A stretch of 60,018 nt of DNA from an uncultured Verrucomicrobiota bacterium (GTDB lineage Bacteria; Verrucomicrobiota; Verrucomicrobiia; Palsa-1439), in NCBI GenBank assembly GCA_903825435.1, contig CAIKAP010000117.1, positions 1 to 60,018 on the forward strand, given 5' to 3'. The translations under genes were made by a program, and so were the position numbers. Under the pieces are notes generated by a model. That model did not search any database. It had not been told where the DNA came from and saw nothing but the letters and a program-made list of their open reading frames with translations. Each line of letters starts with the position of its first letter. Positions within the stretch are counted from its first letter, which is position 1. Of this stretch, positions 1-60,018 are shown in pieces.

Positions 1-1
1 A

Positions 2-595
<594 letters not shown>

Positions 596-618
596 GCTCC
601 GCCGCTAGACACTCAAAA

Positions 619-650
619 CCGGGCGTTCCGTACGGAACGCCCGGTTTTTT
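619..650 (+). terminator. rho-independent terminator after gap
   Basis: A perfect 26-bp palindrome (CCGGGCGTTCCG and its mirror, 619-644) is followed by six T. A short A run on the left side means it may also stop the converging response-regulator transcript, whose stop codon is 16 bp away. Confidence 0.9.
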
Positions 651-665
651 AGTGTAACCTGAGGT

Positions 666-1049
666 TCAACTGCTGGTCTCGCCGAGCGCTTGACGGATCG
701 CCGCCAACAATTCCGCGTTGTCTGCCGGTTTGTGGAAGAAGGCGACAACGCCACGCTTGCGGGCCTCGTGGCGCAGGAACGGCGCCGGTTGAGCCGTCAG
801 GATGATGACCGGGGTTTGCCGCAACGCGTCATACGTGCGGAAACAATCGAGCAACATGATGCCGTTGCCGATCGTCAGGCCGATGTCCAGAAGTATCAGG
901 TCCGGTGGCGGCTGAGTCTCAACCACCTTCAGCGCGACGTTGACGTCCGGCGCTTCAATCACCTCGTAGCCGCTCGCCTCCAGCCGCACGCGCATCGCCA
1001 GCAGGAAATCGCGGTCGTCGTCCACCATTAAGATTCTATGTTTGGGCAT
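666..1049 (-). CDS. single-domain response regulator (CheY-like)
   Basis: 127-residue receiver domain with no output domain. Visible elements are the acidic pair in LMVDDD, the phospho-acceptor aspartate in LILLDIGL, the threonine in VIILTAQ and the lysine in FFHKPAD, in the usual order. The start chosen is the ATG after GGAGACCAATC; a longer open frame upstream only shadows the kinase gene. It overlaps the 3' end of the sensor kinase by 14 bp, so the two are probably translated together and form a cognate pair. With no DNA-binding domain, it probably acts by protein contact or through a phosphorelay. The target is unknown. Confidence 0.9.
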   Translation of the reverse strand: MPKHRILMVDDDRDFLLAMRVRLEASGYEVIEAPDVNVALKVVETQPPPDLILLDIGLTIGNGIMLLDCFRTYDALRQTPVIILTAQPAPFLRHEARKRGVVAFFHKPADNAELLAAIRQALGETSS

Positions 1050-2823
1050 GATTGGTCTCCGTTGGTTGAATGGGCAACGTGAAATGAACGGTCGTGCCCT
1101 GACCGGGGGCGCTTTCCAGCCAGATGCGTCCGCCGTGAAGCGCCACCAGTTCCTTGCAGATGTGCAGGCCGAGTCCGAGGCCTTTGCGACTCGTGGGATT
1201 GCTTCCTTCCACTTGGTAAAGCCGCTCAAACACCTTCGATTGTTGTTCCGCGGCAATCCCGATCCCTGTGTCGGCGACGGACACGCGCACGAAACCTGTC
1301 TCCGCCAACGCCGCCCGCACCGTGATCCGTCCGCGCGCCGGCGTGAACTTGAGCGCGTTGTCAATCAGGTTGCCGAGAATCTGCCGCACCCGTCGCGAAT
1401 CGGCCCAGACCGGCGGCACGCCGGGCGCGGTCTCCGTTTGCAGTGTCAGTTGGTGCACCTTGGCCGCGTGCGCAAACGACTTGATGACTTCGGAGACCAA
1501 CGCCTCCAGCGCGATCCATTCCGGCTCGATGGCCAGCTTGCCGGTCTCCGAGCGGACGGCCTCCAGCAGGTCGTTGATCATGGCCTGCAAATGCGACACA
1601 TTCGCCAGAATGATTTCCATGTAGTGTTTTTGGTCAGGCGTCGTCGGCCCGGCCAGTCCGTCGGTCAGGATCGTCGCAAATTGGTGGATGACCGCCATCG
1701 GCGTGCGCAACTCGTGCGAGACGTGCGACAACAACTCGTCCTTCATCTGGACTTCCAACCGGTGGCTTTCATCGCGCTCGCGGAGCACCTGCTCCATCTG
1801 CTGCCGCTCGCGTTCCGCCTCGTACGCCAGCCGATACTTCTGCGCCCGCTGCCAGAACATCGCTCCCAAGGCGAACATCATCGCCACCAGCAACGCCATC
1901 AACGCCAGCATCATCACCGACTGCGACCGCAACGTGGCAAACGCCTCCGCCTTGTCCATCTTGGCCACCATGAACCACGGCGAATCCGGAATCCGCCCTA
2001 AGTAAGACACGACCGGTACACCACGGTAATCGATTCCCTCAAACAAACCTCCCCGGCCAAGGACGGCCATGACAGAGGGGACATTCGTACGGGTGATGGG
2101 CATCTTAAATGAGAGCGCGGTGCCCTTACGATGGCGCAGTTCGTTCAAAAACACCACCTGGTCGCCCTGCCGCTCGACCAACAACGTCTCCGCCGACCGG
2201 CTCGCGGTAGGCCACGACTGGATGACCGGAAACAGGAAGTCGTCCGCATCAATCACCAGCACCAGCGTGCCCAGAAGTTTCTCCGCGCCGTTTTCCGCGA
2301 TCCGGATCGGGGCCACGACCGCCGTGTGCAGAATTGCATCCTCATGGTGGTGGTAAATGCCGGTCAGCACGGGTTTGCCATCCGCCATCGCCACCTTCAA
2401 TGACTTGGCTTCCTCTTCCACCAACGGATTCAGCTCCCCGCTCAGACTTAATCGTTTCCGACCCTCGACATCCACCAGCACGATATCCTCATAGTGGCAG
2501 CTTTGCCGCAGCCCCTTGAACCGCGCGAGCAACTCCGCCGTAACCTCCGGCGACGGCGCTCGCAACCACCGCTCCACCTGCGCCGTAAAAAATGTATCCT
2601 CGACAACTCCCTCTGCATCGCCCAGCCGTTCCACGCGCCACGCAGCAATCTGGTTCATCTTCGACTTGGCGACTGCCGCGAGTTCATCCTCCGCCGCTCG
2701 TCGCAGATGTAGCATCTGGACCCAGTAGAACCAGCCCCCACTGGCCAACATCGTCAGCGTCAGCAACACCAACACCAATAAATATGTTCGCCCCGCCGGT
2801 GACTTGTGTAAGTTGAGTGTCAT
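1036..2823 (-). CDS. membrane-bound sensor histidine kinase
   Basis: 595-residue sensor kinase. A first transmembrane helix (about residues 13-34) is followed by a periplasmic sensor of about 260 residues that resembles a dCache fold, with alternating strands and the segment GIDYRGVPVVSYLGRI near its end. A second helix spans about 300-325. The HisKA box reads SHVSHELRTP and the ATPase domain has N box DNALKFTP, DTGIGI and GLGLGLHI. The ATG at 2823 is preferred to a TTG two codons upstream because GAGG lies seven bases before it. It is transcribed with the overlapping receiver gene. The ligand cannot be read from sequence. Confidence 0.93.
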   Translation of the reverse strand: MTLNLHKSPAGRTYLLVLVLLTLTMLASGGWFYWVQMLHLRRAAEDELAAVAKSKMNQIAAWRVERLGDAEGVVEDTFFTAQVERWLRAPSPEVTAELLARFKGLRQSCHYEDIVLVDVEGRKRLSLSGELNPLVEEEAKSLKVAMADGKPVLTGIYHHHEDAILHTAVVAPIRIAENGAEKLLGTLVLVIDADDFLFPVIQSWPTASRSAETLLVERQGDQVVFLNELRHRKGTALSFKMPITRTNVPSVMAVLGRGGLFEGIDYRGVPVVSYLGRIPDSPWFMVAKMDKAEAFATLRSQSVMMLALMALLVAMMFALGAMFWQRAQKYRLAYEAERERQQMEQVLRERDESHRLEVQMKDELLSHVSHELRTPMAVIHQFATILTDGLAGPTTPDQKHYMEIILANVSHLQAMINDLLEAVRSETGKLAIEPEWIALEALVSEVIKSFAHAAKVHQLTLQTETAPGVPPVWADSRRVRQILGNLIDNALKFTPARGRITVRAALAETGFVRVSVADTGIGIAAEQQSKVFERLYQVEGSNPTSRKGLGLGLHICKELVALHGGRIWLESAPGQGTTVHFTLPIQPTETNHAQT

Positions 2824-2907
2824 TGCCAACCTCAGGCACTCCTACAAGACGACTTACCGTCCGTCAACTGCAATATCCCGCCCCGCAACTGCACAGGCAA
2901 TTCACCT

Positions 2908-3207
2908 CGAAAGTCGTGGACTACGGCTACGGCGGGCTGGCCAGTGAAGGCGACGCATCGTGGGCATGTTTGGACCTGGGACTTCATCGCCGATGCCACG
3001 GCACGAGGTAGTGCCTTAAAGATGCTGACGATTCTGGATGAATACGCTCGTGAATGCCATGTGCTACGGGCGGATCGGGCGTTGCGAGCCGAGGATGTGC
3101 TGACATGGTTGCAGAAGGCCATCGAAGAGCACGGCACGCCAGAACACCTTCGCTCCGACAATGGTCCCAAGTTCATTGCCGATGCGGTTCATGATGAAAT
3201 CCGCCAG
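2908..3207 (+). pseudogene. IS3-family transposase (orfB) remnant
   Basis: An rve/DDE integrase core fragment in one frame: VWTWDFIADATARG, then LTILDEYARECH, then IEEHGTPEHLRSDNGPKFIA. The first two catalytic aspartates (WDF and SDNG) are present. The frame leaves the family at about HDEI, before the third acidic residue, and upstream homology fades by about 2908. No start codon or terminal inverted repeat could be seen. It lies in the 396-bp gap between the kinase gene and pyrD and stops about 10 bp from the pyrD stop codon. A dead scar of an old insertion. Confidence 0.85.
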
Positions 3208-3219
3208 TCGTGCTCAAAG

Positions 3220-4191
3220 TCAACTGCATGTTCCATGCGCCTTCCCGATCAGCTCGCGCACGGTCGTCTTGTTGTCGTCCAGATATTTTTCCAAACCCTT
3301 TTTCATCTCGACAAACACATCCGGATACACGAACCACGCGGTACCGACTTGCACGGCGCTCGCACCGGCAAGGAGATACTCCACAACGTCCTCCCATGTC
3401 GAGATGCCGCCGATGCCGATGATCGGCACCTTCCGTCTCCGACATTCCGGAATCTTGGCGAAACAATCCCAGACCATGCACAGGCCGATGGGCTTGATGG
3501 CCGGGCCGGACAGGCCGGCAGAGACGTTGGCGAAGTAAGGTTCTTGGGTATGGATGTTGATGGCGACGCCACGCACCGTGTTGATCATCGAAAGCGCGTC
3601 GGTACCCGCCGCAATTGCCGCTTTTGCCGGCACGGTGATGTCGGTGATGTTCGGCGTGAGCTTGGTAACAATTAACACGTCGCGACCACGCGGCACAGCA
3701 GCTTTGACACCTCTGACAACACGTTCAACAACTTTCGGGTCCACGCCGAAGGCGACACCGCCTTCCTTGATGTTCGGGCAGGAAACATTGATTTCGAGTC
3801 CGGTAATTTGTCCGCCATCGTTCGCGAGCAAATGCGCCGCGAGTTTCGCGTAATCCTCCACCGAGTTGGCGGAAATATTGACGATCACCGGCAGTTCGTA
3901 CTGCCACAGCTTTGGCAAATCCTCGCGCAAGAAGCGATCGGCGCCCTTGTTCTGGAGGCCTATTGAGTTGAGCAGCCCGGCGCGCGTCTCGATCACGCGC
4001 GGCTCCGGATTGCCCCGGCGCGGTTCGAGCGTGACGCCTTTGGTGACAAATGCGCCGAGTGCCTGCGCCGTCGCTTTGCTCTCCCGCAACCCCGCAAGTT
4101 CGTCTGCGCTACCGGAGGTGCCGGAGGCGGTCAGGAGCGGGGTGCGCAGGTGCAGGTTGCCGATGGTTGTTTCGAGTCGTCGTTCTTCCAT
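3220..4191 (-). CDS. pyrD: dihydroorotate dehydrogenase B, catalytic subunit
   Basis: FMN enzyme that oxidises dihydroorotate to orotate in pyrimidine synthesis. Its 323 residues are close to the class 1B length. Visible motifs are TASGTSG near the N-terminus, NSIGLQNKG, VNISANSVEDY, the catalytic cysteine in NVSCPNIKEGG, and the phosphate-binding GIGGISTWEDVVEYLLAGASAVQVGTA (given here only as landmarks around residues 240-270). It needs the PyrK subunit encoded just upstream, and the two frames overlap by 61 bp, which suggests tight coupling. The C-terminus is intact although an IS3 scar lies immediately downstream. Confidence 0.95.
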   Translation of the reverse strand: MEERRLETTIGNLHLRTPLLTASGTSGSADELAGLRESKATAQALGAFVTKGVTLEPRRGNPEPRVIETRAGLLNSIGLQNKGADRFLREDLPKLWQYELPVIVNISANSVEDYAKLAAHLLANDGGQITGLEINVSCPNIKEGGVAFGVDPKVVERVVRGVKAAVPRGRDVLIVTKLTPNITDITVPAKAAIAAGTDALSMINTVRGVAINIHTQEPYFANVSAGLSGPAIKPIGLCMVWDCFAKIPECRRRKVPIIGIGGISTWEDVVEYLLAGASAVQVGTAWFVYPDVFVEMKKGLEKYLDDNKTTVRELIGKAHGTCS

Positions 4192-5558
4192 AAAATATCC
4201 TTCGCATCAAACAGCGGGCCGTCGGTGCAGACCCGCGCATAATCGTCGGCGCCATCTGCCAGGCGCACTTTGCAGACGCACGAGAAACAGACGCCCATCC
4301 CGCAGCCCATCCGTTTCTCCAGCAACACGCGCAGCGGAATCCCGGCTTGCGCGGTAATCTCCACGACCAGCTCCATCATCCGATTCGGCCCGCAGGTAAA
4401 CGCGCACGTCTTTCCGGTGGACCGGTGGGTTTCACGCCGGTAGAGGTCCGTCACAAACCCGGCGAACAAATTCGCCGGCGGAATACCGCGCCCGATCCGC
4501 GCCGGCTTGCCGCTGTCGCAGGAAACATAAACATCTTCCGGTGGTACGCCAGCCGCGAGCAGGTCGTCGATATAAATGTAGGCATCGCGCGGTTGCTCAC
4601 CGAACGTCGCCGCCAATTCGTCCCGGTAACGCAGCGATTGGAGCGTGGCGATACCGAGAAACGCTTTCACGCGGAAGCCATAGTACCGGAGCGATTCGAC
4701 CAGCAGGATCAGCGGTGCCATCCCGACGCCACCACCGATGATGTGGACCTCCTCGACGCCTTCCGCTCGCAACCGGCGCACATCGAACGGCCGGCCGAGC
4801 GGGCCGAGCATGTTGACGGTCTGGCCGCGTTTCAATTTCGCGATCAATGGCGTGCCGACACCGTGTGGTAGCACTTTGTACAGCATGTCGAAGTGATCCG
4901 GCAGCACAGGATACAATGCCACCGCCAACGTCGGCGGCAGGCGCAACCGTTTCACGTAGTCGATGGGGAAATGTGGGTGAAAATCACGACAGATGCCGAA
5001 TGGGCGTTTCAACAACGGCTGCGGCGTCAGATCGATGGCGCCGCGCAACTGACCGCGCGGTACCGGGCGCACGCCGAATGGCACGCGCGCCGGTTTGGTG
5101 TCCATCATGATGAACTGCGGTGGTTGCATGTTCTGCAAGCTGGGAGCCTTGAAGGCCAGCCGGTAGTGCGAGATTTGCGCGCCACCGACCGGCGTGTTCT
5201 CCAGAATCTCGGCCTTGAACGAGGTGATGCCGCCGCGCTTGTCCGATTTCACGGGAATCGTGCCGGCGGCGACGGCGCGGAGTTCTTCGAGCGACGCGAA
5301 CAGGGCGCGCGGGAATTTGTCGGCGTTGGCGCAGGACCGGAGGCGTTGCATGGCGGCGGTGGTCGGTGCGATCACGACACCGATGGTTTGGAACCGGTTC
5401 CGGTCAGCGCGCTGGATTCGGCGCAACGCTGCCGTCACGGCGCGTGTGGGCCGGCTGGTGAAAAAGAATTCGAGCCGCCGGCCGCGGTGGCGGGCGGTGG
5501 CGTCGCGCAACGTCCAGCCGTCGCGGTCGAGAAGGTTCTTGATCTGGATCGGCAACAC
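4131..5558 (-). CDS. pyrK: dihydroorotate dehydrogenase electron-transfer subunit with N-terminal extension
   Basis: Carries electrons from PyrD flavin to NAD+ through FAD and a [2Fe-2S] cluster. The C-terminal cluster motif is CGMGVCFSCVC plus a later cysteine in ARVCTDGP. The NAD-binding part shows VEEVHIIGGGVGMAPL and CGPNRMME. At about 475 residues it is much longer than a usual PyrK (about 250-280). Roughly the first 110 residues (from PIQIKNLLDRDGW) form an extra segment I do not recognise, and the flavin barrel is also enlarged. The start is uncertain: GTG at 5558 is chosen because a TTGTGT/TAGAAT promoter ends seven bases before it and no Shine-Dalgarno site is present; TTG at 5555 is possible. 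Confidence 0.85.
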   Translation of the reverse strand: MLPIQIKNLLDRDGWTLRDATARHRGRRLEFFFTSRPTRAVTAALRRIQRADRNRFQTIGVVIAPTTAAMQRLRSCANADKFPRALFASLEELRAVAAGTIPVKSDKRGGITSFKAEILENTPVGGAQISHYRLAFKAPSLQNMQPPQFIMMDTKPARVPFGVRPVPRGQLRGAIDLTPQPLLKRPFGICRDFHPHFPIDYVKRLRLPPTLAVALYPVLPDHFDMLYKVLPHGVGTPLIAKLKRGQTVNMLGPLGRPFDVRRLRAEGVEEVHIIGGGVGMAPLILLVESLRYYGFRVKAFLGIATLQSLRYRDELAATFGEQPRDAYIYIDDLLAAGVPPEDVYVSCDSGKPARIGRGIPPANLFAGFVTDLYRRETHRSTGKTCAFTCGPNRMMELVVEITAQAGIPLRVLLEKRMGCGMGVCFSCVCKVRLADGADDYARVCTDGPLFDAKDILWKNDDSKQPSATCTCAPRS

Positions 5559-5565
5559 GACGATT

Positions 5566-5608
5566 ATTCTAGCGTGATTTGGCAAACAACACAAGAGCCT
5601 GCTATATT
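5566..5608. promoter_or_regulatory. overlapping divergent promoters for pyrK and the TPR gene
   Basis: Minus strand: TTGTGT (5594-5589), 17-bp spacer, TAGAAT (5571-5566), then seven bases to the GTG of pyrK. Plus strand: TTGGCA (5579-5584), 18-bp spacer, TATATT (5603-5608), then nine bases to the ATG of the TPR gene. Each start codon falls where transcription should begin, so both mRNAs look leaderless or nearly so. The two elements interlock, so polymerase binding in one direction should hinder the other. Confidence 0.6.
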
Positions 5609-5617
5609 GCACCGCAG

Positions 5618-6121
5618 ATGAATCCAGAAGTTCAAAAGCACGTGGAGTACGCGTCAGGCTACCTCGACTTGAAGATGCTCGAGGATGCGTTGCAGGAAAC
5701 TGACGCGGCGCTGGCATTGGAGCCGCACAATCCGCGCGCCATCGCGATGAAGTCGGCGATCCTCTGGCACGAGAACCGGCTGACGGAAGCGGAGCCCTTC
5801 ATCGCGGAGCTGGCGGAGTTGAACCCGCGCGACTCCGGCATCTGGATCAACCTCGCCTACATCCGCCGTCGTGTTCATTCGCTGGATGCGGCGGTGGAAA
5901 CGCTGCAACACGCATTCGACGCGAACCCGCGGAATGCCCTAGCCCATTTCAACATGGCCTGCTACCGCGCGGTGCAGAACCGGCCCGATGAGGCGTTGAC
6001 GTTGTTGGAGAACGCGCTGTCGCTGGACCCGAAGCTGCGCGACTTGGCGAAGGCGGAGCCGGATTTCCAGCCGTTACATGGCTTGACGGCGTTCCAGAAG
6101 CTGATCAGCGGCGAGGCCTGA
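5618..6121 (+). CDS. tetratricopeptide-repeat protein
   Basis: 167-residue soluble protein built almost entirely of TPR-like helix pairs: ALALEPHNPRAIAMKSAILW, then LNPRDSGIWINLAYIRRR, ANPRNALAHFNMACYRA and LSLDPKLRDLAK, at the typical 34-residue spacing. No signal peptide or membrane segment is seen, so it is probably a cytoplasmic adaptor. An upstream TTG at 5579 in the same frame is rejected because it lies inside the promoter -35 box. It is divergent from pyrK. The partner is unknown. Confidence 0.85.
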   Translation: MNPEVQKHVEYASGYLDLKMLEDALQETDAALALEPHNPRAIAMKSAILWHENRLTEAEPFIAELAELNPRDSGIWINLAYIRRRVHSLDAAVETLQHAFDANPRNALAHFNMACYRAVQNRPDEALTLLENALSLDPKLRDLAKAEPDFQPLHGLTAFQKLISGEA

Positions 6122-6122
6122 G

Positions 6123-6377
6123 GCTCGTATTTGAACCGTCCATCGCCCATCTCGTCGCGATCGCTGTGGAATGAACGGAGGTTCACCACCGTCTTCACAC
6201 CCATTGCTTTGAGTTGGCGGAAGCCTTCGGAATCCGGCTGCGCGCCCCGCTAGGGCGTATCGCTGACCTTGTGGAAGTTCAGCAGGCCCGTTTTCTCGAT
6301 GCGGGTTACCCAAGGCGGGTTGTTTTCGTGGCGGCAACGCTGAGCGCCGCGATGGCGAGGATAAAGAGCGTCTTTAT
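6123..6377 (-). pseudogene. decayed secreted dual-specificity phosphatase-like gene
   Basis: Read on the minus strand. A signal peptide-like segment KTLFILAIAALSVAA begins at an ATA codon (6377) where ATG would be expected. After a frame change come IEKTGLLNFHKVSDT, an in-frame TAG where a tyrosine is usual, then RGAQPDSEGFRQLKAMG and VKTVVNLRSFHSDRDEMGD. That is the N-terminal half of a secreted tyrosine/dual-specificity phosphatase. The catalytic HCxxGxxR half is absent, cut off at the stop codon of the TPR gene. Lost start, frameshift, nonsense codon and 3' truncation together mark a dead gene. The 337-bp gap here holds nothing else I can support. Confidence 0.8.
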
Positions 6378-6458
6378 GAAGGACTCTTACAACATCGGGC
6401 AGCGACAGCGAATCCAATTACCTTGACTGGGCGCTTCGCTTTTGACACGCTACTGCCT

Positions 6459-7169
6459 ATGAAGAATCCATTGATCGCCGTCACACTTGCCTTGACGTTT
6501 GCAATCGGTGTCCAGGCTGCCGAAACGAAAGGCAACACCGCCATTCATCCCGCCCCTCGCGATGCCAAGTGGGTCGCACGCCACGACGGCTTCGTCGCCA
6601 TCGCCAAGAAAGGCGGCGTCGAGCTGCTCTTCATCGGCGACTCCATCACCGATGGCTGGCGCGGCAGCGGCAAGGCGGTCTGGGAGAAAGATTTTACCCC
6701 GATCAAGGCCGCCAACTTCGGCATCGGCGGTGACCAGACCCAACACCTCCTCTGGCGTCTACAAAACGGCGAACTCGACGGCATCAAGCCGAAACTCGCC
6801 GTGCTAATGATCGGCACCAACAACCTCTACGGCAACAAGGATGGGGAAATCGTGGACGGCATCAAGGCCATCATAAAGGAACTGAAAACAAAGACACCAT
6901 CCACTAGACTTCTTTTACTCGGCATCTTTCCTCGCGGCGTGAAGGCCAACGACCCGTCACGCGTCCGCATCAAGCACATCAACTCCGCCATCGCCAAGCT
7001 CGACGATGGCGGCAAGACCATCAAGTACCTCGACATCGGCGACAAATTTCTCGAAGCCGACGGCACGCTGCCGAAAAGCATCATGCCCGACGCGCTCCAC
7101 CCGAACGCGCACGGCTACGAAATCGAAGCCGAAGCGATTCTGCCGGCCATCAAAGAGATGATGAAGTAA
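6459..7169 (+). CDS. secreted SGNH/GDSL-family hydrolase
   Basis: 236-residue esterase/acetylhydrolase-type protein with an N-terminal signal peptide (MKNPLIAVTLALTFAIGVQA). SGNH blocks are clear: FIGDSITDGW (catalytic Ser), FGIGGDQTQHLLWRL (Gly), MIGTNNLYG (Asn) and DALHPNAHGYE (Asp and His). It resembles platelet-activating-factor acetylhydrolase-like and carbohydrate-esterase members, so it may remove acetyl groups from a glycan, but the substrate is not readable. The ATG at 6459 is chosen because the signal peptide starts there; no Shine-Dalgarno site precedes it. It converges on the carB C-terminal half, with one 18-bp dispersed repeat between the two stops. Confidence 0.9.
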   Translation: MKNPLIAVTLALTFAIGVQAAETKGNTAIHPAPRDAKWVARHDGFVAIAKKGGVELLFIGDSITDGWRGSGKAVWEKDFTPIKAANFGIGGDQTQHLLWRLQNGELDGIKPKLAVLMIGTNNLYGNKDGEIVDGIKAIIKELKTKTPSTRLLLLGIFPRGVKANDPSRVRIKHINSAIAKLDDGGKTIKYLDIGDKFLEADGTLPKSIMPDALHPNAHGYEIEAEAILPAIKEMMK

Positions 7170-7176
7170 CCGCTGT

Positions 7177-7194
7177 GTTCCGGTTTTGTTCCGG
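7177..7194 (+). repeat. 18-bp dispersed repeat, exact copy 1
   Basis: GTTCCGGTTTTGTTCCGG, in the 28-bp gap between two converging stop codons. Two GTTCCGG boxes start 11 bp apart with a TTTT spacer. Confidence 0.9.
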
Positions 7195-7197
7195 CGG

Positions 7198-9003
7198 TCA
7201 ACGCCCTGCGCGGGCGTGATATTCCTGCAACGAGTGGACCTTCAGGCCGCGCTCGCGCAGCGTTTTGATGCCGAGCGCCGCCGCCTTCGCGCCGGCCAGC
7301 GTTGTCATGATCGAGATGCGATGTAGGACGGCGGCGGTGCGGATCTTCACTTCGTCCGAGCGCGGCGTCTTACCGGCAGGCGTGTTGATGATGAGTTGGA
7401 CTTCGCCGTTCTTGATCAGGTCGAGAACGTTTGGTCGGCCTTCCTGAACTTTGAAGAGTCGCTGGACGGTCAGCCCGGTCTTCTCCAACACTTCGGCGGT
7501 GCCGTCGGTCGCACAAATGGTGAAGCCGAGGTCGGCGATATCCTTCGCGATCTTCGCGGCGTGTGGCTTGTCGGAGTCGCGGACGCTGATGAAGACCTTG
7601 CCGCCGGTTGGCAACGCGGGCTGGGCGGCCATCTGCGATTTCGCGTACGCCATACCCCAATCGCGTCCGATGCCCATGACTTCGCCGGTCGAGCGCATTT
7701 CGGGGCCGAGCAGGATGTCCTGGCCGGGGAACTTGCTGAACGGGAAAACAGATTCCTTCGCGGAGAAATATTTCGGCCAGATTTCCTCGGTGAACCCAAG
7801 CTCGGTCAGCTTCTTGCCCGTCATCACCTTCGCCGCCAACTTCGCCAGCGGATGGCCGATGGCTTTACTGACGAACGGCACGGTGCGCGAAGCGCGCGGA
7901 TTAACTTCGAGCACCCAAACGTCCTTGCCCTTGACAGCGAACTGTACATTCATCAACCCGGCGACGCGCAGCTCGCACGCCATCTCGTGTGTGTACCGGC
8001 GCATCGTTTCGATCTGGCTCTTACCAAGCGAGTGCGGCGGCAACACCATTGCCGCGTCGCCGCTATGGCAACCGGCAAACTCGATATGTTCCAGGAAGCC
8101 GCCGATGACAATCGTCTCGCCGCCAACGCCGATATCGGCGATGCAATCCACGTCCACCTCGATGGCTTCCTCAAGGAACTTGTCCACGAGCACGGGCCGT
8201 TCCGGCGACGCCTCGACGGCGTGGCGCATGTAGTAACGGAGTTCCTCGTCGGAATAAACAATCTGCATCGCGCGTCCGCCGAGCACAAACGACGGGCGGA
8301 CAAGCACCGGGTAGCCGAGCCGCTTTGAGGCGATGAGCGCTTCTTCTTCGTTCGTCGCAAGGCCGTTCGGTGGCTGCGGGATGCCGAGCTTGTCGAGCAT
8401 CGCGGCGAAAAGTTTCCGGTCCTCGGCGATCTCGATGCTCTGCGGCGTGGTACCGATGATGTTGACGCCGTTCTTCTGGAGGCCGAGCGCGAGGTTCAGC
8501 GGCGTCTGGCCGCCGAATTGCGCGATGGCACCCCAGCAACCTTCCCGTTCGTAAATGTGGAGCACATCTTCGAGCGTGAGCGGTTCGAAATAAAGTTTGT
8601 CGGAAGTGTCGTAGTCGGTCGAGACGGTCTCGGGGTTGGAGTTGACCATGATGGTCTCGAAGCCGAGTTCCTTAAGGGCAAACGCCGCGTGGACGCAGCA
8701 GTAATCAAACTCGATGCCCTGGCCGATGCGGTTCGGGCCGCCGCCGAGGATCATGACTTTCTTCTTTTTGGTCTTGCGGACCTCGTCGTCGCCGGTGTCG
8801 TAGGTGGAATAATAATATGGTGTGTACGCCTCGAACTCGGCGGCACAGGTGTCCACGAGCCGGTAGCTCGGCACGAGGCCAAGCTCCTTGCGCAACGCGC
8901 GGACCTCGTCCTCGGTCGAGCCGACCAGTTGCGCGATCTGCCGGTCGGAGAACCCGAGGGACTTCGCTCTTGCCAACAATGATTTTGTTTTCTCGCTCGC
9001 CAT
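7198..9003 (-). CDS. carB: carbamoyl-phosphate synthase large subunit, C-terminal half
   Basis: Contains the second (carbamate-phosphorylating) ATP-grasp half and the allosteric domain of CarB in 601 residues. It starts inside what is normally the oligomerisation domain (RAKSLGFSDRQIAQLVG), then VDTCAAEFEAYTPYYYSTY, GGGPNRIGQGIEFDYCCVHA, NSNPETVSTDYDTSDKLYFE, RPSFVLGGRAM, VLEVNPRASRTVPFVSKA and GPEMRSTGEVMGIG. The MGS-like domain follows (GKVFISVRDSDK to the end). The N-terminal half is a separate gene about 0.9 kb upstream on the same strand, with ppk2 between. TTGTCA-17-TAAGGT ends eight bases before the ATG, so it may have its own leaderless promoter. Confidence 0.96.
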   Translation of the reverse strand: MASEKTKSLLARAKSLGFSDRQIAQLVGSTEDEVRALRKELGLVPSYRLVDTCAAEFEAYTPYYYSTYDTGDDEVRKTKKKKVMILGGGPNRIGQGIEFDYCCVHAAFALKELGFETIMVNSNPETVSTDYDTSDKLYFEPLTLEDVLHIYEREGCWGAIAQFGGQTPLNLALGLQKNGVNIIGTTPQSIEIAEDRKLFAAMLDKLGIPQPPNGLATNEEEALIASKRLGYPVLVRPSFVLGGRAMQIVYSDEELRYYMRHAVEASPERPVLVDKFLEEAIEVDVDCIADIGVGGETIVIGGFLEHIEFAGCHSGDAAMVLPPHSLGKSQIETMRRYTHEMACELRVAGLMNVQFAVKGKDVWVLEVNPRASRTVPFVSKAIGHPLAKLAAKVMTGKKLTELGFTEEIWPKYFSAKESVFPFSKFPGQDILLGPEMRSTGEVMGIGRDWGMAYAKSQMAAQPALPTGGKVFISVRDSDKPHAAKIAKDIADLGFTICATDGTAEVLEKTGLTVQRLFKVQEGRPNVLDLIKNGEVQLIINTPAGKTPRSDEVKIRTAAVLHRISIMTTLAGAKAAALGIKTLRERGLKVHSLQEYHARAGR

Positions 9004-9011
9004 CGCGCGCG

Positions 9012-9040
9012 ACCTTAGCGGAAGCGCTGCGCTTTGACAA
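9012..9040 (-). promoter_or_regulatory. promoter for the carB C-terminal half
   Basis: TTGTCA (9040-9035), 17-bp spacer, TAAGGT (9017-9012), then eight bases to the ATG at 9003. The AAGG inside the -10 box could also serve as a weak ribosome site on a longer transcript. Confidence 0.5.
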
Positions 9041-9051
9041 GTAGCAGAACG

Positions 9052-9858
9052 CTATTTGATGACGATCTGCGCAAGGTCGGGCGGCGGCTTTGGCAGGCGC
9101 GGGTCCATTTCCTCCAGCGCCTCGACGATGATCTGCGAGACGGCGAGGTTGCGGAACCACTTCTTGTTGGCCGGGATGACGAACCACGGCGCCGTCTTCG
9201 TGCTGCACGCGCCCAGCGCGTCCTCGTAGGCCCGCTGGTACTCCTTCCAGCAACGACGTTCCGCCGCGTCGGCCGGCGTGATTTTCCAGTTCTTCGCCGG
9301 GTCGTCCACGCGCGACAGAAGGCGGCGACGCTGTTCGTCCTTGCTGATGTGCAGGAAGAATTTCAACACGCGCGTGCCGGTCGCGTTGAGGAACCCCTCG
9401 AATTGGTTGATCTGCTCGTAGCGCGCCGACCAGACACTCTTCGGCACGAGGTTATGGACGCGCACAACTAGCACGTCCTCGTAGTGCGAGCGGTTGAAGA
9501 GGCCAATCTCGCCGCGCGCCGGGACGGCCTTGTGGATGCGCCAGAGAAAATCGCGTCCACGCTCCTCCGCCGACGGCACTTTTAACGCCGTCACACGGCA
9601 ACTTTGCGGGTTCAAGCCGGTCATCACGTGACGAATGGTGCCGTCCTTGCCTGCGGCGTCCATGCCTTGCAACACGATCAGCAGCGAACGTTGTCCCTCG
9701 GCGTATAATCGGTATTCGAGTTCCGCCATCCGCGTGATGTTGCGCCCCAGTAACTCCTGCGCGTCGTCCTTCTTCAAGTCCGCCGTGTCATTCGCGTCCC
9801 AGTCTGCCAGTCGCACCTTGCTGCCTGGAGAAATGCAAAGCTTCTTAGTAAAGTTCAT
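9052..9858 (-). CDS. ppk2: polyphosphate kinase 2 family protein
   Basis: Transfers phosphate between polyphosphate and nucleotides; class III members phosphorylate both AMP and ADP. Its 268 residues match the family. The Walker A segment is QGMDAAGKDGTIRHVM, the Walker B region RGEIGLFNRSHYEDVLVVRV, and the lid RVDDPAKNWKITPAD. The overall pattern is closest to short one-domain PPK2 enzymes of the class III type, but class cannot be fixed by eye. It sits between the two halves of carB on the same strand, 67 bp after one and 48 bp before the other, so local ATP supply to the synthase is an attractive inference. TTGTTT-17-TATGGA lies six bases before its ATG. Confidence 0.93.
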   Translation of the reverse strand: MNFTKKLCISPGSKVRLADWDANDTADLKKDDAQELLGRNITRMAELEYRLYAEGQRSLLIVLQGMDAAGKDGTIRHVMTGLNPQSCRVTALKVPSAEERGRDFLWRIHKAVPARGEIGLFNRSHYEDVLVVRVHNLVPKSVWSARYEQINQFEGFLNATGTRVLKFFLHISKDEQRRRLLSRVDDPAKNWKITPADAAERRCWKEYQRAYEDALGACSTKTAPWFVIPANKKWFRNLAVSQIIVEALEEMDPRLPKPPPDLAQIVIK

Positions 9859-9864
9859 GTCGCA

Positions 9865-9893
9865 TCCATAGCAAAATCGGCGTCGTCAAACAA
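9865..9893 (-). promoter_or_regulatory. promoter for ppk2
   Basis: TTGTTT (9893-9888), 17-bp spacer, TATGGA (9870-9865), then six bases to the start codon at 9858. A degenerate copy of the 18-bp repeat (9904-9921) lies about 10 bp upstream of the -35 box, a position where an activator could bind. Confidence 0.5.
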
Positions 9894-9903
9894 GCCGCGC
9901 CCT

Positions 9904-9921
9904 GCTCCGTTTTTGTTCCGG
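9904..9921 (+). repeat. 18-bp dispersed repeat, two mismatches
   Basis: GCTCCGTTTTTGTTCCGG, in the gap between carB-N and ppk2. The second GTTCCGG box is intact. Confidence 0.6.
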
Positions 9922-9925
9922 CCGC

Positions 9926-11392
<1,467 letters not shown>

Positions 11393-11504
11393 GGTGTCGG
11401 GGACAGACCTTATGACAGGGATTGCTTCCATTCAACCACGATTTTGGTATAAGCAGGCCGGAACAAATCACAACGTTCGGTGTCGGAAGCACGGAGATAA
11501 TGTC

Positions 11505-14500
11505 ATGAAACAATCCCTTCTTTGCCTGAGCCTTCTCATCGCCCAACTCACTGCCTTCGCCGCCGGGCCGCGCGATGCGCAATGGAAAAAAGTTGACGAG
11601 GCCGTCAACAAAGGTCTGCCGAAGACCGCCATCGAGGAGTTGGCACCGATCATCACCGGCGCGATGGCCGACAAAGCGTACGCCGAGGCGATCAAAGCCA
11701 TCGGCAAAAAAATCGCGTACGAAGGTAATATCCAAGGCAACAAGCCGGAAGAGAAAATTTTCCGGATGCAGGCCGAGCTGGAGAAGGCGACCGCCGAGAT
11801 GAAGCCGGTGATGGAAGCGATTATCGCGCATTGGTACTGGCAATATTTCCAACAGAACCGCTGGCGTTTCATGCAGCGCACGCAAACCGCCGCCGCACCG
11901 GGCGCAGACATCCAGACTTGGGACCTCGCGCGAATCCTTGCCGAGATTGATAAACATTTTACCGTCGCGCTCGCGAGCGAAAAAATTCTGAAGGCCACGC
12001 CCGTCACCGACTACAACGATCTTATCGCGAAAGGCAGCGTGCCGGACTGTTATCGTCCGACGATGTTTGATTTCCTCGCGTACGAGGCGCTGCAATTTTA
12101 CCAAGCCGGTGAACAGGCCGCGACGAAAGCAGAGGACGAGTTTGAACTCGACGCGACGACGCCGATTTTTGCCGACGCTGACGAGTTCATGAATTGGCAA
12201 CCGGCGACGACGGACGAAACTTCGGTGGCATTGAAAGCAATCCGTCTCTACCAAAATCTGCTGAAATTCCACCGTGTTGACGGCGACAACAGCGCGTTTA
12301 CCGATACCGACCTCGCGCGAATCCAGTTCGGCTACAATAAAGCCGTCGGCGAAAATAAAACCGACCGGTATAAATCCGCGCTCCAGCGTTTTATTGATGC
12401 GAACGCGAAGCATGAAGTCTCCGCCCGTGCCATTGCCGCGCTGGCCGAACAAATCAACCAAGACGGCGAGCCTGCGAAGGCGTACGAACTCGCCAAGCGC
12501 GGTCTCGATGCATTTCCGAAATCGGCGGGCGGCGCGATGTGTTTCAATCTTATCAAGCAGATCGAATCGAAGTCCGCTGGCCTCGACACCGAGCGCGTTT
12601 GGAACGAGCCGTGGCCGACGCTCAACGTCAACTACCGGAACATCACGAAAGTTTATTTCCGCGCCGTGTCGGCGAACTTCGACGACTACGTCACGCGCAC
12701 GCGCTGGGGCTTCGGCAACTTCGACGACGACCAACGCAAAAAACTTTTCGCCGCTGCGCCGGTGCTCGAATGGAGCGCCGACTTGCCGCCGACAAAAGAT
12801 TACAAGCAGCGCACGGAAAAACTACCGTCACCAACTTCGCTCAAGCCGGGCTTTTATTTTATCGTCGCCAGCCACGACAAATCGTTTGGCGAAAAAGAAA
12901 ATCAAGTCAGCGTTGCCGCGGTTTGGGTCAGCGACCTTGCGCTCGTGATGCAGTTGCGTCACGACGGCAAACCGCACAGTGGTTTTGTTCTAAAAGCCAA
13001 CAGCGGCATGCCGGTCGGCGGTGCGGCGATCCGGATTTGGCAGCGCGACCGCGAAGGTTGGTTCAAGCCGGTCGCGCCAGCGAAGACTGACGAGAACGGA
13101 CGGTTCGAGTTCTCGGTCAAGGACAACAATAATATTATGATGCTCGCCGAGTACGATGGTCAGGCGGTTTCGAGCAGCCACGAGTTTTGGAACCTTGGCA
13201 ACGGCGACCGGAACAAAACCGGAACACAAACCATCTTTTTCACCGACCGCGCGCTCTACCGGCCGGGGCAGACGATTTCTTACAAAGGCATTTGTCTGAA
13301 GTACGATCACGGCATCGCGAACTACGAAACGATTGCCGGACAAAAACTCACGGTTGTGTTTCACGATCCGAACCGCAAGGAAATCGCCCGCACCGAACTC
13401 AAGTGCAATGACTACGGCGCGTTCAGTGGCAGTTTCACCGCGCCGCGCGACCGCGTCATGGGGCAGATGCAATTGATGGTTCACGGCGGCCCGCACGGCA
13501 GCACTCATTTCAGCGTCGAGGAATATAAACGCCCGAAATTCCAGGCCGAACTCAACGCGCCCGTCGAGTCGGCGAAGCTCGACGCGACGGTAAATCTTAC
13601 CGGCAAAGCGACGGCGTACACCGGCGCGGCGATTGGCGGAGCGAAAGTAAAATGGCGCGTCGAACGCGGCGTGCAATGTCCGTTCTGGTGTTGGTGGTGG
13701 CAACCGCCCGCCGTCAAAGCCGTCGCGCACGGCACCGCTGTCACGGAACCGGACGGAACTTTTAAGATTACTTTTACCGCCGAGCCGGACCGCTCCGTGC
13801 CGGTGAAGAATGAGCCGGTGTTTACATTTACCATCAACGCCGACGTGACCGATTCGACCGGCGAGACGCGTTCCGCCAGCCGGACGGTGCGCGCCGGTTA
13901 CACGGCATTACAGGCGTCGGTCGCGGCGGACGAATGGCAGACGCCGGATAAACCGGTTGAGTTTACCGTCGAAACGAAATCGCTCGACGGCGATCCGCAA
14001 CCGGCGAACGGCGACGTGACAATTTACGCGCTCAAACAACCGGCGAAAGTCGAGCGCGCGGTGTTATTGGGCGAATATTATCGGTGGGGCCGCGACGGCG
14101 ACGAGCCGAAATCCGATCCGGCGAATCCGGATTCGTGGGAACTCGGCAAAGTCGTTGCGGAAAAATCTTTCAAGACCGACGCGACCGGCAAGACGCAGGT
14201 CAGCGCGAAGTTGAAAGCCGGTATTTACCGCGCGTCGCTGGAGACGAAGGACCGGTTCGGTAAAAAAGTCAGCGCGCGATTGACGTTGCAGGTGGTGGAT
14301 CCACGCGAACGACATTACCCGGTAAAACTGGCGAATCGTTTCGCCGCGCCGAAATGGTCGGTCGAGCCGGGAGAAAAATTTGTCGCACTCTGGGGCAGCG
14401 GCTACGACACGGGCCGCGCGTTTGTCGAGTTGGAGTACGACGGTAAAGTGTTGAAGAGTTATTGGACGGCGAGCAACCGGACGCAGGAACTCGTCGAGCA

Positions 14501-17500
14501 AGCCGTCGGCGAGGAGATGCGCGGCGGGTTGACGTTGCGCGTCACGTTTGTGCGCGAGAACCGCGCTTATTTTAATGAGCGCGTCGTGGACGTGCCGTGG
14601 TCGAACAAGAAGCTCGCGTTGAAGTGGGAAAGTTTCCGCTCGAAGCTGATGCCCGGTCAGAAGGAAACGTGGACGGCAGTCGTGACCGGTCCCGACGCGA
14701 AACGCGCCGCCGCGGAAATGGTCGCGACACTTTACGACGCGTCGCTCGATCAATATTTGCCGCACAACTGGCCGCAGGCGTTCGGCGTGTTCCGGCAGGA
14801 GTATAACCGGGTCAACGGCGAGTTTCAGAATGCGAAGCTCGATTTCCAGCATATTCAAGGTTGGTGGCAGACGCCGTCGCGCGGTGTGGATTGGAATTAC
14901 CGCGCGTTTCCGCAAGATGTCATCGCGAATCTCTGGGGCTACAGTTATTTTAGTGGCCGCAGAGACGCCCACAACAGTCTTCGGATGATGGCAAAAGGCG
15001 AAGCGATGGAATCCAACGGCGCAATGCTGATGTCCGACGCCGCCATGCCACATGCCGCTGCTGCGCCAGCGGCGTTCGGTGGCATGATGGAACAACAGCA
15101 AGCCAAGCGCCGCGAATTCGTAGATGAACGCATAGCTGTTGATAAACAGGCCGGTGGTGCGAGTGCTGGTGAACCCGGAGCCGCGCCCGCACCCGATCTC
15201 AGCAAAGTCGTCGCGCGAAAAAATCTGAACGAGACCGCGTTCTTTTTCCCGCAACTGCTCGCGGGCGACGATGGTGTTGTGAAGATGGTGTTCACGATGC
15301 CGGAGGCGTTGACGGAATGGAAGTTCATGGGCTTCGCTCACGACAAGCAGCTTCGCGCCGGTTTTCTGACCGACAAAACAGTCACAGCCAAAGACCTGAT
15401 GGTCGAGCCGAACCCGCCGCGTTTTGTGCGTGAAGGAGACGCGATTGAGTTTACCGTCAAAGTCAGCAACCAGTCCGCCGAACGCCAAGCCGGTAAGATC
15501 AGCCTAACATTTGCCGATGCGCGAACACTTGAGTCGCGCACGGGGCGGGTTGGCGAGGATTCCAATCACATAGTCGTCAACTTTACGCCGGAACAGCAAT
15601 TTGATGTACCGCCAAAAGAATCACGCACATACTCGTGGCACGTCTCGATCCCGGATGGATGCGAGTTCCTGACGTACAAGGCTGTCGGCGCGACTGCGAA
15701 GCTCAGCGACGGTGAGGAAGGTTTCCTGCCGGTGCTGAGCCGGAGAATTTTGGTGACGGAATCATTGCCGCTGCCGATTCGCGGCAAAGCGACGAAGCAG
15801 TTCGACTTCAAAAAACTTTTGGAGTCCGGTAAATCCGACACGCTCCGCAATCAATCGTTGACGGTGCAGATGGTGTCGCAGCCCGCGTGGTACGCGGTGA
15901 TGGCGTTGCCGTATTTGATGGAGTATCCTTACGAGTGCAGCGAGCAGACGTTCAACCGGCTTTACGCCAATGCGCTCGCGCGTCACATCGCCAACTCCGA
16001 TCCGAAGATTCGTCGCGTGTTCGATCTCTGGAAAGGGACGCCCGCGCTCGACAGCCCGCTGGAAAAAAATCAGGACTTGAAATCGGTGATGCTCGAAGAA
16101 ACTCCGTGGCTCCGTCAGGCGATGGCCGAGAGCCAGGCGCGCAAGAACGTCGGGATTTTATTCGACGCCAACCGGCTCGACGACGAAACGGCGCGCGGAT
16201 TGCGCAAGCTCTCGGAGATGCAGTTGAGCGATGGTTTGTGGCCGTGGTTCCCCGGCGGTCGGTCGAGCGAGTATATCAGTCTTTATATTACGACCGGCTT
16301 CGGACGATTGCGGCATCTCGGCGCGGAGATTGACGTGAAGCCCGCGATCAAATCGCTCAACGCGCTCGATGCGTGGATGGATGATCATTACCGGCATATT
16401 CTCAAACTGCCGCACCCGGAGGAATACGTGCCGAGTTATACCGACGCGTTTTATTTGTACGGTCGGAGTTTCTTCCTCAAAGATCGGCCTATCGCGAAAC
16501 AATATCAGGAGGCCGTGGATTTCTTCCTGCGCCAGTCGCGGAAATTCCGGTTGAAGGTGGATTGCCGTCAAAGCCAGGCACATCTTGCCATCGCGTTACA
16601 AAGATTCGGCGACAAGGAAACGCCGCTCGACATCATGAAGTCCATCAAGGAGCGCAGCGTCAGCAACGAAGAACTCGGCATGTTCTGGCGCGAGACGGAA
16701 TTAAGTTGGTGGTGGTATCGCGCGCCGATTGAAACGCAGGCGATGATGATAGAAGCGTTCGCCGAGGTGATGAACGACGCGCAAGCCGTCGAAGATTGTA
16801 AAGTCTGGCTTCTGAAACAAAAACAGACGCAAGACTGGAAGACGACGAAAGCGACCGCCGACGCGATTTACGGCCTCCTGCTGCGCGGCGTCAACATGCT
16901 CGCCAGCGACGCGCTCGTCGAAGTCGCGCTCGGCGGCGAGACGATCAAACCGGAGCACGTCGAAGCCGGTACCGGTTTCTACGAACAGAAATTCGTCCGC
17001 AACGAAATCAAACCGGCGATGGGCGAAATCACGGTGAAGAAAGTGGACGAAGGCGTTAGTTGGGGCAGCGTCCACTGGCAATACCTCGAAGACATGACCA
17101 AGGTCACACCGCACGAAGGCACACCGTTGAAATTGAAGAAGACGCTCTGGATCAAGGAGACATCGAAGAAAGGTCAGGAGTTGAAGCCCGTGACCGACCC
17201 GCTCGCCGTCGGCGACGAGTTGGTTGTCCGCATCGAACTCCGCACCGACCGCGACATGGAATATGTCCATCTCAAAGACCAGCGCGGCAGCGGCACCGAG
17301 CCGGTGAATGTATTAAGCCGGTATAAATTCCAAGACGGCCTCGCGTATTATGAAAGCACGAAGGACACCGCGAGCCACTTCTTTATAGATTATCTGCCGA
17401 AAGGAATCTATGTCTTCGAGTACAGCACGCGCGTCCAACTGAAGGGCAAGTACCAGACCGGCATCGCCGAAATTCAGAGCATGTACGCACCGGAATTCAA

Positions 17501-17537
17501 CTCGCACTCGGAGAGTTTCGCGCTGGAAGTGAAATAA
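11505..17537 (+). CDS. bacterial alpha-2-macroglobulin family protein with thioester
   Basis: Secreted or periplasmic 2010-residue protein with signal peptide MKQSLLCLSLLIAQLTAFAA. An alpha-helical repeat-rich N-terminal region of about 380 residues is followed by macroglobulin (MG) beta domains, with FFTDRALYRPGQTISYKG marking MG1-like domains and NETAFFFPQLLAGDDGVVKM the A2M domain. The thioester is YECSEQTFNRL (Cys1478), followed by a helical thioester domain (LSDGLWPWFPGGRSSEYIS) and a receptor-like C-terminal domain. Such proteins are thought to trap attacking proteases. No penicillin-binding protein 1C neighbour is present, unlike many proteobacterial loci. The ATG follows GGAGATAATGTC. 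A low-complexity Ala/Met/Gln stretch (about residues 1170-1240) precedes the A2M domain. Confidence 0.93.
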   Translation: MKQSLLCLSLLIAQLTAFAAGPRDAQWKKVDEAVNKGLPKTAIEELAPIITGAMADKAYAEAIKAIGKKIAYEGNIQGNKPEEKIFRMQAELEKATAEMKPVMEAIIAHWYWQYFQQNRWRFMQRTQTAAAPGADIQTWDLARILAEIDKHFTVALASEKILKATPVTDYNDLIAKGSVPDCYRPTMFDFLAYEALQFYQAGEQAATKAEDEFELDATTPIFADADEFMNWQPATTDETSVALKAIRLYQNLLKFHRVDGDNSAFTDTDLARIQFGYNKAVGENKTDRYKSALQRFIDANAKHEVSARAIAALAEQINQDGEPAKAYELAKRGLDAFPKSAGGAMCFNLIKQIESKSAGLDTERVWNEPWPTLNVNYRNITKVYFRAVSANFDDYVTRTRWGFGNFDDDQRKKLFAAAPVLEWSADLPPTKDYKQRTEKLPSPTSLKPGFYFIVASHDKSFGEKENQVSVAAVWVSDLALVMQLRHDGKPHSGFVLKANSGMPVGGAAIRIWQRDREGWFKPVAPAKTDENGRFEFSVKDNNNIMMLAEYDGQAVSSSHEFWNLGNGDRNKTGTQTIFFTDRALYRPGQTISYKGICLKYDHGIANYETIAGQKLTVVFHDPNRKEIARTELKCNDYGAFSGSFTAPRDRVMGQMQLMVHGGPHGSTHFSVEEYKRPKFQAELNAPVESAKLDATVNLTGKATAYTGAAIGGAKVKWRVERGVQCPFWCWWWQPPAVKAVAHGTAVTEPDGTFKITFTAEPDRSVPVKNEPVFTFTINADVTDSTGETRSASRTVRAGYTALQASVAADEWQTPDKPVEFTVETKSLDGDPQPANGDVTIYALKQPAKVERAVLLGEYYRWGRDGDEPKSDPANPDSWELGKVVAEKSFKTDATGKTQVSAKLKAGIYRASLETKDRFGKKVSARLTLQVVDPRERHYPVKLANRFAAPKWSVEPGEKFVALWGSGYDTGRAFVELEYDGKVLKSYWTASNRTQELVEQAVGEEMRGGLTLRVTFVRENRAYFNERVVDVPWSNKKLALKWESFRSKLMPGQKETWTAVVTGPDAKRAAAEMVATLYDASLDQYLPHNWPQAFGVFRQEYNRVNGEFQNAKLDFQHIQGWWQTPSRGVDWNYRAFPQDVIANLWGYSYFSGRRDAHNSLRMMAKGEAMESNGAMLMSDAAMPHAAAAPAAFGGMMEQQQAKRREFVDERIAVDKQAGGASAGEPGAAPAPDLSKVVARKNLNETAFFFPQLLAGDDGVVKMVFTMPEALTEWKFMGFAHDKQLRAGFLTDKTVTAKDLMVEPNPPRFVREGDAIEFTVKVSNQSAERQAGKISLTFADARTLESRTGRVGEDSNHIVVNFTPEQQFDVPPKESRTYSWHVSIPDGCEFLTYKAVGATAKLSDGEEGFLPVLSRRILVTESLPLPIRGKATKQFDFKKLLESGKSDTLRNQSLTVQMVSQPAWYAVMALPYLMEYPYECSEQTFNRLYANALARHIANSDPKIRRVFDLWKGTPALDSPLEKNQDLKSVMLEETPWLRQAMAESQARKNVGILFDANRLDDETARGLRKLSEMQLSDGLWPWFPGGRSSEYISLYITTGFGRLRHLGAEIDVKPAIKSLNALDAWMDDHYRHILKLPHPEEYVPSYTDAFYLYGRSFFLKDRPIAKQYQEAVDFFLRQSRKFRLKVDCRQSQAHLAIALQRFGDKETPLDIMKSIKERSVSNEELGMFWRETELSWWWYRAPIETQAMMIEAFAEVMNDAQAVEDCKVWLLKQKQTQDWKTTKATADAIYGLLLRGVNMLASDALVEVALGGETIKPEHVEAGTGFYEQKFVRNEIKPAMGEITVKKVDEGVSWGSVHWQYLEDMTKVTPHEGTPLKLKKTLWIKETSKKGQELKPVTDPLAVGDELVVRIELRTDRDMEYVHLKDQRGSGTEPVNVLSRYKFQDGLAYYESTKDTASHFFIDYLPKGIYVFEYSTRVQLKGKYQTGIAEIQSMYAPEFNSHSESFALEVK
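13208..13225 (-). repeat. 18-bp dispersed repeat, exact copy 2 (inside the A2M gene)
   Basis: Plus strand CCGGAACAAAACCGGAAC, the exact reverse complement of the 7177 copy. It is in frame and encodes part of GDRNKTGTQT, between the MG domains. Confidence 0.9.
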
Positions 17538-17549
17538 CGCCAAGATTTC

Positions 17550-17608
17550 ACCGCAGAGGCGCAGAGTTCGCAGAAGTGTTTTCTCTGCGTTCTCTGCACC
17601 TCTGCGGT
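17550..17608. terminator. long imperfect inverted repeat between converging genes
   Basis: Left arm ACCGCAGAGGCGCAGAG (17550-17566) pairs with the right arm ending CTCTGCACCTCTGCGGT (to 17608), with further inner pairing of TTCGCAGAA and the CTCTGCG region. It fills the gap between the A2M stop and the ruvB stop and should stop both transcripts. I recall similar CCGCAGAGGCGCAGAG-type palindromes in many unrelated genomes. Confidence 0.75.
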
Positions 17609-18618
17609 TAAAGTAATTCTCCGTCGCGCTTGCGGGAGACACCGAGTTTTTTATACGCCAACTCGGTCGGCACGCGGCCTTGCGGCGTCCGCTTCAGATA
17701 GCCTTCCATGATCAGGAACGGCTCGTAAACTTCCTCGATGGTGTCCGGTTCCTCGCCGACGGCAACGGCGAGCGAGTTCACGCCGACCGGTTTGCCGACG
17801 AACTTGATGACGAGCGTTTCCAAAATCCGTTTGTCCATTTCGTCGAGACCGTGCTCGTCTATCTCCAGCATCTTCAACGCGGCGTCGGCAATCTCGGCAG
17901 TAATCGTTGCCGACTTCGCCTTCACCTGCGCGTAGTCGCGGCAACGTTTTAGTAAATTGTTCGCGATGCGCGGCGTGCCACGCGAACGGCCAGCGATTTC
18001 GTTTGCACCGTCTTGGTCAATTTCGACATTCAAAATTCGCGCGGCGCGCGTGATGATCCGCGCGAGTTCCTCCGCGGCGTAATAGTCGAGCCGCTCGGTC
18101 AGACCAAAACGCGAGCGCATCGGCGACGTAAGCAGTCCGCTGCGCGTCGTCGCGCCGACGAGCGTGAAGCGCGGCAATTGTAATTTCACGCTCCGCGCGT
18201 TCGGTCCCTGATCAATCACAATGTCCAACCGGAAATCTTCCATCGCCGGGTAAAGATATTCTTCCACCGTTTTCTGGAGCCGGTGAATCTCGTCAATGAA
18301 CAGCACGTCACCGGCTTCGAGCTTCGTGAGCAGACCGGCAAGATCACCGGCTTTCTCAATCACCGGGCCGCTGGTGACGACGACGTTGACGCCCATCGCT
18401 TTCGCCAGAATGTAAGCGAGCGTCGTCTTGCCGAGACCGGGCGGGCCGCTGAGCAAAATATGATCGAGTGATTCCTTGCGCATCTTCGCGGCTTCAACGG
18501 CAAGTTCGAGCCGTTCTTTTACTTTTACTTGTCCGGCAAAATCGGCAAACGCACCGGGACGCAACGACACGTCGAGCGTCTTGTCGTGGATGGTTTGCGT
18601 GACGAATCGGTCGCTCAT
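17608..18618 (-). CDS. ruvB: Holliday junction branch-migration ATPase RuvB
   Basis: Motor of RuvAB branch migration in recombination repair, 336 residues. Walker A is [14 protein letters not shown], Walker [10 protein letters not shown], sensor 1 [18 protein letters not shown] and the arginine-finger region [15 protein letters not shown]. The C-terminal winged helix includes [20 protein letters not shown] and RTPQGRVPT. The start is the ATG at 18618, which overlaps the sixA stop as ATGA. The longer upstream frame runs inside sixA and is not needed. ruvA and ruvC are not adjacent. Confidence 0.96.
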
Positions 18619-19103
18619 GTGACAAGAAGCCGGAGTTGTTTTTGCCGGAGGAACCAACGGAGTTCGCCGTGACCAGCGCGCAATTCGCTGATCTCGACGC
18701 ACGCGACGCTGGCTTTGCCCATCGAAAGCGCGGCGGCATTCTCCGAGCCGAGCAATCCGGCAAGATGCTCCGCAAAACTCGGCATGTGCCCGACGAGTAC
18801 AACTTCCTTCGCGCCATCGAAAGTTTTTACAACGTGAAGAACATCGGCCAGTGTGCCGTCGTTGGAGAGTTCGTCGAACACGGCGATTTCGTTTTGGAAT
18901 TTCAGTTCGCGCGCGATGATGTCGGCGGTTTGCCGCGCGCGCGTGAGCGGGCTGGTGAGAACTTGTTCCGGTTTTGCTCCGGCTTTGAAAAGCGCAGTGC
19001 CGACGATGCGGGATTCCTCGCGCCCCTCCTTCGTCAACTCGCGCTCGGCATCGCTCGGAGCAATGTCGGAAGCGCTGGCATGACGAACAAGATAAAGCTT
19101 CAT
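18615..19103 (-). CDS. sixA: SixA-type phosphohistidine phosphatase
   Basis: 162-residue histidine-phosphatase family protein. It opens with the diagnostic [12 protein letters not shown] (catalytic RHA), then [27 protein letters not shown] and [17 protein letters not shown] (second catalytic His). SixA removes phosphate from phosphohistidine on HPt domains or PTS proteins. Translation is coupled to ruvB through a 4-bp overlap. TTGCGT-16-TAAGAA ends seven bases before the start and no Shine-Dalgarno site is seen, which suggests a leaderless message. A one-mismatch copy of the 18-bp repeat lies inside (codons for AGAKPEQ). Confidence 0.9.
18965..18982 (+). repeat. 18-bp dispersed repeat, one mismatch (inside sixA)
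   Basis: GTTCCGGTTTTGCTCCGG. The encoded KPEQVLTSP fits the SixA family at this point, so chance or selection on the protein could explain this copy. Confidence 0.55.
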
Positions 19104-19110
19104 GCGATGA

Positions 19111-19138
19111 TTCTTAGCCGACCGGCTTCCCGACGCAA
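19111..19138 (-). promoter_or_regulatory. promoter for sixA-ruvB
   Basis: TTGCGT (19138-19133), 16-bp spacer, TAAGAA (19116-19111), seven bases before ATG 19103. Confidence 0.5.
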
Positions 19139-19164
19139 GCAAATCTGTGCGGGGTTAGGCGAGC

Positions 19165-20604
19165 TTATTTACTTTTTAGCCTCGCCCGGTATATCCAGGC
19201 CGTATTGTGCGAGGGTTGATAATTGCAGTCGTAACCGCCAAAATACAGTGCCTTGCCTTGGTCAGCAGGGAATGGCGAGACGGCGATGGTTCGCACGGAG
19301 ACCAGTGTTGGCATGGCAGGATCTGTTACTTCTTTTAACTCGTAGGTGACGACACCGGCTTTGACGTGCCGGATGTAATATCGTCCTTCAGCGGCATAAT
19401 ACATGTCCCGACTCGATATGTCGTTCCGGTATTTGCCCTCGACCTTCATCACACGCCATTCCGGGTGCTGCTGGACTGCCGTCGGCGTAAAAGTCATTTC
19501 GCACCCGAACATCCACACATTTTCTCCCGTACCGGGCAATGTGTAATTCAGGAAATCGTTGTACGCGGAGAGCACGTACGGAACTTTTGCGGCCAAGCGA
19601 CGGCCCATGTCGGCATTTATGTTCAGTTCCACCGTCTCGGCGTAGTCGTTGGATGGGGCCAAACGGTGAACACAGGTTTGTTTATCGCTGCCGCGGCAGT
19701 TATACAGCAACACCTGCCCGCGGCCTGATGGATTCGGCACGGCAGTCAGGCCACGAATACAGGAAGCGTTGATTTCATTTGGATATTCTTTGACCGGGAT
19801 CCAGGAAGGCGAAGCTCCGTCCGTCCGTTTGAGAATACGTTTGGATGTGGCGGCGTAGAACACGCTATTGCAGTTGGCGAAACCCATCACTCTTTCACCG
19901 CCGGGGGAATACGCGCCAGCGTTCACAGTAAATTCCGACGCCTGCCAAGTGATGCGACCAGTCGCCTTGGCATCATAGACGCCTCTGTAAATTCCCAGCG
20001 CAGTGCTACCGGCAAAAACATAATCAATACCGGTGACAGAATTATGATGCAAACCGATAGCCCGAGTATCGGAATACTTGTCGCCGGTCGTCCCAAGTGT
20101 CATCGCCACCAATGCGTTTGAATTATCGTCAAGGCTGAAAACCTCGATAGACCCGGCACGGAGGTGATCCGGCGCTGTCAGCAACATCTCCACCGGGTTG
20201 ATTTTATTTCCGGCACCATCCGTCGTGAAGGTCACGGTTTGCAGACAAGTCAGCCGCAGGTTGCGCGTCGTGAATTGGTGAAAAAGTTTCCATTTTACAT
20301 CCGGCGAATCGAGCACCAACAACTGGCACGCTTTCGGAATCGAAGGATCGCTTTCCGTCCACAAAGTCGTGGAGGCGTAGAGTTTTTCTTTGTAGGGCAG
20401 GATGCACATGAGTTCGGTCCCGCACATCGTCTTTCCATTGACGTCTTTGTCTCCGGCATGCCACGACAACTGATAGGAAACCGGTTCGAGAAAAGCGTCT
20501 GTAGTTGCGGCTACAGCGGACGATATTCTGTCGGCCATGATAGAAACCGACACCAAAACAATAACAGCAACGACAATAAAAATCTTCATCAGCTTCTTTG
20601 TCAT
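19165..20604 (-). CDS. secreted protein of unknown function
   Basis: 479 residues. An N-terminal hydrophobic helix (MKIFIVVAVIVLVSVSIMAD) acts as signal or anchor. The rest is rich in beta-type segments with recurring short aromatic/Gly turns (IDYVFAGSTALGIYRGVYDA, NSVFYAATSKRILKRTDG, VWMFGCEMTF, KALYFGGYDCNY), which suggests a beta-propeller-like or lectin-like fold. Several cysteines (CGTELMC, LTCLQ, NCRGSDKQTC) may form disulfides. I do not recognise the family. The start ATG at 20604 follows AAAAGAGAAT. It lies between sixA and the leuC-like gene on the same strand with gaps of 61 and 91 bp, so it may be its own unit. Confidence 0.75.
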   Translation of the reverse strand: MTKKLMKIFIVVAVIVLVSVSIMADRISSAVAATTDAFLEPVSYQLSWHAGDKDVNGKTMCGTELMCILPYKEKLYASTTLWTESDPSIPKACQLLVLDSPDVKWKLFHQFTTRNLRLTCLQTVTFTTDGAGNKINPVEMLLTAPDHLRAGSIEVFSLDDNSNALVAMTLGTTGDKYSDTRAIGLHHNSVTGIDYVFAGSTALGIYRGVYDAKATGRITWQASEFTVNAGAYSPGGERVMGFANCNSVFYAATSKRILKRTDGASPSWIPVKEYPNEINASCIRGLTAVPNPSGRGQVLLYNCRGSDKQTCVHRLAPSNDYAETVELNINADMGRRLAAKVPYVLSAYNDFLNYTLPGTGENVWMFGCEMTFTPTAVQQHPEWRVMKVEGKYRNDISSRDMYYAAEGRYYIRHVKAGVVTYELKEVTDPAMPTLVSVRTIAVSPFPADQGKALYFGGYDCNYQPSHNTAWIYRARLKSK

Positions 20605-20695
20605 ATTCTCTTTTCGCGGACAACAGAACCGGTCTCCACGTCCGCGGCCCGTTGGACGCGGAATAATCGCGACAACGATTTTTCGGTCTTGTGGG

Positions 20696-22063
20696 CTACA
20701 AAAACTCGCGTGGGTCGGTGATATGGCCGGTGATGGCACTCGCGGCAACGGTCATCGGCGACGCGAGGATGACTTGCGATTCGAGGTGTCCCATTCGTCC
20801 AGGAAAATTCCGGTTCGTTGTGCTGATACACTTTTGCGGCTTGTTCATGCGGCCAAACGTATCGGTCGGTCCGCCGAGACACGCTGCGCAACCGGGATTC
20901 TCGGTCATATCAACACCGGCATCCACGAGAATTTGCCAGATGGTCTTGTCGCCCATCTTCGTTTCCTTCAAGTCAGCCATGACATCCGGCGTCGCTGGCA
21001 CACCGAACGTGTGCAGCTTCACTTTGCGGCCGTTGACGATTCTGGCGAACGCCACAAAATCGCTGGTCTTGCCGCCGGTGCACGAGCCGATGTAGGCGCG
21101 GTCGAGCGCGACGCTGGAAAGTTCCTTCGCGAGTTTGCGCTGGCCGGGATTCGGATGACACGCAACCGTCGGTTCGAGTTTGCTCAAGTCGAACGCCTTT
21201 TCGTAAACAAATTTCTGATCCTTGTCGCAGAAGATGGCGTCGTATTTTGATTTTGTACCGTTGGCTTTCGTGCGCTCGTTGACGTACGCGAACGTCTGCT
21301 CGTCCGGCTCGAAGATGCCGTTCTTGCCACCGGCTTCGATGGCCATGTTCGTGATCGTCATCCGGTCGTCCATGTTCATCGCATGCGCACCGGGTCCGTC
21401 GAACTGCATCGCCCGGTAGGTCGCGCCGTCGAAACCGATTTCGCCGATGAGATGTAAAATGACATCCTTGCCCATCACGCCGGGCGAAAGTTTTCCCTCG
21501 AACCAAAACCGCATCGTCTCCGGAACCTTCAGCAAAAGTTTTCCGGTGCCAAGTACAAATCCAGCGTCGGTATTACCGATGCCGGTCGCGAACTCGCCGA
21601 ACGCGCCCGCCATGCACGTGTGTGAATCGGTGCCGAGCAACACCTCGCCCGGCCGCGTGTGCCCGCGCGCCGCGAGCGCCGTGTGACAGACGCCCGCGTA
21701 ATGACTGCCGTACTGTCGTTTATAATTTCCCTTCGCCGCGTCGAAAACCCATTTGCCTTTCGGGTCGTCAATGATGTCGTAAAAATATTTGATCCCCTGC
21801 GCGCCGACGAACTCGCGGAGAATGTCCACGTTCCGGTTGCACTTCGAGTCGGCGGTGAAAATATAATGGTCGGGAATAATCACGATCTTCTCGCGGTCCC
21901 AGACTTTCGCGTTCGCGCCGAACTCGCGGCGGAACACGCCGATCGTCCCCGGACCGCACACATCGTGCGTCATCAAAATATCCACGTTGGCCCAGACATT
22001 ATCGCCGGGCTGGACAAATTTTTTACCCGCCGCGCGGGCGAGAATTTTTTCAGTAAGCGTCAT
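20696..22063 (-). CDS. leuC: 3-isopropylmalate dehydratase/homoaconitase large subunit (LeuC family)
   Basis: [4Fe-4S] dehydratase of the aconitase superfamily, 455 residues, of the LeuC/HacA type used in leucine or related 2-oxoacid pathways. Cluster cysteines are in GTDSHTCMAGAFG, GSCTGGKTSDF and NPGCAACLGG. Other landmarks are MTLTEKILARAAGKK at the start, DIMMTHD-like DILMTHDVCGP, PDHYIFTADSKCN and NRNFPGRMGH. The small subunit (LeuD) is not adjacent in this window, so leucine rather than another substrate is only the default reading. TTGCGA-17-TAAGGT lies seven bases before the ATG. Confidence 0.92.
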   Translation of the reverse strand: MTLTEKILARAAGKKFVQPGDNVWANVDILMTHDVCGPGTIGVFRREFGANAKVWDREKIVIIPDHYIFTADSKCNRNVDILREFVGAQGIKYFYDIIDDPKGKWVFDAAKGNYKRQYGSHYAGVCHTALAARGHTRPGEVLLGTDSHTCMAGAFGEFATGIGNTDAGFVLGTGKLLLKVPETMRFWFEGKLSPGVMGKDVILHLIGEIGFDGATYRAMQFDGPGAHAMNMDDRMTITNMAIEAGGKNGIFEPDEQTFAYVNERTKANGTKSKYDAIFCDKDQKFVYEKAFDLSKLEPTVACHPNPGQRKLAKELSSVALDRAYIGSCTGGKTSDFVAFARIVNGRKVKLHTFGVPATPDVMADLKETKMGDKTIWQILVDAGVDMTENPGCAACLGGPTDTFGRMNKPQKCISTTNRNFPGRMGHLESQVILASPMTVAASAITGHITDPREFL

Positions 22064-22070
22064 GTGTGGA

Positions 22071-22099
22071 ACCTTACGCAAGCCGTGCGCAACTCGCAA
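22071..22099 (-). promoter_or_regulatory. promoter for the leuC-like gene
   Basis: TTGCGA (22099-22094), 17-bp spacer, TAAGGT (22076-22071), seven bases before ATG 22063. pilT starts 21 bp beyond in the other direction, so the region is shared. Confidence 0.5.
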
Positions 22100-22119
22100 C
22101 TGGAAACTAGGCAGGGACT

Positions 22120-23223
22120 ATGGTAAAAGAAAGTGCCATGGCAAAGATTGACGGATTTTTTAAAGTGATCGCAGAGCAGAACGCTTCCGACATGCACTTG
22201 GCAATCGGATCGCCGCCGGTGTTGCGGATTCAGAGCGCGTTGAAGAGGGCCGACTACCCACCACTGACAGAGGAGGTGTTGCGACCAATGCTCTACGAGA
22301 TCCTGACGGAACACCAAATCGAGGTGTTTGAACAGACGCATGACTTGGATTTTGCGTACACGGCACCCGGCATCGCTCGCTTCCGCGCGAACTACTACAT
22401 GAAATACACCGGCATCGCGGCGGCGTTTCGCATCATTCCGTTCAAGGTGCGCACGCTGGACGATCTGGGCACACCAGCGGTGTTCAAGACGATGTGCGAG
22501 TATCGAAATGGGCTGGTGCTGGTGACGGGACCGACAGGCAGCGGCAAGTCCACGACGTTGGCGGCGATGATCCACCACATCAACCAGATCGGCCATGAGC
22601 ACATCATGACGCTGGAGGACCCGTTGGAGTTCATCCACGAGCCCATCAAGTGCATGATCAGCCAGCGTGAGGTTGGCGCGCACACGGAGGGCTTCGCCAG
22701 CGGCTTGCGGGCGGCGTTGCGCGAGGATCCCGATGTGGTGTTGGTCGGAGAGATGCGCGATTTAGAGACGATCCAACTGGCCATCACAGCGGCAGAGACA
22801 GGTCACCTAGTGTTCGGCACGCTCCACACCAACAATGCCTCAAAGACCGTGGACCGCATCATTGATGTTTTTCCGTCCGACCGCCAGTCGCAGGTACGCA
22901 CGATGCTGGCGGAGTCGCTGCGCGGCGCAATCTCGCAGCAGTTGTTGCGGCGCGCCGACGGTAAAGGGCGCGTGGCGGCGTACGAGGTATTGGTGGCCAC
23001 GCCGGCGTTGCGGTCCTTGATCCGTGAACAGAAGACGTTCCAGATCCCGTCGGTCATCGCGACCAGCCGCAAGGAGGGAATGCAGACACTCGATCAGGCG
23101 CTGCTGGAACTGGCGCAGAACAAGATCATCACCTCTGAGGAAGCAATGCTTTTTGCCGATCAACCCATGGCCCTACTGGCGAAGCTCGCCACCCAGCAAG
23201 GCACCGGTAACGAGAAGAAATGA
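22120..23223 (+). CDS. pilT: type IV pilus retraction ATPase PilT
   Basis: Hexameric cytoplasmic ATPase that powers pilus retraction, 367 residues. N-terminal part: ASDMHLAIGSPPVLRI. Walker A GPTGSGKSTTLAAMIHHIN, Asp box LEDPLEFIHE, Walker B REDPDVVLVGEMRDLETI, His box TGHLVFGTLHTNNASKTVDRIIDVFP. The PilT hallmark AIRNLIRE appears as ALRSLIRE. The start at 22120 has GGCAGGG just upstream; ATG 22138 is the alternative. It is the first gene of a four-gene overlapping set. No pilin or pilB gene is nearby. Confidence 0.94.
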   Translation: MVKESAMAKIDGFFKVIAEQNASDMHLAIGSPPVLRIQSALKRADYPPLTEEVLRPMLYEILTEHQIEVFEQTHDLDFAYTAPGIARFRANYYMKYTGIAAAFRIIPFKVRTLDDLGTPAVFKTMCEYRNGLVLVTGPTGSGKSTTLAAMIHHINQIGHEHIMTLEDPLEFIHEPIKCMISQREVGAHTEGFASGLRAALREDPDVVLVGEMRDLETIQLAITAAETGHLVFGTLHTNNASKTVDRIIDVFPSDRQSQVRTMLAESLRGAISQQLLRRADGKGRVAAYEVLVATPALRSLIREQKTFQIPSVIATSRKEGMQTLDQALLELAQNKIITSEEAMLFADQPMALLAKLATQQGTGNEKK

Positions 23224-24980
23224 GCCTGTTCTCCAGAAAGAAACCGCCAACTCATGCGCCACCACCGACGGCGCCGCCGCGGCCAGCCGCGCCAAAGACT
23301 GAGACGATTCTGAAGCTGGAGTTGCCGAACGTATTCGCCTATCAGGAGGACGCTACACGCGCCAGTGACGAGGTCAAACCCAAACGCAACCGCGGTGTTA
23401 TATTACTGGTGGAAACCAACGACGAAATCCGCCGACTTCTCTCGCGCTTGTTTCAACAGGAAGGCTACTTATTACTCACCGCCACCTGTCTTGCCGAAGC
23501 GAGAGAGACGCTCAAGGAACGTTCCGTCGATTATGTGCTCGCCAGACGGGCTTGCGTGCCGCTCAATGTCGAAACCGACATCGCCCTACGCGATCTCCGT
23601 CAGAAGACACACGTCCGCATCGTTGACGACTTCGGCGAGTTAATGCTCGGTCAAGTCATTGACTACGAGTCCATGTCTCAATGCACTCTTGCACTCAGCG
23701 GCCTATTGCTATCGCTGTTGGAAGGCTCCCACGTCAACGCCCGCGGCCACGCCCAGACTGTCGCCAAATACTGCCGCATGGTCGGCCAACGCCTCGGCAT
23801 GTCTCGCCGCCAACTCGACGCACTCACCCTCGCCGCCTACCTCCACGACCTCGGCTCCGTTGAATCCGACCACCGCATCAGCGAACTAACCCTTGCGAGC
23901 GGCCAGCCCTTCCTCTCCCCGTCGCTCCAACCCACGCTCGAGCTGCTCGTCAACATCCCATTCGCTTACCCCATCAACGACCTCCTCGCCGCCAGCGCCG
24001 AGAACGCCGCGCCTACGGACGCGAACGGAGACCAGTCATTGCCCCCCCCCTTGCTTGGCGCGCGCATCCTGCGCGTCGTGGACACCTACGACACCCTCCG
24101 CCGTAACCATATCAGCGAATTTCCTGATGAAAAGAACCTCTTTGAGTGGATGCGTCGCCAGCGCACCGGCGTCCTCGACATCGACGCGCTCGAAACTCTC
24201 ATCAACATACGCAAAAATGAGCGCGCCATCAACGCGATGAACCTCTTCCAAGAGGCTGTTCTCGTCGTTGACCCCCACCCGGAAGAGATCCAGCTCCTCA
24301 CCCTTCGCCTCAAGAACGACGATCATCCGGTCCTCCTCACCCGTTCTGCCGCTGAAGCACTCGCCCAGCTCCGCGCCCAACCAGTCACCCTTGTCCTCAC
24401 CGAATACTACCTCGACGGCGATGCCACTGGCTTCGACCTCCTGAACACCATCAAAAACGACCCTGCCCTCCGCAACATCCCTGTTGTCTTCCACGCCTCC
24501 GGCAACACCGATCTCATTAAACAATCCCTCGAACTCGGCGCTGAAGACTGGTACCCGAAACCCGGCCACGTTGAAATTGCCGCCCTCAAAATTGGCCACA
24601 TCCTCCACCGCCTCCGCTCCCGTCCTGCCGCCACTGAGGGCGTCCGCGGCAACCTTCGCGAGATGGGCCTCATCGAGATGGTCCAGATCCTTTGCGCCGG
24701 CCATCGCTCCGTTCACATCCAACTCGAGAACGCAGCCGATAATGCCGAGCTCATCATCCACAATGGGCAAATCATCAACGCCCGCCACCGCGACCTCGAA
24801 GGCGAACAAGCCGCCATCGAGACACTCAGTTGGCGCGATGGCGCTTTCGTCATCCTGCCCCTGCGCGACGTACCACCGCCACGCATCACCGTCAGCACCG
24901 ACAGCCTGTTACTCCAAAGTTGCGTCACCGAAGATCACCCGAAAACCAAACAACACGAACACGGAGCCACCGCCCTATGA
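23220..24980 (+). CDS. multidomain regulator: receiver-like, degenerate HD-GYP, receiver, DUF4388
   Basis: 586 residues. A Pro/Ala-rich N-terminus is followed by a receiver-like fold (about 60-150, VILLVETNDEIRRLLSRL), an HD region (about 165-320: ARGHAQTVAKYCRMVGQRLG, AAYLHDLGSV with H209-D210, and LGARILRVVDTYDTLRR), a second receiver (about 345-460: AVLVVDPHPEEIQL, LVLTEYYLDGDATGFDLL) and a C-terminal DUF4388/PATAN domain (about 475-580: GNLREMGLIEMVQIL). The GYP loop of cyclic-di-GMP phosphodiesterases is missing, so hydrolytic activity is doubtful. It overlaps pilT by ATGA, which points to control of twitching motility. A run of nine C lies in the HD part. Confidence 0.85.
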   Translation: MSLFSRKKPPTHAPPPTAPPRPAAPKTETILKLELPNVFAYQEDATRASDEVKPKRNRGVILLVETNDEIRRLLSRLFQQEGYLLLTATCLAEARETLKERSVDYVLARRACVPLNVETDIALRDLRQKTHVRIVDDFGELMLGQVIDYESMSQCTLALSGLLLSLLEGSHVNARGHAQTVAKYCRMVGQRLGMSRRQLDALTLAAYLHDLGSVESDHRISELTLASGQPFLSPSLQPTLELLVNIPFAYPINDLLAASAENAAPTDANGDQSLPPPLLGARILRVVDTYDTLRRNHISEFPDEKNLFEWMRRQRTGVLDIDALETLINIRKNERAINAMNLFQEAVLVVDPHPEEIQLLTLRLKNDDHPVLLTRSAAEALAQLRAQPVTLVLTEYYLDGDATGFDLLNTIKNDPALRNIPVVFHASGNTDLIKQSLELGAEDWYPKPGHVEIAALKIGHILHRLRSRPAATEGVRGNLREMGLIEMVQILCAGHRSVHIQLENAADNAELIIHNGQIINARHRDLEGEQAAIETLSWRDGAFVILPLRDVPPPRITVSTDSLLLQSCVTEDHPKTKQHEHGATAL

Positions 24981-25360
24981 CCACTTCTGGCCGCATCCTC
25001 ATCGTGGACGACAACGAACAGAACCTAGACATCTATGAAGCCGTCCTCAAAGAACAACATTACGGCGTCACCAAGGCTCGCGACGGCATCGAGGCCATCG
25101 ACCGCTTCGAGAAATACCAGCCCGACCTCCTCATTGTGGACCTCATGATGCCCCGCCTCAACGGCCTTGATTTCTGCGCCCATCTCCGTCGTTCCCCCCA
25201 CGGCCGCACTGTCCCCATCCTCGTCCTCACCGGCCTCGACGAACCCGCCGCCCGCCAGAAAGCCCTCCAAAACGGCGCCAACGATTTCCTCGCCAAACCT
25301 TTCCAAAACGCAGTCCTCTTCGAACACATCCGCGCCCTCCTCGACAAACCCAAGCCATGA
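24977..25360 (+). CDS. single-domain response regulator
   Basis: 127-residue receiver with all key residues: RILIVDDNEQN (acidic pocket), LLIVDLMMPRLNG (phospho-Asp), ILVLTGLDEP (Thr) and FLAKPFQ (Lys). No output domain. It overlaps the upstream regulator and the downstream ligase gene by 4 bp each (ATGA), so all four genes are probably made from one mRNA. CheY-like proteins next to PilT often steer twitching, but the kinase is not in this operon. Confidence 0.92.
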   Translation: MTTSGRILIVDDNEQNLDIYEAVLKEQHYGVTKARDGIEAIDRFEKYQPDLLIVDLMMPRLNGLDFCAHLRRSPHGRTVPILVLTGLDEPAARQKALQNGANDFLAKPFQNAVLFEHIRALLDKPKP

Positions 25361-26016
25361 CCGAACCCTGGTGGCTCCTCTCATCGCCGCCCGCCGTCGC
25401 GGCCCACAACATGGCCCTCGACGAAACACTCCTGCGCACCGCCGTCGCCCGCGCCCGGCCCCTGTTGCGCATTTACAGTTGGAACGAGCCCGCCATCACC
25501 TTTGGCTACTTCCAGAAATTTCCCCAACACCTCGCTGACACCCACACCGTCATCCGCCGCCCCACCGGCGGCGGCATCGTCCACCACACCGCCGACACCA
25601 CCTACACCGTCGTCGTCCCGCCCGGCCACTCGCTCCACGCCATGCCGACGCAGGACGCCTACAACCTCCTCCACTGCGCCGTCTCCGCCGCCCTCCATCT
25701 CAAATCACAGATTTCCAATTTCAAATCCGCCATCCACGGCCAGTACGAATGCTTCCAGAACCCCGTCGCCGGTGACGTCGTGACCGACGACGGCGCCAAG
25801 CTAGCCGGCGGCGCACAACGTCGCGGCAAGAACGGAATGCTCCACCAAGGCTCCATCGCCGCCAAAGTGACGGTCGAGCAATTGACACAGGGATTTCGCG
25901 ACGTCCTCGGTGCCGAGTTCGCCGACTACGCGCTCACGCCCGACGAAGCCGCGTTCGCCGAGAAATTAGCCCGCGAGAAATACACCACCGACACCTGGAA
26001 CCGCCGGAGCGCTTAA
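25357..26016 (+). CDS. lipoate-protein ligase/octanoyltransferase family protein
   Basis: 219-residue BPL/LplA/LipB-fold enzyme that attaches lipoyl or octanoyl groups to carrier proteins. Motifs are MALDETLL, RIYSWNEPAITFGYFQK, RRPTGGGIVHH, FQNPVAGDVVTDDG and the catalytic-lysine segment AKLAGGAQRRGKNGMLHQGS. It is shorter than LplA and lacks the C-terminal accessory domain, so a LipM/LipL-like role is as likely as a ligase role. A LKSQISNFKS stretch at about residues 114-123 is coded by an AT-rich patch that looks like a small inserted repeat. It is last in the pilT operon by ATGA overlap, with no obvious functional link to pili. Confidence 0.88.
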   Translation: MTEPWWLLSSPPAVAAHNMALDETLLRTAVARARPLLRIYSWNEPAITFGYFQKFPQHLADTHTVIRRPTGGGIVHHTADTTYTVVVPPGHSLHAMPTQDAYNLLHCAVSAALHLKSQISNFKSAIHGQYECFQNPVAGDVVTDDGAKLAGGAQRRGKNGMLHQGSIAAKVTVEQLTQGFRDVLGAEFADYALTPDEAAFAEKLAREKYTTDTWNRRSA

Positions 26017-26054
26017 ACGCCAAAAGCCCCTTTAGCGATGCCGCAAAATTCCGG

Positions 26055-26072
26055 CCGGAACAAAACCGGAAC
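26055..26072 (-). repeat. 18-bp dispersed repeat, exact copy 3
   Basis: Plus strand CCGGAACAAAACCGGAAC, 38 bp after the lipoate ligase stop. The 131-bp gap to the next gene otherwise shows nothing clear. Confidence 0.9.
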
Positions 26073-26147
26073 ATAGTTCAAGGTTCAGGAGTTGAACCTC
26101 GACAGGCAATTTCAAGAACACTCTTAGATGCAATCAGGCTTACCAAG

Positions 26148-26636
26148 CTAGCGTTGGCAAGATAAGCAACGTATATGCATCGCCAAAATGGGGAAAAACA
26201 GGATGTAAAAGCCTGCTAGGCAAACAAAGCATACCGTTTTCTTGGGATCTTTATCCTTCGGTTCCTCTTGAGTATGGAAGTTTGGGGCCAATCCACTGTC
26301 GCCGAAAAAGGCGTAACCAAGGTTCAAGAACGCGAATACCGACAGAGCGGCGAAGGCGGCCGCGAGAATCGCTGGGCGCGTATCATCATCCTGTGGCACT
26401 ACCAAGTCCGATTTGATGAGATGAATGAACCATAACGCTGGAAACACGTTCAGGATCAAGATTCCGGCCAGCAAGCGTTTTGTGTTCTTCCAGGCTGCCT
26501 CTCTTCCATTTGAAAACCCGTCAATACTAAAAGGACGGAAATCGCGCGCCGAGGCAAGGACAACGCCCCAGAAAATCGCATAGAAAGCTGCGAAGGCAGC
26601 TTTCGCATCAAAGCTTATAATAACTCGTTGGATCAT
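26148..26636 (-). CDS. small integral membrane protein, unknown
   Basis: 162 residues with four likely membrane helices: FAAFYAIFWGVVLASA, LLAGILILNVFPALWFIHLI, ILAAAFAALSVFAFLNLGYAF and VCFVCLAGFYILFFPILAM. A charged loop (TQEEPKDKDPKK) separates the last two. No family recognised. It is the last gene of a same-strand cluster (29350 down to 26148) whose base composition is AT-richer than the flanks; the gap to its upstream neighbour is 19 bp. Confidence 0.65.
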   Translation of the reverse strand: MIQRVIISFDAKAAFAAFYAIFWGVVLASARDFRPFSIDGFSNGREAAWKNTKRLLAGILILNVFPALWFIHLIKSDLVVPQDDDTRPAILAAAFAALSVFAFLNLGYAFFGDSGLAPNFHTQEEPKDKDPKKTVCFVCLAGFYILFFPILAMHIRCLSCQR

Positions 26637-26655
26637 GTATTGTTACGCGACCTGT

Positions 26656-27075
26656 TCATGGGACTGTAGGAACCTTCCTGCCGCCAACCAAAGCGAAGAT
26701 GGCACCGAGCACAGCCAGTACCATAAAGAAGGCCACAATGGGACCGCCGAGAATCATACCGAAGATGGAACACACCAGAAGAATCCACGCAGGTTTCTGG
26801 CTCTTGCTGCACAGAACAACGATGCCCAAAATCAAAGCCAAGAAGGAAGCGAGGATACCTATCCAGCCCATCTTCATGATGGTCTCTCCATGATCCGCCA
26901 CCTTGCTTGCTTCGATAGTATCCATCATAGTGCGCCCCCCGTGCTCTGCGGTGTAATCACCTGACACCTTGCCGACGGCACCAACTAAACCGGTAATGAA
27001 CCCGGCGATGGTTCCACCAATGGAAGCGACCAAAGCCAAGATGCCACCCGCGATACGCATTCCTTTAGATTTCAT
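26656..27075 (-). CDS. small integral membrane protein, unknown (DUF4064-like)
   Basis: 139 residues: a helix near the start (MRIAGGILALVASIGGTIAG), a polar middle (VSGDYTAEHGGRTMMDTIEA), then three hydrophobic segments (IGILASFLALILGIVVLC, PAWILLVCSIFGMILGG, IVAFFMVLAVLGAIFALVGG). The layout resembles DUF4064-type four-helix proteins. GGAG seven bases before the ATG supports the start. It lies 18 bp after the ankyrin gene, so the two are likely cotranscribed. Confidence 0.7.
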   Translation of the reverse strand: MKSKGMRIAGGILALVASIGGTIAGFITGLVGAVGKVSGDYTAEHGGRTMMDTIEASKVADHGETIMKMGWIGILASFLALILGIVVLCSKSQKPAWILLVCSIFGMILGGPIVAFFMVLAVLGAIFALVGGRKVPTVP

Positions 27076-27093
27076 GAACTGTCTCCTTACTTT

Positions 27094-29085
27094 TCAGAAA
27101 TTGTCTTTCAGTTTCTCCTGTTTCTTTTGTTCCTCAAGCTTCCCTTTTTCTTCCATTGCTCGGTACGCGGCCTTTTGTTCATCAAGGAGTTGTTTAGCTG
27201 CATCTACGTCATAATAAAGAACCATAATGTCATTGAAACTGCCCGGCTCGTTACCCGCCATGAGAATATTTTTACGCCATTGACTAATACTGGTACCATG
27301 ATAACGCTCGAATTTAGAAAGGCCTGTTATTCGGTGGAGTTCTTCTAATCTATTGTCTCCGTTGCTGCTGTCAGCACCGTATTTCGCGTTAAGTGCTTCA
27401 GCAATCTTCGAAAATTCAGACCTTTCAAAAGTTACCGCAGCTCCATAAGAAATCAAACCATCTCCTTTCTTTTTTAGGAGAATCTGTATCACTTTAATGC
27501 TGTCATTCTTCATTGCTTCGGATGGCTTAATTAAAAGTGCATATGCGTTAGCAGGCTCTAGGCTTTCGATTGAAGGTAGAATGAAGGTTTTCCCTTTATA
27601 TGAGACAGTAGGATTTTTTACACCCTTACATAGGGTGCGGAGAGCTTTTATAAAAGGAGACAGATCCGCGCCGCCGCTGTTATTTTCATTGAATTTGTCC
27701 GCCTTGTCTAAGTTTTGCTCGATCTTATCGTATTGAATGGCTTCTTTCTCTCCTATTTCTATGCCCGGCAACCCATAACTCTTCGCCCGAGTTACCACTG
27801 CTCTACAAGCTTCATCAATACCTTCTTTAGTATCGCCAACAACTTCAGCATTTTTTTCTTCATACCACTTTCTGATCTCATCCATAGATGCGCCGAGCGG
27901 GATTCCATACATCGCCTTTTTCAGTTCGATAACTTGCGATGTTGGGAGGGCCATCTCAGCGGCTTCGCTCCGAGCTTTTGCCCTTGCGGTCTCTTTTTCA
28001 GTCTCTTCTTTTGCCTTTGCCGCCGCATCTTTTGCCTTGGCGGCCTCTTTCGCAAACGCTGCGGCCTCTGGGGAATTGTTTACATCTTTGAGGTAAGCGA
28101 CAACTGCTGCCTGATTGGCTTCTCTAGCTTTTTCGATGACATCTCCAAGGCCATCTCCAGTCAAACCTGCGCCATTAGCGACGAAAATCTTTACGACATC
28201 AAGGTGGCCTTTAACTGCCGCGCGTCTAAAAGCATCCAACATGTGTGCGCGGGCTTCTTCCTCGTTGGAACTCACCTCGTGGTCTTTAGCTACAGCGCGG
28301 CATAAAGAGTTCAACCCACCTCCACTCGGAGAACGTTCTAATAATATTTGTACAATCTCTGCATATCCATTTTCGGCTGCCATCTGTAAATCAACTAACG
28401 ATCCACGCGCACCGGCTTCTATAATAAGTGTCTTCAAAGTTTCTGGTTGGTTTTTCTTACACGCTGCACGCACACCAAAACCCGGAGCAGCTCCAGCCTT
28501 CACAAGCATCTTCACGGCTTCTATGTGCCCATTACCGGCTGCTAGGCTCAGTGGAATAGGATCATGCAAAGATTTAGTATCAACCTCAACGTCTACCAAT
28601 TGCTGGATGATATTGGTGCAGCCATTTTCAGCAGCAAAGGCAAGTGGTGTGTATTCCGCGAATTTTTTCACCTCGTTTGAAACGTCGCCGTAGTCGAAAC
28701 GGCGTCCACTTACTTGGCGTACCGTCTTGTTGATAGACGACATATCCTTCTTTAGCAGTTCTGCAAATTGAAGCGCATCACCTTGGCGTGCAGCTTCAAA
28801 AAGCGGAGGAAGAACAACAGATGCTTCCACAGCAGAATCTGTTGTTCTCTTGCGCTGGCTTCTTTTCCCGGAGTCATCTACGGGATTGACCGCTGCCGTG
28901 TTGTTCGTCGCGACCGATTCTGCGGCGGGCGGCTGGGTGTTAGGCTTATTCTGCTTGTTCAATTTCTTATTGATCAAATCCCCCAAGCCTCCGCCAAATT
29001 GAGCATTTGCGTTGCTTGTTTGGTGCAGAAGCATTCCCGCAACAATCAGAGACCAGCAGACATTCATAATGTTTTTGCGTTTCAT
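27094..29085 (-). CDS. secreted ankyrin-repeat protein
   Basis: 663 residues. Signal peptide (about 1-28, ending SNANAQ), then a low-complexity linker. About seven ankyrin repeats span residues 90-330: LPPLFEAARQGDALQFAELL, YTPLAFAAENGCTNIIQQLV, PIPLSLAAGNGHIEAVKMLV, LVDLQMAAENGYAEIVQILL, DAFRRAAVKGHLDVVKIFV. An Ala/Lys/Glu coiled coil (about 340-385) leads into a C-terminal region of about 270 residues I do not recognise. Codon and base use are AT-richer than in neighbouring operons, so recent acquisition is plausible. ATG 29085 is chosen over a TTG five codons upstream. Confidence 0.85.
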   Translation of the reverse strand: MKRKNIMNVCWSLIVAGMLLHQTSNANAQFGGGLGDLINKKLNKQNKPNTQPPAAESVATNNTAAVNPVDDSGKRSQRKRTTDSAVEASVVLPPLFEAARQGDALQFAELLKKDMSSINKTVRQVSGRRFDYGDVSNEVKKFAEYTPLAFAAENGCTNIIQQLVDVEVDTKSLHDPIPLSLAAGNGHIEAVKMLVKAGAAPGFGVRAACKKNQPETLKTLIIEAGARGSLVDLQMAAENGYAEIVQILLERSPSGGGLNSLCRAVAKDHEVSSNEEEARAHMLDAFRRAAVKGHLDVVKIFVANGAGLTGDGLGDVIEKAREANQAAVVAYLKDVNNSPEAAAFAKEAAKAKDAAAKAKEETEKETARAKARSEAAEMALPTSQVIELKKAMYGIPLGASMDEIRKWYEEKNAEVVGDTKEGIDEACRAVVTRAKSYGLPGIEIGEKEAIQYDKIEQNLDKADKFNENNSGGADLSPFIKALRTLCKGVKNPTVSYKGKTFILPSIESLEPANAYALLIKPSEAMKNDSIKVIQILLKKKGDGLISYGAAVTFERSEFSKIAEALNAKYGADSSNGDNRLEELHRITGLSKFERYHGTSISQWRKNILMAGNEPGSFNDIMVLYYDVDAAKQLLDEQKAAYRAMEEKGKLEEQKKQEKLKDNF

Positions 29086-29107
29086 ACTTTTACTTTTCAA
29101 TTCTTAA

Positions 29108-29350
29108 TTATTTGAGCCATCCGGCTTTTTCGGCCTTGGAAACAAGCTCACGAAGTACACTGGCACTGGGAATGCGAGCTTGCCCACGAGCAGCTTGAAG
29201 ACTGTCATCATGCCTTCGCCAAATGAAGCGATAGCCGTTTTCGTCATCACGATCATCGTAATGGTACGTGACGCATTGAAAGCAGAGTTTCCAACCGCCA
29301 TCGGCTGGATATTGAACTTCCTTGTGAACTTCTACGCTTGCACTTGCCAT
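29108..29350 (-). CDS. small conserved-looking protein, unknown
   Basis: 80 residues. ATG is preceded by AGGTGATCAA, a good ribosome site. The sequence is rich in aromatic and charged residues around KLCFQCVTYHYDDRDDENGY and FIWRRHDD, with a CxxC-like pair (CFQC) and a helical end (VLRELVSKAEKAGWLK). The stop lies 22 bp before the ankyrin gene start. Function unknown; another frame over the same bases (29104-29301) is judged a shadow because it lacks a ribosome site. Confidence 0.65.
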   Translation of the reverse strand: MASASVEVHKEVQYPADGGWKLCFQCVTYHYDDRDDENGYRFIWRRHDDSLQAARGQARIPSASVLRELVSKAEKAGWLK

Positions 29351-29423
29351 TTGATCACCTAGTTGTTTGATTTTTATGATGCTTGGTAGTTAATGCACGG
29401 TGCTTACCCGCCGACTGTGTTGC

Positions 29424-30152
29424 TCATTTCGGTGTTTGGGACGGTGTCGGCTGTGGGGCCGGGTTATTACCGTTGGCGTGGCCGCCGCCGGTGTCAACGA
29501 TGATACGGGCGCGTTTCCATGCTTCGATGAAACGTTTGCCGGCGTCGGTGCCGTCGAATTGCAGGACTAAATCGTCGAGGTCGGCCACTTGTTCCATCAT
29601 GTCGGCGGTGTCGGTGTCCACTTCCTTCAACAGCGTGCTGCGGTTGACGATCTGGCCGCGCGGGTTGTTCATGACGTTGCTGAAACTGGTGATGGTGGCG
29701 GTGAGCGCGGCAATCCGGGCGGCGGTCACGCCGCGTCCGTCGGCGCCGGGTTCGTTCTGGACGGCGATGCCGAGATCGCGGATGGCGGTGGCTTTGTCGA
29801 GCAGGTCTTGGTTGCGGAGTTGGACAATCGCGGTCTTGGTCACGTCCACTTTGCCGAGGCTGTCGAGGTTACCGGTCTTCTTGAAGTGATTGGCCAACGC
29901 GCGGGCCAGGATGTAGGCGGCGTCTTCCACGGCGGTTTCGGCTTGGGCTTTGGCATCGCCCGCGCCACCGGTGGCGGAATCGGCCTGCGCGGCTTTCTGT
30001 GTCACGGCGCTGTAATCGGTCTGGAGTTGGGCGAGGTCGGTGCCGAAATCAAGCGGCGGCTGGCCGGTCCAAACGGCGACGTAATCCTTGCTGTTGGCGA
30101 CGTTGATGCAGGCGCCAACCATCTTCAATTGGTTTGCGAGTCGTAGATTCAT
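29424..30152 (-). CDS. hypothetical protein, alpha-helical
   Basis: 242 residues with no signal peptide or membrane segment. A strong ribosome site (GGAGG seven to eight bases before the ATG) supports expression. The sequence is mostly predicted helix (MNLRLANQLKMVGACINVAN, AETAVEDAAYILARALANHF, LRNQDLLDKATAIRDLGIAV) and ends in a Gly/Pro/Asn tail (NGNNPAPQPTPSQTPK). I do not recognise the family. The preceding 500 bp hold tandem repeats and no other gene, and 73 bp separate it from the small protein downstream. Confidence 0.7.
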   Translation of the reverse strand: MNLRLANQLKMVGACINVANSKDYVAVWTGQPPLDFGTDLAQLQTDYSAVTQKAAQADSATGGAGDAKAQAETAVEDAAYILARALANHFKKTGNLDSLGKVDVTKTAIVQLRNQDLLDKATAIRDLGIAVQNEPGADGRGVTAARIAALTATITSFSNVMNNPRGQIVNRSTLLKEVDTDTADMMEQVADLDDLVLQFDGTDAGKRFIEAWKRARIIVDTGGGHANGNNPAPQPTPSQTPK

Positions 30153-30200
30153 GGGTTTTTCCTCCGGTTAGTGGTTTGGTTGATGTTTTCGGCTGAAAAT

Positions 30201-30473
30201 CGTGGTTTTGTGGGTATTTACCGACTTTGCGCGGTCATCTGTCGGCTGTGGCTGGCCGTTTAGGGCGTGTGTAAGGTCATTTATCGGTTGTCGGAGGTCG
30301 TTTATCGGATGTCGAAGGGCATCTGGCGATTGTCGGAACGGATTTAGGGGTTGCGAATGGCGATTCATGGTCAGTTGATGCCCGTCCATCGGTTGAGGAT
30401 GCCAGTTCATCGAATGTCGAAGCCGATTCATCGGCTGTTGATGCGCCTCGATTGAACGACGAAGCGGCTCAAT
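30201..30473 (-). repeat. degenerate 21-bp tandem repeat (about 13 units) that reads as heptapeptides
   Basis: On the minus strand one frame gives successive heptads IEPLRRS, IEAHQQP, MNRLRHS, MNWHPQP, MDGHQLT, MNRHSQP, LNPFRQS, PDALRHP, INDLRQP, INDLTHA, LNGQPQP. Units drift but keep exact 21-bp spacing. The frame can be opened at ATG 30431 (87 residues to 30168) but no ribosome site is seen, so a gene is not claimed. The 520-bp gap 30153-30672 holds this tract and the 8-bp tract below. Confidence 0.8.
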
Positions 30474-30541
30474 TGAATGTCGGTCAGGAGTGGCGAGGAT
30501 CGCCAGAAAGTGTTTGAAGAGCGAACGCCGTTCGGCGTTAG

Positions 30542-30571
30542 GCGCTGGTGCGCTGGTGCGCTGGTGCGCTG
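30542..30571 (+). repeat. 8-bp tandem repeat GCGCTGGT (3 full copies plus a partial)
   Basis: GCGCTGGT at 30542, 30550 and 30558, then GCGCTG at 30566. The unit length is not a multiple of three, so slippage would shift any frame through it. Confidence 0.85.
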
Positions 30572-30672
30572 TTATTGAAGATGAATCCCATCACCGTCAT
30601 CTCATTCCGGATTGGAGGGATAACGGGCGTTTCAGGAAATGTCAATACAGTTCTTGCCCTAGCGCACCCTGC

Positions 30673-31491
30673 CTACTGAAACGTGATGCTCACCGTCTTC
30701 GACGGGTCTTCCATCTGCACGCCGTCCACCTTTAGCTTGGATAACTTCTCCTGCTGATCCGGCGACTTTGTCGAAAGGATCTTCATCGCTTCTGCGTTTC
30801 CGGCAAACTTATCCATCGGCACATCCATCAACACCACCTGACGTTTGCCGTTGCGGAACTGCGCGTTCGTCTCCGCGATGTCGCCATCCACCTCCACGAT
30901 CACCGTCTGGCGCGCCCCCTTCAACGCCGACCCGAACATCGCCGTCATCATCTGCTCCGCCATCGGGTCCGCCGGTTTCACTTCCGTCGCCGCCGGTTTC
31001 GGCCCCGGCACAACCTTCAACACCGGCTTCGCGCCCTTCACAAACTGGAACGTGTACGCCGCCACCGGCGCCGCCTTCTTCTCCGCCGGATCCGGGGCGA
31101 GGTCAGCCTTCGCGCCCGGTACTTTCAACTGCGTGATGTCCTTGAACGCGAACACCGCCCGGTATCCCTTCCACCCCACCGCGTTCGTCACCGTCTGCTG
31201 CGACACCGGCGTGAGCCACTCGCCGCCGATCTGTTCGCAGCGCCCGTCAATCTGTGCCCGGAACATGTTCGCCTTCATCACCGGCGCGCCGGGCGCGTTC
31301 GTCGCACTACCGAGCTGGCCGAGCTGCTGCGTCATGCTCTCCATCACGCCCGTCATCTGCGGCGACATGTAATCCTCAATCGTCACCGTCCCGCTCCCAT
31401 CCTTCTTCACCGAGTACACCGTCTTGCTGTCAAAACACCCGGCGGCCAGACTCAGCGCCGCCAACAATCCTGCCAGTTGAATCAACTTCAT
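30673..31491 (-). CDS. lipoprotein, unknown function
   Basis: 272 residues with a lipoprotein signal (MKLIQLAGLLAALSLAAGC; lipobox LAAGC), so anchored to a membrane. The mature part begins FDSKTVYSVKKDGSGTVTIE, a pattern seen in secreted proteins that bind or sense envelope stress, and has a Lys/Pro/Ala-rich middle. Family not identified. The start at 31491 is chosen over 31497 because AAGGA is then six bases away. Only two bases separate it from the upstream methyltransferase stop, so the two are cotranscribed. Confidence 0.75.
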   Translation of the reverse strand: MKLIQLAGLLAALSLAAGCFDSKTVYSVKKDGSGTVTIEDYMSPQMTGVMESMTQQLGQLGSATNAPGAPVMKANMFRAQIDGRCEQIGGEWLTPVSQQTVTNAVGWKGYRAVFAFKDITQLKVPGAKADLAPDPAEKKAAPVAAYTFQFVKGAKPVLKVVPGPKPAATEVKPADPMAEQMMTAMFGSALKGARQTVIVEVDGDIAETNAQFRNGKRQVVLMDVPMDKFAGNAEAMKILSTKSPDQQEKLSKLKVDGVQMEDPSKTVSITFQ

Positions 31492-31493
31492 CG

Positions 31494-32444
31494 TCATTCC
31501 TTTCTTGCGATCACAATCGAGTTCATCCATTCATCCCGGCGCGCCAGCGTCACACCGAAAAAACCAGCCGCCTCCAAATCCTCCCGCAGCTCCGCCAGCG
31601 TGAACGTCCCGCCGCCTTCCGTCGCGACCAGCATGTTCACCGCGAACAGCGCGCCCGACACCGGCGCCGTCCGCGACCGCTCCATCACGATGTCGCGGAT
31701 CGCGATCCGTCCGCCCGGCACGAGCGCGCGGCGCGCTTTAGCGAACAACGCCCGGTTCTGCGCCCGCGAATTCTGGTGCACAATCGCGCTGACCCAAACC
31801 AAATCCGCGCCACTCGGCAACTTATCCCGGTAAAAATCCCCCGCCACAAATTTCACCGGCAATCCCGCCAACCGCCGACGCGCCAGCGGAATCACCGGCG
31901 ACAAATCGAACAGCGTCGCCGTCGCGCCCGGGTTCGCGCGCAGCAACGCCACCGTCCACGTGCCCGACCCGCCGCCGACATCCAGCAGCTTCCGGCATTT
32001 CAGTCCGCGAACCACGGCGTCGGCACACGCCTCGTTGATGACGTGCATCGCCCCGATGAACGACTCGCGGTCCCCCACGGCGCCCCGCACGCTCGGTTTT
32101 TGTTCCGGTTTTGTTCCGGACCGGACGGTACAAGCCAGTTCCGCCCACCGGCGCAGACAATTCGCCTGGTGCTGGAGCATCGGCAGAGTCTTCTGGACGC
32201 TCACCGCAACGTCGCGCGGCACGGCGTAACGGTCGCCGCGTTTCGACAACAACCGCAACGCCGCCAACGCGTCGAGCAGGATCGCCGTCGCGCGCACGTC
32301 GCACTTCAGCTTCCGCGCCACCTCGCGTGCCGTAAGCGGGCGCAGCGCGAGCGCGGCGAACACGTCGAGTTCCGCCGCCGCGCCGAGAACGCAGGCGGCC
32401 TGGTACTGGCGCATCATCAATTCGAGAATCGAGTCAGGGTTCAT
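31494..32444 (-). CDS. SAM-dependent O-methyltransferase (methyltransferase 2 family)
   Basis: 316 residues with the two-part build of plant-type/bacterial O-methyltransferases: an N-terminal winged-helix dimerisation domain (AAELDVFAALALRPLTAREVAR, TAILLDALAALRLL) and a Rossmann methyltransferase domain with motif I LLDVGGGSGTWTVALL, FDLSPVI, VKFVAGDFYRDKLP and LVPGGRIAIRDIV. The substrate is unknown. Within the linker the residues SGTKPEQ are coded by an exact copy of the 18-bp repeat. It overlaps the L,D-transpeptidase gene upstream by 11 bp. Confidence 0.88.
   Translation of the reverse strand: MNPDSILELMMRQYQAACVLGAAAELDVFAALALRPLTAREVARKLKCDVRATAILLDALAALRLLSKRGDRYAVPRDVAVSVQKTLPMLQHQANCLRRWAELACTVRSGTKPEQKPSVRGAVGDRESFIGAMHVINEACADAVVRGLKCRKLLDVGGGSGTWTVALLRANPGATATLFDLSPVIPLARRRLAGLPVKFVAGDFYRDKLPSGADLVWVSAIVHQNSRAQNRALFAKARRALVPGGRIAIRDIVMERSRTAPVSGALFAVNMLVATEGGGTFTLAELREDLEAAGFFGVTLARRDEWMNSIVIARKE
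32103..32120 (+). repeat. 18-bp dispersed repeat, exact copy 4 (inside the methyltransferase gene)
   Basis: GTTCCGGTTTTGTTCCGG; a third partial box (TTTTTGTTCCGG) overlaps its left end. On the coding strand it reads as SGTKPEQ. Confidence 0.9.
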
Positions 32445-33333
32445 TGATTACCTCCACGGGCGTGCCGATCTCCACCATCCGAGCGAGCCGCTCGGCGTTC
32501 CAGTTCGTCAACCGGAAACAACCGTGCGATTCCGTCCGCCCAATGTCTTCCGGGTGCGGCGTGCCGTGGATACCGTAGCCGGGCTTGTTCAACCCAATCC
32601 ACGCCATGCCGACCGGGTTGTTCGGCCCCGGCGAGATGACGAGCTTGCCGTAGCCTTTCTGCTGCGCGTCGAGTTCGGGGAAATTCACCGGGTCGAACGT
32701 GTAGTTCGGGTTCAACGCCACATTCGCGACCGCCAACGTGCCGACAGGCCGCTTCTCCTGTTTCGCCGCGATGGAACACGGGAAGTGCGCGATGACCCGG
32801 CCCTCGGCATCGAACGCCCGGATAATTTTCTGTCCGAGGAACACGCGCAGCGTCGCCGCCTTGCGCGGCAGCTTCGTGTCGGCGAGCGTGTTCGGCAGTT
32901 TCAACGACGCGCCCACCGCACAGTTCGTCACGTCCGGGTTCAACCGGCGCACGAGCGCCTCCTTGCAGTGGAACCGCTCGGCGAACAGTTCGACGACCGT
33001 CTCGCACGCCATGCGCGACAGCTTTGAGCGTTCGAGCCAGTCTTTCGGGAACGGCCCGAGCTGTACGAGATCGTCGGCGGTGACGGTGCAGTTGGTGTAG
33101 AGCATTTCCGGCGGAAGCTCGGCTGGGATGCAGGCACCGGTCAGTTCGCCGGTGGCGGGCATGTCGTTGGCGAGCTGCCACGCCATCACGGCGGCGCGCG
33201 TCTGCGGGCCGCCGCGTCCGTCAATTGCACCGGGTGAGAAGCCGAAGCGGTCGAGCGTGACCTGCAGGCTCAGCGTCGCGTCGTCAGCGCATACGACAGT
33301 GGCCAGCAAGAAAATGAACGACAACCAGCGCAT
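32434..33333 (-). CDS. L,D-transpeptidase (YkuD) with peptidoglycan-binding domain
   Basis: Periplasmic cell-wall enzyme of 299 residues. Short signal peptide (MRWLSFIFLLATVVCA), an N-terminal PG-binding-1-like domain (LQVTLDRFGFSPGAIDGRGG), a LysM-like stretch (LFAERFHCKEALVRRLNPDV) and the YkuD catalytic domain with YGIHGTPHPEDIGRTESHGC as the active-site block (His then Cys). YkuD enzymes form 3-3 crosslinks or attach proteins to peptidoglycan. Its start overlaps the rmuC stop by one base (TGATG). Confidence 0.93.
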   Translation of the reverse strand: MRWLSFIFLLATVVCADDATLSLQVTLDRFGFSPGAIDGRGGPQTRAAVMAWQLANDMPATGELTGACIPAELPPEMLYTNCTVTADDLVQLGPFPKDWLERSKLSRMACETVVELFAERFHCKEALVRRLNPDVTNCAVGASLKLPNTLADTKLPRKAATLRVFLGQKIIRAFDAEGRVIAHFPCSIAAKQEKRPVGTLAVANVALNPNYTFDPVNFPELDAQQKGYGKLVISPGPNNPVGMAWIGLNKPGYGIHGTPHPEDIGRTESHGCFRLTNWNAERLARMVEIGTPVEVINEP

Positions 33334-34343
33334 CAGGTCAACGACGGCGGGTTCGCCTTGTCGCCGCCCTCGATCTGGGCGAGCTTGGCATCGAGCTTGG
33401 TCAGTGATTTTTCCGAGTCAGCATAGGCGCCGGTGGCGTTGGTGAGGTGTTTGCCGACGAGCCGGAAGTTTTCCTCGAACCGCTCGAAGTCGCCGCGCAA
33501 CCGCTGGAGCGTGACGAGGATTTCGTTGGCGCGCAGCTCGACTTGCAGGCCGCGCAATCCGAGCAGGACCGTCTGGAGATACGCGTAGAAACTGTTCGGC
33601 GAGACCGGGATGACGCGCCGCTGGAGCGCGTAGCTGAACAGTTCGTGCTCTTCACCGGCGTCCTGCTTGATGATGGTCTCGTAGTAAACGTTCTCCGCCG
33701 GGACGTACATCAGCGCGAAGTCGTACGTCCCCTCGTCCGGCAGGATGTACTTCGTCGCGATGGCGTCCACGTGTTTGCGGACGTCCTTCAGGAATTGTTT
33801 GCGCGCGGCGGCGCGGTCGGCGTCATTGGCGGATTCAACGACCCGCCGGAAGTTTTCGTACGGGAACTTGGCGTCAACGGGGACGAGGCGTTCGCCGATG
33901 CAAATGGCGGCGTCCACTTTCTCGCCGCTCTTGAAGGCGTGCTGGAGCCGGTAATGTTCCGGCGGCAGGATCTGCGAGAGGAGATCGCCGAGAAAGAGTT
34001 CGCCCATGCCGCCGCGCAGTTTCGGCGCCCGCATGATATTCACCAACTCCGCCGCCGCTTTGCCAACCTCGTGGATCTGGCCGACTTTCTCGCGGAGATC
34101 GCCGACGACCTTCGCGGCATTGTCGAGACGCGTATTCATCGAGGATGTGGATTGCTGGAGATTTTCCGCAACGGTTTGGCCGAAGGCGTCGATCCGCTGC
34201 TGGAGCGCACTGAGCTGCTGCTGCATTATCAACAGCGATTGGTCTGGTGTTTGAGATCTGTTCCGCTCGCGCAGGAACACCACCAGCACCACCACAACCA
34301 CAGCAAGCGTCAGCACACTAAGAACAATGGCAACAACTTCCAT
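33333..34343 (-). CDS. rmuC: DNA recombination protein RmuC
   Basis: 336 residues. An N-terminal membrane helix (VVAIVLSVLTLAVVVVVLVVF) is followed by a coiled coil (LLIMQQQLSALQQRIDAFGQ onward) and the PD-(D/E)XK-like RmuC nuclease core (LRGGMGELFLGDLLSQILP, VDAAICIGERLVPVDAKFPYEN, YDFALMYVPAENVYYE). RmuC limits recombination between inverted repeats. CTGGCA-18-TAGGCT lies seven bases before the ATG with no Shine-Dalgarno site, another leaderless candidate. It heads a chain with the transpeptidase, methyltransferase and lipoprotein genes through overlaps of 1 and 11 bp and a 2-bp gap. Confidence 0.94.
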   Translation of the reverse strand: MEVVAIVLSVLTLAVVVVVLVVFLRERNRSQTPDQSLLIMQQQLSALQQRIDAFGQTVAENLQQSTSSMNTRLDNAAKVVGDLREKVGQIHEVGKAAAELVNIMRAPKLRGGMGELFLGDLLSQILPPEHYRLQHAFKSGEKVDAAICIGERLVPVDAKFPYENFRRVVESANDADRAAARKQFLKDVRKHVDAIATKYILPDEGTYDFALMYVPAENVYYETIIKQDAGEEHELFSYALQRRVIPVSPNSFYAYLQTVLLGLRGLQVELRANEILVTLQRLRGDFERFEENFRLVGKHLTNATGAYADSEKSLTKLDAKLAQIEGGDKANPPSLT

Positions 34344-34350
34344 GACGGCG

Positions 34351-34380
34351 AGCCTAGCAGCTTGTCGCTTAGCCTGCCAG
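34351..34380 (-). promoter_or_regulatory. promoter for rmuC operon
   Basis: CTGGCA (34380-34375), 18-bp spacer, TAGGCT (34356-34351), seven bases before ATG 34343. Confidence 0.4.
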
Positions 34381-34401
34381 CCGTTTTATGCAACTCACAA
34401 G

Positions 34402-35343
34402 CTACGGTGACTGCATGTTGGCGCTCTGATCCTTCTTCTCCGGCCAGATGAGCGAGGCGACAACGCTCAGCGTGAGCAGGACGGCCACGACGCCGAGCGC
34501 AATGATGGTAGGGATTTCGCACCAATGGCCAAGAATCATCTTGGCGCCGACGAAAACGAGTATCGCCGACAGACCGTAATGGAGGTGGTGAAACAGGTTC
34601 ATCACACCCACCAACGCGAAGTACAGCGAGCGCAGGCCAAGGATGGCGAAAATGTTCGATGTGTACACAATGAACGGGTCGCGCGTTATCGCCAGCACGG
34701 CTGGGATGGAGTCCACGGCGAAGATGAGGTCGGTGGTTTCTGCCACCAACAAGACCACGAAGAGCGGCGTCGCGAATCGTCGGCCTTCCAGCCGCACGAA
34801 AAAGCTTTTGCCGTGGTAGTCCTTCGTCACTGGGTAAAACCGGCGAAATAATTTCAGGACTGGATTGGATTCCGGGTGGATGTCCTCGTCTTTCTTGAAC
34901 GCCATCTTGACGCCGCTGTAAACGAGCACCGCCCCGAAGATGTAGATGATCCAGTGGAACCGGTTGATCAACGCCACGCCCGCCACGATGAAAATCAGCC
35001 GCATGACCACTGCGCCGAGGATGCCCCAGAACAGGACGTCGTGCTGGTGCTGCTTCGGCACGCGGAAGAAGGAGAACAGCAGTAGGAACACAAACAGGTT
35101 ATCCACGCTGAGCGATTCCTCGATGACGTAGCCGGTGAGGAATTCCAGCGCCGGTTGGCGTCCGCGAAGCAACGCGATCAACCCCATGAATCCGAGTGCC
35201 AGTCCGATCCAGATCCCGCTCCACGCCAGCGCCTCCTTGAACTTGATCTCGCGCGACTGACGGTGAAACACGCCGAGGTCGAGTGCCATCACGCCGACCA
35301 CGACCACGCCGAAGATTGTCCACAGCCACGCGTCGTTGCTCAT
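34402..35343 (-). CDS. TerC/Alx family integral membrane protein
   Basis: 313 residues with about eight membrane helices. TerC landmarks: VMALDLGVFHR with the conserved acidic residue, EFLTGYVIEESLSVDNLFVF, PKQHQHDVLFWGILGAVVMR, FATPLFVVLLVAETTDLIFAVDSIPAVLAIT. Family members are linked to tellurium resistance, pH response and manganese export. No yybP-ykoY riboswitch could be made out upstream. The start at 35343 is set by TTGACG-17-CAGAAT ending ten bases before it; a longer upstream frame is not supported. Confidence 0.93.
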   Translation of the reverse strand: MSNDAWLWTIFGVVVVGVMALDLGVFHRQSREIKFKEALAWSGIWIGLALGFMGLIALLRGRQPALEFLTGYVIEESLSVDNLFVFLLLFSFFRVPKQHQHDVLFWGILGAVVMRLIFIVAGVALINRFHWIIYIFGAVLVYSGVKMAFKKDEDIHPESNPVLKLFRRFYPVTKDYHGKSFFVRLEGRRFATPLFVVLLVAETTDLIFAVDSIPAVLAITRDPFIVYTSNIFAILGLRSLYFALVGVMNLFHHLHYGLSAILVFVGAKMILGHWCEIPTIIALGVVAVLLTLSVVASLIWPEKKDQSANMQSP

Positions 35344-35353
35344 GTGCGGCGGC

Positions 35354-35382
35354 ATTCTGCTGGCTCCGCCGCACTGCGTCAA
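35354..35382 (-). promoter_or_regulatory. promoter for the TerC-family gene
   Basis: TTGACG (35382-35377), 17-bp spacer, CAGAAT (35359-35354), ten bases before ATG 35343. Confidence 0.5.
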
Positions 35383-35429
35383 CTTCAACCGGCTGGCATT
35401 GTCGCACCGCCTTTGGTAATCTTCCTGCT

Positions 35430-36377
35430 ATGAAACGCGTGTTGCTAGTCATCCTGTTGCTCAGTGCTGTCGGAGGCGCTTATTGGTTGCTCACCCGGAA
35501 CACGCCCGGAACACAAGTTGTGTCGGGCACCATCGAGACCGACGAGGCACACGTCGCATCGCGCTATGGTGGACGCGTCGTCGCGCTGTACGCACAGGAA
35601 GGTGACTCGCTAACCAACGGTCAACCCATCGCCGACCTCGACGCTGCCGAACTGCAAACGCAGCGAGCCCAGGCCGACGCAGCGTTGCTGGAGTTGGTGA
35701 ACGGGCCGCGCACCAACGAGATCGCCTCCGCCCGCCACGATTGGGAATCGGTACAAGCCGACTTGGCGCTCGCCATCACGGAGTCGAAACGAGCGGTCGA
35801 ATTGTTCGAGAAAAATGTGATCCCGGTTGAGGATCGCGACCGCGCTGTCTCTCGTGTCCAGACCCTCGAAGCGCGCGTCAGCGGCGCAAAGGCGCACTTG
35901 GACCTATTGATCGAGGGGACGCGGCAAGAGACCATCGCCAACGCGCGGGCCCGTCTCGCTGAGATTGACACGAGGCTGCGCGAGATGCTCGTTATCGCAC
36001 CGGGCAATTGTTCGCTGGAAGTGCTCAGCGTGAAAGTCGGCGACGTGTTGCCACCCAACCGAGAGGTGGCGACATTGCTGATCACCGGCCATCTCTGGGT
36101 GCGCGTCTACGTGCCGGAGTTGTGGCTCAGCCACATCAAGATCGGCGACAAGGCTCGCATCCACGCCGACGGACACGACCGCGAGTTTCAAAGCGTCGTC
36201 GAACAAATTAACCGCCAAGCCGAGTTTACGCCGCGCAACGCCCAAACCGTCGAGGACCGTGTCCGTCAGATGTTCGGCGTGAAGATCCGCCTGCCGAGCG
36301 ACACCGGCGTCTTGAAAGCCGGCATGAGTGTGGACGTTGCGTTTGCTAACGTCCCACCGCCGCCATCACCGAAATGA
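35430..36377 (+). CDS. HlyD/EmrA-type membrane fusion protein
   Basis: 315-residue periplasmic adaptor of an exporter. An N-terminal anchor (MKRVLLVILLLSAVGGAYWL) is followed by the lipoyl half-motif GTIETDEAHVASRYGGRVVALYAQEGD, a helical hairpin (residues about 75-175), the second half (GNCSLEVLSVKVGDVLPPNR) and a beta-barrel end. It pairs with the ABC-2 ATPase and permease downstream; a TolC-like outer-membrane partner is not here. TAATCT seven bases before the ATG and CTGGCA 18 bp further suggest a leaderless transcript. A spacer-variant of the 18-bp repeat lies in codons 22-28. Confidence 0.9.
   Translation: MKRVLLVILLLSAVGGAYWLLTRNTPGTQVVSGTIETDEAHVASRYGGRVVALYAQEGDSLTNGQPIADLDAAELQTQRAQADAALLELVNGPRTNEIASARHDWESVQADLALAITESKRAVELFEKNVIPVEDRDRAVSRVQTLEARVSGAKAHLDLLIEGTRQETIANARARLAEIDTRLREMLVIAPGNCSLEVLSVKVGDVLPPNREVATLLITGHLWVRVYVPELWLSHIKIGDKARIHADGHDREFQSVVEQINRQAEFTPRNAQTVEDRVRQMFGVKIRLPSDTGVLKAGMSVDVAFANVPPPPSPK
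35495..35512 (-). repeat. 18-bp repeat variant with changed spacer
   Basis: Plus strand CCGGAACACGCCCGGAAC: both 7-bp boxes and the 11-bp phase are kept, but the AAAA spacer is replaced by ACGC. It lies inside the HlyD gene. Confidence 0.5.
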
Positions 36378-36388
36378 AAGGAAGAAAC

Positions 36389-36739
36389 ATGAGCAAGTGT
36401 ACCCATAAATCGAATTCCGCGGGCAATATCATCGGCAGGGCTATTGCACTTACGTCGTTGGTTGAGTATCAGGCTGGCGCGATTGTTAGCCGTGAGGTGT
36501 TGCGGAAACAAACCGGCACGGTCACGACGTTCGCATTCGACGAAGGCCAGGCTCTCAGCGAACACACCGCACCGTTTGACGCGATGGTCTGCGTGCTCGA
36601 AGGCGAAGGCGAAATCTTCATCGAAGGCAAACCGCACCAAGTCGGTGCCGGGCAGATGATCATCATGCCGGCGAACAAGCCGCATGCCGTCAAGGCCGTT
36701 AGCCGTTTCAAGATGATGCTCGTGATGATCCGTTCGTGA
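36389..36739 (+). CDS. cupin-domain protein
   Basis: 116-residue single cupin barrel. Motif 1 reads [25 protein letters not shown] and motif 2 [17 protein letters not shown], so the histidine and glutamate metal ligands are partly conserved. Enzymatic or sensory role unknown. The ATG at 36389 has AAAGGAAGAAAC upstream; an ATG at 36374 that overlaps the HlyD stop is possible but has no ribosome site. It lies within the exporter operon, which makes a regulatory or detoxifying role possible. Confidence 0.85.
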
Positions 36740-37688
36740 ACGCGCCCGACATCATGATTGAGGTTGAGCGTCTCACGAAACGTTTTGGTCCGGTCACGGC
36801 GGTGGACCATGTCAGTTTCACCGTCGCGCGACGTTCCATCTTCGGCTTTCTTGGCCCGAACGGCTCCGGTAAAACCACCGTCATACGGATGCTGTGCGGC
36901 CTGCTCGAGCCGAGCGACGGCGCGGGCCGGATTGCCGGTTCGACGTGGCGCGGGAGACCGACAAGATCAAGGGCACCATTGGCTACATGTCGCAGAAGTT
37001 TTCGTTGTACGACGAACTGACGGTGGACGAAAACCTACTCTTCTACGGACGCCTCTACGGCCTGCGCGGCGACGCACTGAAGAAACGCCGCGAGGAACTC
37101 ATCGCGCTCACCCACCTCGAACCGTACCTCGAACGCCGCGCCGCGCTACTCTCCGGCGGCTGGCGTCAACGGCTCGCGATGGCGTGTGCGCTCGTCCATA
37201 AACCAATCGTGCTCTTCCTCGACGAACCGACCGCGGGCATTGACCCGGTGGCACGACGCGAGTTGTGGGATTTATTGTTCGAGCTTTCCAGCAATGGCGT
37301 GACGTTGTTTGTGACGACACATTACATGGACGAGGCGGAACGTTGCTCGCACGTCGGCTACATTGACATGTCGAAGCTGATTGTCTGCGGCGCACCAGAC
37401 GACTTGAAACAATTGCCGGAAGTGAATCCGCCGGGCACAAAACGGCTTGACGTGACTTGCGACCATGTCACCATCGCCCTACAAACCGTGCGCAAGCTCC
37501 CCGGCATCCGCAACGCGACCGTGTTCGGCCAGTCCATGCATCTGCTCGTCGAGGCGCGCCTGCCGGAGCAGGCAATCCGCGATGCGCTCGCGTCGCTCGG
37601 CATTCACGAAATCGACATCCGTCACATCGCTCCGTCGTTGGAGGATGCGTTCGTCGCATTGACGGCGCGCAACGGAGGACAGAACTGA
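36736..37688 (+). pseudogene. ABC exporter ATPase interrupted by a frameshift
   Basis: ABC-2-type ATPase read in two frames. Frame one (from GTG 36736, overlapping the cupin stop as GTGA): [19 protein letters not shown], Walker [19 protein letters not shown], up to GRIAG. Frame two continues without a gap at [21 protein letters not shown]-loop [12 protein letters not shown], signature LSGGWRQRLAMACAL, Walker B IVLFLDEPTAGIDP and H-loop THYMDEAERC, to the TGA at 37686-37688. One missing T near 36939 (GGTTCGAC for an expected GGTTTCGAC) explains the break. All catalytic motifs are otherwise intact, so this is either a recent mutation or a sequencing error. The stop overlaps the permease start (TGATG). 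Confidence 0.88.
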
Positions 37689-38809
37689 TGACGAATCCAT
37701 TTCGCGGTTTCCGCGCCATCCTGTTCAAGGAATTCCTTGTCGTGTTCCGCGACAAGATGACGCTGTTCCTCATGTTCTTTCCGCCACTGTTGCAGATTAT
37801 CGCGTTCGGGTACGCGCTGGACACCGACGTGAAAAACATGCGGATGGTCGTGCTCAACGAGGACCGCACAACGGAGAGCCGCCAGCTTATTGATGCGTTC
37901 GTCAACACCGGCAGCTTCCGCGTCGCCAAGGAAGTCCGGAGCGTCGCCGAACTGGAAACTGCCGTGCGCCGTGGTGAAGCCTACATCGGCCTGCAAATCC
38001 CGCCGGATTTCACGCGCAAACTGCACGAAGGCCAGAAGGCGACGGTACAGGCGATTATTGACGGCTCCAACTCAACGACGGCATTGCAAGCGTTGAACAC
38101 GGCGATGGGCGTCGCGTTCAGCCGTTCCATCGGCGTGCTGCTGGCGGAGACAGGACGACGTGAACTGCCGGTCGAAGTGCGACCGCAGATGCTCTACAAC
38201 CCTTCGATGCGGGCGCCGAATTTCTTCGTGCCGGGCGTGATCGGGATGGCATTGCAGATCGCGACGGTGTTCGCCGTGGCGATGGCCATCGTACGCGAAC
38301 GCGAACGCGGGACGCTGGAGAACCTTCTTATCAGCCCGTTGTCGCGCTGGGGACTCATGCTCGGCAAGATGACGCCATACCTGTGTATCTCAATGACGAT
38401 GGCGACGCTGCTGTTTACGATTCTACGGTGGGTATTTTATGTGCCAATTGCTGGTAGCCTAGTGGCGTTATTCTTGGCGGCGTTCCTGTATGTGTTCGCG
38501 CTGGCCAGCCTAGGACTGCTTGTCTCGACCAAGGCACACTCGCAAAACGAGGCGATGCAGATGACCATGACGGTTCTTTTACCATCGATCTTCTTCAGTG
38601 GTTTCATCTTCCCGCGCGAAACGATGCCGTGGCCATTCTACGCTATCGGCACAGTTTTACCGGCGACGTATTTCATCGATCTGATGCGGGCAATCATCCT
38701 ACGTGGTGCGACGTTCGCTGATTTCGGAACACAACTATTGATTCTCAGCGTGATGGGCGTGGTGTTGTTTACGTTGTGTGCGTTGCGGTTCAAACAAAGA
38801 ATCGCATGA
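37688..38809 (+). CDS. ABC-2 type transporter permease
   Basis: 373 residues: one helix near the N-terminus (TLFLMFFPPLLQIIAFGYAL), a large periplasmic domain (about 45-175), then five helices (FFVPGVIGMALQIATVFAVA onward) with the ABC-2 signature region VRERERGTLENLLISPLSRW. This is the YhhJ/YbhR-like layout. It works with the frameshifted ATPase and the HlyD protein as a drug or small-molecule exporter; the substrate is unknown. ATG at 37688 overlaps the ATPase stop. A longer frame from 37457 is an artefact of the overlap. Confidence 0.92.
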   Translation: MTNPFRGFRAILFKEFLVVFRDKMTLFLMFFPPLLQIIAFGYALDTDVKNMRMVVLNEDRTTESRQLIDAFVNTGSFRVAKEVRSVAELETAVRRGEAYIGLQIPPDFTRKLHEGQKATVQAIIDGSNSTTALQALNTAMGVAFSRSIGVLLAETGRRELPVEVRPQMLYNPSMRAPNFFVPGVIGMALQIATVFAVAMAIVRERERGTLENLLISPLSRWGLMLGKMTPYLCISMTMATLLFTILRWVFYVPIAGSLVALFLAAFLYVFALASLGLLVSTKAHSQNEAMQMTMTVLLPSIFFSGFIFPRETMPWPFYAIGTVLPATYFIDLMRAIILRGATFADFGTQLLILSVMGVVLFTLCALRFKQRIA

Positions 38810-38845
38810 GAGAGGGGATCAGCGACAATCTCATTTCGACAACCG

Positions 38846-39484
38846 ATTCCGCAGGATAACGAGTATCACCACTTCGCGGACACACGAACATGGCTCGGCA
38901 CGCCGAACGCATCGGATGTTTGGTCAAACTTGCCGTTTGTTGTGATCGGCATAGTCGGATTGCTGTGGCTGGCGCGGCGACCAATGCCGCAACGTTGGAT
39001 GTGGACGACGTTTTTCGCGGGCGTGACGCTGGTCGGATTCGGCTCGGCTTACTACCACCTGAATCCCTGCGATGCGACGCTGGTCTGGGACCGGTTGCCG
39101 ATGACGATTGCGTTCATGTCGTTCTTCGCCGCGCTGATTGCGGAGCGGTGTAACGAGCGCGTCGCGACGTGGTTGTTCGCGCCGCTGCTGGCGTTCGGCA
39201 TCGGCAGCGTGATGTACTGGTATTATACGAATGACTTGCGCTGGTACGCGCTGGTACAATTCGGGCCGATGTTGGTGATCCCGATCCTGCTGCTGGCGCG
39301 ACCGTCGCGCTATTTGCGCACGAGCAATGTTTGGATCGTGCTCGCTTGGTACGAGGCGGCAAAAGTCCTGGAGCGCGCGGACGCCGTCGTCTTTTCGTTG
39401 AGCGGCGGCGTAAGCGGTCACACGTTGAAACATTTTGCCGCGGCGGCCGGTTGCGGCTGGGTGCTGCGAATGTTGTCGAGGTAA
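38846..39484 (+). CDS. ceramidase-like seven-helix membrane protein, start codon unclear
   Basis: About 212 residues of the alkaline ceramidase/PAQR-like hydrolase superfamily: PQDNEYHHFADTRTWLG, NLPFVVIGIVGLLWL, FGSAYYHLNPCDATLVWDRL (conserved Ser, His and Asp), and GHTLKHFAAAAG near the end (paired His). The homologous part begins upstream of the first standard start (TTG 38930), yet no ATG, GTG or TTG exists in frame between the permease stop and 38930. ATC 38828 (ten bases after AGGGG) and ATT 38846 are the only near-starts. A one-base loss after ATG 38806 would also explain it. Confidence 0.65.
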   Translation: MPQDNEYHHFADTRTWLGTPNASDVWSNLPFVVIGIVGLLWLARRPMPQRWMWTTFFAGVTLVGFGSAYYHLNPCDATLVWDRLPMTIAFMSFFAALIAERCNERVATWLFAPLLAFGIGSVMYWYYTNDLRWYALVQFGPMLVIPILLLARPSRYLRTSNVWIVLAWYEAAKVLERADAVVFSLSGGVSGHTLKHFAAAAGCGWVLRMLSR

Positions 39485-39519
39485 TTGACAGAAAACCAAC
39501 TGAAAGGAAGTTATAGAAT

Positions 39520-40605
39520 ATGAAAGAGACGAATAAACACAAAGGTCCGTGGCTGCACCGGCTTGGAATCGGCGTACTGACGGTGGCGCTGACGCTGCTG
39601 GCGTTCTGGTTGCTCGACTTCGTGATGGACGACATCGGCACGCTGCGCGGGCCGCAGTTCGAGGACACGGCAAAGAAGTTCGTCAGCCAGTCGTTGCTCG
39701 ACGAGGCGAAAGGCGTTGACCGTCAGCTTGCCGACATCGGACGACAGATCTCCGACCAGAAGGAACGACAACGGTTGTTACGCGACAGCACCAGCGGTTT
39801 CCAGCGGACGATGAATCAACTGCTCGACATGCAGCGCACGCGCTTGGAGAAAGGCGTTGCGCTACCAGAAGCGCAACAGAAGGCGTTGTCCGACAGCGTC
39901 GAGCTGTTTCTCGCCAACCAGAAACGCGACCAGGAGTTGACCGAGGACATCACCAAGCTCAGCGAACGGCAACGCTCGCTCCAAGCCGAGAAGCGCACGC
40001 TCGACGAGAAGATAGAGGCCCAGCGCGAGGTTGCCCGCAAAGACTGGAAACGTCTCGACCGCCGGCATGAGTTGAAGCTCGCGTGCTTGAAACTACTGGT
40101 GTTGTTGCCGTTGCTGGCCGCAGCGAGCTGGCTCTTCCTGAAGAAGCGCGGCACCATGTACGCCCAGCTGATCTACGCTACCGGTAGTGCGGTGTTATGG
40201 CAGACCGTTCTCGTGATTCACCAGCATTTCCCGACGCGCTATTTCAAGTACATCATCCTCTCCGCCGCCATCGGGATCGTGATCTACCTGCTCGCGCTGT
40301 TGCTGCGCATGATTCGGTTCCCCAAGGCGAACGTGTTGCTGAAACAGTACCGCGAATCCTATGAGCACTTCTTTTGTCCCGTCTGCGAGTACCCGATCCG
40401 ACGCGGCCCGATGCGCTTCCTCGCATGGACGCGCCGCAGCGTCCGAAAACTGACACCAGCCGCCACAGAAACCGACATGCCGTACACTTGTCCAGCTTGC
40501 GGGACGGCGCTGTACGAACATTGCACTTCTTGCAAGGAAGTGCGCCACTCGCTGTTACCGCACTGCGAACATTGCGGTGCGGAGAAACCTGTCACAGGAG
40601 CCTAA
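39520..40605 (+). CDS. membrane protein with coiled coil and C-terminal zinc ribbons
   Basis: 361 residues. Helix 1 (GVLTVALTLLAFWLLDFVMD), a long coiled coil (about 60-185, SQSLLDEAKGVDRQLADIGR through LQAEKRTLDEKIEAQREVAR), three more helices (about 190-275) and a cytoplasmic end with CxxC pairs: CPVCEYP, CPACGTALYEHCTSC and CEHCGAEK. The pairs fit two zinc ribbons. Unknown function; it could be a membrane scaffold that binds protein or nucleic acid. AAAGGAAG precedes the ATG at normal distance. It is followed by the DUF2157 gene after two bases. Confidence 0.75.
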   Translation: MKETNKHKGPWLHRLGIGVLTVALTLLAFWLLDFVMDDIGTLRGPQFEDTAKKFVSQSLLDEAKGVDRQLADIGRQISDQKERQRLLRDSTSGFQRTMNQLLDMQRTRLEKGVALPEAQQKALSDSVELFLANQKRDQELTEDITKLSERQRSLQAEKRTLDEKIEAQREVARKDWKRLDRRHELKLACLKLLVLLPLLAAASWLFLKKRGTMYAQLIYATGSAVLWQTVLVIHQHFPTRYFKYIILSAAIGIVIYLLALLLRMIRFPKANVLLKQYRESYEHFFCPVCEYPIRRGPMRFLAWTRRSVRKLTPAATETDMPYTCPACGTALYEHCTSCKEVRHSLLPHCEHCGAEKPVTGA

Positions 40606-40607
40606 CC

Positions 40608-41918
40608 ATGAACCGACGACAACTTCACTGGCTGTACCAGGAACTGCCGAACCTCGTAAGTTCCGGTATTGTTCCGGCCGAAACTGCAGACCGAATCCGC
40701 AAACACTATGGCGACATTGACGCGCAAGGCAGCGGCCGGCACTGGCTCATCATTCTGTTCGCGATCATCGGCGCGGCGTTGATTGGTGGCGGGATCATCC
40801 TGCTGCTGGCACACAACTGGGATGAGATGTCGCGTCCCGCGCGCGCGGCGATCTCGCTGGCACCGATGCTGATCACGCAGGCGCTCGCGGCATGGGTGTT
40901 GTGGACGCGCGCCGAGAGCACGGCTTGGCGCGAAGGTGTCGGGACATCGTTGACACTGGCAATTGGGACTTCAATCGCGCTGATCTCGCAGACGTACAAC
41001 CTCGGCGGGACATTCCCGCAGTTCATGTTGGTGTGGACGCTGCTGGCGTTACCAGTGGCGTACCTGCTGCGGGCAACGTTGCCGTCGCTTTTGTACCTGA
41101 TCGGCGTGACGGTGTGGAGCGGTTCGGTGATGAACGAAGGCTCAAAGTCGCTCTGGTTCTGGCCGCTGGTGGCGTTGGCGTTGCCGTACCTGTGGATGGT
41201 GGCGAAAGAGAACCGTTATCACCCGCGGCCATTGCTGTTCTGCTGGGTGTTGAGCATCGTCGGCGCAATCGGGACCGGGTTCGGCGCACACAGGCTGCTG
41301 GACGAGCATTCATGGTGGATCGTGTTGTTCGCCGGGTTGTACGCGGTGTGGTGGCTGGTCGGGTCGCGCTGGTACGGCGAGGCGGCAAGTGTGTTGCAGC
41401 GTCCGTTCCAGATTATCGGAGGACTGGGGCTGTGGGTATTGTCGCTGGTGCTGACGTTCTCGGATCCGTGGCGTGCGCTCGGTCATCCCTTTTGGTACTC
41501 AGGCCCTTGGATGCAAACAGCCGAGTGGACGGCGGCTCTGGCGTGGCCCGTCGTTGCCATCGCGCTGTGGGTCGCGGCGTGGCGACGGCGCGAGACGTCG
41601 GAGCTGTTGCTAGGTGCGATACCGGTGTTCACCGTGATTGGGCAGGCGTTGGCCGCTCATAACCACGAAGTGACGGCGGCAGTCGTGTTCAATGTTTATG
41701 TGCTGGTGGTGGCCGTTGCGCTAATCACCAGCGGCGTGAAGGAACGGCGGTTGGGCGTGATCAACGCCGGGATGCTGCTGTTGTCGGCCCTGATTCTGTG
41801 CCGGTTCTTTGACGCGGACCTTGGATTCGTGGCTCGCGGGGTGGCCTTCATCGCGCTAGGAACCGGATTCCTCGTCACCAACCTCGTCCTGCTGCGGCGG
41901 AAAGGAGCGGCGCAATGA
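40608..41918 (+). CDS. DUF2157 integral membrane protein
   Basis: 436 residues. The N-terminal soluble DUF2157 part (LYQELPNLVSSGIVPAETADRI) is followed by about 12 helices starting with WLIILFAIIGAALIGGGIILLL and HNWDEMSRPARAAISLAPM, the family's HNWD..P/A..R signature. CAGGAG lies before the ATG. It overlaps the GDYXXLXY protein gene by ATGA; this pair is commonly found together. Role unknown, perhaps in envelope homeostasis. A one-mismatch copy of the 18-bp repeat codes for SGIVPA at residues 19-24. Confidence 0.88.
   Translation: MNRRQLHWLYQELPNLVSSGIVPAETADRIRKHYGDIDAQGSGRHWLIILFAIIGAALIGGGIILLLAHNWDEMSRPARAAISLAPMLITQALAAWVLWTRAESTAWREGVGTSLTLAIGTSIALISQTYNLGGTFPQFMLVWTLLALPVAYLLRATLPSLLYLIGVTVWSGSVMNEGSKSLWFWPLVALALPYLWMVAKENRYHPRPLLFCWVLSIVGAIGTGFGAHRLLDEHSWWIVLFAGLYAVWWLVGSRWYGEAASVLQRPFQIIGGLGLWVLSLVLTFSDPWRALGHPFWYSGPWMQTAEWTAALAWPVVAIALWVAAWRRRETSELLLGAIPVFTVIGQALAAHNHEVTAAVVFNVYVLVVAVALITSGVKERRLGVINAGMLLLSALILCRFFDADLGFVARGVAFIALGTGFLVTNLVLLRRKGAAQ
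40660..40677 (+). repeat. 18-bp dispersed repeat, one mismatch (inside the DUF2157 gene)
   Basis: GTTCCGGTATTGTTCCGG. The encoded SSGIVPAE is ordinary for the family, so descent from the repeat is uncertain. Confidence 0.55.
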
Positions 41919-42478
41919 AATCTTCGCGAATCATTCTGGCCCTGTTTATCGTGGTGGCGCTGCTGCAACTTGCAGTGCCGGTAAGCCAACTCTGGCGGTA
42001 TGAGCAAACGTTAAGGACAGGTAAGCCGTACAAGTTCCGGACGCGGCCGGTAGATCCTTACGATGCGTTCCGTGGACGGTTTGTGGCGCTGGCGTTCGAG
42101 GAGCACGAAGCGCCGTGGGAGGGCAAGACGACGCCCGTTCACGACACCACGGGTTACGCGGTGCTCGGCAAGGACGCAAACGGGTTCGCGCAGGTCTTGC
42201 GTGTGACGCCAGTAGCGCCGGAGGGTGGCGATTATCTGCGAGTGAAAACGGGCTACTGCGGCGCTTCGAACCGGGTGAGCTACACGTATTCGTTCGACCG
42301 TTTCTACATGGAAGAACGCAAGGCGCCCGAGGCGGAGCGTGTATACCGCGAGAACAATCGCTGGAACACCACCAACCGCAACACCTACGCGGTCGTCCGC
42401 GTCCGCGGCGGCGTCGGCGTGATCGAAAACCTATTCGTCGGTGACAAGTCGATCAACGAGGCTATTCGACGGCCCTGA
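41915..42478 (+). CDS. GDYXXLXY-domain membrane-anchored protein
   Basis: 187 residues: an N-terminal anchor (IILALFIVVALLQLAVPVSQ) and an extracytoplasmic domain with the motif VDPYDAFRGRFVALAFEE, matching the GDYxxLxY-type family in layout (D-P-Y-D-x-x-R-G-x-x-V/L). It ends with a small beta domain (YAVVRVRGGVGVIENLFV). It overlaps the DUF2157 gene start-to-stop by 4 bp and converges on the NYN gene with a 17-bp overlap of coding ends. Confidence 0.85.
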   Translation: MKSSRIILALFIVVALLQLAVPVSQLWRYEQTLRTGKPYKFRTRPVDPYDAFRGRFVALAFEEHEAPWEGKTTPVHDTTGYAVLGKDANGFAQVLRVTPVAPEGGDYLRVKTGYCGASNRVSYTYSFDRFYMEERKAPEAERVYRENNRWNTTNRNTYAVVRVRGGVGVIENLFVGDKSINEAIRRP

Positions 42479-43253
42479 CGATGTAGCCGCCGGACTTGAC
42501 GTCGGCTTCGAGCTTCAGGAGGTTGCGTTTCTGGGCTTCCAGTAGCAGGTCGTTGAAGCTGCGGAAACCGTGGGCACGTTCGTTGAAGCCGGGATTGCGG
42601 CGTTTGAGGGTCTGCTTGATCATGGAACCGAAGATCGGATCGTCGCCGCGGCGTTCCTGGCTGATGGCGTCGAATGTTTCCACGACCATTTCCAGCGCAC
42701 GGTCGGGGCCGAGCGATTTGCCGTCGGTTTCCGCCGTCTTTGCCGCGGGCGATTGCCGTCGGGCCTTTGACGGTTCGGGACGAACGAGGTCGTCGTAGTA
42801 AAGGAACTCGTCACAATTGTTGATGAAGAGGTCGGAGGTGGAGTTCTTGACGCCGACGCCGATCACGATCTTGTCGTTCTCGCGCAGTTTGCTGACGAGC
42901 GGCGAGAAGTCGGAGTCGCCGCTGATGATGGCGAAGGTGTCAACGTGCTGCTTGGTGTAGCAGAGATCGAGCGCGTCAACGACCATGCGGATGTCGGCGG
43001 AGTTTTTGCCGGACTGGCGGACGTGCGGGATCTCAATCATCTCGAAGGCGGCTTCGTGGAGGTCGCGCTTGAAGACTTTGTAGCGGTCGAAATCGCAGTA
43101 AGCTTTTTTGACGACGATGTGGCCTTTGAGGAGGAGCCGTTCGAGCACCTTCTGAATGTCGAACTTCGGGAAATGCGCGTCGAGAGCACCGAGGGCGATG
43201 TTTTCGAGGTCGAGGAAGACCGCCATGGTGGCGTTGTTTTCGCGGATGCTCAT
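42462..43253 (-). CDS. NYN-domain (LabA/DUF88-like) putative RNase with C-terminal OST-HTH domain
   Basis: 263 residues. The PIN-like NYN fold shows MAVFLDLENIA (first acidic site), KNSADIRMVVDALDL and FAIISGDSDFSPLVSKLRE (second acidic cluster). After a Lys/Ala linker, a LOTUS/OST-HTH RNA-binding domain follows (DPIFGSMIKQTLKRRNPGFN, FRSFNDLLLEAQKRNLLKLE). Such proteins probably cut or bind RNA. AAAGGACATTGAC precedes the ATG. One base separates it from the ACT gene upstream, so they are cotranscribed. Confidence 0.9.
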   Translation of the reverse strand: MSIRENNATMAVFLDLENIALGALDAHFPKFDIQKVLERLLLKGHIVVKKAYCDFDRYKVFKRDLHEAAFEMIEIPHVRQSGKNSADIRMVVDALDLCYTKQHVDTFAIISGDSDFSPLVSKLRENDKIVIGVGVKNSTSDLFINNCDEFLYYDDLVRPEPSKARRQSPAAKTAETDGKSLGPDRALEMVVETFDAISQERRGDDPIFGSMIKQTLKRRNPGFNERAHGFRSFNDLLLEAQKRNLLKLEADVKSGGYIVRAVE

Positions 43254-43254
43254 G

Positions 43255-43650
43255 TCAATGTCCTTTCAAAACGCGTTTGGCCGCGCCGAGTTTATCCACG
43301 CGCAGGATGATCGCACCCGTCGTGGTGTCAGGAACGGTGGTGGCGTAGGCGTACTCGATGTTGATTTTCTTAGCTGAAAGTTTGCGGGCAATGGAGGCCA
43401 GTTCGCCGGGATGGTTGGTGCAGGCCAACAGTAATACGTCACGCTCGACGACGAGGACGCCGCGTTCGCCGAGCAAATGCAACGCTTTCTGCGGTTCGTC
43501 CACAACCATGCGCACGACCGCGTGGTCCACGCCGTCGGTGACGGAAATGGCGATGATGTTGACCTTGGCGGCGGCGAGCGTCTTGCAGACGGCGCCAAGG
43601 GTGCCGGGTCTATTTTCCAGAAATAGAGAGAGTTGTTTTACCGTTTTTAT
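43255..43650 (-). CDS. ACT-domain protein (tandem ACT), probable AUA start
   Basis: 131 residues: two ACT modules, KQLSLFLENRPGTLGAVCKT and VLLLACTNHPGELASIARKL, with a typical amino-acid-binding Gly turn in each. Family members sense amino acids. The in-frame ATG at 43680 lies inside the -10 box (CATTAT, 43684-43679) of a TTGACG-17 promoter and would not be in the mRNA. Downstream, GGAGG (43661-43657) sits six bases before ATA at 43650, whose product begins IKTVKQLSLF, just where ACT proteins normally start with Met. The start is therefore given as ATA; 43680 is the fallback. Confidence 0.8.
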   Translation of the reverse strand: MKTVKQLSLFLENRPGTLGAVCKTLAAAKVNIIAISVTDGVDHAVVRMVVDEPQKALHLLGERGVLVVERDVLLLACTNHPGELASIARKLSAKKINIEYAYATTVPDTTTGAIILRVDKLGAAKRVLKGH

Positions 43651-43678
43651 TGTTATCCTCCGTGTTTGGTTCGAAAGC

Positions 43679-43707
43679 ATAATGGACGCAACCGGCTCCG
43701 CCGTCAA
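43679..43707 (-). promoter_or_regulatory. promoter for the ACT-NYN operon
   Basis: TTGACG (43707-43702), 17-bp spacer, CATTAT (43684-43679). Expected initiation is near 43672, which leaves a leader of about 20 bases holding GGAGG. Confidence 0.65.
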
Positions 43708-43715
43708 CCCTGCTC

Positions 43716-43771
43716 TTGACATCTCGCCGCTCATGTATTAGTTATACTCATTCAAGCAGTTGATTGAATCA
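43716..43771 (+). promoter_or_regulatory. promoter and palindrome upstream of the LysR gene
   Basis: TTGACA (43716-43721), 17-bp spacer, TAGTTA (43739-43744). The -35 box lies 9 bp from the divergent -35 of the ACT operon. A perfect 11-bp palindrome TGATTGAATCA (43761-43771) follows just before the gene and is a candidate autoregulatory site, although it does not fit the T-N11-A LysR pattern exactly. Confidence 0.5.
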
Positions 43772-43780
43772 GAATTACTA

Positions 43781-44674
43781 ATGCAGATTGAGGCTCTCAA
43801 AATTTACGCCGACGTCGTCCGCCTCCGCAGTTTCAGCCGCGGGGCGGAGGCGAACGGCGTGTTGCAGTCGGCGGCCAGCCAGGCCGTGAACAGCCTGGAA
43901 CGGCAGCTCGGCGTGTCGTTGATCGACCGGTCGCACCGGCCGTTCGAGGTGACGCCGCAGGGGAAATTGTTTTACAACGGCTGCCGGGAGATCGTGGACG
44001 CGTACTCGGAACTGGAGGCGACGGTGCGCGGCGCGCACAAGAACGCGGACGCCGTGGTGTGCGTGGCTGCGATTTTCTCCATCGGCCTCGGCGACATGAG
44101 CCGGTACGTGCAGCAGTTTTCGCAGACGCATCCGCAGGCGCGGGTGCAACTGGAGTATCTCAATCCGGACCGCGTTTACGAGCGGGTGCTGGAGGAAGCG
44201 GTGGATTTCGGGATCGTCTCGTTCCCGCAACGGCGCAAGGAACTGGCGGTAATTCCGTGGCGCGCGGAGCCGATGGTGCTGGCGTGCCCGAAAGGACACC
44301 GTCTGGCGAAACGGCGCGCCGTCGCGCTCGGCGATTTGAACGGCGAAAAGTTTGTGGCGTTCGACAAGAATTTGGCGATCCGGCGCGAGGTTGACCGGTT
44401 GCTGCGAAAGGCGAAGGCGCGCGTCGAGGTGGCGATGGAGTTCGATAATATCGAGGCGATCAAACGCGCCGTCGAAGTCGGCGCGGGCGTCGCGATCCTG
44501 CCGGAGCCGACGCTGGCGCGCGAGGCGGCGTTGAAGACGCTGGCGGCGGTGCGGCTGGAGGGCGCGGAGTTTTCGCGTCCGCTGGGAATCATTCACCGTC
44601 GCGGCAAGAAGTTTTACCAGAACACGCAGGATTTTCTCGGACTGCTGTTGAAGAATGGAAAAGGACACAAGTAA
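43781..44674 (+). CDS. LysR-family transcriptional regulator
   Basis: 297 residues. The N-terminal winged helix-turn-helix reads [20 protein letters not shown] and [20 protein letters not shown], and the substrate-binding domain covers residues about 90-290 ([44 protein letters not shown]). ATG at 43781 gives the family's usual N-terminus; the upstream TTG at 43760 is rejected. It lies one base before the gltB ATG on the same strand, so control of glutamate synthase is the natural inference, with the divergent ACT-NYN operon as a second possible target. Confidence 0.92.
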
Positions 44675-44675
44675 G

Positions 44676-47600
44676 ATGAACGTGAACCAGTGGCGCGCCC
44701 AAGGTTTGTACCACCCGCAATGGGAACACGACGGTTGCGGCGTCGGCTTCGTCGCCGACATCAAGGGGCGACGTTCCAGCAAGATTTTGCGCGACGCGTT
44801 GACGGTGCTCGTCAACCTGCGGCATCGCGGCGCGGCGGGCGCGGAACCGAACACGGGCGACGGCGCGGGCGTGTTGATGCAGTTGCCGCATGAGTACCTG
44901 AAGAAGAAGTCGGACCAACTCGGCATCGCGTTGCCGGGGCCGGGCGAGTACGGCGTCGGCATGATGTATTTACCGCCGCATCCGGCGGATCGGTACAAGT
45001 GCGAAAAACTTTTTGAGGAAATCGTCGAGCACGAAGGCCAGCGGTTTCTCGGCTGGCGCAGCGTGCCGACCGCCGACAGCAAGCTCGGCAAGACGGCGCG
45101 CATCGCACAGCCGATTATCCGTCAGGCGTTCATCGGGCGCAGCGCCGACATTACCGACGCGATGGCGTTCGAGCGGAAGCTGTACATCATCCGCAAGCTC
45201 GCCGAGAAAGGCATCCGCTATTCCACCATCAAAGGCGGCGACTGGTTTTACGTCGCGAGCCTGTCGAGTCGGACGATTGTGTACAAGGGGATGTTGATGT
45301 CGGAACAGTTGCAGGAATTTTATCCGGAGCTGAACGATCCCTCGATGGAAACGGCGCTGGCGCTGGTGCATTCGCGGTTCAGCACGAACACATTTCCGAG
45401 TTGGTATCGCGCGCATCCGTATCGTTACATCGCGCACAACGGCGAGATCAACACGCTCCGCGGCAACGTCAACTGGATGCGCGCCCGCCAGTCCATGATC
45501 GCCTCCGAGGTTTGGGGCGACGAGATCCGTAAACTTTTCCCGATCATCTGCGAGGACGGCAGCGACTCGGCGATGTTCGACAACGTGCTGGAGTTCCTCG
45601 TGCTCTCCGGGCGGTCGTTGCCGCACGCGATGATGATGATGATACCGGAGCCGTGGGAACATCACGAGTCCATGCCCGACGACAAACGCGCCTTCTACGA
45701 ATATCATTCCTGCTTGCAGGAACCGTGGGACGGTCCCGCGTCCGTCGCGTTTACCGACGGCGTCTGCATCGGCGCGTGCCTCGACCGCAACGGACTCCGC
45801 CCGTCGCGTTACTACGTCACCAAAGACGACCGCGTCATCATGGCCAGCGAAGTCGGCGTGCTCGACATCGCGCCAGAAAATATCGCGCACAAAGGGCGGC
45901 TTCAGCCGGGCCGCATGTTCCTCATTGACACGCGCGAGGGGCGCATCGTCGCCGACGACGAACTGAAACAGAAAATGGCGGACGAACATCCGTACCGTAC
46001 ATGGCTTACTAATAGTCTCGTCAAACTCGAACAACTTCCGGAGCCATCGCAAGTTCGCGAGTCGGATCACAAGACCATCGTCCGCCGCCAAAAGGCGTTC
46101 GGTTATACGTTCGAGGATTTGCGTTTGCTCATCGGCCCAATGGCGCGCGACGGCGTCCAGCCGCTCGGCGCGATGGGCAACGACGCGCCGCTCGCCGTGC
46201 TCTCGAACAAACCGCAGTTGCTCTACAGTTATTTCAAGCAACTCTTCGCGCAAGTCACCAATCCTCCACTCGACTGCATTCGCGAGGAGATTATTACCTC
46301 GACCGTCACCCGTCTCGGCTCCGAGGCGAACCTGCTACAACCGAAACCGTCGAGCTGCCGCGTCGTCGAGCTTCCGACGCCGATTCTCACCGAACAGGAA
46401 CTCGCCAAGCTCGAACATCTCGATCTGCCCGGCTTCAAGCCGGTCCGTCTGCCGATTCTCTTCAACGCCACCGACGGCGTTGCCGGCATGGAACGCGCGC
46501 TCGAAGAACTTTTCGCCACGGCCCGCAAAGCCATTCGCGACGGCCATAATCTCATCATACTTTCCGACCGCGGCGTTGACAAAGACCGCGCCGCGATACC
46601 GGCGTTGCTCGTCATCTCCGGACTGCACCATCATCTTATCCGCGACGAATTGCGGACCCGGTGCAGCATCGTGCTCGACTCCGGCGAGCCGCGCGAAGTC
46701 CATCACTTCGCGTTGCTCATCGGCTACGGCGCGAGCGCGATTTGTCCGTACCTCGCGTTTGAAACGCTCGACGACATGATCCGCGAAGGATTATTGCCCG
46801 ACATCGAACACAAGACCGCCGTTAAAAATTACGCCAAGGCCGTCGTCAAAAGCGTCGTTAAAACCATGGCCAAGATGGGCATCTCCACCATCCAGAGTTA
46901 TCGCGGCGCGCAAATCTTCGAAGCCGTCGGACTCAACCAGGCGTTCGTTGATAAATATTTTACATGGACCGCCACGCGCATCGAAGGCGTCGGCATCGAG
47001 GAAGTCGCGCGCGAAGTATTGGCGCGACACCACCACGCATTTCCCGAACGCGAAACCAACGGCGAAGCCCTCGACTCCGGCGGACAATACCAGTGGCGGC
47101 AGGACGGCGAGTATCACCTTTTCAATCCCGAAACCATCCACCTCCTCCAGACCGCCACCCGCACGCCGAGCTACGACGTCTTCAAACAATATTCCGCCGC
47201 CGTCAACAACCAGTCGAAACATCTCTGCACCTTGCGCGGCCTGCTCGACTTCAAGTTCGCCGCCGCGCCGATCCCTCTCGACCAAGTCGAGTCGGTTGAC
47301 AACATCGTCCGCCGTTTCAAGACCGGCGCGATGAGTTACGGTTCCATCAGCCAGGAAGCGCACGAAGCGCTCGCCATCGCCATGAACCGGCTCGGCGGCA
47401 AAAGCAACACCGGCGAAGGCGGCGAAGACCCCGCGCGTTACAAACCGGAACCGAACGGCGACTCCAAAAATTCCGCCATCAAACAAGTCGCGTCCGGACG
47501 TTTTGGTGTTACCAGCAATTACCTCGTCAACGCCCGCGAACTTCAGATCAAAATGGCGCAAGGCGCCAAACCCGGCGAAGGCGGCGAGTTGCCCGGTAAA

Positions 47601-49271
47601 AAAGTTTATCCGTGGATCGCCAAGACTCGCGGCACGACCGCCGGTGTCGGACTTATCAGTCCCCCACCCCATCACGATATTTATTCCATCGAAGACCTCG
47701 CCGAGTTGATCCACGATTTGAAGAACGCCAACCGCGCCGCCCGCATCAGCGTCAAGCTCGTCGCCGAAGTTGGCGTCGGTACCATCGCCGCGGGCGTCGC
47801 GAAAGCGCACGCCGACGTTGTCCTCATCAGCGGCCACGACGGCGGCACGGGCGCGTCGCCGCTCTCCTCGATCAAACACTCCGGCATCCCGTGGGAACTC
47901 GGCCTCGCCGAAACTCACCAGACGCTCGTCTTAAATAATCTCCGCAGCCGCATCGTTGTCGAGACAGACGGCCAACTTAAAACCGGCCGCGACGTCGCCA
48001 TCGCCGCGTTGCTCGGCGCCGAGGAATTCGGATTCGCCACCGGACCGCTCGTCACGCTCGGCTGCATCATGATGCGCGTCTGCCACCTCAACACCTGTCC
48101 CGTCGGCGTCGCCACACAAGACCCGCGCCTCCGCGCGCGGTTCACCGGCAAACCGGAGTACGTCGTCAACTTCATGCGATACATCGCGCAGGAACTCCGC
48201 GAAATCATGGCGCAACTCGGTTTCCGCACCATCAACGAAATGATCGGTCGCACCGACAAACTCGAATTGCGCAAAGCCATTGACCACTGGAAAGCGCGCG
48301 GTCTCGACTTCTCAAAAATTTTGTACCAACCCGAAGTCGAATCCGGAGTCGGGCGACATTGCAGCGACCGACAAGACCACGGCATCACCAATTCGCTCGA
48401 CGTGACGACGCTCCTGAAACTTTGCCAGCCCGCCATCGAGCGCGGCGAAAAAGTCTGCGCCACGCTCCCGATCCGCAACGTCAACCGCGTTGTCGGCACA
48501 ATCACCGGTAGCGAGATCACGAAAAAACACGGCCCCAACGGTCTCCCCGACGACACCATCGCGCTAAACTTTCACGGCAGCGCTGGCCAGAGCTTCGGTG
48601 CGTTCATCCCGAAAGGAATGACGCTGACGCTCGAAGGCGACGCCAACGATTACGTCGGCAAAGGACTCAGCGGCGGTAAGATCATCGTCTATCAGCCGCC
48701 ATGTTCCGGTTTTGTTCCGGAGGAAAATATCATCATCGGCAACGTCGCCTTTTACGGCGCGACCGACGGCGAAGCCTACATTCGCGGCATGGCGGGCGAA
48801 CGGTTCTGCGTCCGCAACAGCGGCGTCACCGCCGTCGCCGAGTCCGTCGGCGACCACGCCTGCGAATACATGACCGGCGGCCGCGTCGTCGTCCTCGGCG
48901 CGACGGGCCGCAACTTCGCTGCCGGAATGAGCGGCGGCGTTGCGTACATTTTCGACGAGCGCGGCGATTTCGCCACGCGCTGCAACCCGGCAATGGTCGC
49001 GCTGGAAAAATTAACCGACGCCGACGAGATCGCCGAACTGCGGCGATTGATCGAACGGCACGGTGATTACACCAAGAGCACGCGCGCGGGGAAAATTCTC
49101 GCCGAGTGGGACGCCAGCGTCCCGCGTTTCGTCAAGGTCATGCCGAAAGATTACAAACGCATCCTCGAATCGCTCGCGCGCGCGAAAGCCGCGGGACTCA
49201 GCGGCGACGAAGCCGTTGCCGCCGCGTTCGAGGAAAACGTCAAAGACATCAGCCGCGTCGGAGGAAACTGA
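44676..49271 (+). CDS. gltB: glutamate synthase (NADPH) large subunit
   Basis: 1531 residues; makes two glutamates from 2-oxoglutarate and glutamine. A class II glutaminase domain follows a short propeptide, with the catalytic cysteine in [13 protein letters not shown]. The central domain comes next, then the FMN synthase domain ([52 protein letters not shown]), the [3Fe-4S] motif [20 protein letters not shown] and the C-terminal beta-helix ([20 protein letters not shown]). Start at 44676 rather than 44655 puts the cysteine at the usual distance. An exact 18-bp repeat codes for CSGFVPE in the beta-helix, where relatives usually have a GSTFVPE-like turn. Confidence 0.96.
48703..48720 (+). repeat. 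18-bp dispersed repeat, exact copy 5 (inside gltB)
   Basis: GTTCCGGTTTTGTTCCGG, in frame as CSGFVPE just before the conserved EENIIIGN. Confidence 0.9.
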
Positions 49272-49274
49272 TTT

Positions 49275-50759
49275 ATGGGCAAGCCCACCGGATTTCTCGA
49301 AATCAACCGCGAACTCGCCGCCGACACCGCGCCGCGCGAACGCGTCAAACACTGGCAGGAATTTCACGAACACCTGCCGGAAGAAAAACTCCGCGCACAA
49401 GGCGCGCGTTGCATGGACTGCGGCATCCCCTTCTGCCACGTCGGACGCATCCTTGCCGGTGCCGCCGCCGGTTGCCCGATCAACAACCTCATTCCCGAAT
49501 GGAACGACATGGTTTATCGCGGCCTCTGGAAAGAAGCGATTGAACGGCTCCTGAAGACAAATAATTTCCCGGAATTCACCGGACGCGTTTGTCCCGCGCC
49601 GTGCGAAGGTTCGTGCACCGTCGGAATGCACACGCCGCCCGTCACCATCAAACAAATCGAGTGCGAGATTATTGACCGCGCCTTCCGCGAAGGTTGGATC
49701 GCGTCGCAACCGCCCGCCACGCGCACCGGCAAAAACATCGCCGTCGTCGGTAGCGGCCCTGCCGGACTCGCCGCCGCCGCGCAACTCAACAAAGCCGGGC
49801 ACAACGTCACCGTCTTCGAGCGCGCCGACCGCATCGGCGGACTGTTGATGTACGGCATCCCGAACATGAAGCTCGATAAAGAACAAGTCGTCCTCCGCCG
49901 CGTCAAACTCATGGAAAAAGAAGGCGTCAAGTTCGTCACCAACACCGAAGTAGGAAAAAATTATCCGACGAAGAAACTTCGTGCCAATTTCAACGCCGTC
50001 GTCCTCGCCACCGGCGCGACCGTGCCGCGCGACTTGAAGATTGAAGGACGCGCGTTGAACGGAATCTATTTCGCGATGGACTTCCTCGCCGCCAACACCA
50101 AGTCACTGCTCGACGGCAAACGCACCGCTAACTTCATTGACGCCGCCGGTAAAGATGTCGTAGTTATCGGCGGCGGCGATACCGGCACCGATTGCGTCGG
50201 CACTAGCTTGCGACACGGTTGTAGAAGCGTGACGCAACTGGAGATTTTACCGCAACCGCCGCTCGAACGCGCCGCGAACAATCCGTGGCCGGAGTGGCCG
50301 AAAGTTTACAAGCTCGACTACGGTCAGGAAGAAGCCAAAGTGATACAAGGCGCCGACCCGCGAACGTATCTTGTCACCGCCAAGAAATTCATCGGCGACG
50401 CCAGCGGCAACATCAAAGAAATCCTCACCGTCAAAATCGAATGGCAGAAAGATGCCCAAGGCCGGTTCACGCCGAAGGAAGTTCCCGGCACCGAGAAGAC
50501 AATCCCCGCGCAACTCGTGTTGCTCGCGATGGGATTCCTCGGTCCCGACGCCGCGATCCTCAAAGACCTCGGCGTCGCACAAGACGACCGCACCAACATC
50601 AAAGCCGACTACGGCAAATTCGCCACGAGCGTCCGTGGGGTGTTCGCTGCCGGTGATTGTCGTCGCGGCCAGAGCCTCATCGTCTGGGCGATCAACGAAG
50701 GCCGTGCCTGCGCCAGCGAGGTTGACCGCTACCTCATGAGCCAGACCGACCTACCTTAA
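49275..50759 (+). CDS. gltD: glutamate synthase small subunit
   Basis: 494-residue FAD/iron-sulfur subunit that passes NADPH electrons to GltB. N-terminal cluster cysteines: [23 protein letters not shown] and [15 protein letters not shown] site [25 protein letters not shown] site [20 protein letters not shown], and the C-terminal FAD motif [27 protein letters not shown] precedes the ATG and only three bases separate it from the gltB stop. Confidence 0.97.
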
Positions 50760-50774
50760 TTTGCTCCGCCGACA

Positions 50775-50809
50775 GCGACAAAAATTGCCCATTTCAGCGT
50801 TTTTGTCGC
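50775..50809 (+). terminator. inverted repeat after gltD
   Basis: GCGACAAAAA and TTTTTGTCGC (10-bp perfect stem) enclose a 15-base loop, 15 bp past the gltD stop. It is a likely terminator, although its T run lies inside the stem. The remaining gap to 50987 holds a run of CTACT-containing direct repeats (about 50850-50902) and nothing else I can name. Confidence 0.6.
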
Positions 50810-50987
50810 GTGTTACTTGCAAACCGAGGTCCGGATGAGCTTTTGGCACTATCCTACTCTTTTTCTACTACTTGCGCTTATTTCCGCCTACTTTCGCCTA
50901 CTAACAAACCTCGTGTCATCTCACAGAGGTCAACATCATGCTGACCGGAACAGGCGGTTGACCTGCGGCGGGGTGTTGGGGTAGCCT

Positions 50988-51287
50988 GTGCGTGTGATTC
51001 CGGCAACTGACAGGGTAGTTCCGACACGCCGCGAGCTGGAGCGCACGTTCATCAAACTGATCGTCGTGCTCGGCGCACTGGGGCCGACTGTGCTGGCATC
51101 GCTCAACGTTTGGGGCGCCAACCAGTGGGTGCTGGCTAGCGCGATTGTGTTCTATGCGATCGCGCTCGGTGCAACGGCGTGGTGGCTTGAGAAACAGACG
51201 CGTTGGAGCGGTGTGGGGTTATGCCTGACGGTGCTGCTGCTGGGGATGCTGGTCGTCTATCTCACACACCGCCGTGTCTTGCGATGA
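50988..51287 (+). CDS. small membrane protein, unknown
   Basis: 99 residues with three hydrophobic helices: LIVVLGALGPTVLASLNVWG, WVLASAIVFYAIALGATAWW and GLCLTVLLLGMLVVYLTH. The start is GTG at 50988 (or GTG 50994); no good ribosome site is visible. Its end overlaps the converging oxidoreductase gene by 26 bp. Function unknown. Confidence 0.55.
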   Translation: MRVIPATDRVVPTRRELERTFIKLIVVLGALGPTVLASLNVWGANQWVLASAIVFYAIALGATAWWLEKQTRWSGVGLCLTVLLLGMLVVYLTHRRVLR

Positions 51288-52365
51288 GCCGCAGGAGTTC
51301 CTTCTCGAACAGGGCGCTGTCCATCGGCAGCTCCACCGTCTGTTCCTGAAGCGAGGAGAGTAACATCGCGTTGGCGAGTTCGACCGAGCGGATCCCCTCA
51401 GAGGCAGGCGCAATCAATGGCGAGCCATCGAGGATCGCGTCCACGAAGTTGCGCACAATCGCCATGTGTTGGCCGCCGATGTTTTGAACCGGAATGACGG
51501 TTGTCTGTGTTGGCGGCGCGGCAAACAGTTCCTTGGCCGTGCGGCTGAACTCGGAGGCGGGCACTTCGTTGCGCGTGAAAGTGAGTATGCCGTTCTCGAA
51601 AACGAACCGGCCATTTTCGCCGGCGATTTCGAGACGGTTAGTGCCGGGGGCTTCGCCGGTGGAGGCGATGAATGTGGCGGTCAGGTTGTTGTCGTAGTCG
51701 AGGTAGGCGGTGACTTCGTCCTCGACTTCGATGTGGTGGTATTTGCCGAAGTGACAGAAGGCGCGGATGCGGCGGGGCATACCGATGAGCCATGGAAGAA
51801 GGTCGAGTTGGTGCGGGCACTGGTTCAGCAGGACGCCGCCGCCTTCGCCCGACCATGTGCCGCGCCATGGGGCGCTGGCGTAGTAGGCGGCGGGCCGAAA
51901 CCAATTGGTGATGGTCCAGTTGAGACGGCGGACTTCACCTAGTTCGCCGTCGTGAATCATCTGGCGGATTTTTAGGAAGACCGGGTCGGTCCGCATCATG
52001 AACATTGCGGCAAAGACTTGGCGCAGGTCGGTGTGTGCGGCTATTAGGCGTTCGGCGTCGGCTTTGTGGACGGAGATCGGTTTGTCCACAAGGACGTGGA
52101 GGCCGTTACGCAGTGCGTCGGCGCCAATGGTGGTGTGGGAGTAGTGCGGTGTCGCAATGAGAACCGCGTCAACCGCGCCGGAGCGAATAAGGTCTTCGCT
52201 GCGGGTGAAGGCGCGCGCTTGCGGAAACTTCGCCAGCTGCACGGGGTTACGCGCACAGACGGCGGCCAGCTTACAACGCGGAACAACTCCCGCCGCAATC
52301 TGTTCGGCGTAGCGCGCGCCCATGGCGCCTATGCCGATGCTGCCGAGTCGAATCGTCGCCGTCAT
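51262..52365 (-). CDS. Gfo/Idh/MocA-family oxidoreductase
   Basis: 367 residues. The N-terminal Rossmann domain binds NAD(P) (RLGSIGIGAMGARYAEQIAA), followed by VDAVLIATPHYSHTTIGADA and the family's catalytic-lysine motif, here VDKPISVHKADAERL. The C-terminal alpha/beta domain includes WSGEGGGVLLNQCPHQLDLL with the conserved Gly-rich turn and histidine. The substrate is probably a sugar or inositol derivative, but no sugar-catabolic genes are adjacent. It starts with ATG at 52365; the ribosome site is weak. Confidence 0.92.
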   Translation of the reverse strand: MTATIRLGSIGIGAMGARYAEQIAAGVVPRCKLAAVCARNPVQLAKFPQARAFTRSEDLIRSGAVDAVLIATPHYSHTTIGADALRNGLHVLVDKPISVHKADAERLIAAHTDLRQVFAAMFMMRTDPVFLKIRQMIHDGELGEVRRLNWTITNWFRPAAYYASAPWRGTWSGEGGGVLLNQCPHQLDLLPWLIGMPRRIRAFCHFGKYHHIEVEDEVTAYLDYDNNLTATFIASTGEAPGTNRLEIAGENGRFVFENGILTFTRNEVPASEFSRTAKELFAAPPTQTTVIPVQNIGGQHMAIVRNFVDAILDGSPLIAPASEGIRSVELANAMLLSSLQEQTVELPMDSALFEKELLRLIARHGGV

Positions 52366-52516
52366 TCGAATAGCAAGACGGCAAGGAACGCCACCAACGA
52401 GTTCTTGTTCTTACTGACGTTCAACGTGGTCTAGCCCTCCTGAGGTTGCTGCGCTCCATCCTTACCACGTCCAACGCCGATGCCAACTCCAAATTACTCA
52501 TGGATCTTGCAATTGA

Positions 52517-52678
52517 CGAATTGCCGACGAGATCGAGAAGATTCTCCGACACCTCGGCCCGTAGGAAGATGCACCACCGGACACACGAGCCCCGCCGCGA
52601 CCAATTGAACGCGAGTTCACCTACGAGCCGTTTTACGATGACTTCCCAACCGGCTCACGCGACTGGTATGCGGACTGA
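52517..52678 (+). pseudogene. C-terminal remnant of a transposase (IS91/Y2-like)
   Basis: One frame reads RIADEIEKILRHLGP, a TAG stop, EDAPPDTRAPPRPIERE, then FTYEPFYDDFPTGSRDWYAD and a stop. The EKILRHL, Pro-rich and Tyr/Asp-rich tail pattern is typical of IS91/IS801-type transposase ends. A TGA precedes it. No catalytic domain or element end is present. The 663-bp gap 52366-53028 holds this scar, repeat copy A below and a promoter; the rest is unassigned. Confidence 0.6.
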
Positions 52679-52890
52679 TTCACCGATCGCCATCGGTGGC
52701 AATGGAATCGGTATCACTTCGAGCGCGCCAACCGTACAATCGCGAACAGAAAGAGGCATGGAATGCGGCACGGAGACAAACACGGAAGATGGCGGAAGGC
52801 AAATGAAGGCCGACCGAACTAACCGTCGGGCATTTTCGGATGCTAAGCTACGGACAGGGCGGATCAGGACGGCCAGTTTCGTTCCCCCTT

Positions 52891-52924
52891 TTAACCCCCT
52901 CCGCAAAACCGAATTCCTATCAGT
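52891..52924 (+). repeat. 34-35-bp dispersed repeat, copy A
   Basis: Begins TTAACCCCCTCCGCAAAACC and continues GAATTCCTATCAGT. It is shared with copies at 53958 and 54576, all on the same strand. Confidence 0.9.
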
Positions 52925-52988
52925 AACTCGCGGCAGCGGTTGAGGCGGCACGGCGCGCATGATGCTGGATTCGCTTGTTGTTTGTTGG

Positions 52989-53017
52989 TTGACAATCCGT
53001 CTCATTCGGTGTTTTTA
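52989..53017 (+). promoter_or_regulatory. promoter for the secreted-protein gene at 53029
   Basis: TTGACA (52989-52994), 17-bp spacer, TTTTTA (53012-53017); the ATG lies 11 bases on. Confidence 0.5.
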
Positions 53018-53028
53018 ACCACAACAAT

Positions 53029-53760
53029 ATGAAAAAACTCCTCTTGAGTTCATTGGTGTTGACTTGCCTGTGCGGCGTGACGTGGGCGCAGCAGCCGGTT
53101 GCTGACTTAAAACTGGATTTCAACAGGTTGAAATCGTGGGACACGAAGCGCTACGAGATGCTCGTGCCGTATTCAGTCACGACCGCTCTAGGTGGCCAGA
53201 CTAACAAGCAGGTTAACATCAACCACGCAGGCATCTCCACCATGGCAACTGAAGTGACCGGCGATTCGCTGATTCTGACCGAAACGATGGAGCGTCAGAA
53301 GATGAAAATGGTTTACCATTGTCGGAAAGACAACGGGTTGGCACTTCTGAAATCAGATATGACCATGGGCAACCAGACCGCCATCGCCGAATTCAAGGAC
53401 GGGAAAATGTCGGTTACGGCGAACGGCAAGGTACATGAGATGCCATTCCCGGAAGATACGTTGGTTGAGCCGGCCTTTCTGCGGTTGGTTACGCTATTGC
53501 CGCGTGAGAAGGGTGGCCGTTTTTCGTTTAAGCACTGGAGTGAAATGCGAGGGGGGCCACCCTCGGATTCCGTGCCGATGACGAAAGCGCCGCTGGTCAT
53601 CGTTTGCGAAGGCGAAGATACGATCAAGCTGGCCGGTAAGGATGTGCGCGGCACAAAATACAATCTCGGCAATCGTTATCTGGCTTGGGTTCGTGACGAC
53701 GGTACGCTGCTGCGATACGAATTGCCCGGCCGCACCATCTTGGAACTCGTCGCGAACTGA
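53029..53760 (+). CDS. secreted protein of unknown function
   Basis: 243 residues with signal peptide MKKLLLSSLVLTCLCGVTWA (cut before QQPVADLKL). The mature part is mostly beta-type and soluble (YEMLVPYSVTTALGG, AIAEFKDGKMSVTANGKVHE, TIKLAGKDVRGTKYNLG, VRDDGTLLRYELPG). The ending, in which a parameter is tied to a YELPG-type last strand, resembles lipoprotein-carrier-like secreted barrels, but I do not assign a family. The start follows a near-leaderless promoter. It is flanked by repeat copies A and B. Confidence 0.75.
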   Translation: MKKLLLSSLVLTCLCGVTWAQQPVADLKLDFNRLKSWDTKRYEMLVPYSVTTALGGQTNKQVNINHAGISTMATEVTGDSLILTETMERQKMKMVYHCRKDNGLALLKSDMTMGNQTAIAEFKDGKMSVTANGKVHEMPFPEDTLVEPAFLRLVTLLPREKGGRFSFKHWSEMRGGPPSDSVPMTKAPLVIVCEGEDTIKLAGKDVRGTKYNLGNRYLAWVRDDGTLLRYELPGRTILELVAN

Positions 53761-53764
53761 CCGG

Positions 53765-53957
53765 CTACTTCACCTCGAAAAACTTTTCCTTCTTCGCGCC
53801 GCAGACATCGCAGTGATCGGGTTGATCGCCAATGTGGGTGTGCCCGCAGATTGAACAGACCCAAATGGACGCGCCAGCGAGATCTTTTCTGGCTTTAATC
53901 TGCGCCAACGCCCGTGAATAGAGGCCGTGGTGGATTTCCTCGACAGCCAACGTATTC
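53765..53957 (-). pseudogene. rubrerythrin fragment (C-terminal rubredoxin-like part)
   Basis: Keeps VKNTLAVEEIHHGLYSRALA, the last ferritin-domain helix with conserved Glu and His, and the rubredoxin-like site WVCSICGHTHIGDQPDHCDVCGAKK. The first 90 or so residues, with most diiron ligands, are missing. The break coincides with repeat copy B (53958-53992). It is therefore a truncated gene and unlikely to work as a peroxidase. Confidence 0.85.
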
Positions 53958-53992
53958 TTAACCCCCCTCCGCAAAACTGAATTCCTATCAGT
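53958..53992 (+). repeat. 34-35-bp dispersed repeat, copy B
   Basis: TTAACCCCCCTCCGCAAAAC then TGAATTCCTATCAGT. One extra C and one base change relative to copy A. It marks the point where the rubrerythrin gene is cut. Confidence 0.9.
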
Positions 53993-54044
53993 TCAGTACG
54001 GCCACCACGGAAACATAATTGCATTCGTTCCCAAGATTTTGCTC

Positions 54045-54488
54045 TTACGGCACAGCATGGGGGTTGTTAATGTCGCACCCCTTGCTCTTAAGTTCTTCCT
54101 GTGCTGTTTGCCGATCCACTAAGACCGGATGAATGCCTTTCCCGAACGCTGAGTCATCGACATCGAATCTGATGAATACTTGCTGATCCTTTTTAAGCGT
54201 GAACTCTATTTTCTGGTTCCCGCCGCCAACGCGGACAATGTGCCGACCCACACAAACATCCTTGCAGTAATACCGGTCTGGTCTAATCTGGCCGCTCCAT
54301 CTGCCATCGAGGATCCAGTCCTGCCACAAACCGGGAGTACTGCGAGATGCGGTCCGATAAACGTACACTCGCCCGGTATCGGATGAAGAAGTGGAAGGTT
54401 GGTAGTTCTTCGGATCATCAACAGTGATGCATCCTGCCAAGAAAACGAGCCCGATCAGGGCATTGCAATGTTTTTGACACGAAATCAT
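54045..54488 (-). CDS. lipoprotein with DUF2846-like domain
   Basis: 147 residues. Lipoprotein signal with lipobox LAGC (GLVFLAGC), so membrane-anchored. The mature domain, TGRVYVYRTASR, WILDGRWSGQIRPDRYYCKD and KKDQQVFIRFDVDD, has the beta-sandwich pattern of DUF2846 proteins. Function unknown. GAGGTAAGG precedes the ATG. It lies between repeat copies B and C and is AT-richer than the large operons around it. Confidence 0.75.
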   Translation of the reverse strand: MISCQKHCNALIGLVFLAGCITVDDPKNYQPSTSSSDTGRVYVYRTASRSTPGLWQDWILDGRWSGQIRPDRYYCKDVCVGRHIVRVGGGNQKIEFTLKKDQQVFIRFDVDDSAFGKGIHPVLVDRQTAQEELKSKGCDINNPHAVP

Positions 54489-54575
54489 TCCTTACCTCAC
54501 TTCAGTAGTTGCTGTACCATTTGCATGCGTTCTAACATTGTTGTTCAATGAGACTCGTGGGCGGCATCCTGAGAT

Positions 54576-54609
54576 TTAACCCCCTTCGCAAAACCGAATT
54601 CCTATCAGT
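54576..54609 (+). repeat. 34-35-bp dispersed repeat, copy C
   Basis: TTAACCCCCTTCGCAAAACC then GAATTCCTATCAGT, two bases before the stop codon of the prenyltransferase-fold gene. Confidence 0.9.
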
Positions 54610-54611
54610 TT

Positions 54612-55766
54612 TCACGGATAACGGCGCGCTTGGAGTATCTCCAGCGAGGTCAGGCTGTACGCGGTGCAGAGAACGGGGTCGTTCTCCCACCAACGGTTGT
54701 TCTCGTTCTGCCAGAAACCGTCAGACTTCTGGAGCGAGACGAACTTCTTCATCAACTCATACCGCCAGTCGTGTTTCTTCCCCTTGGCATCGGTAAAGGT
54801 GTCATCGCCGTACACCGTCAACGACTTGGTGACAGTGTGGTAGTAGTAATATAGTCCCTGAGGTCCCATGCCGGGATTATCGTCGAGCGTGTAGTTGCGC
54901 TGGAGCCATTCCACCGCCGCTTTCACGCGCGGGTCGTCCTTCTTCAATTCCGCGTAGATGTAGCTCTTCAACCCCGCGTAGCTCATCGAGCCGTAGCTGC
55001 GCAACGGCGTCTTCTCGTCCGACGGCGGTGCCTCGTCGGCAAAACTCATCCCCGGCATGTACACGAACCCGCCAGCGTCGGCTTCGCGGACGTTCTTGGC
55101 CCACGGCTGGTCGTTGCTGGCAGGAAGGTTCTGGCAACGCTGAAGGAACTGGACGGCCTTGCTCCAATGCAACCGCGACCCGGTGTGCGGCGAGTCATCG
55201 CCAGCACGAGTCTCCAGCGACTCCGTCAGTCGGATCGCTTCCAGCGCCCACTGCGTGTTCGACAAATCCGGCCGCTCCCGTTTACCGTAGCCGATGCCGC
55301 CGTAGCTCGTGTCGGATTCCTTGACGTTCTCGCCCGCGTCAAACTGCGAGTCCAACAGGAACCGTCGGGCGCGCTTGATCGTGTCGGTCAGCTCCGTCCT
55401 GCCGGTGGCCAGCAACGCCATCGTACAGATCGCCGTTGAGTAATTCGGATACTTGTCGGTCTCACCGCCGCCGTAGATGGCGCCGTTGGACTTGACGTTG
55501 CTGAGCAGGAACTTCACCGCCCGGTCCATCGCGCCCTGCGGCGGTTTCTCGCTGCGCGCTAGCGCCGTCAACGCCAGCCCCGTAATCGCCGGATGATGCC
55601 GCCACGAGCCGTCGGCCTCCTGCTGCTTGAGCATCCAGGCTGTGCCGCGTTCCTGCGCGCGCGCCACCTCCTGCAACAGTGAGATGTCCACCTGGCTCGG
55701 CAATTCTGCCGCCGCCGCGACACCGACGAACAGCGTGACCACAAGGCTGGCAATGAGGAGGCGCAT
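54612..55766 (-). CDS. secreted protein with terpenoid cyclase/prenyltransferase-like repeats
   Basis: 384 residues, signal peptide MRLLIASLVVTLFVGVAAAA. Alpha-toroid repeats of the squalene-hopene cyclase fold recur: GTAWMLKQQEADGSWRHHPA, AVKFLLSNVKSNGAIYGGG, ARRFLLDSQFDAGENV, YAGLKSYIYAELKKDDPRV, MKKFVSLQKSDGFWQNENN. The acidic DxDD catalytic motif of cyclases is not seen, and the protein is exported, so a binding or structural role is more likely than terpenoid synthesis. Such secreted toroids are common in PVC bacteria. It follows bacterioferritin by two bases. Confidence 0.85.
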   Translation of the reverse strand: MRLLIASLVVTLFVGVAAAAELPSQVDISLLQEVARAQERGTAWMLKQQEADGSWRHHPAITGLALTALARSEKPPQGAMDRAVKFLLSNVKSNGAIYGGGETDKYPNYSTAICTMALLATGRTELTDTIKRARRFLLDSQFDAGENVKESDTSYGGIGYGKRERPDLSNTQWALEAIRLTESLETRAGDDSPHTGSRLHWSKAVQFLQRCQNLPASNDQPWAKNVREADAGGFVYMPGMSFADEAPPSDEKTPLRSYGSMSYAGLKSYIYAELKKDDPRVKAAVEWLQRNYTLDDNPGMGPQGLYYYYHTVTKSLTVYGDDTFTDAKGKKHDWRYELMKKFVSLQKSDGFWQNENNRWWENDPVLCTAYSLTSLEILQARRYP

Positions 55767-55768
55767 GG

Positions 55769-56239
55769 TCAGGACTTGGTTTGTTCAGCGAGATAGTTCT
55801 GAAGGCCGAGTTGTTCGATCTGGGTCAGTTGTGTTTCGATCCAGTCGAGGTGGTCTTCCTCGTCCTTGAGGAGCGATTTGAACAGTTCGACAGTGCCGTT
55901 GTCGCCCAGTTCGGCGGCGAGGCGGATGTCGGCATTGTAGTCCTTGATGGCGCTGACTTCGGCGGCGCAATCGTTCTGCAACTGTTCGGGCACGTCCTTG
56001 CCGATGCGGATCGGGCTGAGACGGCTCACCGTGGGCTGGCCTTCGAGGAAGAGGATGCGACCGATGAGTTTCTCGGCATGCTTCATCTCATCAACGGCAC
56101 GTTTTTCGACGAGTTTGTGGAATTTTTCGTAGCCCCAATTGGCGCACATTTCCGAGTGCACTATGTACTGGTTAATCGCGGCCAGCTCGTCGGCCAGCCG
56201 CGCGTTCAACTGTTTCAATACCTTCTCACTGCCTTTCAT
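55769..56239 (-). CDS. bfr: bacterioferritin
   Basis: 156-residue iron-storage subunit of a 24-mer. Ferroxidase ligands are visible in NARLADELAAINQYIVHSEM, EKRAVDEMKHAEKLIGRILF (also the heme-binding Met of DEMKHA) and KDYNADIRLAAELGD with DEEDHLDWIETQL. GGGAG precedes the ATG. Its stop lies two bases before the next gene. The nearby rubrerythrin fragment suggests that this region once held a larger iron/oxygen-defence set. Confidence 0.95.
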   Translation of the reverse strand: MKGSEKVLKQLNARLADELAAINQYIVHSEMCANWGYEKFHKLVEKRAVDEMKHAEKLIGRILFLEGQPTVSRLSPIRIGKDVPEQLQNDCAAEVSAIKDYNADIRLAAELGDNGTVELFKSLLKDEEDHLDWIETQLTQIEQLGLQNYLAEQTKS

Positions 56240-56330
56240 GATGATTCTCCCTTTTTTGGTTGCCGGAACTGTAGCACCACCGCAGGCATGCCGCCAGCGG
56301 GAAAAAGGTTTTTGCGTGGTGGCCGGGCGT

Positions 56331-57407
56331 TCATGCGGCGGCGCGACAGGCCGCCGCGCGGGCGAGCAGCAATGCCTGCTCGGCAACGAGGAATTCCACC
56401 GGCGTGCGCAGGTAATGCACGGCGACAGGCTGGCACTGGCGCTGAAACACCGTTTGCTGCTTGAGCCATGCGGCGCTGGCGCGCCCGGCGGCGGGATAAC
56501 GGCCGGAAAGGGCGATGGCATCTATGCCGCCCATGGCCGCGAACGCCATACCGGATGCCTGGAGGAGACGGTAGCGGATCACGTCGCGAGCAAGTGTGTA
56601 TTTGTTTTTCGGCGCGTCAAAAAGTTCGTCGAAGGTGATGACCCGGCCGGTCAAGCCCTTGAGACCACTCTCGCGCGTGAAAAGCGTATTGAGCCGCTCG
56701 GGTCCCCAGTGGAGTTCCTCGGCCAGCAACATGACGAGGCCGGGGTCGAGGTCACCGCAGGTTGTCTGGCCAGGTAATCCCTCGATGGGGGTGACGCCAC
56801 TGGTGACGTACACCGGGCGGCCGCCATGGATTGCGGCAAGCTCCATCTGCGGTTCAAGGCAGAGCGAGAGAATGCGTGTGGCGCCGGTGCGCGCGGCATG
56901 CTGCCACGCGGCGGCGTGCAGCAGGCCGCAATAACCGAAACGGCGCAACCCGTGGGCACGCGCCAGATCGGTGTCGAGTGCATAAAGATACTCGCGCGCG
57001 GGCAGATCAGCGAAAAAGGCGGTATCGAACACCAGCACCTGCGGAACATCGGGGAACTGCGTGTCACATTGTTGCAACAGCTCCAGCAATACCGGGATGT
57101 GCAGCGGCGCGGCGGATGTCAGCGTTTCGAGCCGTCGAAGCACGTCGGCATCCACCACAACCGGTCCGTGAAATTCCGTGCCGCCGAAGGGCACGCGTAT
57201 CCCGATGGCGACCAGGGCTGCCGCCGTCTTGCGATTTGTTTGCGCGGCAGCCTGCAGGGCCTTCCGTATTTTCAACAGCGCAAGGTGGCACGCCATGGCG
57301 CCACGATAATCGCGGATCACGCCGGCGTTGTTTGGCCGCGTCAGGCGGTCCGTAAAAATGGCGTACCGGAGGGCTTCATGGCCGGGGACAAGTGTCAAAA
57401 GTTGCAT
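56331..57407 (-). CDS. acetate kinase-like paralogue lacking catalytic residues
   Basis: 358 residues aligned by eye with its neighbour AckA. Shared landmarks: APLHIPVLLELL for APLHNP, VLVFDTAFFADLPA for VFDTAFH, LRRFGYCGLLHAAAW for YGFHGTSH, VTPIEGLPGQTTCGDLDPG for PLQGLVMSTRCGDLD, and ESGLKGLTG for SSGVLGLSG. The phosphate-loop start NCGSSSLKY is absent, the catalytic HGTSH has become CGLLH, and the TR of TRCGD is TT. It should therefore not form acetyl phosphate. The start at 57407 has AGGAAACTTCC; an ATG at 57443 overlaps the ackA stop (ATGA). Confidence 0.8.
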   Translation of the reverse strand: MQLLTLVPGHEALRYAIFTDRLTRPNNAGVIRDYRGAMACHLALLKIRKALQAAAQTNRKTAAALVAIGIRVPFGGTEFHGPVVVDADVLRRLETLTSAAPLHIPVLLELLQQCDTQFPDVPQVLVFDTAFFADLPAREYLYALDTDLARAHGLRRFGYCGLLHAAAWQHAARTGATRILSLCLEPQMELAAIHGGRPVYVTSGVTPIEGLPGQTTCGDLDPGLVMLLAEELHWGPERLNTLFTRESGLKGLTGRVITFDELFDAPKNKYTLARDVIRYRLLQASGMAFAAMGGIDAIALSGRYPAAGRASAAWLKQQTVFQRQCQPVAVHYLRTPVEFLVAEQALLLARAAACRAAA

Positions 57408-57439
57408 GGAAGTTTCCTGTTCAAGCGGCTTGTTGTTCT

Positions 57440-58642
57440 TCATGGGGGGGGAAGCGTGGCATAGGTCTGGCGGCCAATGGCCAGTTCCTCGTTCGTCGCC
57501 ACGACAAGGATGCGGATGTCGCTGTCCATGGTTGCGACGTCGCATGGCAGCGACAGCGGCGCCGCGTTGTGCTGGAAATCCATCCGGACACCGAAACAGT
57601 CCATGTCAGCACAGACGGCGGCGCGCACCCCCGGCATCGTTTCGCCAATGGTGTCGGTGAAGATGATCGCGTCGGCGTCGCCGACGGTTGCGAGGTAGGC
57701 GCCGAGATATTTACGGAGGCGCCAGAGATAGACCTGGCTCGTGGCGTGCCGGCGCGCCGGGTCGGTCTCGTCGGGCGCGGGCGCGGCCAGCACGTCGCGG
57801 ATGTCGCCGGAGATGCCGGAGAGTCCCAGCACGCCGCTGCTCTTGTTCAGGGTCTTTTCGAGGGCATCGGTGTCGCCGCGCGCTGCGATCAGGAGGCGCA
57901 ACGCCGACGTGGAATCGAGGTCGCCGCAGCGCGTGCTCATCACCAGCCCCTGCAGCGGTGAAAAGCCCATGGTGTTGTCCACCGACCGGCCGTCCACCAC
58001 GGCGCAAAGGCTCGCGCCGCCGCTGCCGAGGTGGCAGCTCACCGCCGAGAATTTCGCCAATGGTTTTTTCAGGAACCGCGCCGCTTCCTCGACAACGTAC
58101 TGGTGGCTCGTGCCGTGAAACCCGTATTTGCGGATGCCCAGTTTTGCCGTAAGCTTGCGTGGCAGTGCATAGGTCGCGGCGCAGGCGGGAATAGTCGCAT
58201 GGAATGCGGTGTCGAACACCGCGACCTGGGGCAGGTCGGGATAACGTTCGCGGCAGGCGGCAATCAGCGCGGTTGCGGGGGGATTGTGCAGCGGGGCCAG
58301 TTTCTGGATCGTCTGCAGGTCGCGCAGCGCGTCGTCGTCCATGATCGTCGGGCCGGAAAAACGGGTGCCGCCGTGGACGAGACGGTGGCCGAGCGCGTTC
58401 GGCCTGGGCGCGCCGGTGTGCGCTAGCAGGCGCATGATTTCGTCGAAGGCGATGGCGTGGTCCGGCATTTCGACGGTGTGGACGGTTTGCTGTCCGTCCG
58501 CATGGTGCAGGATGCGCGAGGGCTCGGCGGTGCGCGGGCCGACGCGTTGGGCCTCGCCGCCCGCCAGTTCACGAGCTTCCGGCATGGCCAGCAGGCGATA
58601 CTTCAGCGACGAACTGCCGCAATTCAACACAAGGACATTCAT
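57440..58642 (-). CDS. ackA: acetate kinase
   Basis: 400 residues; makes ATP and acetate from acetyl phosphate, or the reverse. Motifs are complete: MNVLVLNCGSSSLKY, LGHRLVHGGTRF with the active-site Arg, KLAPLHNPP, VFDTAFHATIPA, YGFHGTSHQYV, SCHLGSGGASLCAV and STRCGDLD, plus the late ATNEELAIGRQT. It ends in a run of eight C (LPPP) next to its stop. It is cotranscribed with the degenerate paralogue through an ATGA overlap. No phosphotransacetylase or phosphoketolase is in the window. Confidence 0.95.
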   Translation of the reverse strand: MNVLVLNCGSSSLKYRLLAMPEARELAGGEAQRVGPRTAEPSRILHHADGQQTVHTVEMPDHAIAFDEIMRLLAHTGAPRPNALGHRLVHGGTRFSGPTIMDDDALRDLQTIQKLAPLHNPPATALIAACRERYPDLPQVAVFDTAFHATIPACAATYALPRKLTAKLGIRKYGFHGTSHQYVVEEAARFLKKPLAKFSAVSCHLGSGGASLCAVVDGRSVDNTMGFSPLQGLVMSTRCGDLDSTSALRLLIAARGDTDALEKTLNKSSGVLGLSGISGDIRDVLAAPAPDETDPARRHATSQVYLWRLRKYLGAYLATVGDADAIIFTDTIGETMPGVRAAVCADMDCFGVRMDFQHNAAPLSLPCDVATMDSDIRILVVATNEELAIGRQTYATLPPP

Positions 58643-58672
58643 GTGATTTCCCCTCCCGGTTTTTCCGGTGGC

Positions 58673-59881
58673 TCAGATTTCGTCCGCGGTCCAGCCGCAG
58701 ACCGGGATGCCGATCAGGCTGTGCGCGATGGAGGCGGTGCCGTAGATCGCAGTGTGCAGTTTTTCCAATTCGACAAACTCGCCGCGCGCATGCGCCTGTG
58801 CCTCCAGCCCAGGGCCGTAACCGATCGTCGGGATTTTGAATTCGTTGACCAGCACGCTGCCCGCGGTGCCCATGCCCAGCCGTCCGAGTTGCCACTTACC
58901 GGGCTGGCTCGCGCAACCCGCCGCCGCGAGCGCCTGCCGGGCGCGCGTCATCAGCGGATCAAACGGGTCTGTGCTCCACGCGCTTACGACGCGTCGCGCC
59001 ACCGCCGTGCGGCCGGTGTAGAGGCGTTGCGCTTCTTGTCGTACTTGCACGGCGACCTCGACCGAGCTGGAGTTGCGCGCGATCTGCCGGGTCTCGTGCG
59101 CGATTTGGTTGAGCACGCCAACCTCGTCGCCGTGCTGATGCAACCGTCGCGCGACGCGCATTGAGGCCAGCGCCACGCCACCCTGCTGGCAGCGGCCATT
59201 CTGAGCGAGGACAAAATCTTCGCCCGCAGAATCCGCGCCACCCATCACCTCGCCGAGATCACCGGCGATGCTGCGCGCAATGTCGTCCACCTGAAATGAA
59301 TTGAGACCTTCTACCTTGATGTCTATCTCCATCCAGCCATCGTGCCCGTAGTAAAGGCCAAGACCTGTCGGTTCGCCCATGATGACATAGTCCGGCTTCA
59401 ACCCCATCTCTGGCAACGTTCGTTCCATCAGGCAGCGCACACCCAGACTTAGGCCGTTTTCTTCCGCCACGGTCGCGGCCACCACTAGGTTGCCGTCCAG
59501 CGGCAGCAGGCTGTGTTTGAGCAGGTAAGCGGCATACAATTGCGCCGCCAAGCCGCTTTTGCAGTCTGCCGCACCCAGGCCGAAAAGCCGCCCGTCCTTC
59601 ACATGACACGGATGCGGATCGTCCCTGTCGGGCACAACGGTGTCGAGATGGCTGACCAATGCGAGCGTGGTATCCGCCTGCCGTCCCAGCAGCACACCGG
59701 TGACGTTGCCGCAGTCGTCGCGCACCACCGTGTGGAAACCGAGCGAGCGCATTTTCTCCTCGACCAGGTCGGCGGCCTGTTTCTCGTGAAGGCTCGTGTT
59801 GTCAATACTGACCAGCTCGCGCGCAAATTCCGTGGCGTCCGCCCTCAACCCATTCAATCGTCGTTGTAAAATATCGTACAT
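58673..59881 (-). CDS. M20-family metallohydrolase (ArgE/DapE/YgeY-like)
   Basis: 402 residues. Zinc-site motifs are ALVSHLDTVVPD, LFGLGAADCKSGLAAQLYA, VAATVAEENGLSLG and VIMGEPTGLGLYYGHDGWME in the first half, with AHARGEFVELEKL and the ending GWTADEI in the last part. The C-terminal third (GKWQLGRLGMGTAGSVLVNE, FKIPTIGYGPGLE) fits YgeY-like hydrolases. The middle (about 195-300), where the lid normally carries a His-x-Ser/Ala-x-Pro motif, does not match the family here. ATG 59881 is preferred to 59944. It lies 31 bp upstream of ackA on the same strand. Confidence 0.82.
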   Translation of the reverse strand: MYDILQRRLNGLRADATEFARELVSIDNTSLHEKQAADLVEEKMRSLGFHTVVRDDCGNVTGVLLGRQADTTLALVSHLDTVVPDRDDPHPCHVKDGRLFGLGAADCKSGLAAQLYAAYLLKHSLLPLDGNLVVAATVAEENGLSLGVRCLMERTLPEMGLKPDYVIMGEPTGLGLYYGHDGWMEIDIKVEGLNSFQVDDIARSIAGDLGEVMGGADSAGEDFVLAQNGRCQQGGVALASMRVARRLHQHGDEVGVLNQIAHETRQIARNSSSVEVAVQVRQEAQRLYTGRTAVARRVVSAWSTDPFDPLMTRARQALAAAGCASQPGKWQLGRLGMGTAGSVLVNEFKIPTIGYGPGLEAQAHARGEFVELEKLHTAIYGTASIAHSLIGIPVCGWTADEI

Positions 59882-60018
59882 ATGACGTTCTTGCAAAACT
59901 CGCTTTTGCGGGCTTTTTCGGCGATGGATTTGAACGGGATGCAAGGGGAAGCGTCTCAGAGTTATGCATGAACTGACCGCGATCTTCCACCATCTTCAAC
60001 GCCATCTTTTCCCTACAC
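59882..60018. other. unassigned window end
   Basis: 137 bp beyond the M20 start. A minus-strand frame runs to the edge but has no recognisable product. A short GCAAAA/TTTTGC stem followed by a T run (59893-59917, plus direction) is weak. Confidence 0.3.

Follow-up and report, generated by a model that had tools for sequence, protein, structure and literature searches.

Two acetate kinase family genes in tandem

The window analysed here, that is, the whole stretch of 60,018 bases, is one contig of a 3.43-Mb genome and contains two genes of the acetate kinase family in tandem on the minus strand. The first-pass annotation had described them, at 56331-58642, as an acetate kinase followed by a dead-site paralogue, and both genes are confirmed. 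Together with a hydrolase gene ahead of them, they form the set of genes considered below:

58673..59881, minus strand: M20-family metallohydrolase from its conserved start, first gene of the set, catalytic motifs intact, YgeY-like
57440..58642, minus strand: acetate kinase P0002 (the partner), 400 aa, with intact catalytic residues and a donor site like that of the Entamoeba PPi-kinase
57408..57439, minus strand: spacer of 32 nt from the kinase stop to the conserved paralogue start; AGGA begins 11 nt ahead of the ATG
56331..57443, minus strand: paralogue P0001 counted from the in-frame ATG at 57443, 370 aa
56331..57407, minus strand: dead acetate kinase paralogue from its conserved start, 358 aa, beginning at residue 13 of P0001

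The partner kinase passes both family models (PF00871, 367.9 bits with a cut-off of 22; TIGR00016, 356.7 bits with a cut-off of 293.4). The paralogue is a homologue of the family according to PF00871 (147.7 bits), and its score with TIGR00016 (134.7 bits) is below the cut-off of 293.4. An in-frame ATG of the window paralogue at 57443 overlaps the kinase stop (ATGA), and translational coupling of the two genes had been proposed. The orthologue alignment places the conserved start at the codon matching residue 13 of P0001 (57407), and in the window translation probably does not begin at the ATGA overlap. Coupling itself is still likely, because the two genes overlap, by 4, 13 or 20 nt, in 13 of the 24 loci described below; the spacing is 9-32 nt in 10 further loci and 249 nt in L140. 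The window's own genome has a third member of the family on another contig (C196), outside the M20 set, which is directly followed by a frame reading like phosphate acetyltransferase when its translation is inspected by eye.

Distribution of the gene pair

A search of genome contigs with the single protein gave no match, while a profile made from a 3-row alignment recovered nine orthologous loci (L066-L074) in named records of Lentisphaerae, Verrucomicrobia, Sedimentisphaerales, Planctomycetaceae and one organism labelled Omnitrophota. In genome samples, the dead copy was found in 3 of 384 genomes of the window's class, 11 of 387 genomes of its phylum (12 above threshold, one of them an ordinary kinase), 6 of 14 genomes of the phylum of L070's genome and 1 of 294 genomes of the phylum of L071's genome (five above threshold, four ordinary). 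The samples and the named-record loci overlap, and merging them, with the fragment in genome G471 included, leaves 24 distinct loci (the window, L066-L074, L140-L148 and L150-L154) in Verrucomicrobia, Lentisphaerae, planctomycetes and the organism labelled Omnitrophota. Since several are close relatives (L141-L143 belong to one genus and L144-L147 to another), the 24 loci do not stand for 24 independent events. The count leaves out L075-L080, G576 and the four matches in L071's phylum, which are ordinary acetate kinases. Moreover, 374 plasmid records matched; five of them were inspected, all with less than 60% identity, and these look like ordinary acetate kinases.

In all 24 loci the paralogue has an adjoining partner kinase, and the conservation of the tandem pair, which the first-pass annotation had proposed to check, is thereby established, together with the purifying selection described below. 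In the sample of 387 phylum genomes, the profile of the partner found 12 genomes and that of the dead copy 11, all among those 12; in the twelfth, G471, the first part of the dead copy (~240 residues) lies directly behind the kinase and the contig end cuts off the rest. No genome with the partner and without the dead copy, or the reverse, was seen in this sample. Among 17 distinct genomes searched for the whole family, all except G648 have a further acetate kinase or a fragment of one besides the pair, which makes it unlikely that the usual acetate kinase role falls to the pair. Membrane pyrophosphatase was considered as an indicator of a PPi economy and rejected as not significant: it is present in 11 of 12 carriers and 248 of 375 other genomes (p 0.053, relatedness ignored). 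As a separate observation, the acetate kinases of L042, L048, L051, L053, L057 and L124-L127, from the window's phylum and the planctomycete phylum, sit in open frames of ~770-870 aa, which are perhaps fusions or long frame readthrough.

The partner kinase has a remodelled donor site

The partner keeps the catalytic residues of the family (M. thermophila numbering): Asn7, Ser10-12, Lys14, Arg91, His123, Asp148, His180, Arg241, Asp283 and Glu384 in 24 of 24 sequences and Arg285 in 21. Val93, Leu122 (Ile in 3 of 24) and Pro232 of the acetate pocket are also kept. Its fold, catalytic residues and acetate pocket are those of canonical AckA (M. thermophila 1TUU, and the C196 copy of its own genome), whereas the loops of the donor site differ:

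58007..58036, minus strand: PHOSPHATE2 loop CHLGSGGASL of the partner, with one extra Gly (CHLGNGASx in ordinary kinases)
57920..57940, minus strand: LOOP3 MSTRCGD of the partner, with Ser239 (mostly MGTR in ordinary kinases)
57641..57661, minus strand: ADENOSINE motif FTDTIGE of the partner, with Asp330 and Thr331 replacing Ala/Gly and Gly

The three residues of an ATP-type donor site, Asn211, Gly239 and Gly331, are Ser, Ser and Thr in all 24 partners. The two features of the Entamoeba-type PPi kinase, a second Gly in PHOSPHATE2 and Asp330 followed by a residue other than Gly at 331 (here Thr), are equally constant (24/24). By comparison, 79 other acetate kinases from the fetched loci, M. thermophila included, have the PHOSPHATE2 extension in no case, Ser239 in three and Asp330 without Gly at 331 in two. 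A further donor-site variant, FTDRIGE(N/S), which lacks both Gly331 and the loop extension, was observed in the acetate kinases of L009 (G008, same family) and L052 (G160). The upstream gene had been taken for the active enzyme; it does keep the catalytic residues, but the altered donor site sets it apart from an ordinary acetate kinase. To judge from these residues, the partner is an acetate kinase whose donor site is remodelled and probably uses PPi/Pi.

The corresponding loops of the Entamoeba histolytica enzyme EhACK (4h0o) are CHLGTGGSSC, MSTRCGD and FTDQMG, so the two enzymes have in common a PHOSPHATE2 loop longer by one residue, Ser239, Asp330 and the absence of Gly at 331. They differ in that the partner has Thr and not Gln at 331 and mostly Ile and not Met at 332, and in that it is bacterial and always paired with a dead paralogue, while no dead partner of EhACK is mentioned in the excerpted text of PMC4390882, PMC5517563 and PMC5931981. 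The same excerpts describe Gly331 as invariant among ATP enzymes, report that EhACK runs mainly in the PPi-forming direction, and place an extended PHOSPHATE2 loop with a neighbouring Asp only in Entamoeba and four Anaerolineaceae sequences. In the excerpt of PMC5517563 the extra Gly and the Asp are regarded as diagnostic of EhACK-like enzymes, and the putative PPi-type kinases of Anaerolineaceae (Chloroflexi) resemble the partner in the extended PHOSPHATE2 loop and the ADENOSINE Asp, with Asp and not Thr at 331. PPi-dependent acetate kinase is described as exclusive to Entamoeba histolytica in the part of PMC5931981 consulted.

The global structure of the partner does not single out EhACK (Z 37.3 to 6ioy, Z 32.8 to 4h0o), so the case rests on the loops. 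In a tree calculated without the trait columns, the best topology joins EhACK to the partner clade with weak support (48/73), so both shared descent and convergence are possible origins of the likeness.

The cleft of the paralogue is rebuilt

The paralogue was stated in the first-pass annotation to have lost the phosphate loop, the catalytic histidine motif and the arginine of TRCGD. The loss of the phosphate loop is borne out by the alignment of 24 orthologues (M. thermophila numbering), in which Asn7 is retained in 1, Ser10 in 1, Ser11 in 2, Ser12 in 1 and Lys14 in none, that is, each in at most 2 of 24; the PHOSPHATE1 loop shows a patternless decay across the orthologues. Arg241, the arginine of TRCGD, is likewise absent (0/24), and so are Arg285 and Glu384 (0/24 each), with Asp283 retained once. 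The claim about the histidines holds in part: His208 is replaced by Cys in all orthologues, with a CLE-type sequence instead of HLGNG, and position 180 is Cys in the window, but His180 is kept in 17 of 24 (the others being Cys in 4, Gln in 2 and Tyr in 1) and His123 in 23. On the acyl side, Arg91 (19/24), His123 (23/24), His184 (24/24) and Pro232 (24/24) are kept. Glu234 is conserved in 23 of 24. The altered loops in the window are:

56841..56861, minus strand: rebuilt PHOSPHATE2 CLEPQME of the paralogue, with Cys208 and Glu214 in 24/24
56742..56783, minus strand: rebuilt LOOP3 EGLPGQTTCGDLDP of the paralogue, lacking Arg241; this block is strongly conserved in the family
56496..56507, minus strand: SGRY of the paralogue, replacing the adenosine motif TAGI according to the orthologue alignment

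Across the orthologues PHOSPHATE2 usually reads CLEPxPE, LOOP3 is a conserved block PLEGLPGxTxCG(D/E)xD, and the ADENOSINE motif has become (S/T)G, then Arg in 14 of 24 with Tyr next to it in 19 of 24. Judged by this pattern, the cleft is rebuilt, not lost. The AlphaFold model of the paralogue (mean pLDDT 78.5, with low confidence at residues 135-156 and 204-224) has acetate and propionate kinases as its best structural matches (2iir: Z 30.0, rmsd 4.4, 340 aligned); the models of kinase and paralogue are monomers in which several conserved loops have low confidence.

The M20 hydrolase gene and the sigma-54 regulator

The order M20 hydrolase, kinase and dead copy on one strand is found in 19 of the 19 loci with enough flank; L150-L154, whose flanks are too short to reach the M20 gene, are outside these 19. 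The M20 protein scores below the YgeY cut-offs (NF009555, 182.6 bits with a cut-off of 321; TIGR03526, 125.1 bits with a cut-off of 321.5), and in 10 aligned sequences the HxD, D, EE, E and H positions, which we take to be catalytic for the M20 family, are intact. Upstream of the set, a divergent sigma-54 activator is present in 16 of the 19 loci; the contigs of the window and L148 end before its position, and in L074 none was found within 3.6 kb. Four regulators were scanned, and the architecture is that of XylR/DmpR: all four have XylR_N and the sigma-54 AAA domain, three have V4R above the cut-off (L069 reaches 28.1 with a cut-off of 31) and three have the Fis-type HTH (L069 ends at the contig end). 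Two were compared with the MobR equivalog NF041906 and scored 387.7 and 394.3 bits, below its cut-off of 999. In addition, 16 of 19 loci have a -24/-12-like element ahead of the M20 gene, each matched by at most 3% of shuffles (simple shuffles, with approximate gene starts for L140-L148); none was found in the window, L069 and L070.

Selection, phylogeny and probable horizontal transfer

In 10 pairs of relatives (Nei-Gojobori), the kinase has a dN/dS of 0.035-0.173 and the dead copy one of 0.061-0.199 (dS of the dead copy above 1, thus saturating, in 4 of 10). Although it evolves faster than the kinase, the dead copy is clearly constrained by purifying selection. In the tree, 19 partners form one clade and 19 dead copies another (SH-aLRT 100 each), the latter on a long branch; a joint clade of partner and dead copy, as expected if the dead copy descends from the partner, is neither rejected (p-AU 0.33) nor demonstrated.

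The proteins of the window are closest to those of the Lentisphaerae loci L066/L067 (kinase 82%, M20 80%, dead copy 78%). In contrast, a carbamoyl-phosphate synthase gene on the same contig has 90% identity to the window's genus and 66% to the genome of L066, and the gene at 54612-55766 has 85% identity to the same genus. In a same-genus genome there is no match to the set beside the counterpart of 54612-55766 over the 16 kb covered, and no strong orthologue was found in 10 other genomes of the family, several of them incomplete. As the neighbouring genes are close to the organism's own genus and the set is close to Lentisphaerae, the set was probably acquired as a unit, and these identities suggest a Lentisphaerae-like source from which the window copy was probably acquired horizontally. 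Only one junction of the acquired region is visible, because the contig ends. A misbinned contig was considered and rejected, as genes elsewhere on the contig share 85-90% identity with the same genus, which makes the contig genuine up to ~55.7 kb; there is a small residual chance that its last 4 kb are chimeric. The gene at 54612-55766 (minus strand) encodes a squalene-hopene-cyclase-like C-terminal domain, is conserved in several genomes of the family and marks the edge of the acquired region. Between it and the set lies a bacterioferritin gene (55769-56236, minus strand) to which the same-genus genome has nothing closely similar (the best match is 64% in G034); it may have come in together with the set or independently of it.

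Proposed function of the pair

Conservation of the pair, purifying selection and co-occurrence support a functional kinase/dead-copy pair. The earlier proposal of a regulatory subunit of acetate kinase is upheld to this extent; its ordinary ATP frame is probably wrong because of the donor-site remodelling, the M20 gene and the sigma-54 regulator. We assign a rough probability of 0.55 to the reading that the set is an inducible operon encoding a heteromeric acetate kinase, in which a subunit with a remodelled donor site, probably for PPi/Pi, is joined by an obligate subunit without catalytic function; of this we infer the heteromer and the donor. A horizontally mobile operon would be switched on by the XylR_N/V4R-type sigma-54 activator, invisible in the window because of the contig end, and would produce M20, kinase and dead copy; the inducer, to go by the domain names only, may be an aromatic or similar small molecule. 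M20 would act as a deacylase-type hydrolase, and the acid that it releases could be the link as substrate or product. Acetate kinases are dimers, and the two kinase-fold proteins would most likely assemble into a heteromer via the usual dimer interface. The partner would catalyse acyl phosphate + Pi -> carboxylate + PPi, or the reverse, and the dead copy, which lacks both ATP loops and Arg241, would be its obligate activating, stabilising or ligand-sensing subunit. A more specific form of this reading, which we put forward tentatively, is a bacterial two-subunit PPi/Pi-dependent acetate kinase in which the catalytic subunit works only with the dead paralogue, whose cleft would bind a phosphate-bearing or carboxylate ligand, the sigma-54-controlled set with its deacylase having been passed between PVC bacteria. 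An inactive ASKHA-fold paralogue that partners an active one is known from TsaB/TsaD, of another family and reaction. Activation by a dead paralogue is also known from the trypanosome AdoMetDC prozyme and deoxyhypusine synthase, of other protein families, in which an active and a dead paralogue are paired (PMC5201418, PMC3663545); the complex is shown there, while here it is the predicted arrangement. The searched titles and abstracts of open-licence literature contained no description of the kinase/dead-copy pair.

The proposed PPi/Pi-using heteromer has to be set against several alternatives, and the probabilities that we attach to the readings overlap. Several points speak against it: Thr stands at 331, where Entamoeba has Gln and Anaerolineaceae have Asp; changes in the pocket alone failed to turn the M. 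thermophila kinase to PPi use, as the excerpt of PMC5517563 reports; the grouping with EhACK is unsupported (48/73); and membrane pyrophosphatase is not clearly enriched in carriers. Moreover, the co-occurrence of the two genes could come from operon membership alone, without physical contact. The paralogue might then act on its own, as a sensor or a new enzyme with a repurposed cleft, and have only the operon in common with the kinase; its conserved residues do gather in the former active-site loops (Cys208, Glu214, His184, Pro232, Glu234, His123, Arg91), and a mere structural subunit would need no conserved cleft, but the paralogue is never seen without the partner and nearly always adjoins it within 32 nt, and the dimeric nature of acetate kinases also speaks for contact, which leaves an independent role doubtful.

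It is unlikely that the kinase uses ATP in the ordinary way, with a pseudo-subunit that regulates it and donor-site changes that only tune the nucleotide preference. The kept catalytic residues and acetate pocket (Val93, Leu122, Pro232) would fit such an enzyme, and the Asn211Ser, Gly239Ser and Gly331Ala variants of the M. thermophila kinase still use ATP according to the excerpt of PMC4390882; however, the activity of these variants fell roughly 15- to 200-fold (same excerpt), all 24 partners carry the complete set of changes along with the loop extension, and nearly all carriers searched have a further acetate kinase gene. As for a decaying duplicate, the lost hallmark residues and the faster evolution than in the partner are what a pseudogene would display, but no stops inside the paralogue, which the first-pass annotation had named as a possible sign of decay in relatives, were found among the matches listed, dN/dS is well below 1 and blocks are conserved between phyla. 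The stop-free matches listed and the dN/dS of 0.06-0.20 rule out a pseudogene or a frameshift artefact for practical purposes.

The pair adds a further and larger bacterial candidate set with the Entamoeba-type donor signature, always with a dead sibling. With it one can test what decides between ATP and PPi in this enzyme family, and whether a pseudoenzyme partner contributes to the donor switch that single-protein mutagenesis did not achieve.

Other features of the window

The large subunit of carbamoyl-phosphate synthase is apparently split in the window (7198-9003 and 9926-11431, both minus strand), with a 268-aa frame in between. Full-length frames of ~1,080-1,100 aa are present in the same-genus genome G001, and G003 and G010 have frames of ~490 aa and ~620 aa some 5-6 kb apart. 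Furthermore, an ankyrin-repeat protein of 668 aa is encoded at 27094-29100 (minus strand).
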